35,457 nucleotides of DNA from Mangrovicoccus sp. HB161399 (GTDB lineage Bacteria > Pseudomonadota > Alphaproteobacteria > Rhodobacterales > Rhodobacteraceae), in the NCBI RefSeq assembly GCF_013184745.1, contig NZ_JAATVU010000060.1, positions 1 through 35,457 of the forward strand. Direction: 5' to 3'. Made by a program: the position numbers and the translations under genes. Below are positions 1 to 35,457 of the stretch, piece by piece. The notes below the pieces were generated by a model, which was given only the letters and a program-made list of their open reading frames with translations, was not told where the DNA came from and made no database searches. Positions within the stretch are counted from its first letter, which is position 1. Every line of letters starts with the position of its first letter.

Positions 1-55
1 TTACCGCACGCCCGAGCAGACACGGATCGACATGGCCGCCGCGATGGAAGCATAG
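1..55 (+). CDS. C-terminal end of an unidentified protein (partial)
   Basis: Reading from base 2, the plus strand encodes 17 residues (beginning YRTPEQTRID and ending AAAMEA) and then a TAG stop at 53-55. The codons look like those of the real genes in this window. The rest of the gene lies to the left of the window. The fragment is too short to assign a family. Confidence 0.4.
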   Translation, partial: YRTPEQTRIDMAAAMEA

Positions 56-127
56 TGAATATCGCCCCAGTCCGGGATCCGGGGGCAAGGTCAAAGGGCT
101 ACTTCACGGCGACCGCGAACGGCACGC

Positions 128-622
128 TCACGCTCGCGTGTCTTGCCAAACTTGCCCGTCACGGAGAGTTTCCGCCTTTCCAGCGTTCTGCAAGCGGAGC
201 GTCATGATTTTTGCCGTCGGCGCATTCTGCGTTTCCTCGACCCGGAGCCCGGCACCGCAGCCGACGGAAAAGATGAACCGATCGCGCTCATGCCGGTCCC
301 GGCGCGTGCTGCCCTCTTCTGCCTCTGCAATGCTTCTGGCGAGGGTGTCCTCGGCCTTGCGCAGATCGGACGCGGTGAGCGTGCGCGGGCGTGTGGGAAC
401 GGCGCCTCCCCGCACCTCGGCAAGGGCAGAACCGGTGGGTGCGAGCCACTTTTCCGAGTTGCTGCCCGTGCCGGAAAATTGCCCTTCTGGCGCTCCGCCA
501 CGGCGATGGCTGCGCTTGCGGAGGGCGCGGGGTCCCAAGGCGCCGAGAAACCAGTCCTTGTTGGCTGACCATTCATGCGCTCCGCAGGCACGGTAGATCC
601 TGGCGGCGATTGTCTTTGGCAC
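128..622 (-). CDS. Hypothetical protein, doubtful or decayed
   Basis: This 164-codon frame starts at a GTG (620-622) with no good ribosome binding site and ends at TGA. The frame is open further upstream, back to a stop just after the end of the glycosylase gene. Codon choice is roughly what a real gene here would show, though less GC-biased at third positions than the neighbours, and a charged stretch near residues 80-115 looks helical. No family is recognised. It follows the glycosylase gene on the same strand by about 60 bp, so it could be a small downstream gene or the relic of one. Overlapping plus-strand frames are rich in Arg, Ser and Pro and look like shadows. Confidence 0.25.
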   Translation of the reverse strand: MPKTIAARIYRACGAHEWSANKDWFLGALGPRALRKRSHRRGGAPEGQFSGTGSNSEKWLAPTGSALAEVRGGAVPTRPRTLTASDLRKAEDTLARSIAEAEEGSTRRDRHERDRFIFSVGCGAGLRVEETQNAPTAKIMTLRLQNAGKAETLRDGQVWQDTRA

Positions 623-682
623 GCGCTCTACCCAGCGATGGTTCCGTGCGTGACGTGCCAGCCCGGCTCCGAGCTTCGGACG

Positions 683-1297
683 CTAGCCTTGCGGCAGCCC
701 GTCAAGAGCGTCCCGGACGGCTGCCCGGAGGCTCGGCAGCAGCTCCTTCCCGAACCAGGGGTTGGCCTTGAGCCAGGCGTTGTTGCGCCAGGACGGGTGC
801 GGCAGGACGAAGGTGCCGGGCGCATGGGCGCGCCATCCCCGGACGATCTCGGTCAGGGGACCTTTCAGCCCGAGATGGCGCCGGATCGCGTAGCTGCCGA
901 CGATCAGGCGCAGCGGCACCTCGCCGATCTCCGCCAGCGCGCGGGCATGCCAGGTCTGCCAGCAGAGCGGCGGCGGCGGCAGGTCCGACCCCTTCGCCGA
1001 ATAGCCCGGGAAGCAGAACGCCGTGGGCAACACGCTGACCAGCGAACGGTCGTAGAACGTCTCGGCGCCGATCCCCATCCAGTCGCGCAACCGGTTGCCG
1101 GAGCGGTCGAAGAACGGGCGGCCGACCTTGTGGACGCGCAGCCCCGGCGCCTGGCCCGCCACCAGGATGCGCGTGCCGGGCCGGAACCACGGCACCGGTC
1201 GGGGCGCGTGGCGCGTGGCGGTGGCGGCGAAGCGCCCGGCGCAGAGGCGGCAGGCGGCGATTTCTCCGGCAAGGCTGTCATCGGGGCGCTCGGACAT
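683..1297 (-). CDS. Uracil-DNA glycosylase family protein (Fe-S type)
   Basis: A 204-residue protein of the uracil-DNA glycosylase superfamily, which removes uracil from DNA by cleaving the N-glycosidic bond. Visible motifs are GQAPG at residues 48-52, the G-x-PFFDRSG segment at 59-67 that lines the uracil pocket, and an HPSW motif with His167 near the end. Four cysteines (16, 19, 95, 112) in a CxxC...C-x16-C arrangement match the iron-sulfur ligands of the family 4/5 enzymes. The start ATG at 1295-1297 gives a normal length; longer frames upstream run into the regulator gene on the other strand. It is divergent from enuR with 84 bp between them, and there is no obvious link to ectoine metabolism. 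The superfamily is clear; exact substrate range is not. Confidence 0.85.
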   Translation of the reverse strand: MSERPDDSLAGEIAACRLCAGRFAATATRHAPRPVPWFRPGTRILVAGQAPGLRVHKVGRPFFDRSGNRLRDWMGIGAETFYDRSLVSVLPTAFCFPGYSAKGSDLPPPPLCWQTWHARALAEIGEVPLRLIVGSYAIRRHLGLKGPLTEIVRGWRAHAPGTFVLPHPSWRNNAWLKANPWFGKELLPSLRAAVRDALDGLPQG

Positions 1298-1381
1298 GGC
1301 GCAGGTGATAGCGCGGCGCCGCCGCGGGCAAAAGTCCCGGCGAACTGGACATGCCGCCGCTCCTGCGCGAGACTGCAGCGC

Positions 1382-2770
1382 ATGTCCCATTGGCCGCTCA
1401 CCAAAAACGACATCGCCCGTCCCGCCTATCGCAGTCTCGCCCAGGGCATAGCCGCGGCCATCGAGTCCGGCCGCCTGCGCCCCGGCGACCGCCTGCCGCC
1501 ACACCGCAACATGGCCTGGCGCCTCGGGGTCTCGGTCCAGACCGTCAGCCGGGCCTACGAGGAACTGATCCGCGCCGACCTGGTCTCGGGCGAGGTCGGG
1601 CGCGGCAGCTTCGTCAAGCCGGCCTCCACCGCCGCCGAGGCGATGCCGTGGCACCAGCCGGGCAGGGGGCGCGAGCCGATCGACCTGTCGCTGATGACGC
1701 CGGTGCGGCTGGCGCAGGCGGAGGAAGCCTGGAGCGCCTCGCTGGCGCGGCTGGCCTGCGACATGCCCGAAGCGGCGATGCAGTCCTTCCATCCCGGCGA
1801 CGCCGCGGCGCGCCATGGCGAGACCGCGGCCTCCTGGCTGGCGCGCTGCGGGCTCGACCTGCCGCCGCGGCGCATCCTGATGACCAACGGCGTCACCCCG
1901 GCGATGTTCGCCGCTCTGATGGCGGTGGCGGGGCCGGGCGACGTGATCGCGGCGGATGCCGCCACCTGCCACAGCCTGATGCCTGCCGCGCGGCACCTGC
2001 ACCTGCGGCTGGCGGGCATTCCCGCCGACGGCGGCGGCATGCTGCCCGAGGCGCTGGCAGAGGCGGCCGAGGCGGCGGCGGGACAGATGAAGGCGGTGTT
2101 CCTGCTGCCCTCGGGGGCGGGGCCAGAGGCGCGGATCCTGTCGAGGGCGCGGCGCGAGGCGCTGGCCGAGACGGCGAGGCGCGCGGATCTCTGGGTGATC
2201 GAGAGCGATCCGACCGGCCCGCTGGTCCCGCAGAGGCCGCTGCCGGTGGCCCGCTTCGCGCCGGAGCGCAGCTTCTACCTCACCGGGCTCACCAAGTGCC
2301 TGTCGCCGGGACTTCGGCTGGGCTTTCTCGTCATGCCCGAAGGGATGGCGGATTGCACAGCGGGCAGGCACCTGTCGGTCGGCTGGATGGCGACGCCGCT
2401 GATCGCCGAGATCGCCGCCGACTGGATCGGCAGCGGCCTTGCCGAGACGCTGCTGTCGCTGCAGCGCGCCGAGCTGGCAGAGCGCAACAGGATCGCCGCG
2501 GATTTCCTCGGGCCGGCCGCGCAGGGCCACGATCACGGGCTCCACCGCTGGCTTGCCCTGCCGGAGGGAACCGCCGAGGAGGCCTTTCTCGACCTTGCCC
2601 TGCAGCAGGATGTCGCGCTCACGCCGGGGGCGGCTTTCCGCGCGGGCGAGACCGGACCGGCGGCGCGGATCTGCCTGGGCGGAACCTCGCGGGCGGCGCT
2701 CATGGAGGGGCTTTCGCGGCTCCGGCCGCTGCTGCGCGACTGGCGCATTTCGGCGGAAAGATCCGCCTGA
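1382..2770 (+). CDS. enuR: EnuR, MocR/GntR-type regulator of ectoine utilization
   Basis: A 462-residue regulator with an N-terminal GntR winged-helix DNA-binding domain (about residues 10-78, including the RLGVSVQTVSRAYEEL recognition region) joined to a fold-type I aminotransferase-like domain. Lys305 in TGLTKCLSPGLRLGF is the expected PLP Schiff-base lysine, followed by the conserved PGLRLG. In Ruegeria pomeroyi EnuR is a repressor released by ectoine breakdown intermediates that react with its PLP. The assignment rests on the MocR architecture plus its place directly before uehABC and the eut genes. The start is the ATG at 1382, immediately before the winged-helix domain; the upstream open frame overlaps the divergent glycosylase and is not coding. 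The protein alone would only say MocR family. Confidence 0.88.
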   Translation: MSHWPLTKNDIARPAYRSLAQGIAAAIESGRLRPGDRLPPHRNMAWRLGVSVQTVSRAYEELIRADLVSGEVGRGSFVKPASTAAEAMPWHQPGRGREPIDLSLMTPVRLAQAEEAWSASLARLACDMPEAAMQSFHPGDAAARHGETAASWLARCGLDLPPRRILMTNGVTPAMFAALMAVAGPGDVIAADAATCHSLMPAARHLHLRLAGIPADGGGMLPEALAEAAEAAAGQMKAVFLLPSGAGPEARILSRARREALAETARRADLWVIESDPTGPLVPQRPLPVARFAPERSFYLTGLTKCLSPGLRLGFLVMPEGMADCTAGRHLSVGWMATPLIAEIAADWIGSGLAETLLSLQRAELAERNRIAADFLGPAAQGHDHGLHRWLALPEGTAEEAFLDLALQQDVALTPGAAFRAGETGPAARICLGGTSRAALMEGLSRLRPLLRDWRISAERSA

Positions 2771-2785
2771 AACGCCGGTTTGGCC

Positions 2786-2818
2786 GGATTGTCATGGTTC
2801 AATGTTCGGATTGACATG
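2786..2818 (+). promoter_or_regulatory. Candidate EnuR operator and uehA promoter
   Basis: Between enuR and uehA there is a near-perfect direct repeat, GGATTGTCATG at 2786-2796 and GGATTGACATG at 2808-2818 (one mismatch in 11), with starts 22 bp apart, about two helical turns. The second copy contains a consensus -35 hexamer TTGACA (2811-2816). A matching -10 about 17 bp downstream is poor, as often seen in regulated promoters. MocR regulators such as PdxR and GabR bind direct repeats. Assignment to EnuR is inferred from position. Confidence 0.5.
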
Positions 2819-2850
2819 AGATTGGCCTGCTTTGAGGCTTGGGGCAGTCA

Positions 2851-2870
2851 CGGCGGCAGAGGGGCCGCCG
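2851..2870 (+). other. Stem-loop in the uehA leader
   Basis: CGGCGGC (2851-2857) and GCCGCCG (2864-2870) form a perfect 7-bp stem with a 6-base loop, 66 bp before the uehA start. There is no T-tract. It could be a transcript-stabilising 5' hairpin or part of the end of enuR transcription; the sequence does not decide. Confidence 0.4.
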
Positions 2871-2935
2871 CACCAGGAAAGGTGAATTCCAAATCGGTTT
2901 GGCGCCGGTTTTGCACCAGACAAGGGGAATGACAG

Positions 2936-3946
2936 ATGACCCGCAGAACGATTTTCGCCGCCAGCGCGCTTGCCCTGATGATCGGAGCCGGGGCGGCTTC
3001 CGCCGATACGTGGCGCTACGCATTCGAAGAAGCGATGGACGAGGTCCAGGGCAAGTTCGCCCAGAAGTTCAAGGAGGAGGTGGAGGCCAATTCCGACCAC
3101 GAGATCCAGCTCTTTCCGTTCGGCACGCTGGGCGAGTCCGCCGACATCATGGAGCAGGCCCAGTCCGGCATCCTGCAATTCGTCGACCAGTCGCCGGGCT
3201 TCACCGGGGCGCTGATCCCCGAGGCCCAGGTGTTCTTCGTGCCCTACCTGCTGCCGTCGAACGAAGAGCAGCTGGTCAGCTTCTTCCGCAATTCGAAGGC
3301 GATCCACGAGCTCTTCCCGCCGCTCTATGCCGAGCAGGGTCTTGAGCTGCTGACCATGTTCCCGGAAGGCGAGGTCATGATGACCACGACCGAGCCGGTG
3401 ACCGGTCCGGCCGATCTGGACGAGGTGAAGTTCCGGGTGATGACCAACCCGCTGCTCGTGGAAAGCTACAAGGCTTTCGGCGCCACGCCGACGCCGCTGC
3501 CCTGGGGCGAGGTCTACGGCGCGCTGCAGACCGGCATCATCCAGGGCCAGGAGAACCCGGCCTTCTTCATCGAGTCGACCAAGATGTACGAGGTGACCGA
3601 CTACATCACGCGGGCTGGGCACAACAACTTCACCACCGCGGTGATGGCCAACAAGGAGTTCTTCGACGACCTCTCCGAAGAGGACCAGACCGTCGTCAAG
3701 AACGCCATGTCGGCGGCCTTCGACTACATCATCGACTACCAGGACGGGCTGACCGAGGAGTCGCTGGAGAAGATCAAGGAGGCCAAGCCCTCCATGACGA
3801 TCACCACGCTTTCCGAGGAGGAGCGCGCGCCGTTCAAGGCCACGGCCGACGCGGTCGAGGCCGAGTTCCTCAAGATCGGCGGCGACGATGCCCAGGCCAT
3901 CCTCGACCAGATGAAGGCGGATCTCGCGGCGGCCGGCGACAGCTGA
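2936..3946 (+). CDS. uehA: UehA, TRAP transporter substrate-binding protein for ectoines
   Basis: A 336-residue periplasmic DctP-family binding protein with a typical signal peptide (basic MTRRT start, hydrophobic core, cleavage likely after the ASA near residue 23). It would capture ectoine or hydroxyectoine in the periplasm and deliver it to the UehBC membrane complex, which uses an ion gradient. The ATG at 2936 is preceded by AAGGGG at good spacing. Family features include the ALQTGIIQGQENP segment, typical of TRAP binding proteins. The ligand is inferred from the EnuR/Eut context. A strong stem-loop follows the gene before uehB. Confidence 0.9.
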   Translation: MTRRTIFAASALALMIGAGAASADTWRYAFEEAMDEVQGKFAQKFKEEVEANSDHEIQLFPFGTLGESADIMEQAQSGILQFVDQSPGFTGALIPEAQVFFVPYLLPSNEEQLVSFFRNSKAIHELFPPLYAEQGLELLTMFPEGEVMMTTTEPVTGPADLDEVKFRVMTNPLLVESYKAFGATPTPLPWGEVYGALQTGIIQGQENPAFFIESTKMYEVTDYITRAGHNNFTTAVMANKEFFDDLSEEDQTVVKNAMSAAFDYIIDYQDGLTEESLEKIKEAKPSMTITTLSEEERAPFKATADAVEAEFLKIGGDDAQAILDQMKADLAAAGDS

Positions 3947-3960
3947 CCTCCCGCGCATGT

Positions 3961-3983
3961 CCGGGCCGCGCGGAGCGGCCCGG
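3961..3983 (+). other. Intercistronic stem-loop between uehA and uehB
   Basis: CCGGGCCGC (3961-3969) pairs perfectly with GCGGCCCGG (3975-3983) around a 5-base loop, 15 bp after the uehA stop. No run of T follows, so it is not a standard intrinsic terminator. Such hairpins behind binding-protein genes often protect the upstream mRNA from 3' decay and allow more binding protein than membrane subunits. Confidence 0.6.
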
Positions 3984-4024
3984 TTCCCAGAGACTGCCTC
4001 CCCAGCCAAGCAAGGACTGCTGCC

Positions 4025-4675
4025 ATGAATGCAGATGACCCGCGTTTGCGCGCGGCCGATCCGGACGTCATCGCCGACGCGCAGGTGCCGGGGGTCGACG
4101 ACGACATCGACGACTCGGCCTATGTTTCCGGCCTTCCCGGCGTTCTCGGCACGATCGACGTCGCCATCGCGAAGATCGAGGCAGTGCTGCTCGCCGCGGG
4201 CGTGCTGCTGATGGCGCTCAATACCGTTGCCAATGTCGTCGGGCGCTACCTGCTCGGCGAGAGCCTGTTCTTCTCCGAGGAGCTGAACCAGGCGCTGATC
4301 ATCCTGATCACCTTCGCGGGCATTTCCTATGCCGCGCGCCATGGCCGCCATATCCGCATGTCGGCGATCTTCGACGCGCTGGCCCCGCCGCTGCGCAAGC
4401 CGCTGATGGTGGCGATCGCGGTGATCACCGCGGCGGCGATGTTCCTGCTCTGCTGGTACTCGGTGGACTACGTGACCACCCAGGCCTCGCGCGGGCGGCT
4501 GCTGCCGGCGCTGCAGATCCCCGTGTGGTACATCATCGTCTGGGCGCCGCTCGGCTTCTTCCTGACCGGGCTGCAATACGCGCTGACGGCCATCAAGAAC
4601 GTGATCCACGCGGATATCTGGCTCTCCACCTCGACGATGGAAGGCTATGACAATGACGGCGAAGAGGAGGTCTGA
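4025..4675 (+). CDS. uehB: UehB, TRAP transporter small membrane subunit
   Basis: A 216-residue DctQ-type subunit. After an acidic cytoplasmic N-terminus of about 45 residues come four hydrophobic segments (around residues 55-75, 90-110, 125-150 and 168-190) with the DctQ-like sequence [20 protein letters not shown] between the first two. It bridges the binding protein and the large permease subunit. The N-terminal extension is longer than in many DctQ proteins. The tail is acidic (GEEEV) and its stop lies 1 bp before the uehC start, so the two are translationally coupled. Confidence 0.88.
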
Positions 4676-4678
4676 GCC

Positions 4679-5965
4679 ATGAGCCTTGCCATCTTCGGCA
4701 CGATGATCGTGCTGCTCCTCCTCGGCTTCCCGATGATGATCCCGCTGATCGCCGGATCGCTGATCGGCTTCGTCTCGCTGTTCGGCGGGCTCGGCCAGCT
4801 CGACACGATGGTGCAGCAGATCCTGGCGGGCATCCGCCCGGCCAGCCTGATCGCCGTGCCGATGTTCATCTTTGCCGCCGACATCATGACCCGCGGCCAG
4901 TCGGCGAACCGGCTGATCGACCTCGTCATGGCCTTCGTCGGCCACCTGAAGGGCGGGCTCGCGGTCTCTACGGCCACCGCCTGCACCCTGTTCGGCGCGG
5001 TTTCCGGCTCCACCCAGGCGACGGTGGTCGCGGTCGGCGGCCCGCTGCGGCCGCGCATGCTGAAGGCCGGGTACAAGGACAATTTCGTGCTGGCGCTGAT
5101 CGTCAACGCCTCCGACATCGCCTTCCTGATCCCGCCCTCGATCGGCATGATCATCTACGGCGTGGTGTCGGGCACCTCGATTTCCGAGCTCTTCATCGCG
5201 GGCATCGGGCCGGGGCTGCTGATCCTGATGCTGTTCTCGTTCTACTCGTACCTCTACGCCCGCCGCCATGACGTTCCGACCGAACCCAAGGCGACCTGGG
5301 CCGAGCGCGGCCAGGCCATCCGCCGCGCGCTCTGGCCGCTGGGCTTCCCGGTGATCATCGTCGGCGGCATCTACGGCGGCATCTTCTCGCCCACCGAGGC
5401 GGCGGCGGCCTGCGTGCTCTACGCGCTGATCCTGGAGATGGGCGTGTTCCGCGAGATGACCGTCAAGCAGCTCTATGCCACGGCGAAATCGACCGGGCTG
5501 ATCACCGCCGTCGTCTTCATCCTCGTCGGCGCCGGCGCGGCATTCTCCTACGTGATCAGCTTCGCCCAGATCCCGCAGCAGGTGCTGGCCGGCATAGGCA
5601 TCGACCAGATGGGGCCCTACGCGATCCTCTTCACCATCTCGGTCGCCTTCTTCGTCGGCTGCATGTTCGTCGATCCGATTGTGGTGATCCTGATCCTGGT
5701 GCCGATCTTCGCGCCGGTGGTGAAATCCGCGGGGCTGGACCCGGTGCTGGTGGGCACGATCATCACCCTGCAGGTCGCCATCGGCAGCGCCACGCCGCCC
5801 TTCGGCTGCGATATCTTCACCGCCATCGCGGTGTTCCGGCGGCCCTATGCGGAGGTCGTCAAGGGGACGCCGCCCTTCATCCTGATGCTGCTCGGCGTGG
5901 CCGTGCTGCTGATCTTCTTCCCGCAGATCGCGCTCTTCCTGCGCGACGTGGCATTCGGCAAGTGA
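4679..5965 (+). CDS. uehC: UehC, TRAP transporter large permease subunit
   Basis: A 428-residue DctM-type permease with about a dozen hydrophobic segments running the whole length. Family signatures seen are SGSTQATVVAVGGPLRP near residue 105, IPPSIGMIIYG near 148 and the late SATPPFGCDIF near 375. It forms the ion-coupled path for substrate across the inner membrane. It starts 3 bp after the uehB stop and ends 10 bp before the stress-protein gene. The length is normal for the family. Confidence 0.92.
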   Translation: MSLAIFGTMIVLLLLGFPMMIPLIAGSLIGFVSLFGGLGQLDTMVQQILAGIRPASLIAVPMFIFAADIMTRGQSANRLIDLVMAFVGHLKGGLAVSTATACTLFGAVSGSTQATVVAVGGPLRPRMLKAGYKDNFVLALIVNASDIAFLIPPSIGMIIYGVVSGTSISELFIAGIGPGLLILMLFSFYSYLYARRHDVPTEPKATWAERGQAIRRALWPLGFPVIIVGGIYGGIFSPTEAAAACVLYALILEMGVFREMTVKQLYATAKSTGLITAVVFILVGAGAAFSYVISFAQIPQQVLAGIGIDQMGPYAILFTISVAFFVGCMFVDPIVVILILVPIFAPVVKSAGLDPVLVGTIITLQVAIGSATPPFGCDIFTAIAVFRRPYAEVVKGTPPFILMLLGVAVLLIFFPQIALFLRDVAFGK

Positions 5966-5975
5966 GGAAGTCCAG

Positions 5976-6422
5976 ATGTTCGACCGCATCCTGATCGCCT
6001 ATGACGGCTCCAAGGGCGCCTGGGAGGCGCTGGAGACCGCCTGCGGGCTGGCGAAGCTCTCGGGTGCCGACCTGGTGATCCTGACCGTCTACCGCCATCA
6101 CGCGATGCTCGAGGCGTCGCTGTCGATGGTGCGCGGCAGCATCGAGCCGGGCGGAAATCTCGACGAGATGATGCGCCAGACCGCCCGGGAAGCGGCCGAG
6201 GAGGCCAAGTCCCATGCCGCCGGAGTGCTGGGGGCGGAGAAGGTGCAGGCCTTCATCCGCAACGGTCCCTACGCCCGCAGCATCGATGCCTTCGCCCGCG
6301 AGAAGGACTGCGACCTGATCGTGGTCGGCTCGCGCGGGCTGGGCTCGACCGAGGGCTACATGTTGGGCTCGGTGAGCCACAAGGTCACCAGCCTGGCGGA
6401 TGTCCCGGTCCTCGTGGCCTGA
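5976..6422 (+). CDS. Universal stress protein (TeaD-like) of the ectoine operon
   Basis: A 148-residue UspA-domain protein. It begins MFDRILIAYDGSKGA, the usual first strand with the Asp that contacts nucleotide, and ends with the ATP-binding G-x2-G-x9-GS pattern in VVGSRGLGSTEGYMLGSVSHKV. In Halomonas the equivalent TeaD is ATP-binding and modulates ectoine uptake through TeaABC; an equivalent usp sits here in the R. pomeroyi cluster. It begins 10 bp after uehC and ends 9 bp before eutA. A role in regulating UehABC is inferred from context. Confidence 0.9.
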   Translation: MFDRILIAYDGSKGAWEALETACGLAKLSGADLVILTVYRHHAMLEASLSMVRGSIEPGGNLDEMMRQTAREAAEEAKSHAAGVLGAEKVQAFIRNGPYARSIDAFAREKDCDLIVVGSRGLGSTEGYMLGSVSHKVTSLADVPVLVA

Positions 6423-6431
6423 GGTCCGCCG

Positions 6432-7151
6432 ATGTACGGAAGCGACCCTGTCCGCCGCTTCGGGCTGGTGGCGCTGGCGACCGACCTGACGATCGAGGCC
6501 GACGCGGCGCGGCTGATGCCCGCGGGCACGCAGCTGCATGTCGCGCGCATCGCCTTCGACAACCCGACCACGCCGGAGAGCCTCAGGCAGACTGGCCCGC
6601 GGCTTGCCGGGGCGGCGGATCTGATCGTGCCGGGCGTGCCGCTGGAGGCGCTGATCTTCGGCTGCACTTCTGCCGCCGCCGTTCTCGGCCCGGAGGTCGA
6701 GGCGGCGATCGGCGGGCGGGCCCCCGTGGTCACCCCGCTCAGCGGCGCGCGGCGGGCCTATGCCGGGCTCGGGATCACCCGGATCGCGCTGATGACGCCC
6801 TATCTGCCTGAGACGGCGCGGCTGGTCGCGGACTGGTTCGGGGCGGAGGGGCTGGAAGTCGTGTCCGAACTGTCGCTGGGGCACGAGGACGACCGGGAGA
6901 TGGCGCTCCTGCCGCGCGAAGAGGTGATTTCGGCGGCGCTGCGGGCCGACCACCCGGAGGCGGAGGCGCTGTTCCTGTCCTGCACGGCCTTGCCCGCGCT
7001 GCCGGTGATCGGCGAGATAGAGGAGCGCATCGGCAAGCCGGTGATCAGTTCGAACCAGGCCGCCTTCTGGGCGGCGCTCGACATTGCGGGCATCCCGGCG
7101 ACGGGGCCGGGATCGCTCTATCGCCTGAGGGAGAATTGGCGGTCATGGTGA
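6432..7151 (+). CDS. eutA: EutA, Asp/Glu racemase-fold protein of hydroxyectoine degradation
   Basis: A 239-residue member of the Asp/Glu racemase and arylmalonate decarboxylase superfamily. Two cysteines in the family's catalytic positions are visible: Cys78 in IFGCTSAA and Cys184 in LSCTALPALP. With EutB and EutC it is proposed to convert hydroxyectoine to ectoine; the precise step done by EutA is inferred in the literature rather than fixed by sequence. The ATG at 6432 follows usp by 9 bp. The 3' end overlaps the start of eutB by 7 bp. Confidence 0.88.
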   Translation: MYGSDPVRRFGLVALATDLTIEADAARLMPAGTQLHVARIAFDNPTTPESLRQTGPRLAGAADLIVPGVPLEALIFGCTSAAAVLGPEVEAAIGGRAPVVTPLSGARRAYAGLGITRIALMTPYLPETARLVADWFGAEGLEVVSELSLGHEDDREMALLPREEVISAALRADHPEAEALFLSCTALPALPVIGEIEERIGKPVISSNQAAFWAALDIAGIPATGPGSLYRLRENWRSW

Positions 7152-8101
7152 CGCTGGAGGACATCCGCGCCGCGCAGGCGCGCATCCGCGGCATGGTGCG
7201 GGAGACGCCGATGCGCGCCTCGGCCGGCCTGTCGGAGGCCGCGGGCGGGCCGGTCTGGCTGAAATGCGAGCACGAGCAGGAAACCGGCGCCTTCAAGCTG
7301 CGCGGCGCCTCAAACGCGGCGGCGCAGCTGGGGCAGGCGGCGGGCGTGACCACGGCCTCGACCGGCAATCACGGCCGGGCGCTCGCGCATGCGGCCAGGC
7401 AGCTGGGCATCCCGGCGATCATCTGCGTCTCGCGCCTGGTGCCGAAGAACAAGATCGCCGCGATCGAGGCGCTGGGGGCCGAGGCGCGCGTCACCGGCGC
7501 CAGCCAGGACGAGGCCTTCGAGGAGGCGCGGCGGCTGGAGCGCGAGGAAGGCTTCGCGCTTATCCCGCCCTTCGACCATCCGGACGTGGTGGCCGGGCAG
7601 GGCACGCTGGGCCTGGAAATCCTCGGCCAGCTTCCCGAAGCGGCGGCCATCGCGATTCCGCTTTCGGGCGGCGGGCTGCTGGCGGGGGTGGCCCTGGCGG
7701 CAAAGGCGCTGAAACCCGACATCCGCATCATCGGCATCTCGATGGAGCGCGGCGCCGCCATGGCGGCAAGCCTTGCCGCCGGGCATCCGGTCGAGGTCGA
7801 GGAGCTGGAGACGCTGGCCGACAGCCTCGGCGGCGGCATCGGGCTGGAGAACCGCCTGACCTTCGTCCTCTGCCGCGACCTGATGGACGAACTGATCCTG
7901 CTGACCGAGGACGAGATCGCCGAAGGCATCCGCTTCCTCGCGGCGGAGGAAGGCGAGACCGTCGAGGGCGCGGCAGCGGTCGGCGCGGCGGCGGTGCTGG
8001 CGGGCAAGCTGCGCGCCGAGCTGGGACCGCTGGTCCTGCTGCTCTCGGGGCGCAACATCGATCCGGGATTGCACCGCGCCGTCATGGAGGGCGAAAGATG
8101 A
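7145..8101 (+). CDS. eutB: EutB, PLP-dependent dehydratase of hydroxyectoine degradation
   Basis: A 318-residue fold-type II PLP enzyme similar to serine/threonine dehydratases. Lys51 in ETGAFKLRGA is the PLP lysine, STGNHGRALA binds the substrate carboxylate, and SGGGLLAG (around residue 178) is the phosphate-binding glycine loop. It is expected to dehydrate hydroxyectoine, with EutC completing conversion to ectoine. The ATG at 7145 was preferred over a TTG at 7136 because the GAGGGAG ribosome site lies about 12 bases before the ATG but only 2 before the TTG. It overlaps eutA and shares ATGA with eutC. Confidence 0.88.
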   Translation: MVTLEDIRAAQARIRGMVRETPMRASAGLSEAAGGPVWLKCEHEQETGAFKLRGASNAAAQLGQAAGVTTASTGNHGRALAHAARQLGIPAIICVSRLVPKNKIAAIEALGAEARVTGASQDEAFEEARRLEREEGFALIPPFDHPDVVAGQGTLGLEILGQLPEAAAIAIPLSGGGLLAGVALAAKALKPDIRIIGISMERGAAMAASLAAGHPVEVEELETLADSLGGGIGLENRLTFVLCRDLMDELILLTEDEIAEGIRFLAAEEGETVEGAAAVGAAAVLAGKLRAELGPLVLLLSGRNIDPGLHRAVMEGER

Positions 8102-9063
8102 GCGATATCCGCATCCTGCACGAAACTGACTTGCGTGCGCGCATCGCGCTCGACACCGGGGCCATCGACGTGGTGGAGCGCGCCTTCGCCCGGCTGGCGG
8201 AGGGCGGCGTGGAAATGCCGCCCGTGATGTCGATGCACATGCCCGACGTGAACGGCGAGGTGGACGTGAAGACCGCCTATGTGCCGGGGCTGCCGGGCTT
8301 CGCGGTCAAGATCTCCCCCGGCTTCTTCGACAATCCGGCCAAGGGCCTGCCCTCGACTTCGGGGCTGATGGTGGTGCTGTCCACCGAAACCGGGCGGGTG
8401 AGGGCGGTGCTTCTCGACAACGGCTATCTCACCGACGTGCGCACGGCGGCGGCGGGCGGCGTGGCGGCGCGGCATCTGGCGCGCGGGGACGCCGCCAGGG
8501 CCGCGATCTTCGGTGCCGGCCTGCAGGCGCGGATGCAGCTTCGTGCGCTCTGTCTCGTCCGTCCGATCGCCGAGGCGGTGATCTGGGCGCGCGACCCGGC
8601 CAAGTCCGGCAGGCTCGCTGCAGAGCTGAGCGGCAATGACCTTGCCGTGCGCGCCACGGCGGATCCGGCCGAGGCGGCGGGCTTTGCCGACGTCATCGTC
8701 ACGACGACGCCCGCGACCGAGCCGATCCTGATGGCGGACTGGCTGCGCCCGGGCCAGCATGTCACCGCCATGGGAAGCGACCAGGCCGGGAAGGGCGAGC
8801 TCGATCCCGCTTGCCTTGCCCGCGCGGACCTCTACGTTGCCGACAGGCTGGCCCAGACCCGGAAGATGGGCGAGCTGCGCGCCGCGCTGGCGGCCGGAAC
8901 CATCGCCGATGACGGCAGCCTGCCGGAACTCGGCGAGGTCATCACCGGCCGCCGTCCCGGCCGGACGGCGCCGGAGCAGATCACGATCGCGGATCTGACC
9001 GGCACCGGCGTGCAGGACACCGCGATCGCCACAAGGGCGCTTGCCGCCTTCGACCAGGAATGA
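8098..9063 (+). CDS. eutC: EutC, ornithine cyclodeaminase-family enzyme of hydroxyectoine degradation
   Basis: A 321-residue member of the ornithine cyclodeaminase/mu-crystallin family, NAD(P)H-binding. Visible are the substrate-side VDVKTAYVPG and AVKISPGF segments, the DVRTAAAGGVAARHLAR region, the Rossmann motif FGAGLQARMQL (about residues 139-149) and GSDQAGKGELD near 228. In the hydroxyectoine route it acts with EutB to yield ectoine. Its ATG overlaps the eutB stop (ATGA), so the two are translationally coupled, and eutD starts 4 bp after its stop. Confidence 0.88.
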   Translation: MSDIRILHETDLRARIALDTGAIDVVERAFARLAEGGVEMPPVMSMHMPDVNGEVDVKTAYVPGLPGFAVKISPGFFDNPAKGLPSTSGLMVVLSTETGRVRAVLLDNGYLTDVRTAAAGGVAARHLARGDAARAAIFGAGLQARMQLRALCLVRPIAEAVIWARDPAKSGRLAAELSGNDLAVRATADPAEAAGFADVIVTTTPATEPILMADWLRPGQHVTAMGSDQAGKGELDPACLARADLYVADRLAQTRKMGELRAALAAGTIADDGSLPELGEVITGRRPGRTAPEQITIADLTGTGVQDTAIATRALAAFDQE

Positions 9064-9067
9064 ACCG

Positions 9068-10264
9068 ATGAACAAGCTGCAGAGAACTCCGGAACGCTAC
9101 ACGACCGAGGAATACGAGGCGCGTCTGGTGAAGATCCGCGCGCAGATGGAGAAGGACGGCTTCGACATGCTGATCCTCTCCGACCCGTCCAACATGGCCT
9201 GGGTCGCGGGCTATGGCGGCTGGTCCTTCTACGTGCATCAATGCGTGGTCGTCGGCCCCGACGGCCCGCCCGTCTGGTTCGGCCGCGGCCAGGATGCGCA
9301 GGGCGCCTACCGCACGGTCTGGATGCAGCGCGACCACGTGATCGGCTATCCCGACCATTACGTGCAGTCGACCGAACGCCACCCGATGGAATACCTCTGC
9401 GCCAAGCTCAAGGACAAGGGCTGGGACAAGGGCCATATCGGCGTGGAGATGGACAACTACTGGTATTCGGCGCGGGCGCATGAGCGGCTGGCCAGCGGGC
9501 TGCCGGATGCCACGTTCAAGGACGCGACCGGGTTCATCAACTGGCAGCGTTCGGTGAAGTCCGAGAAGGAGCTCGACTACATGCGTTCCGCCGCGCGGCT
9601 TGTCGAGCGGATGCACCGCCGCATCGCCGAGAAGGTGGAGGTCGGCATCCGCAAATGCGACCTGGTGGCGGAAATCTACGATGCGGGCCTGCGCTACGAC
9701 GACTGGGAGGGCCATGGCGGCGACTATCCGGCAATCGTGCCGCTGCTGCCCTCGGGCCCGGACGCGGCGGCGCCGCACCTGACCTGGGACGACCTGCCGA
9801 TGAAGCCCGACGAGGGGACCTTCTTCGAGATCGCCGGCTGCTACCAGCGCTACCACGTGCCGCTGTCGCGGACGATCTACCTGGGCACGCCGCCGGGCCA
9901 CATCCTCGATGCCGAGCAGGCCGTGCTGGAAGGCATGGAGGCCGGGCTCGAAGCGGCCAAGCCGGGAAACCTCTGCGAGGACATCGCCAAGGGGTTCTTC
10001 GCGGCGCTGGAGCGCCACGGGATCGAGAAGGACAGCCGCTGCGGCTATTCGATCGGCCTGAGCTATCCCCCCGACTGGGGCGAGCGCACGATGTCGCTGC
10101 GCCGCGGCGACAAGACCGTGCTGCAGCCCGGCATGACCTTCCATTTCATGACCGGTCTCTGGATGGAGAACTGGGGCTACGAGACCACCGAGTCGATCGC
10201 CATCACCGAGCACGAGCCCGAGATCTTCTGCAACATCCCCCGGAAGATGCTGATCAAGGACTGA
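9068..10264 (+). CDS. eutD: EutD (DoeA), ectoine hydrolase
   Basis: A 398-residue protein with a creatinase-like N-terminal domain (residues about 1-165) and a pita-bread (M24-type) C-terminal domain. It opens the ectoine ring to N-acetylated diaminobutyrate. Recognised features are SDPSNMAWVAGYGGWSFYVH near residues 38-57, the FINWQRSVKSEKELDYMR junction, FFEIAGCYQRYHVPLSRT around 253-270 and the C-terminal GMTFHFMTGLWMENWGYETT block. AGGAA precedes the ATG. This is the last gene of the cluster in the window: the deacetylase EutE that normally follows is absent, and a convergent gene ends 18 bp away. Confidence 0.92.
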   Translation: MNKLQRTPERYTTEEYEARLVKIRAQMEKDGFDMLILSDPSNMAWVAGYGGWSFYVHQCVVVGPDGPPVWFGRGQDAQGAYRTVWMQRDHVIGYPDHYVQSTERHPMEYLCAKLKDKGWDKGHIGVEMDNYWYSARAHERLASGLPDATFKDATGFINWQRSVKSEKELDYMRSAARLVERMHRRIAEKVEVGIRKCDLVAEIYDAGLRYDDWEGHGGDYPAIVPLLPSGPDAAAPHLTWDDLPMKPDEGTFFEIAGCYQRYHVPLSRTIYLGTPPGHILDAEQAVLEGMEAGLEAAKPGNLCEDIAKGFFAALERHGIEKDSRCGYSIGLSYPPDWGERTMSLRRGDKTVLQPGMTFHFMTGLWMENWGYETTESIAITEHEPEIFCNIPRKMLIKD

Positions 10265-10282
10265 CGGATCCGGGGGCGGCGC

Positions 10283-11044
10283 TCAGCCGTCCCCGCCCGA
10301 CAGCGGCACCAGCGGAATCTGGCGGATCCCGAGATTGGCCGGGATGCCGCCATGGATCAGGTTGCCCGAGAAGGAGAAGTTCACGGTGTCCGCCACCGGA
10401 GCGGTCCCGGCAGTGCGGCGGAAGGTCAGGATGACCGACAGCGTGTCCCCGGGCCCGGCAGCATAGCCGCAATTGCGCGGATTTCCGGCGCCGGAGCAAT
10501 CGGCAAGCCCTCCGGCATCCTCCAGCGAATAGATCGCGCCGGATCCGGCCATTCCGCGGAACGTTTCCGGATCGATGCCCAGGTACTGCCGTCCGTAGAA
10601 CTGCGACAGGCCCAGCGTGACGAAGGCGAGATCTCCGGCGTGGTAGGCTTCGTGCACCACGGCACGGTAGGCGCGCTGGGATTGCACGCCGGGCCCTGTT
10701 CCGCCTTCGGCGGTCAGCAGCGGCGCGACGAAATCGGCGAGGCAGCCCTGGTAGATGCGGAACGCTTCCAGACGCTCGTCCTCGCCGAGCGTCTGTTCGA
10801 AAACCCCGCCGATCTCGCTCTCGGCCCTTGCGCCGCCGAGATCGGCAGAGGCACCGAGCCTGCGCCGGAAGATGCTGACGAAGGCGTTGACCTCTGCCTG
10901 CGCTTCGACGGACTTCCGCGAGACCTGCCCGCCGGAACAGATAAAGAGCGCGCCGCGGAGGTCGTCGACGCTGGGCAGCTGCTGCGCGGCGAGGGCGGCA
11001 GGCGTCAGGATGGCGGCAAGGGCGGCGGGGCTTCCCCGGACCAT
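10283..11044 (-). CDS. Exported protein with an HExxH motif, function unknown
   Basis: A 253-residue protein with an N-terminal signal peptide (short basic start, then Ala/Leu-rich core, cleavage likely after AALAA near residue 20). I do not recognise the family. His131-Glu132-x-x-His135 in AVVHEAYHAGD has the form of a zinc-metallopeptidase HExxH site on a predicted helix. Four cysteines, two of them close together in a late ADCSGAGNPRNCGY segment, could form disulfides in the periplasm. A GAGGAGA ribosome site supports the ATG at 11042-11044, but half of it lies inside a hairpin. The gene converges on eutD. HExxH alone occurs by chance, so a peptidase call is only a suggestion. Confidence 0.7.
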   Translation of the reverse strand: MVRGSPAALAAILTPAALAAQQLPSVDDLRGALFICSGGQVSRKSVEAQAEVNAFVSIFRRRLGASADLGGARAESEIGGVFEQTLGEDERLEAFRIYQGCLADFVAPLLTAEGGTGPGVQSQRAYRAVVHEAYHAGDLAFVTLGLSQFYGRQYLGIDPETFRGMAGSGAIYSLEDAGGLADCSGAGNPRNCGYAAGPGDTLSVILTFRRTAGTAPVADTVNFSFSGNLIHGGIPANLGIRQIPLVPLSGGDG

Positions 11045-11053
11045 GGCAGTTCT

Positions 11054-11071
11054 CCTCGGCTTTTGCCGAGG
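11054..11071 (-). promoter_or_regulatory. Hairpin overlapping the ribosome binding site of the HExxH gene
   Basis: On the minus strand CCTCGGC, loop AAAA and GCCGAGG form a perfect 7-bp stem. Its 3' arm supplies the first bases of the GAGGAGA ribosome site, and the ATG at 11044 follows 9 bases later. Folding would hide part of the site, so translation could depend on temperature, a protein or a small RNA. No T-tract follows, so it is not a terminator. Confidence 0.5.
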
Positions 11072-11163
11072 CTTGCCGGCGGGGACATGGCGGTCAACGG
11101 GCCTGGCGGGCCGATTGCGGGGCAAGGCCGGTTTTCCCGGCCTCCCCGGCGCGCGGCGGCCGT

Positions 11164-11820
11164 TCAGAACTCGACTTCGAGTTCCACCATCTCGTCGGGC
11201 TCGGCCTTGGCGGCCTCTTCCCATTCCTTCATGGGCGCCCAGGCGAAGATCGTGTCGCAATAGGCCTGCAGCTTCGGCTCCAATTCCACCGCATAGGTGC
11301 GGAAGCGGGTGCAGACCGGGGCGAACATCGCATCCGCCACCGAGGGCGCCGCGCCGAAGAGGAACGGGCCGCCATAGGCGTCGAGGCACTCGCTCCAGAT
11401 TTCCTTGACATGGGCGATGTCGGGGCGGGCGCCGGAGAACACCTTGAACTTGGCGTGGCGCGCCTTGATGTTCATCGGCAGTGCCGAGCGCAGGTTGAAG
11501 AAGCCCGAATGCATCTCGCCGGAGATCGCCCGGCAATGCGCGCGCGCCTTGCGGTCGGCAGGGAACATGCCGGCATCGGGGAAGGTGTCGTGCAGGTAGT
11601 TCGCGATCGCGAGCGTGTCCCAGACCTCGACGCCGTCATGCGCCAGCCGCGGCACGCGCACCGTGGGGGAAAGCAGCAGCAGTTCCTGCCGCGTGTCGGG
11701 ATCGTCGATCGAGACCGGCTTCTCCTCGAAATCGAGTCCCGCCAGCTTGCACAGGAGCCAGCCGCGCAGCGACCAGGACGAGTAATTCTTGGAAGAAATG
11801 GTCAAAGTTGCCTGAGCCAT
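11164..11820 (-). CDS. Glutathione S-transferase family protein
   Basis: A 218-residue soluble enzyme with a thioredoxin-like N-terminal domain followed by an all-helical C-terminal domain. The start ISSKNYSSWSLRGWLL carries the candidate catalytic serines near residues 14-15, as in zeta-like and other bacterial GSTs. PTVRVPRL near residue 53 contains the cis-proline of the glutathione site, and DTLAIANYLHD near 68 is the usual glutathione-contact segment. The C-terminal N-capping region is FGAAPSVADAMFAP. It would conjugate or isomerise glutathione adducts; the substrate is unknown. It is divergent from phaZ with 114 bp between starts, so the two may share regulatory DNA. Confidence 0.88.
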   Translation of the reverse strand: MAQATLTISSKNYSSWSLRGWLLCKLAGLDFEEKPVSIDDPDTRQELLLLSPTVRVPRLAHDGVEVWDTLAIANYLHDTFPDAGMFPADRKARAHCRAISGEMHSGFFNLRSALPMNIKARHAKFKVFSGARPDIAHVKEIWSECLDAYGGPFLFGAAPSVADAMFAPVCTRFRTYAVELEPKLQAYCDTIFAWAPMKEWEEAAKAEPDEMVELEVEF

Positions 11821-11861
11821 GGCCGGGTTCCCCGCGTTTCATGCCGCACTGCAAATAATAC

Positions 11862-11916
11862 TGTCGCAGCGCAGCGAAACATGCACTAACTTTTTTCTGG
11901 CAAACATGCTGCGACA
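11862..11916 (+). promoter_or_regulatory. Dyad in the phaZ upstream region, possible operator
   Basis: TGTCGCAGC (11862-11870) and its exact complement GCTGCGACA (11908-11916) flank 37 bp, inside the 114-bp space between GST and phaZ. The octamer AAACATGC occurs twice within it. The region is rich in TGC/GCA, the element bound by PhaR-type regulators of PHA genes in Paracoccus and Rhodobacter. PhaR control is inferred, not shown. Confidence 0.35.
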
Positions 11917-11934
11917 AGGCAGGGGGCAGGCAAG

Positions 11935-13146
11935 ATGCTGTACATGGGTTACCAGTTCCAGGACGACGTGATTGCACCTGTCCGGATGATGGCACGCAAC
12001 ATGCGCCTCGGCGGCACGCCCTGGGGGCAGATGCTGAACGGAGCGGCGCAGTATTTCGACGCGTCCATGGAGATGGTCTCGCGCTTCCATCTCAGCCATT
12101 CGCGGCCGGATTTCGGCATCCACAAGGTGAAGGTCGGCAATTTCGATGCCACCGTGACCGAGGAGGTCGCGCTGTCGCTGCCCTTCGGCCAGATGCTGCA
12201 TTTCCGGAAGGACATCGAGACGCCGCAGCCGCCCGTGCTGGTCGTGGCGCCGCTCTCGGGCCATTTCGCCACCCTGCTGCGCGGCACCGTCGAGGTGCTG
12301 CTGCGCGACCATGACGTCTACATCACCGACTGGGCCAATGCCCGCGACGTGCCGCTGTCGGCGGGAAGCTTCGGGGTGGAAGACTATGTCGAATACCTCA
12401 TCAAGTTCCTCGAACATATCGGCCCCGGCTCCAACATCCTCGCGGTGTGCCAGCCCTGCGTCCAGGCGCTGGCCGCGGTGGCGGTCATGTCAGAGGACAA
12501 CAATCCGGCGACCCCCGTTTCCATGACGCTGATGGCCGGGCCGATCGACGTGCGCGAGAGCCCGACCATGGTCAACGACCTGGCGAACGAGAAGCCGATG
12601 GACTGGTTCGAGACCAACGTCATCGCGCGCGTGCCCTCGCGCTATCCGGGGGCGGGGCGCAAGGTCTATCCTGGCTTCGTCCAGCTCTATTCCTTCATGG
12701 CGATGAACATGGAGCGCCACCAGGACCAGCACAAGAAGCTGTTCGGGCACCTGTCCAAGGGCGAGTTCCGCGAGGCGCAGAAGATCAAGGATTTCTACGA
12801 CGAGTATTTCGCCGTGCTCGACCTGAGCGCGGAATTCTACCTCGAGACGATCGAGCGGATCTTCCAGAAGGCGGAGCTGGCCACCGGCGAATTCACCTAC
12901 AGGGGCCGCAAGGTGAAGCCCTCCGCGATCCGGCGCACGGCGCTGCTGACCGTGGAAGGCGGGCGCGACGACATCTGCGCGCTCGGCCAGACCACGGCGG
13001 CGCACGAGCTGTGCTCCTCGCTGCGCCCGCATCTGAAGCGGCACCACCTGCAGGCCAATGTCGGCCATTACGGCGTGTTCAACGGCCGCCGCTGGGAGAA
13101 CGAGATCTACCCGCAGGTGAAGAACCTGATCCTCGCGATGGAGTGA
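11935..13146 (+). CDS. phaZ: PhaZ, intracellular polyhydroxybutyrate depolymerase
   Basis: A 403-residue cytoplasmic depolymerase of the PhaZa1 type, with no signal peptide, that degrades stored PHB granules. The alpha/beta-hydrolase nucleophile is a cysteine: Cys172 in AVCQPCVQALAAV, matching the VCQPS motif of the Cupriavidus enzyme. The acid and base are expected at the Asp of VEGGRDDI and the His of NVGHYGVFNGRRW near the C-terminus. DITDWANARDVP-type sequence (here YITDWANARDVP) is family-typical. The length is normal. No phaC, phaP or phaR is next to it. The start ATG at 11935 follows an AGGCAAG stretch; an in-frame ATG three codons later is possible. Confidence 0.92.
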   Translation: MLYMGYQFQDDVIAPVRMMARNMRLGGTPWGQMLNGAAQYFDASMEMVSRFHLSHSRPDFGIHKVKVGNFDATVTEEVALSLPFGQMLHFRKDIETPQPPVLVVAPLSGHFATLLRGTVEVLLRDHDVYITDWANARDVPLSAGSFGVEDYVEYLIKFLEHIGPGSNILAVCQPCVQALAAVAVMSEDNNPATPVSMTLMAGPIDVRESPTMVNDLANEKPMDWFETNVIARVPSRYPGAGRKVYPGFVQLYSFMAMNMERHQDQHKKLFGHLSKGEFREAQKIKDFYDEYFAVLDLSAEFYLETIERIFQKAELATGEFTYRGRKVKPSAIRRTALLTVEGGRDDICALGQTTAAHELCSSLRPHLKRHHLQANVGHYGVFNGRRWENEIYPQVKNLILAME

Positions 13147-13171
13147 TCCGGCCGGATCCGTGCCGGGGATG

Positions 13172-14233
13172 TCAGGCCGGCGCGGCCTGCCGGCGCGCCG
13201 CTTCGGCCATCTGGCGGTCGTAGACATGCCACAGGTACAGCCGCACCAATTTTTCCGTGGCACCGGGGAAGCGCCCGGCCAGGCCATGGCCCGCCAGCAG
13301 CCCGTCGAGCCCGGCAAGGTCGATTGCCGAAAGATCCGCCATGTAGGCCTCGAGCTCGTCCCGCGACGGCGGCGCGTCCTGCTCTCCGCTGCCGAAGGCG
13401 AAGCCGAAATGCCCGGCCACGTAGTCCACCTCGCTGGCATCGGCGAGCGCGCCCAGCCAATGCGCCGGGATCGGCGCCGAGGGATAGGTGGCGGCCAGCT
13501 CGCGGGCGAATTCCTGCCGCGCCTGCATCAGCACCTTGTCCCCGCCCGAGAGCGGCATGACCTTGTTGAAATGGTAGAGCAGCTTGGTCGCGGTCTCGCC
13601 GAGGCTCTCGTTCAGGCTGGTGCGGACCAGCCGTCCGGCATCGAGCCCGAGCAGGGCGGCGAAATCCTCCACCACGTCGCCGCCCACCAGCCGGTCGCGG
13701 GAAAACTCCCGGACATCCAGCGCGGTGACGCGCGGATCGCGGCGGAAGGCCTCGACCCGGAGCTTGTAGAGCGGGCTGCAATGCAGCGGCAATTGCGAGA
13801 TTCCCCCGGTGATGCGCTGCTGGAAGGCAGAGCCGGCATAGCCCGCGGGCGAGCGCAGGTAGCAGATCACGCGGATCTTCGGCACGCGCGCAGCCAGGAA
13901 CTCGATCAGTGCAACCTTGTCGGGCGGCGCGAGGATGCTGATGTCCTCGCCGGAGATCAGCAGCCGCCGCCGGTCCTTCCGGGCGAGCTGGGCGTCGAGC
14001 ATGGCGAGATAGGCGGTCCGGCGCTCCTCGATCTGGGCCGGGCCGAAGCCGAAGTTGCGCCAGAAATGGTACTGCAGGCGGCCCGAGGAGAAAGCGGTGT
14101 AGAGCGGTGCGGAATGGTTGGGGAACTGGAGCTGGGCATGCACCGTCTCGCCGTCGTCATAGCCCGCGACGGCGGACTGGATCGAGGTCGTCCCGGTCTT
14201 GTGCATCCCGATATGCAGCAGGACTTCGTCCAT
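13172..14233 (-). CDS. Sulfotransferase-like protein
   Basis: A 353-residue protein that starts with a strand and P-loop, VLLHIGMHKTGTTSIQSA (residues 4-21), the 5'-phosphosulfate-binding loop of PAPS sulfotransferases. A later strand-loop VICYLRSPAGYAGS has the Arg and Ser that contact the 3'-phosphate. The rest is a helical C-terminal region without other recognised domains. In roseobacters such proteins sit near surface-polysaccharide genes, but no such genes are adjacent here, so the acceptor is unknown. AAAAGGG lies 7 bases before the ATG. The gene converges on phaZ with 25 bp between stops. Confidence 0.72.
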   Translation of the reverse strand: MDEVLLHIGMHKTGTTSIQSAVAGYDDGETVHAQLQFPNHSAPLYTAFSSGRLQYHFWRNFGFGPAQIEERRTAYLAMLDAQLARKDRRRLLISGEDISILAPPDKVALIEFLAARVPKIRVICYLRSPAGYAGSAFQQRITGGISQLPLHCSPLYKLRVEAFRRDPRVTALDVREFSRDRLVGGDVVEDFAALLGLDAGRLVRTSLNESLGETATKLLYHFNKVMPLSGGDKVLMQARQEFARELAATYPSAPIPAHWLGALADASEVDYVAGHFGFAFGSGEQDAPPSRDELEAYMADLSAIDLAGLDGLLAGHGLAGRFPGATEKLVRLYLWHVYDRQMAEAARRQAAPA

Positions 14234-15308
14234 GGCGGGCCCTTTTCCGGAAGTCTCTCGGCTGCCGCGGTGGCGCGGCAATCCCCGTTCCATCCTAGCG
14301 GCGCATGCCGCGGGGCAGAAGCCGTCAATTGGGGGAAAATTGCCGCTGCCTTGGCGGCGGCCGCCGACCCGCGGCGGTGCGGATCTGGCCGATTGCGGGG
14401 GCGGCACAGGGCATTGGCGCGCGCCGACAGGGGGCGGCAGAGAAGATGGCGAGGGCATGGACGGAGGCCGGGCTATTCTCCCGGCATCGCCGGCTCCGGC
14501 GGTTGTCTCCGGCGGCTTTTCTGCCCTCGCGGGCGAGCCGCTTGATCGGTGCGTTGTCGGCTGGCGCCCGCTTGACCTTCCTGTCGCGCGGCCGTTGCGG
14601 CCGGACAAGGGCCGCGCACCGGGCGCCGTTCCCTGCCGAGAACCACGGATGGGCGCCGGATGCCGCTCCCATGGCACGGAAGGCTCCATGCGTGCCCAGG
14701 TCGGGCAGCGCATTGCGCCTCCGCTGCATTTCCAGGACCTCGACCTGAGGGCTGCCGCCGGTCCGGTCCGTGCGTGACGGCAACGCGCTGCTGATCCAGC
14801 GCATGCCCCGTCAGGTGCCTCTTCCCAGGACGCGCGTCATTTCCTGCCGATCCGGCGATGCATCTTCGGCGCAGAGAACTCCGGCTCGGCTTCAAGCCTT
14901 CCTGCCCGTCCCCGGAACGGTCAGCGGGCCGTGGCAGCGTTTCCACTGTGCCGCGCCGAAGCGGATGCAACTGCCGCTTCGGCGCGTCGCCGATCTTGCC
15001 AGAGGGAGCATCAGCGGGCTCGGGTCCGGGCCGTCCGGCGTCCCCGGCAGCAAGACCGGCAGATCGATGCGGGCGTGGTCGGCGGCGGAGAAGGCGCGCC
15101 GTTCCGGCCCGGGACGGGAACGGCGCAGACAGGCAAGGGGGGGCGCCGGTCCGCGCGATCGCCTCGCCACGGGCATTTCCGGGAGCCGTTCGAGCGTTGC
15201 ACCGTCTGCGGGGACGGGGATAGTCCTAGCATGGAACTGCCCCAATCCGTTTATCGGCGATCGGGGGGTGTCCCCGGCGAGAGGCGTGCCGATGTCCAGA
15301 TCGCGCAA

Positions 15309-15318
15309 GGGGGGGGGG
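15309..15318 (+). repeat. Homopolymer run of ten G
   Basis: Ten consecutive G residues follow TCGCGCAA inside the gene-poor stretch. Runs this long are prone to slippage. No believable gene reads through it, so a phase-variable switch is not supported. Confidence 0.7.
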
Positions 15319-15871
15319 ATGTTCGGCGGCGCGAGGTTCAAAACGCGTGCCGCCGATGCCGGGATGTTGCCGCCTCGGCGGGGCAGCGAGTGCATCGATG
15401 GATCCGATGCCGGTCCCCGGCGTCCGGGGAGCCGGAGACGGGGCGCTGCAGCAAGTGCGGCGAGGCTGGATGGGCGCGTTCCCCCGAGATTGCGAAGTTG
15501 AAGCGCGTGAGCAGGAATGCCGCACGGATCCCGCCCTTGGGCATCTGCGGGAAATGCACCTCCATCGAGGAGAGGCCGGCCAATGGAGGGAAGTTCCCCA
15601 TAGGCCCGGAAGCCGCTGCCCGGTTGCCCGTGCAATGCTGCGGGGGGATTTGGCAGAGTGCGGCGAAGCCAAGCGCGCATTCCGTGGCGGAGCTCTGCGG
15701 CGCCATCCTCGATTGCGTTGCCGATCCGAGGCATGGCTGCGCCGTCCGTCAGGGAAGGCGCGGAAAAAATGCATCTGGCGTGCCGCGGGCGGCAGGGCCG
15801 GGAGCGCCGCGGCGTCCGGCCCCTCAGCCGGTGCGGAAGTCATCGCCGAACGGATCCCGCCGAAATCGGCA

Positions 15872-15893
15872 GGGGCGGCCCGGAAGCCGCCCC
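15872..15893 (-). terminator. Stem-loop just after pyc, possible terminator
   Basis: GGGGCGGC (15872-15879) and GCCGCCCC (15886-15893) form a perfect 8-bp stem with a 6-base loop, 5 bp beyond the pyc stop. A second small dyad, GCCGA...TCGGC, lies at 15859-15870. There is no U-tract on the pyc strand, so it may act as a 3' stability element or as a terminator needing Rho. Confidence 0.45.
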
Positions 15894-15898
15894 ATGGG

Positions 15899-18800
15899 TC
15901 ATTCCAGTTCGACCAGAAGGTCCTTGGCGTCGATCTGCGCGCCGGGCGTGACGTGGACCGCCTTCACCTTGCCCGCGGTCTCGGCATAGAGGCCGGTCTC
16001 CATCTTCATCGCCTCGATCACCGCGATCAGGTCGCCTTCCTTCACCTCCTGGCCAGGGCTGACGGATACCTGCGAGGCGATGCCGGGCATCGGTGCGCCG
16101 ATATGCTTCGGGTTGCCGGTCTCGGCCTTCGGCCGCGCCGCCGAGGAGGCCTTGGCCTTGCGGTCGGGCACGCGGATCGTCCGCGGCTGGCCGTTCAGCT
16201 CGAAGAACACCCGCACGTCGCCGTCATCCTGGGTCTCGCCCACGGTCTGCAGCCGGATTTCCAGCGTCTTGCCCGGGTCGATCTCGACCGAGACCTCCTC
16301 GGCCGGCTCCATGCCGTAGAAGAAGGTGCGCGTCGGCAGCGTCCGGACCGGGCCGTACATGTCGTGGCGCGTCATGTAGTCGGCGAAGACCTTGGGATAC
16401 ATCAGCGAGCCGTTCAGATCCTCGCCGTCGATCTCCACGCCGAACTGCTTGGCCAGCTTGGCGCGCTCGGCCTCCAGGTCGACCGGGGCGAGGTGCTTGC
16501 CGGGACGCTCGGTATTGGGTTTCTCGCCCTTCAGCACCTTGGCGACGATGCCCTCCGGGAAGCCGCCCGGAGGCTGGCCCAGGTTGCCCTTCATCATGTC
16601 GATGACCGAGTCGGGGAAGGCGACGTCCTTCTTCGGATCCTCGACCTCCGCGCGGCTGAGACCTTGGCTGACCATCATCAGCGCCATGTCGCCCACGACC
16701 TTCGACGACGGGGTCACCTTCACGATGTCGCCGAACATCTGGTTCACTTCGGCATACATGTGCGCAACCTCGTGCCAGCGCTCCTCCAGCCCCAGCGAGC
16801 GTGCCTGCGCCTTGAGATTGGTGAACTGTCCGCCGGGCATCTCGTGCAGGTAGACCTCGGAGGCGGGCGCCGCGAGGCCGGACTCGAATGCGGCGTATTG
16901 CGCGCGCACGGTTTCCCAGTAATCCGACAGCTCGCGGATCTTGCCGATGTCGAGCAGCGTGTCCCGCTCGGTGTGGCGCAGCGCCTCGACGATCGAGCCG
17001 AGGCAGGGCTGCGAGGTGCCGCCCGAGAAGGCGTCCATCGCCGCGTCGACCGCATCCACACCGGCCTGCGCCGCGGCGAGGATGGTCGCGCCTGCGACGC
17101 CCGAGGTGTCATGGGTGTGGAAATGGATCGGCAGCCCGACCTCTTCCTTCAGCGCCTTGATCAGCATGCCCGCCTGCGTGGGCTTCAGCAGGCCTGCCAT
17201 GTCCTTCAGGCCCAGCACATGCGCGCCGGCGTCCTTCAGTTCCTTGCCCATGGCGACATAGTAGGCGAGGTCGTATTTCGACCGCGCCGGATCCAGCAGG
17301 TCGCCGGTATAGCAGATCGTGCCCTCGCAGACCTTGTTCGCCTCGACCACCGCATCCATCGCGACGCGCATGTTCTCGACCCAGTTCAGGCTGTCGAAGA
17401 CCCGGAACACGTCGACGCCCGAGGCGGCGGCTTGGCTGACGAAGCTCTCGACCACGTTGTCGGGATAGTTGGTGTAGCCGACGCCGTTGGAGGCGCGCAG
17501 CAGCATCTGCGTCATCACGTTCGGCATCTTTGCGCGCAGGTCGCGCAGCCGCTGCCAGGGGCATTCCTGCAGGAAGCGGTAGGCCACGTCGAAGGTCGCG
17601 CCGCCCCAGCATTCCACCGAGAACAGCCCCGGCAGGTTCGCCGCATAGGCCGGCGCCACGCGGATCATGTCGATCGAGCGCATCCGCGTCGCCAGCAGCG
17701 ACTGGTGCCCGTCGCGCATCGTCGTGTCGGTCAGCAGGAGCCGGGTCTGCGCCGCCATCCAGTCGGCCACGGCCTGCGGGCCCTCGGAGTCCAGCAGGTT
17801 ACGCGTGCCCTCCGGCGCGGTGCCCGGTTCGACCTGCGGCGCGCGCGGCTCCTTCGCCAAGGCGGGCTTCACCCGGCCGGCGGTCTCGGGATGGCCGTTG
17901 ACGGTGATGTCGGCGATATAGGTCAGCACCTTGGTCGCCCGGTCGCGCCGCGTCTTGAAGTCGAAGAGCTCGGGCGTCGTGTCGATGAACTTGGTCGAGT
18001 ACTCGTTGTTGAGGAAGACCGGGTGCTTCAGCAGGTTGATGACGAAGTCGATGTTGGTGCTGACGCCGCGGATCCGGAATTCGCGCAGAGCGCGGTCCAT
18101 CCGCTTGATCGCGGCTTCGGGCGTCTGCGCCTTGGCGGTGACCTTGACCAGCAGCGAGTCGTAGTAGCGGGTGATGACCCCGCCGGCATAGGCGGTGCCG
18201 CCGTCGAGCCGGATGCCCATGCCGGTCGCGGACCGGTAGGCGGTCAGGCGGCCGTAATCGGGGATGAAGTTGTTCTGCGGATCCTCGGTGGTGATCCGGG
18301 TCTGCAGCGCGTGGCCGGTCAGCTTGATGTCGTACTGGCTGGCCTTGCCGGTCGCCTCCATCAGCGACTTGCCCTCGGCGATCTTGATCTGCGCCTGGAC
18401 GATGTCGATGCCGGTGACTTCCTCGGTGACGGTGTGCTCCACCTGGACCCGCGGGTTCACTTCGATGAAGTAGAACTTGCCGGTCTCCATATCCATCAGG
18501 AATTCGACCGTGCCCGCGCATTCATAGTTCACATGGGCGCAGATTTTCCGGCCGAGCTCGCAGATTTCCTCGCGCTGCGCTTCCGACAGGTAGGGGGCGG
18601 GCGCGCGCTCGACCACCTTCTGGTTGCGGCGCTGCACCGAGCAGTCGCGTTCGTAGAGGTGGTAGATGTTGCCCATCTTGTCGCCGAGGATCTGGACCTC
18701 GACATGGCGGGCGCGGGTGATCATCTTTTCCAGGTAGCCCTCGCCGTTGCCGAAGGCGGCTTCGGCCTCGCGGCGGCCTTCGGCGACCTTGTCCTTCAGC

Positions 18801-19336
18801 TCGGACGGATCGTTGATCGGGCGCATGCCGCGTCCGCCGCCGCCCCAGGAGGCCTTCAGCATCAGAGGATAGCCGATCTCGGCAGCCTCTTCGGCGATCG
18901 CCTCGAAATCATCGCCCAGCACTTCGGTTGCCGGGATGACCGGCACGCCCGCGGCAACGGCGACCTTGCGGGCCGAGGCCTTGTCGCCGAGCGCCCGCAT
19001 CGTCTCGGCCTTCGGGCCGATGAAGGTGATGCCCGCGGCGTCGCAGGCCTCGACGAATTCCGGGTTCTCCGAGAGCAGGCCGTAGCCCGGATGGATCGCG
19101 TCCGCTCCGCAGGCCTTGGCCACGCGGATGATCTCCGGAATCGAGAGATAGGCGGCGACCGGGCCGAGCCCTTCGCCGATCCGGTAGGCCTCGTCCGCCT
19201 TGAAGCGGTGGAGCGAGAGCTTGTCTTCCTCGGCATAGACCGCGACAGTCTTCTTGCCGAGCTCGTTGGCCGCCCGCATGACCCGGATCGCAATCTCGCC
19301 GCGGTTTGCGACGAGAATCTTCGAGAACTCCGCCAT
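15899..19336 (-). CDS. pyc: Pyruvate carboxylase
   Basis: A 1145-residue single-chain pyruvate carboxylase, making oxaloacetate from pyruvate, bicarbonate and ATP to refill the TCA cycle. In order: biotin carboxylase domain (about 1-450) starting KILVANRGEIAIRV and including the glycine loop GGGGRGM and the FIEVNPRVQVEHTVTEEVT segment; the carboxyltransferase domain (about 535-800), with RDGHQSLLATR at its start and a DTSGVAG metal-site segment; a linker/allosteric region; and a biotinyl domain at the end with EAMKME, biotin on Lys1111. The ATG at 19334-19336 was chosen because AAGGAT lies 8 bases before it; a GTG two codons earlier would be only 2 bases from that site. Confidence 0.96.
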   Translation of the reverse strand: MAEFSKILVANRGEIAIRVMRAANELGKKTVAVYAEEDKLSLHRFKADEAYRIGEGLGPVAAYLSIPEIIRVAKACGADAIHPGYGLLSENPEFVEACDAAGITFIGPKAETMRALGDKASARKVAVAAGVPVIPATEVLGDDFEAIAEEAAEIGYPLMLKASWGGGGRGMRPINDPSELKDKVAEGRREAEAAFGNGEGYLEKMITRARHVEVQILGDKMGNIYHLYERDCSVQRRNQKVVERAPAPYLSEAQREEICELGRKICAHVNYECAGTVEFLMDMETGKFYFIEVNPRVQVEHTVTEEVTGIDIVQAQIKIAEGKSLMEATGKASQYDIKLTGHALQTRITTEDPQNNFIPDYGRLTAYRSATGMGIRLDGGTAYAGGVITRYYDSLLVKVTAKAQTPEAAIKRMDRALREFRIRGVSTNIDFVINLLKHPVFLNNEYSTKFIDTTPELFDFKTRRDRATKVLTYIADITVNGHPETAGRVKPALAKEPRAPQVEPGTAPEGTRNLLDSEGPQAVADWMAAQTRLLLTDTTMRDGHQSLLATRMRSIDMIRVAPAYAANLPGLFSVECWGGATFDVAYRFLQECPWQRLRDLRAKMPNVMTQMLLRASNGVGYTNYPDNVVESFVSQAAASGVDVFRVFDSLNWVENMRVAMDAVVEANKVCEGTICYTGDLLDPARSKYDLAYYVAMGKELKDAGAHVLGLKDMAGLLKPTQAGMLIKALKEEVGLPIHFHTHDTSGVAGATILAAAQAGVDAVDAAMDAFSGGTSQPCLGSIVEALRHTERDTLLDIGKIRELSDYWETVRAQYAAFESGLAAPASEVYLHEMPGGQFTNLKAQARSLGLEERWHEVAHMYAEVNQMFGDIVKVTPSSKVVGDMALMMVSQGLSRAEVEDPKKDVAFPDSVIDMMKGNLGQPPGGFPEGIVAKVLKGEKPNTERPGKHLAPVDLEAERAKLAKQFGVEIDGEDLNGSLMYPKVFADYMTRHDMYGPVRTLPTRTFFYGMEPAEEVSVEIDPGKTLEIRLQTVGETQDDGDVRVFFELNGQPRTIRVPDRKAKASSAARPKAETGNPKHIGAPMPGIASQVSVSPGQEVKEGDLIAVIEAMKMETGLYAETAGKVKAVHVTPGAQIDAKDLLVELE

Positions 19337-19651
19337 GGTCACATATCCTTACCAATATCGACGTCTGCGCCTGACTTAGCGGCTGCAGTATCGGCTGGCA
19401 AACATTTGTGCGCGCTCGGCGTCAAAGTGTTACAGATATTGCGCCAAGAATCTGGCGTCGCGAGTGCCAAATGCTTGTTTTTCGGCCTTCAAGCGCAAGT
19501 TCACCTGTGAAAGCCACCAAGCGGGCCAGCGGCTCATCGCGGCCATCCGGAGCGGGACCCGGGCCGGAATGGCGACTTGCGGGGCGGAGCGGCTGCAGGC
19601 GATTCCCGGCATGGGAGCGGAGCCGGCCTGCCGCGGATGCTGCCGTGCCGT
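19337..19651. other. Intergenic region upstream of pyc
   Basis: These 315 bp separate two minus-strand genes. A 60-codon minus frame at 19430-19612 has no ribosome site and is not believed. The part nearest pyc is less GC-rich and presumably holds the pyc promoter, but no clear -35/-10 pair stands out; a TTGACG on the minus strand near 19420 is the best -35 candidate. Confidence 0.4.
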
Positions 19652-20380
19652 TCAGATCCGCATGGCTGCCGGCGCCTCGTCGCGGCCGTCTTCCAGGAGC
19701 GCGCGGATCCGCTGGATCATCAGGCTCGGCATCCCGGCCTGGTGCCAGTCGCTGTCGGGGCTGCTGTCCTCCACCGGCAGGGCGTCGCGCGACAGGGCCC
19801 GGGTCTGGCCGGACATGCGGTCGATGCCGTGGCGCATCATCAGCCCGAGCCGGTGCATGTTGTCCAGCATCGCCTGGTGCGCGGGATCGCCCGTCAGGCG
19901 GCGCAGCAGGTCCAATCCCTCGACCACCGAAGCGGCCTGCATCGAGACCGAAACCAGCTGGTAGGCGAACTCCCCGAAGATGACGCGCTGCGACGCAGAC
20001 AGGTCAGGCTCGGTCAGCGGATGGAGGAAGCCGGTGATCCGTTCGTGCCCGGTCGCGGAGAAGGACGGCTGCAGCAGTGCGGCCCAGTGCTGCCGCCGGC
20101 CATGGAATAGCGCGTGCTCGGTGAAGGCGAGGGGGCGGACGCGCGCGATGCAGCGGTCCTGCCGGGCCTCCATGCGGGCGGCGGGGCCGGGATCTAGGAT
20201 GTCGCCCGCCGAGGCACCGGCGAGTTCGGCCATGTGAAGCCCGGTGAGGCGCTGATGCGCGGGATTGGCATAGGCATAGCGGAACACCGGATCCCCGGGC
20301 TCCCGCTCCATCAGGATCACGGCGATGTCCAGGCTGTCATAGACTGCGAATATCCCGTCCGGCTTGGCTGGTTCCGGCAT
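19652..20380 (-). CDS. PAS-domain protein, possible sensor without output domain
   Basis: A 242-residue protein whose first half (about residues 8-115) reads as a PAS fold: IAVILMER, then FRYAYANPAHQRLTGLHMAELAG, the usual asparagine-containing core and following helix. The second half is helical, with LLRRLTGDPAHQAMLDNMHRLGLM-like amphipathic stretches, and ends without a histidine-kinase ATPase, GGDEF or DNA-binding domain. It may sense a ligand or redox state and signal by protein contact. AGGAGGGG lies 7 bases before the ATG at 20378-20380. It is divergent from uvrD across 174 bp that contain an SOS box, so it may be DNA-damage-regulated. No closer family is recognised. Confidence 0.72.
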   Translation of the reverse strand: MPEPAKPDGIFAVYDSLDIAVILMEREPGDPVFRYAYANPAHQRLTGLHMAELAGASAGDILDPGPAARMEARQDRCIARVRPLAFTEHALFHGRRQHWAALLQPSFSATGHERITGFLHPLTEPDLSASQRVIFGEFAYQLVSVSMQAASVVEGLDLLRRLTGDPAHQAMLDNMHRLGLMMRHGIDRMSGQTRALSRDALPVEDSSPDSDWHQAGMPSLMIQRIRALLEDGRDEAPAAMRI

Positions 20381-20498
20381 GTGTCCCCTCCTGCGCTGCC
20401 GCAGGGGCAGGGTGGGCCGTCACGGTTTCCGGAAGCTTAATCAAATATGGCTCTTGGGTGCATTTTTACCCGCCTGCAGATTTCTCGGGAATTTTCGG

Positions 20499-20513
20499 GA
20501 ACGTATCGGGAAC
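20499..20513 (+). promoter_or_regulatory. SOS box (LexA operator), alphaproteobacterial type
   Basis: GAAC at 20499-20502, seven bases, and GAAC at 20510-20513 give an exact GAAC-N7-GAAC, equivalent to GTTC-N7-GTTC on the other strand, the LexA site of Rhodobacter and other alphaproteobacteria. It lies 41 bp before the uvrD ATG and about 118 bp before the PAS-gene ATG. TCGGGAA occurs three times in the same 30 bp. Confidence 0.8.
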
Positions 20514-20554
20514 ACGCCTTCTCTCCCGGGGCGGGCCGCGCTATAAGGCCGGGC

Positions 20555-22915
20555 ATGAACGATTTCGATGACAGCGAAGCCTTCGAGGCGGCCGCAATGC
20601 CGCTGTCGCGCCGCGCCATGGCCGCGCGGCCGATGCCCTATCTGGACGGGCTGAACCCCGCGCAGCGCAAGGCGGTCGAGACGCTCGACGGTCCGGTGCT
20701 GATGCTGGCCGGCGCGGGCACCGGCAAGACCCGCGCGCTGACGGCGCGGATCGCGCATTTGCTGAGCACCGGTACGGCGAAGCCGAACGAAGTGCTGGCG
20801 GTGACCTTCACCAACAAGGCCGCGCGCGAGATGAAGGAGCGGGTGGGCAGCCTGCTCGGCCACGCGGTCGAGGGCATGCCCTGGCTCGGCACCTTCCACG
20901 CGATCTGCGTCAAGCTGCTTCGCCGACATGCCGAGCTGGCCGGGCTGAAGTCGAACTTCACCATCCTCGACACCGATGACCAGATCCGTTTGCTGAAGCA
21001 GGTCATCCTCGCCGCCAATATCGACGAGAAGCGCTGGCCCGCCCGCGCGCTGTCGGGCGTGATCGACAACTGGAAGAACCGTGCCTGGCGGCCCGACGCG
21101 GTCCCTGCCGCCGAGGCCAATGCCTTCAACGATCGCGGGATCGAGCTCTATGCCGCCTACCAGCAGCGGCTGCTCGACCTGAACGCCTGCGACTTCGGCG
21201 ACCTGCTGCTGCATGTCGTGACGATCTTCCAGAAGAACCCCGACGTGCTGGAGCAGTACCAGCGCTGGTTCCGCTACATCCTGGTCGACGAGTACCAGGA
21301 TACCAACGTCGCCCAGTACATGTGGCTCAGGCTGCTCGCCGCCGGGCACCGCAACATATGCTGCGTCGGCGACGACGACCAGTCGATCTACGGCTGGCGG
21401 GGTGCCGAGGTCGGTAACATCCTGCGCTTCGAAAAGGACTTCCCCGGGGCAGAGGTGATCCGGCTGGAGCAGAACTACCGCTCCACCGCGCATATCCTCG
21501 CCGCCGCCTCGGGCGTCATCAAGGGCAACCAGGGACGGCTGGGCAAGACGCTCTGGACCGAGGCCGAGGGCGGCGAGAAGGTCCGGCTGATCGGCCATTG
21601 GGACGGCGAGGAAGAGGCGCGCTGGATCGGCGAGGAGATCGAGGCGATGCAGCAGGGCACGCGGGGCATGCGGCCCTACGGGCTCGACGACTGCGCGATC
21701 CTCGTCCGCGCCTCGCACCAGATGCGCGCCTTCGAGGACCGGTTCCTGACCATCGGGCTGCCCTACCGGGTGATCGGCGGGCCGCGCTTCTACGAGCGGC
21801 TCGAGATCCGCGATGCCATGGCCTATTTCCGCATGGTGACCTCGCCCGAGGACGACCTTGCCTTCGAGCGCATCGTCAACACGCCCAAGCGCGGGCTCGG
21901 CGACAAGGCGCAGCAGAAGATCCAGCTGGCGGCGCGGGCCAACGGCGTGCCGCTGAAGGAAGGCGCGCGGCTGCTGGTCGAGGCGAAGGAAATCGGCGGC
22001 AAGGGCGGGGCGAAGCTGCGCGAGCTGGTCGAGTCGCTCGACCGATGGGCGCTGATGCTGCGCGAGCCCGGCGCGAACCATGTCGAGATCGCCCAGGTGA
22101 TCCTCGACGAGTCGGGCTACACGGCGATGTGGCAGAACGACAAGACCCCCGAGGCGCCGGGGCGGCTGGAGAACCTCAAGGAACTGGTGAAGGCGCTGGA
22201 GAGCTTCGAGAACCTGCAGGGATTCCTCGAGCACGTGGCGCTGGTCATGGACAACGACTCCGGCAATGCCGGGCCGCAGGTCTCGATCATGACGCTGCAC
22301 GCGGCCAAGGGCCTGGAATTTCCGGCGGTGTTCCTGCCCGGCTGGGAGGACGGGCTGTTCCCGTCGCAGCGGTCGATGGACGAATCCGGCATCACCGGGC
22401 TCGAGGAGGAGCGCCGCCTCGCCTATGTCGGCATCACCCGCGCCGAGGAGGTCTGCACGATCTCCTTCGCGGGCAACCGCCGGGTCTACGGCCAGTGGCA
22501 GTCGCAGCTGCCCTCGCGCTTCGTCGACGAACTGCCCGAGGAGCATGTCGAGGTGCTGACTCCGCCCGGCCTCTATGGCGGGCAGGGGGCGCCCTCGCCG
22601 CGCTCCACGCTCGACGACCGGGCGTCCAGCGCCGATGTCTACAATTCCCCCGGCTGGAAGCGGCTGCAGGAGGCCAAGTCCCGGCCGCGCCCGATGCACC
22701 AGCCGAAGGAATCCCTGACAAGCGTGATCGACCTGAGCGCGGTGTCGAGCTTCACGCTGGGCGACCGCGTCTTCCACCAGAAATTCGGCTACGGTGCCGT
22801 GGCGGGCATCGAGGGCGACAAGCTGGAGGTCGCCTTCGAGCGCGCCGGTACCAAGCATGTCGTCGCGCGCTTCCTGAAGCCCGCGGCCGAGGCCGGGGAC
22901 GATCCGCCTTTCTGA
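20555..22915 (+). CDS. uvrD: UvrD/PcrA-type superfamily 1 DNA helicase
   Basis: A 786-residue 3'-5' DNA helicase acting in nucleotide excision and mismatch repair. The SF1 motifs are all present: Q motif region LNPAQRKAV, Walker A AGAGTGKT at residues 52-59, Ia TFTNKAAREM, Walker B VDEYQDTN, GDDDQSIYGWRGA, QNYRST, TLHAAKGLEF and the C-terminal YVGITRAEE. The last 45 residues (TLGDRVFHQKFGYGAVAGIE...) match the Tudor-like C-terminal domain of PcrA/UvrD, so the protein is complete. The ATG at 20555 was chosen because the frame upstream crosses the SOS box. LexA control is strongly suggested by that box. Confidence 0.95.
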   Translation: MNDFDDSEAFEAAAMPLSRRAMAARPMPYLDGLNPAQRKAVETLDGPVLMLAGAGTGKTRALTARIAHLLSTGTAKPNEVLAVTFTNKAAREMKERVGSLLGHAVEGMPWLGTFHAICVKLLRRHAELAGLKSNFTILDTDDQIRLLKQVILAANIDEKRWPARALSGVIDNWKNRAWRPDAVPAAEANAFNDRGIELYAAYQQRLLDLNACDFGDLLLHVVTIFQKNPDVLEQYQRWFRYILVDEYQDTNVAQYMWLRLLAAGHRNICCVGDDDQSIYGWRGAEVGNILRFEKDFPGAEVIRLEQNYRSTAHILAAASGVIKGNQGRLGKTLWTEAEGGEKVRLIGHWDGEEEARWIGEEIEAMQQGTRGMRPYGLDDCAILVRASHQMRAFEDRFLTIGLPYRVIGGPRFYERLEIRDAMAYFRMVTSPEDDLAFERIVNTPKRGLGDKAQQKIQLAARANGVPLKEGARLLVEAKEIGGKGGAKLRELVESLDRWALMLREPGANHVEIAQVILDESGYTAMWQNDKTPEAPGRLENLKELVKALESFENLQGFLEHVALVMDNDSGNAGPQVSIMTLHAAKGLEFPAVFLPGWEDGLFPSQRSMDESGITGLEEERRLAYVGITRAEEVCTISFAGNRRVYGQWQSQLPSRFVDELPEEHVEVLTPPGLYGGQGAPSPRSTLDDRASSADVYNSPGWKRLQEAKSRPRPMHQPKESLTSVIDLSAVSSFTLGDRVFHQKFGYGAVAGIEGDKLEVAFERAGTKHVVARFLKPAAEAGDDPPF

Positions 22916-23028
22916 TTCACCTGCCGCGGCGTCGTTTCGGCCTAGAATGCAGGTGCGGCATTTTGTAAGCATGGTCCTGCAGGCGGGCTGAGGGGCCCGG
23001 CATGGTGAATTGCCTGTCGGATGCGTAA

Positions 23029-23430
23029 ATGAATATACTTATAGTCGAGGACGATCCGAATTTGAGGGCGCTCTGGGCGGATGCCTTCCGCCGCGAGCTT
23101 CACGAGGTGCGCGAGGCGGGCACGGCCCAGGCGGCGCGCAAGGCCCTGATCGCCGGCGGTTTCGACCTTGTCCTTCTCGACCTCTATCTCGGCTGCGTGC
23201 CGGGGCAGTCTGTCGCCTCGCTGGCCACCTATGCAAATCCCGGCTGCAAGATGGTGCTGGTGGCAGGTGCCGCGGGGCCTTCCCCGGTGCGGCTGATGGG
23301 ACTTTCGCCGGCCGTGGTCTCGGTGCTGCGCAAGCCGGTGGACATCGAGCACATCGTGGCTGTCTGCAACCATATCGGCCTGGCGCTGGTTCCCGGCGCG
23401 GTTGGAAGCGGCCCGACCGCCGCCCGGTGA
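23029..23430 (+). CDS. Single-domain response regulator (receiver protein)
   Basis: A 133-residue protein made only of a CheY-like receiver. The acidic pair Asp8-Asp9 in ILIVEDD, the phospho-acceptor Asp51 in LVLLDLY and the conserved Lys102 in VLRKPVD are present. The Thr/Ser that normally ends the fourth strand is missing: the sequence reads VLVAGAAG, so switching could be atypical. No output domain and no adjacent histidine kinase exist. The start ATG at 23029 is weakly served by a ribosome site. It lies 113 bp after uvrD on the same strand. Confidence 0.8.
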   Translation: MNILIVEDDPNLRALWADAFRRELHEVREAGTAQAARKALIAGGFDLVLLDLYLGCVPGQSVASLATYANPGCKMVLVAGAAGPSPVRLMGLSPAVVSVLRKPVDIEHIVAVCNHIGLALVPGAVGSGPTAAR

Positions 23431-23440
23431 CGCGGCCCGT

Positions 23441-23470
23441 CCGTGAGCTTCCGTGAGTCCGCGTGAGCGG
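23441..23470 (+). repeat. Three 10-bp tandem units containing CGTGAG
   Basis: CCGTGAGCTT, CCGTGAGTCC and GCGTGAGCGG follow one another with exact 10-bp periodicity, starting 10 bp after the receiver gene stop. One helical turn per unit would place the shared CGTGAG on one face of the DNA. Function unknown. Confidence 0.5.
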
Positions 23471-23508
23471 TCGGGGAAAGCTTTCCGGGTCGGAATTTCC
23501 GTGCGGGC

Positions 23509-23550
23509 AAAAAAAAGCGGCGACACCAGGGAGGAGGAGGGTGCCGCCGC
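23509..23550 (-). terminator. Intrinsic terminator of the cuckoo-type RNA
   Basis: A perfect 11-bp GC-rich stem (one G-U pair) with a 12-base loop is followed by eight T on the minus strand (23516-23509). This is the strongest intrinsic terminator in the window and fixes the RNA's strand and 3' end. Confidence 0.85.
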
Positions 23551-23648
23551 GAAAACAGAAAGCCCAGGGAGGAGGAGGGGCTTCCTGATCCGAATTCTGC
23601 CGGAAGCTCCGGCCGGTGCCGGGGGCGCTGGCCCGTGTCGCTTCCTGT
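23509..23648 (-). ncRNA. Cuckoo/CcsR-type small RNA with two anti-Shine-Dalgarno loops
   Basis: Read on the minus strand, two consecutive hairpins carry the identical 12-base loop CTCCTCCTCCCT. The first stem is GGAAGCCC/GGGCTTTC (arms 23585-23578 and 23565-23558, one G-U pair). The second is GCGGCGGCACC/GGTGTCGCCGC (23550-23540 and 23527-23517, one G-U pair), followed at once by eight T. Both loops contain CCTCCTCCC, the hallmark of the cuckoo (CcsR) RNAs of Rhodobacterales, stress-induced regulators in which the last hairpin is also the terminator. A possible promoter is TTGTGC (23682-23677), 16 bp, TAGATT (23660-23655), giving a start near 23648 and about 140 nt; the 5' end is a guess. Confidence 0.8.
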
Positions 23649-24013
23649 ATCTCTAATCTAGCGTTTTTCTGCACCTGCACAATAGGGAAGTTTTCAATTC
23701 TGCCATGCAGCAAGTGCAAGAGCGGGAAAATATCGTTTTATATTTGTATATTGATCGATGCACCGATTGAAATCATGGGGCTTTGATCGGGATTGTGAAT
23801 GCTGCAAGTGCAAAATGAATGCAGTGTGTACGACCAAGGTCGCGGATGGCCCTTCCGCTCTGGCGACCCTTCTGGCGGTCCGTGACGGGCATCCGCTGGG
23901 AATTCATGGAACCTACTTGGTCCGGCCCGGATTCCGGGGATTTCGATGGTTTCAGCCAGATTTTCCTGGCCCCGCGATGCTGCCTGACCCAAGAATCCCC
24001 TTGCATTCCCCTG

Positions 24014-24039
24014 CCGGTTCCACGGGGACCGGATTTTTT
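24014..24039 (+). terminator. Plus-strand intrinsic terminator of an unidentified transcript
   Basis: CCGGTTCC and GGACCGG form a GC-rich hairpin with a short loop and one bulged base (24014-24032), followed by ATTTTTT. The nearest upstream plus-strand gene ends about 600 bp earlier, so either a long 3' UTR or a small RNA starting in the AT-rich stretch near 23760 would end here. Confidence 0.5.
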
Positions 24040-24217
24040 ATCCTCCTTTGACGTAAATTCCTCTTGAGTTCCTTGAAGTACCATAGTATCCCTTTCCCTA
24101 ACGGAGACAGAACAAAATAAAGCAGGCTCATACAGGCAAGCATATCTCCGGTAAGAAGTCTTCGCGCGGGCGTGTCCCCCAGATTTGACCGCGCAGAAGG
24201 CCGACCAAGAGGCACAG

Positions 24218-24255
24218 GTGGCGGATCAGGCTGTGGCAGCGGCCCGGTCCGCCAC
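24218..24255 (+). promoter_or_regulatory. Inverted repeat in the mraZ leader
   Basis: GTGGCGGA (24218-24225) and TCCGCCAC (24248-24255) are exact complements separated by 22 bp, 33 bp before the mraZ start. The arms could form an RNA hairpin or a protein site. MraZ represses its own operon through upstream repeats containing GTGG-like cores, and GTGG occurs several times here, but the spacing does not match a known box. Confidence 0.3.
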
Positions 24256-24288
24256 TTTCATTGAGGTGGACCGCCAGGGGATTAGATC

Positions 24289-24786
24289 GTGCTCTGCACC
24301 TTCCGGGGCGAATTCGGGCAGAAGATAGACGCGAAGGGACGCGTCTCGATTCCCGCGCAGATCCGCAAGGTGCTCGATGCAGGCGACCCGGACCGCGAGT
24401 CCGGCGACGATCCCAACCTCATCATCGTCTTCGGCGACACCACCAGCAAGTGCATCTTCGGATACAGCCAGCAGGCCATGCAGGATGTCGAGGCCAAGAT
24501 CCACGCGATGAAGGCCGGTCCGCGCAAGAAGCTGCTCTCCAAGGTCTTCCTGACGCGCAGCTGGGAAACCCGCGTCGATTCCACCGGGCGCATCGTGCTG
24601 CCCAAGGCCCTGCGCGACCGGCTGGAGCTGGGCGAGAGCGGCGACCTGACCTTTGCCGGGACCGGCGAGCGGTTCGAGATATGGAACAGCGTGACCTACG
24701 AAGCCGAAAACGACATCGAGCTTGACGACATCGAGGGCTTCGAAGAGGGCATGGACATGGCCGAACTTCTCGACATGGACCTCTGA
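24289..24786 (+). CDS. mraZ: MraZ, transcriptional regulator of the dcw cluster
   Basis: A 165-residue DNA-binding protein of the MraZ/AbrB-like fold, with two copies of the family motif: [13 protein letters not shown] near residues 13-25 and [13 protein letters not shown] near 96-108. MraZ normally represses its own dcw promoter and can assemble on the nucleoid. The GTG at 24289 is the only possible start because an in-frame TAG lies two codons upstream; AGGGGA precedes it. The acidic tail ending in [11 protein letters not shown] is longer than in E. coli MraZ, as is usual in alphaproteobacteria. rsmH starts 2 bp after its stop. Confidence 0.93.
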
Positions 24787-24788
24787 CG

Positions 24789-25775
24789 ATGGCCGAAGCT
24801 CCCCATGTTCCGGTCCTGATCGGCAAGATCATCGAGGCCGTCTCTCCCGTTTCCGGGCGCTGGCTCGACGGCACGCTCGGGGCAGGGGGCTACACCCGTG
24901 CGCTGCTCGATGCCGGGGCGGACCATGTGATCGGCGTCGACCGCGATCCGCTGGCGCTGGAGCTCGCAGCCGAATGGGGCAAGCCCTATGGCGGCCGGCT
25001 GAGCCTGTTCCACGGCACCTTTTCCACGCTCGACCAGGCAACGGACGAGCCGCTCGACGGCATAACGCTGGATCTGGGCGTCAGCTCGATGCAGCTCGAC
25101 CTCGCGGAGCGCGGTTTCTCCTTCATGCGCGACGGCCCGCTCGACATGCGGATGAGCCAGGACGGGGTGTCTGCCGCGGATCTGGTCAACCGTGCCTCCG
25201 AAGAGGTGCTGGCCGACATTCTCTATCACTACGGCGAGGAGCGCGCGTCGCGCCGGATCGCCCGCGCGATCGGGCAGGCGCGCAAGGATGCCGCCATCGA
25301 GACCACCGCGCAGCTGGTGAAGATCGTGGAATCCTGCCTGCCGCGGCCGAAGCCCGGCCAGAGCCATCCGGCCACCCGCAGCTTCCAGGCGCTGCGCATC
25401 GCGGTGAACGACGAATTCGGCCAGCTCGCCGAGGGGCTCGAAGCCGCCGAGCGGGCGCTGGCGCCGGGCGGCTGGTTGGCCGTCGTCACCTTCCATTCGA
25501 TGGAGGACCGCGTGGTCAAGCGGTTCTTCCAGGCGCGCTCGGCGCGCTCGGGCGGCGGCGGCAGCCGCCATGCCCCGGCGCAGCAGACGCATGAGGCGAT
25601 CCTCAAGCCGTCGCCGAACCGGGCCATCGCGCCCGATCAGGAGGAGATCGACCGCAATCCCCGCGCGCGCTCGGCCAAGCTGCGGCTCGCGCGGCGCACG
25701 GAGGCCGAAATCTGGCCGCTCGACCGCGCCCAGCTCGGCCTGCCGCCCCGCATCCTGCCCGAGGATTTCACATGA
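24789..25775 (+). CDS. rsmH: RsmH (MraW), 16S rRNA C1402 N4-methyltransferase
   Basis: A 328-residue SAM-dependent methyltransferase that modifies the ribosomal P site. It opens [14 protein letters not shown], then has the SAM motif [14 protein letters not shown] near residue 28, the acidic [20 protein letters not shown] near 95, the PLDMRM signature and [14 protein letters not shown] near 237, all characteristic of the family. The length is normal. It is the second gene of the dcw block and its stop overlaps the ftsL start. Confidence 0.95.
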
Positions 25776-26122
25776 AGACGCTGATCGGTTTCCTGCTCGG
25801 ACTGGCCGTGCTCGGCCTCGGCTTCTGGGCCTACCAGGAAAACTACCGCACCCGCGACGCGATGGACCAGGTCCGCACCACCCAGCGCCAGATCATGCAC
25901 CTGCGCGACGAGCTGACCATGCTGCGCGCCGAATGGGCCTGGCTGAACCGGCCCGAACGGCTGCGGATGCTGGTCGATGCCAATGCCGAGACGCTGCAGC
26001 TCGCCGACATGGCGCCCGACCGCTTCGGCGTGCTCGACCAGGTGGCCTATCCGACCCGGCCCTACCTGTCCTCGATGCCGGCCGAGGAGGCCGCGCCCGG
26101 CGTGCAGGAGCACCAGCCATGA
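25772..26122 (+). CDS. ftsL: FtsL, divisome membrane protein
   Basis: A 116-residue bitopic protein: a short cytoplasmic start, one transmembrane helix (about residues 4-21), then a periplasmic coiled coil (about 28-65) ending in the conserved [11 protein letters not shown] segment. FtsL, with FtsB and FtsQ, activates FtsWI at the septum. Assignment rests on this architecture and its place between rsmH and ftsI, since FtsL sequences diverge widely. It overlaps both neighbours by 4 bp (ATGA), indicating translational coupling. Confidence 0.85.
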
Positions 26123-27936
26123 CCGATCTGCCCGAGGACGAGCATCCCCGCCGCCCGCTGCGCCCGCTGGCGCCGGTGCTGCGCGCCCGCGACCGCGGCG
26201 AGAATCCCGACCTGATCGAGCGCGCGAACCGCATCCGCCGCCACGACACGATCCGCGAGAAGCTCAAGGCCCGCGCCGAGAGCCGCCTGATCGTGCTGGG
26301 GCTGTTCTTCCTTGCGGTTTTCGGCACGGTGGGGCTGCGCATGGGGCAGCTCGCCACCTCGGTGCCGGAAGAGCCGAAGATGTCGCTCTTCGGTTCGACC
26401 ATCACCAGCGCGCGGGCCGACATCGTCGACCGCAAGGGCCGGGTGCTGGCGACCAACCTGCATACCCAGGCGCTCTATGCCCATCCGCAGGACATGATCG
26501 ACATTCCCTATGCGGTCGACCAACTGGTCGAGATCTTCCCGGACATGGATCACGACCGCCTGCTGGCGCGGCTGACCCAGCAGGGGCGCAAGTTCGTCTG
26601 GCTGCGCCGGACGCTGTCGCCCGAGGAAGTCCAGGCGGTGCATGACATCGGCGATCCGGGGCTCCTGTTCGCCACGCGCGACATGCGGCTCTATCCCAAC
26701 GGCCATCTCGCCGCGCACGTGCTGGGCGGGGCGAGCTTCGGCGACGAGGGCGTGCGCGCGGCCGAGGTGATCGGCGTGGCCGGGATCGAGAAGGCGATGG
26801 ACGACCGGCTGCGCGATCCGGCGCAGGTCGGCGATCCGCTGCAGCTGTCGATCGACATGACGATCCAGGCGGCGGCGCGAAAGGTGCTGCAGGGCGGCAT
26901 CGACCTCTACGAGGCGAAGGGCGGCAGCTCGATCATCATGGACATCCATACCGGCGAGATCCTCTCGCTGGTTTCGCTGCCCGATTTCGACCCGAACCGG
27001 CGGCCGCGGCCGCTGCTGAAGGGCGATCCGTCGGAAAGCCCGCTGTTCAACCGCGCGGTTCTGGGCGTCTACGAGCTGGGCTCGGTCTTCAAGATCTTCG
27101 CCGTCGCCAACGCGCTCGAGCTGGGGCTGGTGACGCCGGACACCCGCATCGATACCGAGAGCCCGCTGGTCTACGGCCGCTTCAAGATCGGCGATTTCCA
27201 CAATTACGGCCCGACCAAGACCGTGCGCGAGGTGATCGAGGTTTCCTCCAACGTCGGCACGGCCCATATCGCGCAGATGATCGGCCCCACGCGGCAGAAG
27301 GAATTCCTCGGCAAGCTCGGCTTCTTCGAGCCGACCCCGGTGGAGCTGGTCGAGGCCCCCACCGGACGGCCGCTGCTGCCGAAGGTCTGGGGCGATCTGG
27401 CGGGGATGACGATCTCCTTCGGCCACGGCATGTCCTCGAGCCCGATGCACCTGGCCGCGGCCTATGCCTCGCTGCTGAACGGCGGCACCAAGGTCACGCC
27501 GACGCTGCTGAAGCACAACGGCATCGTGCCCCAGGGCGAGCGCGTGGTCAGCGAGCAGACCTCGCGCCAGGCGCGCGAGATGCTGCGCCTCGTGGTGACC
27601 GACGGCACCGCCTCGATGGGCGACGTGCCGGGCTACTACGTGGCGGGCAAGACCGGCACGGCCGACAAGCCCAAGCCCGGCGGCGGCTACTACAAGGACC
27701 GCAACATGGTCACCTTCGCCTCGATCTTCCCCTATTACGATCCGCAATACGTGGTCATCACCACCCTCGACGAGGCCTCGGTCTTCGCGGCGGGGATGGA
27801 ACGGCGCACCGCCGGCTGGACGGTCGTGCCGGTTGCCGCCGAACTTATCCGCCGCGTCGCTCCGCTTCTGGACATGCGCCCCGCGATTGAAGAGCCTGCG
27901 CCAAGTGGGATACGAGAAGCCCGCAACAGCAATTGA
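26119..27936 (+). CDS. ftsI: FtsI (PBP3), septal peptidoglycan transpeptidase
   Basis: A 605-residue class B penicillin-binding protein, anchored by one transmembrane helix (about residues 55-75) after a long basic cytoplasmic tail. The dimerisation domain follows (SARADIVDRKGRVLATN near 93), then the transpeptidase with its three active-site motifs: Ser322-x-x-Lys325 in ELGSVFKIF, SSN at 376-378 and KTG at 511-513. It crosslinks peptidoglycan at the division site with FtsW, which is not in this window. The nucleophile motif reads SVFK rather than the common STFK. It lies 9 bp before murE. Confidence 0.95.
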   Translation: MTDLPEDEHPRRPLRPLAPVLRARDRGENPDLIERANRIRRHDTIREKLKARAESRLIVLGLFFLAVFGTVGLRMGQLATSVPEEPKMSLFGSTITSARADIVDRKGRVLATNLHTQALYAHPQDMIDIPYAVDQLVEIFPDMDHDRLLARLTQQGRKFVWLRRTLSPEEVQAVHDIGDPGLLFATRDMRLYPNGHLAAHVLGGASFGDEGVRAAEVIGVAGIEKAMDDRLRDPAQVGDPLQLSIDMTIQAAARKVLQGGIDLYEAKGGSSIIMDIHTGEILSLVSLPDFDPNRRPRPLLKGDPSESPLFNRAVLGVYELGSVFKIFAVANALELGLVTPDTRIDTESPLVYGRFKIGDFHNYGPTKTVREVIEVSSNVGTAHIAQMIGPTRQKEFLGKLGFFEPTPVELVEAPTGRPLLPKVWGDLAGMTISFGHGMSSSPMHLAAAYASLLNGGTKVTPTLLKHNGIVPQGERVVSEQTSRQAREMLRLVVTDGTASMGDVPGYYVAGKTGTADKPKPGGGYYKDRNMVTFASIFPYYDPQYVVITTLDEASVFAAGMERRTAGWTVVPVAAELIRRVAPLLDMRPAIEEPAPSGIREARNSN

Positions 27937-27945
27937 GGGGCCGCC

Positions 27946-29439
27946 ATGACCGCCAACACCGCCCAGGTTAAGTCACTGGCAGAACTGGGCCTGCACGCCA
28001 AGGGCGGACAGGAGGCGCGAATCACGGGCATCGCGCTGGACAGCCGCAAGGCGGGCGAGGGCAATCTTTTCGCCGCCCTGCCGGGGTCGAAGATCCACGG
28101 CGCGGAGTTCGCGGCGACCGCGATTGCCCAGGGGGCGGCCGCGATCCTCACCGATCCGGCGGGCGCGCGCATCGCCGCGCCGGCGTTGGCCGGATCGGGC
28201 GTTGCTCTGATCGTCACCGAGGACCCGCGCGAGGCGCTCTCCGCCGCGGCAGCGCTGTGGTTCGGCGCCCAGCCCGAAACGGCGGTGGCGGTCACCGGCA
28301 CCAACGGCAAGACCTCGGTCGCGACCTTCACGCGCCAGATCTGGGAAAATCTCGGCCGCAGCGCGGTCAACCTGGGGACGACGGGCATCGAGGGCGCCTA
28401 TGCCGCGCCGCTGCACCACACCACGCCCGACGCGCTGACGCTGCACCGCCACCTGGCCGCGATGGCCGCGGAGGGCGTCACCCACCTGGCGATGGAGGCC
28501 TCGTCGCACGGGCTCGACCAGCGGCGGCTCGACGGCGTCAGCCTGGCGGCGGGCGGCTTCACCAATTTCACCCAGGACCACCTGGACTACCACCACACGT
28601 TCGAGGCCTATTTCGAGGCCAAGGCCGGGCTGTTCGGCCGCCTCTTGGGCGATGACGGCGTAGCGGTGGTCAATCTCGACGATCCCCGCGGGCTGGACAT
28701 GGCGGAGCTTGCCGAGAGCCGCGGCCAGGAGGTGATCGGCATCGGCCATTCCGAGGCGGCCGAGCTGCGCATCACCGGCCAGCGCTACGACGCGACCGGG
28801 CAGGACCTGCGCTTCAACTGGCAGGGGCAGCCCTACCAGACCCGGCTGAACCTGATCGGCGGCTTCCAGGCCTCGAACGTGCTCTGCGCCGCCGGGCTGG
28901 CAATCGCCGCGGGCGAGGAGCCGGGCGAAGTCTTCGAGGTGCTGCCGCGCCTGCGCACCGTGCGCGGCCGGATGCAGCACGTCGCGACCCGCGGAAACGG
29001 CGGCACGGTCTTCGTAGATTACGCCCATACCCCCGATGCGGTGGCGACCGCGCTGAAGGCGCTGCGCCCGCATGTGCTGGGCAATCTCGTCGTCGTGCTG
29101 GGCGCGGGCGGCGACCGCGACACCACCAAGCGCGAACTGATGGGCGAGGCGGCGGCGCGCCATGCCGACACGGTGATCGTCACCGACGACAATCCGCGCA
29201 GCGAGGAACCCGCGGTGATCCGCGCCATGGTGATGAGGGGCTGCCCCGATGCCCTGAACATCGGCGACCGCGCCGAGGCGATCCTGCGCGGCGTCGATGC
29301 GATCGGGCCGGGCGATGCGCTGCTGATCGCGGGCAAGGGACACGAGACCGGGCAGACCGTGGGCGACACGGTCTATCCGTTCGACGATGCGGAGCAGGCA
29401 AGCGTTGCCGTGGCCGCGCTGGAAGGAAAGCTGCCGTGA
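27946..29439 (+). CDS. murE: MurE, UDP-MurNAc-tripeptide synthetase (meso-diaminopimelate adding)
   Basis: A 497-residue Mur ligase adding the third residue to the cytoplasmic peptidoglycan precursor. The ATP loop is VTGTNGKTS with Lys122; the central domain contains GTTGIEGAY and MEASSHGLDQRRLDG with the usual carbamylated-lysine region after it (EAKAGLFGRL); the C-terminal domain carries DDNPRSEEP, whose DNPR is the signature of meso-DAP specificity. GAGGGG lies before the ATG. Its stop overlaps the GTG start of murF. Confidence 0.95.
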   Translation: MTANTAQVKSLAELGLHAKGGQEARITGIALDSRKAGEGNLFAALPGSKIHGAEFAATAIAQGAAAILTDPAGARIAAPALAGSGVALIVTEDPREALSAAAALWFGAQPETAVAVTGTNGKTSVATFTRQIWENLGRSAVNLGTTGIEGAYAAPLHHTTPDALTLHRHLAAMAAEGVTHLAMEASSHGLDQRRLDGVSLAAGGFTNFTQDHLDYHHTFEAYFEAKAGLFGRLLGDDGVAVVNLDDPRGLDMAELAESRGQEVIGIGHSEAAELRITGQRYDATGQDLRFNWQGQPYQTRLNLIGGFQASNVLCAAGLAIAAGEEPGEVFEVLPRLRTVRGRMQHVATRGNGGTVFVDYAHTPDAVATALKALRPHVLGNLVVVLGAGGDRDTTKRELMGEAAARHADTVIVTDDNPRSEEPAVIRAMVMRGCPDALNIGDRAEAILRGVDAIGPGDALLIAGKGHETGQTVGDTVYPFDDAEQASVAVAALEGKLP

Positions 29440-30830
29440 CACCGATCTGGACGCATGACGAGGCCGCCGCGGCCACCGGCGGCACCGCAACCCGTGCTTT
29501 CTCGGTCGCGGGCCTGTCGATCGACACCCGCTCGATCCGCCCCGGCGAGATGTTCGTCGCCCTGAAGGACCAGCGCGACGGCCATGATTTCGTGGCGCAG
29601 GCGCTGGAGAAGGGCGCGGCCGCCGCGCTGGTGTCCCGCCGCCCCGAGGGCGTGTCCGAGGATGCGCCGCTGCTTGTCGTGCCCGACGTGCTGCCCGCGC
29701 TGGAGGCGCTGGCCAAGGCCGCGCGGGCGCGGACGCGGGCGAAGGTCATCGGCGTGACCGGCTCTGTCGGCAAGACCTCGACCAAGGAGATGCTGCGCCA
29801 TGTCCTGTCGCGGCAGGGCACGGTGCATGCCGCCGAGAAGAGCTTCAACAACCATTGGGGCGTGCCGCTGACGCTGGCGCGGATGCCGCGCGACGCGGAT
29901 TTCGCGGTGATCGAGATCGGGATGAACCATCCCGGCGAGATCGGCCCGCTGGCCACTCTGGCCGATCTGGACATCGCGGTGATCACCACCGTCGCCGCGG
30001 TCCATCTGGAGGCCTTCGACAGCGTCGAGGGCATCGCCCGCGAGAAGGCGGCGATCTTCACCGGGCTGCGCCTGGGCGGAACGGCGGTGATCAATGCCGA
30101 TCTCGAGACCACGGCGCTGCTGCAGAAGGTGGCGATCGAGGCCGGTGCCGTTCCGGTGCTGTTCGGCCATGAGGGCACCCGCGCGCGGCTGGCCGAGACG
30201 CTGCTTTCCGGCGGCGGCACCGACATCGCCGCCGAACTCGACGGCATCCGCTACGAGATGCACCTGTCGATGCCCGGCCGCCATTTCGCGATGAATGCCG
30301 TTGCGGTGCTTGCCGTGGCGCAGGCGCTGGGGCTCGACGTGGCGCGGGCCGCCGCCGACATGGCGGGCTGGGTGCCGCCGGCCGGGCGCGGCACCTCTGA
30401 AACCGTGATGCTGGAGCAGGGGCCGGTGACGCTTCTGGACGATGCCTACAACGCCAACCCGACCTCGGTCGGCGCCGCCTTCGAGGTGCTGGCCGCGACC
30501 TCGCCCGGGCCGGGGGGGCGCCGCATCGCGGTGCTGGGCGACATGCTGGAGCTGGGACCGCAGGAAGCCGCGATCCATGCCGCGCTGGCCGCGCATCCGG
30601 CGATCTCGGCCATCGATGGCGTGGTCTGCGTCGGCCCCCGCATGGCGGTGCTCGACGCCTCCCTTCCCGAAGCGAAACGCCTTGCCGCATTTGCCGGCGC
30701 CGCCGAGGCGGCCGCCGCGCTGCCCGCGCTCCTGCGGGCCGGCGACGTGGTGATGGTCAAGGGATCGCTCGGATCGAAAGTCTCTCAGGCCGTCTCCGCC
30801 CTCCGCGAGGCGGCCAAGCAAGGAACCTGA
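29436..30830 (+). CDS. murF: MurF, UDP-MurNAc-tripeptide D-Ala-D-Ala ligase
   Basis: A 464-residue Mur ligase that adds D-Ala-D-Ala to finish the UDP-MurNAc-pentapeptide. Motifs in order: [16 protein letters not shown] near residue 29, the ATP loop [15 protein letters not shown] with Lys113, [20 protein letters not shown] and [10 protein letters not shown] in the C-terminal part, all typical of MurF. The GTG at 29436 overlaps the murE stop (GTGA), with a GGAAGGA ribosome site before it. mraY follows 5 bp after its stop. Confidence 0.95.
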
Positions 30831-30835
30831 CGGAA

Positions 30836-31918
30836 ATGCTCTACTGGCTGACGGCGCTCTCGGATGGCGGCGATGTCTTCAACCTCTTCCGCTACATCAC
30901 CTTCCGCGCGGGCATGGCCTTCGCCACGGCGCTGATCTTCGGCTTCCTGTTCGGGCGCCCGCTGATCAACCTTCTGCGCCGCACGCAGGGCAAGGGCCAG
31001 CCGATCCGCACCGACGGGCCCGAGACGCATTTCTCCAAGGCGGGCACGCCGACCATGGGCGGCGTGCTGATCCTCGGCGCGCTGATGGTCTCGACCCTCC
31101 TGTGGGCACGTCTCGACAATCCCTTCGTCTGGATGTGCCTGATGGTGACCGCGGGCTTCGGCCTGATCGGCTTCGCCGACGACTATGCCAAGGTGTCCAA
31201 GCAGAACGTCTCGGGCGTCTCGGGCAAGGTGCGGCTGGGGCTTGGCTTCCTCGTCGCCGCCGTGGCCTCGGGCTGGATGATGCATGTCCATCCGCCGGAG
31301 CTGACCGGCAACCTGGCCTTCCCGATCTTCAAGACGCTGCTGCTGCATCTGGGCTGGTTCTACATCCCGTTCTCCATGCTGGTGATCGTGGGCTCGGCCA
31401 ATGCGGTGAACCTGACCGACGGGCTGGACGGGCTGGCGGTGATGCCGGTGATGATCGCTGCTGCCGCGCTGGGGATCATCGCCTATGTCGTCGGCCGCGC
31501 CGACTTCTCCACCTATCTCGACGTGCATTACGTCGACGGCACCGGCGAGCTGCTGATCTTCTGCGCCGCGCTGATCGGCGGCGGCCTCGGCTTCCTGTGG
31601 TACAACGCGCCGCCCGCGGCTGTCTTCATGGGTGATACCGGGTCGCTGGCGCTCGGCGGCGCGCTCGGCGCCATCGCGGTGGCCACCAAGCACGAGATCG
31701 TGCTGGGCATCGTCGGCGGGCTCTTCGTGGTCGAGGCGCTCTCGGTGATCATCCAGGTCGGCTATTTCAAGCGCACCGGCAAGCGGGTCTTCCTGATGGC
31801 GCCGATCCACCACCATTTCGAGAAGAAGGGCTGGCAGGAGCCGCAGATCGTGATCCGCTTCTGGATCATCTCGCTGATCCTGGCGCTGATCGGCCTGGCG
31901 ACGCTGAAGGTGCGCTGA
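30836..31918 (+). CDS. mraY: MraY, phospho-MurNAc-pentapeptide translocase
   Basis: A 360-residue integral membrane enzyme with about ten transmembrane segments, transferring phospho-MurNAc-pentapeptide to undecaprenyl phosphate to form lipid I. Recognised motifs are KAGTPTMGG near residue 64, the aspartate pair in FADDYAKVS, the [10 protein letters not shown] signature (Asn192-Asp195-Asp198) and the histidine cluster [11 protein letters not shown] near the C-terminus. The length equals the E. coli enzyme. It is the last classical dcw gene in the window; the expected murD does not follow. Confidence 0.96.
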
Positions 31919-31925
31919 AGCCGCG

Positions 31926-32330
31926 ATGCGCGCTCCGGTCACGCCGATCAATCCGCGGCACAAGCGGCTGGACGAGGCGGCCGGGGCATTGTCGCGCTCG
32001 GGCTTCCTCGCGGCGGCGACCGGATCGCTGGCAGCGGCCGCCTGGAAGCTGTCGCTGATCGCAGGGCCGGTGCACCATCTGTGGGTGCTCTTCGCGCTGT
32101 CTGCGCTGCTTTTCCTCGGCTGCGCCTTCATGCTGTTCTCGCTGGGCACCGTCTGGCTGGTCACCGCGATCTTCCCGGAGGTCGATATCGGCGTCCGGCA
32201 CGGGCGCAGCCTCAGCCAGAGGCTGACGGTCGCGGCCTTCATCATCCTGGTCATGCCCTTCGAGATTGTGCTGATCTTCGCCGGCGCGACCGGCGCGGGT
32301 CTCGTGATCGACACCGTTGCCCGGCTGTGA
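31926..32330 (+). CDS. Small membrane protein of unknown function
   Basis: A 134-residue protein with a basic N-terminus and three hydrophobic segments (about residues 27-45, 50-80 and 100-132). No family is recognised. The ATG at 31926 lies 7 bp after the mraY stop, so it is probably in the dcw transcript. GC and codon use match the neighbours, supporting a real gene. A role in envelope growth would be a guess based on position. Confidence 0.65.
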   Translation: MRAPVTPINPRHKRLDEAAGALSRSGFLAAATGSLAAAAWKLSLIAGPVHHLWVLFALSALLFLGCAFMLFSLGTVWLVTAIFPEVDIGVRHGRSLSQRLTVAAFIILVMPFEIVLIFAGATGAGLVIDTVARL

Positions 32331-32374
32331 GGGGGCCCTCCCCCTGCCGGAGAGAGAGACTGCGAGGACATCCC

Positions 32375-32443
32375 ATGGCTGCAATCCAACATCGCCGGAC
32401 CGCACCGCGCGGCGCCGTGCCCGTTTCCGGCAAGGGAGCCTGA
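32375..32443 (+). CDS. Possible 22-residue peptide
   Basis: An ATG at 32375, six bases after a GAGGA ribosome site, opens a 22-codon frame ending at TGA 32441-32443. The next gene starts 1 bp later, so the pair could be translationally coupled. The product is basic (PRGAVPVSGKGA at the end) with no membrane segment. It could be a leader peptide or a chance frame. Confidence 0.3.
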   Translation: MAAIQHRRTAPRGAVPVSGKGA

Positions 32444-32444
32444 C

Positions 32445-32750
32445 ATGGGCGCCTTCTTCCGTTCCTCCTTCTGGGAAGCTGCCGAACTGTTCCTGGCGGT
32501 GATCGCCGGCCCGGCGCTGGTGCTGCACGCTGTCTGGTTCCGCGAGCGCATCACGCTGGTCGAGGGGGTGGCGCTCCTGTGCTTCCTCGGGCTCGGCGTG
32601 CGGGCGCTGGAAGGCCGCCGCGCCTGGGTGCGCGGCGTCTGGGCGGTGCTCTGCGTGGCCGCCATTGCCGGCGCCACCGTGCAATGGGGCCGGGTCACCC
32701 GCGAACTGCCCTGGCTCAGGGATGCCGTCACCGCCTCGATCGGCTGGTGA
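32445..32750 (+). CDS. Small membrane protein of unknown function
   Basis: A 101-residue protein with three hydrophobic segments (about residues 11-30, 38-53 and 62-78). AAGGGAG precedes the ATG at 32445. No family is recognised. It lies between another small membrane protein and the TenA-like gene on the same strand, and codon use is like the neighbours. With the 134-residue protein upstream it may form a pair of accessory envelope proteins; that is inference from position. Confidence 0.6.
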   Translation: MGAFFRSSFWEAAELFLAVIAGPALVLHAVWFRERITLVEGVALLCFLGLGVRALEGRRAWVRGVWAVLCVAAIAGATVQWGRVTRELPWLRDAVTASIGW

Positions 32751-32794
32751 CAGCCCGCCGCGAGGCCGAACCGAACTGCAATGGAGAAGATGCC

Positions 32795-33457
32795 ATGCGC
32801 CCCTGCGAGATGCTCGCCGAAACCTGCCGCGCCGATTGGGATGCGGCCACCGACCATGACTTCTGCCGCGCGCTGGCCGCCGGTACCCTGCCGCGGGACA
32901 GGATGGCCTGGTATCTCGGCCAGGACTACCTGTTCGTCGGCGAATTCGTCCGCCTCCTCGCCTCCGCCGTCGCCCATGCGCCGAGCCTGGCCGACGGCCT
33001 GCCCGCCGCGCGCTTCCTCGGCCTGATCGCGGGGCCGGAGAACGACTATTTCCAGCGCAGCTTCGAGGGGCTGGGGATGACGGCCGCCGAGCGCGCGCCC
33101 GAGCCTGCCGCCCCGGCGGCGGGCTTCCTGGCGCTGATGGCGCGGGCGCGGCAATCGGGGCGCTACGAGCGGATGATCGCGGTGCTGCTGGTGGCGGAAT
33201 GGAGCTATCTCAGCTGGGGCGAGCGCCATGCGGGCTATGATCCGGCACTGCCCTTCTGGTTCGCCGAATGGATCGACCTGCATAGCGGCGAGGGGTTCGC
33301 CTCGGTGGTGGCCTATCTGAAGGACCAGCTCGACAAGGCCTGGCCGGGTCTGGATGCGCAGGCGCAGGAGGAGGCCGCGGCCATGTTCCGCGAGGCGGTG
33401 GCGCTCGAGCGCGCCTTCTTCGATGCCGCCTGGGCGGAAGGCATGGCCGCGGCCTGA
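32795..33457 (+). CDS. tenA: TenA/THI-4 family protein lacking the active-site cysteine
   Basis: A 220-residue all-helical protein of the TenA (thiaminase II, aminopyrimidine aminohydrolase) family, which salvages the thiamine pyrimidine. Two active-site acids fall at the Bacillus subtilis numbers: Asp44 in GQDYLF and Glu205 in ALERAFFDAAW. The catalytic Cys135 is missing: the local sequence is VAEWSY, with Ala134-Glu135 before Trp136, where classical TenA has C-x-W. This resembles the TenA_E subgroup, which also lacks the cysteine. The start ATG at 32795 is the first in frame after the upstream gene. No thi genes are nearby. The symbol refers to the family, not proven activity. Confidence 0.8.
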   Translation: MRPCEMLAETCRADWDAATDHDFCRALAAGTLPRDRMAWYLGQDYLFVGEFVRLLASAVAHAPSLADGLPAARFLGLIAGPENDYFQRSFEGLGMTAAERAPEPAAPAAGFLALMARARQSGRYERMIAVLLVAEWSYLSWGERHAGYDPALPFWFAEWIDLHSGEGFASVVAYLKDQLDKAWPGLDAQAQEEAAAMFREAVALERAFFDAAWAEGMAAA

Positions 33458-33732
33458 CCTGCGGCGCCAGGCCAGCGGCAAGGCCGGTTTGGCGGCAAGT
33501 CGCGTCCGGACGGTGCAATGCGCCGGGCGCGTTTTGGGGCAGCCGCAATCCGGCGTCGACCTGGGCCGGCCCAGCTCCGGGACGGAAGCTGCCAGCAGGT
33601 CCGGTGGCCATTCGCTCCGAGGTGACTTCTAGGACCGCCATGCCGCGGCCCGGCTCTGCGGCGCGTTCTAGCGTCAGGACACATTGATTTCCTTGGTGCA
33701 TCGTGACTCTGGACCTCCTCTGGAGGTGCGTG
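33458..33732. other. Spacer between the TenA-like gene and IS remnants
   Basis: No gene is visible. The sequence from about 33671 (AGCGTCAGGACACATTGATT) looks like the left end of the IS5-family remnant that follows, since its transposase frame begins about 60 bp later. No matching right-end repeat was found after 34736, so the element cannot be bounded. Confidence 0.35.
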
Positions 33733-34736
33733 ATGAAAGATTTGTTCTGGCTGACTGAGTGAGGCGGATCAGCATTCGATGCGGGGGGAAATGTCCTCCG
33801 AACCAGATGGAGCGCATCCGTCCGTTTGTCGTGCAAACAGTTCCCCGGATTGTCTGCTGCCCCCTCCCGGAAGTCGCACGGACGGCCACGCGCAGATTGC
33901 CGGAGGGTGCTCAGCGGAATTAACTTCGTCAACCGCAACGGCTTGCGCTGGCGCGATGCGCCCGTCGAGCATGGCCCGCGCATTCGAATGGGACTGTGGC
34001 GCCAGTGGCGCCGCGAAGGCCCCGGAAACGCTCGGCAGCCGTTGGCTCCGCTGGAGCCGGATGGGTGCCTTCGACCGGATCATGGACGGCCTGGCCTCCG
34101 GCGTCCGGGACGCGCGGACCGTCATGATCGATGCGATCTTGCTCAAGGCGCACCAGACGGCGTCCAGCCTCCGGGTGAGTGCGGCGGAACAGAAAGCGAT
34201 CCGGGGGATCGTTTCCCCGGGAGCGGGCAGCATGAACTCGAAGCTGCATGCCGTCGCCAGCCATCTGGGACGTCCGATCAGCTACCGCCTGGCGGCGGGC
34301 CACCGTCAAGGAACGTTGCTGTGCAATGTCCTGCCGGGCAGCCGGTGGGCGACTGCAGGGGAGCGGCGATCCTGCTGGCGTCGCTGCCGGAGGCCGAGTG
34401 GCTGACTGCGGACCGTGGCTGGCGAGCCATGCCGCGCCGTCGCCCATCGGGCTCGAACCGATGGCGCCACGACGGGCAACTCCGAGCCGCATGGCGAACG
34501 CGGACTTGACCTGCAGTGCCTTGAAAGCATTGGACATGAAGGTCTGCATCCCATCCAGACGGTGCCGCACGGCTGCGATCCCGCATGACAAGAGGCGGTA
34601 CAAGCGCCGTCACCGGATCGAAATCATGTCCGGCCGCCTCAAGGGCTGGCGGCGCGTTGCCGCCAGATGCGACCGGTGCCCGATTGCTTTCCTGTCGGCG
34701 ATAGCCTTGGCCGCGACCATCATCTTTTGCCCATGA
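33733..34736 (+). pseudogene. Decayed IS5-family (IS427-like) transposase
   Basis: Fragments of one transposase occur in order but in different frames. MKDLFWLTE is followed at once by a stop (33733-33762). Then come QMERIRPF near 33808, KSHGRPRADCRRVLSGI and FVNRNGLRWRDAP (33868-33965), RWSRMGAFDRIMDGLAS near 34050-34100, VMIDAILLKAHQTASSLRV and MNSKLHAVASHLGRPISYRLAAGH, a LPEAEWLTADRGW piece near 34390, and the C-terminus KRRYKRRHRIEIM through IALAATIIF to TGA at 34736. At least four frame changes and insertions separate them, so it cannot make transposase. The DDE-type IS427-group identity is recognised from these conserved blocks. Confidence 0.85.
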
Positions 34737-35457
34737 GATGCCGTAACGGGCCGGACGCTGCACCGCTGTTGCCTCTTGCCGGACACCGCGGCTGAGGCTT
34801 TCCGGCATTCGACAGGTGCCGGAACCTCTTGCACAGCCGGGTCTGCGCTTTCCAGCCGATGTCCCTGATCTCCTGGGGCAGGTGCGCCGAACGCTTCAGG
34901 AAAGGTTGCCCTTCCCTGGATGGGTGGCGATACGATCAGCCCGCTTCCACCGGCATGGTCCGCGCCAGGGCGTTTCCGGTCCTGGTCAGGCGCCTCCGCC
35001 GCGTCGTGCTGCCGCTGGAGCTTTCGCCCGGCACAAGTCCGAGCCAGGCCATGAGCTGGCGTGGATTTCCAAAGCGGGCGATATCGCCGATCTCGGCCAC
35101 CACGGTGGCGGCGACAGTTGCGCTGACGCCCCGCAGCGCCCGCAAGGCATCGACGACAGGGGCGAACCGCCAAGTCGAGATTGCCTCTTCGATCGCCTTG
35201 TCCAAGGTGGCCACACGGGTTTCGGCCTGATCGACAGGGCGCTTCATTTCCTCGAATGCCAGCTGCTGGTGCGGGAAACGGAAGCGGCGCAGCTCGGCCA
35301 GCCGACGTCTATGACGCTTCGTCCAGCAGCTGCCGTTCTGGTATGGCAGCCCATGGCGCCGCGAGAACCGCCGTCTCAGGGAAGAGGTGAGGCGATGCGG
35401 ATAGGTGAGCAGGCGGACGCCACCGGTCCGAAACCGATGGGCGGCGGCGCGACCTGA
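34720..35457 (-). pseudogene. Decayed IS110-family transposase (partial)
   Basis: One minus-strand frame, open at the right window edge, encodes the C-terminal part of an IS110 (DEDD/Transposase_20) recombinase: SCWTKRHRRRLAEL, then VVDALRALRGVSATVAATVV, FGNPRQLMAWLGLVPGESSSG with the active-site serine region, and TGNALARTMPVEAG. There a TGA (34936-34938) stands where relatives have Trp in AAWSYRHP; the frame then continues SYRHPSREG and EIRDIGWKAQTRLCKRFRHL to a stop at 34720. The single nonsense codon and a degenerate tail indicate an inactive copy. Its end overlaps the IS5-type remnant by 17 bp on the other strand. The N-terminal catalytic half would lie beyond the window. Confidence 0.85.

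Follow-up and report, generated by a model that had tools for sequence, protein, structure and literature searches.

Within the window, as we call the whole 35,457-nucleotide stretch of Mangrovicoccus sp. HB161399 DNA analysed here, a gene for a receiver-only protein converges on a short minus-strand element from which mraZ diverges on the other side (Table 1). The element contains two adjacent hairpins with the same loop, CTCCTCCTCCCT, exact in both. In hairpin 1 the loop stands between the arms CAGGAAGCCC (23587-23578) and GGGCTTTCTG (23565-23556), and in hairpin 2 between GCGGCGGCACC (23550-23540) and GGTGTCGCCGC (23527-23517), directly followed by eight T residues. Searching the window for this loop with at most one mismatch returned just two matches, the two element loops themselves, with a mean of 0.29 in shuffled sequence and two matches in 2 of 100 shuffles. 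The RNA fold of 23505-23600 reaches -41 kcal/mol compared with -25.3 +/- 3.0 kcal/mol for 200 dinucleotide shuffles (z -5.16), none of which (0/200) folded as stably. The exact loops and this fold bear out a preliminary description of the locus, which had noticed two minus-strand hairpins sharing a 12-base loop, the second followed by T8. Three GTGAG direct repeats with an exact 10-nt spacing lie between the receiver gene and the terminator (23443-23467); they are also present in three genus relatives, the third repeat reading GTGAT in M. algicola, which is without the receiver gene.

Table 1. Features of the element, its promoter region and its neighbours (window coordinates)
Feature	Position	Strand	Basis or remark
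Receiver-only protein, convergent neighbour	23029..23430	+	PF00072 E 1.3e-11; absent here in M. algicola
T8 tail, intrinsic terminator	23509..23516	-	A8 on plus strand
RF02791 CcsR1 match	23512..23591	-	56.9 bits, E 4e-13, cut-off 65.3
Predicted cuckoo/CcsR-type sRNA transcript, ~139 nt	23509..23647	-	fold; start predicted from -10-like box
Hairpin 2, loop CTCCTCCTCCCT at 23539-23528	23517..23550	-	sequence, fold, covariation
Hairpin 1, loop CTCCTCCTCCCT at 23577-23566	23556..23587	-	sequence, fold, covariation
5' leader hairpin GGAAGC...GCTTCC	23602..23645	-	sequence comparison in genus
Putative -10-like box TAGATT, 16 nt after TTGTGC	23655..23660	-	sequence
Proximal box TTGTGCAGGTGCAG, over -35-like TTGTGC	23669..23682	-	45/51 relatives' mraZ-linked loci, 4/4 genus loci
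Distal box CTGCCATGCAG (CTGCATGGCAG on minus, 23710-23700)	23700..23710	.	exact fit to PhaR site CTGCNNNGCAG
Second proximal-like box TTTTGCACTTGCAGCA, 1 mismatch	23800..23815	-	similar sequence in three genus relatives
mraZ, divergent neighbour	24289..24786	+	PF02381; synteny

The element has the marks of the cuckoo kind of RNA, namely a pair of neighbouring hairpins that both present a CCUCCUCCC loop and, at the end, an intrinsic terminator formed by T8 behind hairpin 2. At the gathering threshold, Rfam gave no match (0) over the window. Running the covariance model, as the preliminary description had suggested, gave a divided answer: RF02791 (CcsR1) recognises the element with high significance, but the score stays under the curators' cut-off, and for this reason we do not class it as RF02791 in the strict sense; it is a variant of the cuckoo kind. 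Matches above that cut-off occur in 6/120 family genomes. RF02344 (ar14), with three anti-Shine-Dalgarno (anti-SD) hairpins and a cut-off of 58.8 bits, matches the two hairpins of the window element at 46.3 bits (E 4e-07). The assignment as a cuckoo/CcsR-type anti-SD small RNA (sRNA), already made in the preliminary description, is supported by the Rfam score and the fold together with the covariation and synteny described below, and the element is very probably a true small-RNA gene, the two loops of which mimic the mRNA-binding tail of the ribosome.

The related genomes, to which the preliminary description had also pointed, keep the element at this locus. It adjoins mraZ in 4/4 genus genomes, including M. 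algicola even though that genome is without the receiver gene, and stems and loops are nearly letter-identical in all four while the flanks diverge. The outer six pairs of the 5' leader hairpin are intact in 4/4 genus sequences; of four more inner pairs, three changed on both sides and two are broken in one sequence. In the own genome (7.18 Mb, 323 contigs), counting RF02791-like places at E <= 0.01, we found 10 such RNAs, each solitary, one per contig on ten contigs and all scoring under the RF02791 cut-off; the other three genus genomes hold 9, 9 and 8 copies. The statement that there is one copy is therefore right for the window and wrong for the genome, and a single-copy orphan was rejected. 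In an alignment of 32 of the 36 genus copies, 9/17 consensus pairs show pair-keeping changes on both sides, and the most constant columns include those of the loops while the stems vary with compensation. One paralogue (L010, G000:C90:22922-22998) is without the second anti-SD loop (CTACACTTGCC) and retains stem and T run.

We surveyed 120 family genomes, the own genome included, with RF02791 at E <= 1e-4 and obtained matches in 95/120, with mraZ present in 119/120. Distances to mraZ were taken from the matches listed, which cover 65 of the 95 matching genomes including our own (for G119, the copy nearest mraZ). Among these listed matches, CcsR lies 0.7-6.7 kb upstream of mraZ in 52/65 genomes and is divergent from it in 52/52; the other 13/65 are not near mraZ, four being on the same contig at 44-971 kb and nine on another contig, where contig breaks may account for some. 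The upstream side of mraZ is thus the common place of CcsR in the family, and the notion of an odd location was dropped; the earlier picture of an orphan single copy in an unusual place is contradicted on both counts by the ten copies and by the 52/65 genomes among the matches listed. Inspection of 11 of the 13 loci away from mraZ (all except G150 and G071) revealed nine readable arrays and a solitary copy in G117; no loop pair was seen in the locus of G104. The mraZ leader itself (window 24040-24290) is strongly conserved in the genus and has no Rfam match over the cut-off; its position is presumably like that of the R. sphaeroides UpsM sRNA, and we take CcsR1-4 and UpsM to be neighbours in R. 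sphaeroides from their RSs numbers. The available passages of the UpsM paper hold nothing on CcsR.

A DUF1127 gene beside the CcsR RNAs is a frequent association (PMC10253847; papers given by PMC number are cited here for individual passages). Using a profile search, we found a DUF1127 gene in 40/51 relatives' mraZ-linked loci and no match in the other 11/51, in the window or in the three other genus loci; the profile was built from four frames, of which two were on the wrong strand, and of two Pfam checks run on its matches one was above and one below the Pfam cut-off, the L175 match being weak. In 39 loci the domain begins 153-259 nt ahead of the first loop; that of L197 stops ~50 nt short of the RF02791 match. 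Two minus-strand frames in the interval from the element to mraZ were scanned and matched no Pfam family, and the four DUF1127 matches of the own genome all lie on contigs other than that of the window, so that a hidden DUF1127 frame was rejected and the earlier remark that none is visible upstream stands. The window therefore has no DUF1127 gene beside its RNA, the usual mark of a CIN1 locus; it does have what we found to characterise CIN1 of Rhodobacteraceae, a position upstream of and divergent from mraZ together with a shared promoter block. The locus reads as an mraZ-linked CIN1 locus without DUF1127 and with one RNA as opposed to an array. Since the other state is commoner in relatives, we infer that both the DUF1127 gene and the array were lost here. 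The state of the window is not unique, as other family members also have solitary DUF1127-less loci (L159 and L168 are examples). In L162 (G010:C6:19000-25460), four DUF1127 matches are found among cuckoo loops between a receiver gene and mraZ; this receiver gene is 45% identical to that of the window, and L162 may represent an earlier state of the window locus.

The shared promoter block consists of two boxes, which in the window are separated by 28 nt; the distal box is exact in 3/4 genus loci and degenerate in M. algicola. Across the family the block is composed of a distal CTGCATRGCAG followed 28-29 nt on by TTGTGCANNYGCAG over the -35. We counted the proximal box in 49 of the 51 loci, leaving out L163 and L197, in which the loop pattern was unmatched and which both carry the box. 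It is present ahead of 36/39 loci with DUF1127 and 7/10 without, and these 49 loci, 305,233 bases in all, hold 43 matches, every one of them at such a promoter. In a set of 49 promoters that includes those of the genus, the best distal match to CTGCN3GCAG has no mismatch in 33/49 and one in 13/49, compared with 10 and 32, respectively, of 2000 random control positions, and the distance between the boxes is 28 or 29 nt in 42/49. The 10 DUF1127-less loci other than those of the genus have the proximal box in seven cases, the distal box in seven and both in six. Where DUF1127 is present, the proximal box precedes the first loop by 302-408 nt (~330 nt); this distance is ~105 nt in the window, and among the seven other box-bearing loci without DUF1127 it is 83-149 nt in six and 222 nt in L156. 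Both boxes are also found in 9/9 readable arrays away from mraZ, the distal one being one base off in L249, L251 and L262. Retention of both boxes by these arrays ties the block to the operon, not to mraZ, and we rejected the idea that its conservation is a by-product of mraZ. The window thus carries the shared CIN1 promoter of the family, the same two-box block as at the DUF1127-CcsR loci of relatives, and not an independent promoter as the preliminary description had thought possible. A further stretch similar to the proximal box, AATGCAGGTGCGGCATTTTG at 22946-22965, precedes the receiver gene and is also found in M. ximenensis.

Conservation of this kind bears on two readings that would deny the element a function of its own. 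One is that two stable hairpins simply end convergent transcription and that the loops have little weight. Hairpin 2 with its T8 is indeed a good intrinsic terminator on which the receiver gene converges, but a terminator does not account for loops that are among the most conserved columns while the stems vary with compensation, for the conserved promoter ahead, for retention in M. algicola without the receiver gene or for nine paralogues at other places, and we consider this reading extremely improbable. The other, which we hold to be very unlikely, takes the element for the remnant of a decaying CIN1 operon that is expressed at most as a by-product. It would fit the absence of DUF1127, the single RNA and the nine other copies that could substitute for it; against it, stems and loops are near-identical in 4/4 genus genomes despite diverging flanks, the proximal box is kept, and the other DUF1127-less family loci likewise retain their boxes in most cases, as counted above (7, 7 and 6 of 10).

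The distal box fits a known operator. The binding sequence of R. sphaeroides PhaR is CTGCNNNGCAG, and PHB draws PhaR off the DNA (PMC12542648, PMC8401924). The window has this sequence in the promoter of the element, and phaR is found once per genome in 4/4 genus genomes. CTGCNNNGCAG alone is not rare (four sites in the window, shuffle mean 1.72), and the weight of the distal box therefore lies in its position and conservation. The same sequence occurs before phaP and phaR at similar distances in 4/4 genus genomes (phaP start located in three), and less than 1200 nt upstream of the phaR domain in 19/30 family genomes with phaR, our own included; the phaR loci of these 30 genomes hold 42 sites in 34.9 kb upstream versus 2 in 45.0 kb downstream. 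No upstream CTGCNNNGCAG was seen at 11/30 family phaR loci, two of which have less than 1200 nt in view. In 14 phaR loci with at least two sites before a phasin-like gene, the spacing is 28 or 29 in 11 and 26 or 30 in three, so that doubled phasin sites mostly share the spacing of the two cuckoo boxes; all 10 phasin-like genes scanned match Phasin_2, five of them above its cut-off. Within the genus, a distance of 174-175 separates the two exact sites before phaP, and only a looser YGCRNYGCR match lies 29 nt away.

Some of the scattered copies carry such sites as well. An exact CTGCN3GCAG is found upstream of 11/31 genus cuckoo copies and of 8/27 scattered ones (31 of 32 rows, L141 left out), compared with a shuffle mean of 0.33 (largest 2) and 5/634 control segments; YGCRNYGCR is found upstream of 22/31, compared with a shuffle mean of 7.0 (largest 13) and 86/634. 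At the scattered copies the site appears to lie on the -35, as it does at the own phaP. The pattern TTGCYGCNNNGCRGC matches 65 places in the own genome (reversed control, 18); it lies within 80 nt upstream of 6/10 own cuckoo copies, and one match is ahead of the DUF1127 gene on contig C264. This last is a PhaR-like palindrome (L027 3739-3753, G000:C264:39738-39752) on a contig where no cuckoo RNA was found. Among the papers searched, we found none linking PhaR to cuckoo RNAs/CcsR or DUF1127 genes; in the available passages of PMC9230146 both PhaR and DUF1127 appear, unconnected.

The proximal box is found well beyond cuckoo loci. Its pattern ATTGTGCANNYGCAGMA occurs at no fewer than 127 places in 85/120 family genomes, the reversed pattern at one. 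Among the 127 matches listed, 52 are at listed CcsR loci, 21 are less than 8 kb from mraZ (no listed CcsR row matched them, and one, in G117, has its listed CcsR row elsewhere) and 54 are elsewhere. Of these 54 we inspected 18, hand-picked: one is situated between phaC and phaZ, two precede pyc genes, one precedes accA in the own genome and two precede DUF1127 genes (one of these has a cuckoo-like loop motif downstream); a patatin and a CoA-transferase gene each have one box ahead of them, another box separates a rhaD-like aldolase from a DeoR-type regulator, and the remaining nine are at mixed or unclear genes. The phaZ and rhaD-like places have PhaR-bound counterparts in S. meliloti, namely the phaZ promoter and the rhaD-rhaR region (PMC12542648). 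Judged from these gene neighbourhoods, the box seems to lean to carbon metabolism; the pyc of the window, unlike that of two relatives, has no upstream proximal box within 3 mismatches. The dyad in the box, TGC-N4-GCA, exceeds the PhaR site by one base, and the box-bearing stretches at phaC/phaZ, pyc and accA contain no CTGCN3GCAG; a second regulator may therefore bind there. In two genera the proximal box also lies directly ahead of TetR-family genes (L310, L311), with two tandem boxes in L310.

These data also weigh on a rather unlikely but more serious alternative, in which the RNA is the same cuckoo RNA and the boxes belong to another regulator or to an extended RpoH-type promoter, with a heat or oxidative input and no role for PHB. 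In R. sphaeroides, an RpoHI/RpoHII promoter has been described for the ccaF1-CcsR operon, in passages that do not mention PhaR (PMC10253847, PMC8307010), the proximal box covers the -35 with a half-site spacing unlike that of the PhaR site, and, among the matches listed, 54/127 boxes are away from CcsR and mraZ, about half of the 18 of them inspected being at genes without a clear PHB link. An RpoH-type promoter would leave unexplained, however, that the distal box matches the PhaR consensus exactly at the spacing of the doubled phasin sites, that scattered copies bear palindromes with varying centres and arms, and that some other proximal boxes are at phaC/phaZ, pyc, accA and rhaD-like genes. 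As to the different stress input that the preliminary description had thought possible, the boxes point to a PHB/PhaR-type signal, which may act on top of the RpoHI/RpoHII control reported for R. sphaeroides.

The best explanation, a CIN1-type sRNA that acts by anti-SD silencing and receives a PhaR-type input, is as a whole quite probable in our view; the PhaR part alone is slightly more probable than not. A sigma factor acting at TTGTGC-N16-TAGATT would drive transcription of an sRNA of ~140 nt with a 5' leader hairpin and two CCUCCUCCC hairpins, the second doubling as terminator. The two-box operator would control this sRNA, the distal box serving as a putative PhaR-type site. PHB granules would sequester PhaR, derepressing the sRNA, which in turn would lower translation of carbon-metabolism mRNAs. 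The exposed loops would pair in trans with AGGAGG-type ribosome-binding sites and block translation: NfeR1, which has the same loop motif, silences ntrB by covering its ribosome-binding site (PMC10746234), and the window RNA is expected by analogy to mask AGGAGG sites. With phaP leaders the loop pairs at -13.7 to -15.5 kcal/mol in three genus genomes; 2-8% of 128 background leaders reach such values, so that this pairing is only suggestive.

Cuckoo RNAs have been described as stress RNAs, their kind being marked by transcripts that are stress-induced, bind Hfq and are processed by RNase E, and we know of no reason given for their repeated anti-SD loops nor of further inputs to them. What is new here is the conserved PhaR-like two-box promoter of cuckoo/DUF1127 loci, with PhaR-like sites at some solitary copies. 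A family-wide operator that fits PhaR would give cuckoo RNAs a concrete metabolic input, stored PHB, and would link them to the PhaR-sRNA precedent of Sinorhizobium. We are evenly divided on the broader proposal that throughout Rhodobacteraceae the PhaR regulon includes both the DUF1127-CcsR operon and solitary cuckoo RNAs, that PHB titrates PhaR off the operator and so releases a bank of anti-SD RNAs that rebalances carbon-storage translation, and that in Mangrovicoccus the RNA-binding partner was lost from this locus while solitary copies under PhaR control multiplied. The locus points to strains in which the RNA would act without a neighbouring DUF1127 gene.

Among known systems, alpha-r8/MmgR of Sinorhizobium meliloti is a member of another RNA family but provides a precedent for a PhaR-repressed sRNA: PhaR represses MmgR, and its promoter site CAATTGTGCACCGCAGCATTA was bound in EMSA (PMC12542648, PMC8401924). 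This site resembles the window proximal box, with half-sites one base closer in MmgR. Alpha-r14/NfeR1 (RF02344) of the same species shares with the window CCUCCUCCC anti-SD loops in a separately transcribed sRNA, as predicted for the window element; it has three such hairpins under LsrB and NtrC control (PMC10746234), whereas the window has two behind a PhaR-like operator. With the PhaR (AniA) regulon the window has CTGCNNNGCAG in common, and its two boxes are spaced like doubled phasin sites. The nearest system is CcsR1-4/cuckoo at the CIN1 locus of Rhodobacter sphaeroides (RF02791), with the same tandem hairpins with CCUCCUCCC loops and terminator tail; the family copies are mostly upstream of and divergent from mraZ, and the window promoter block is that of the family's DUF1127 loci. 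The window differs from CcsR1-4 in having no DUF1127 gene, one RNA in place of an array, a score under the Rfam cut-off and nine solitary paralogues elsewhere in its genome.
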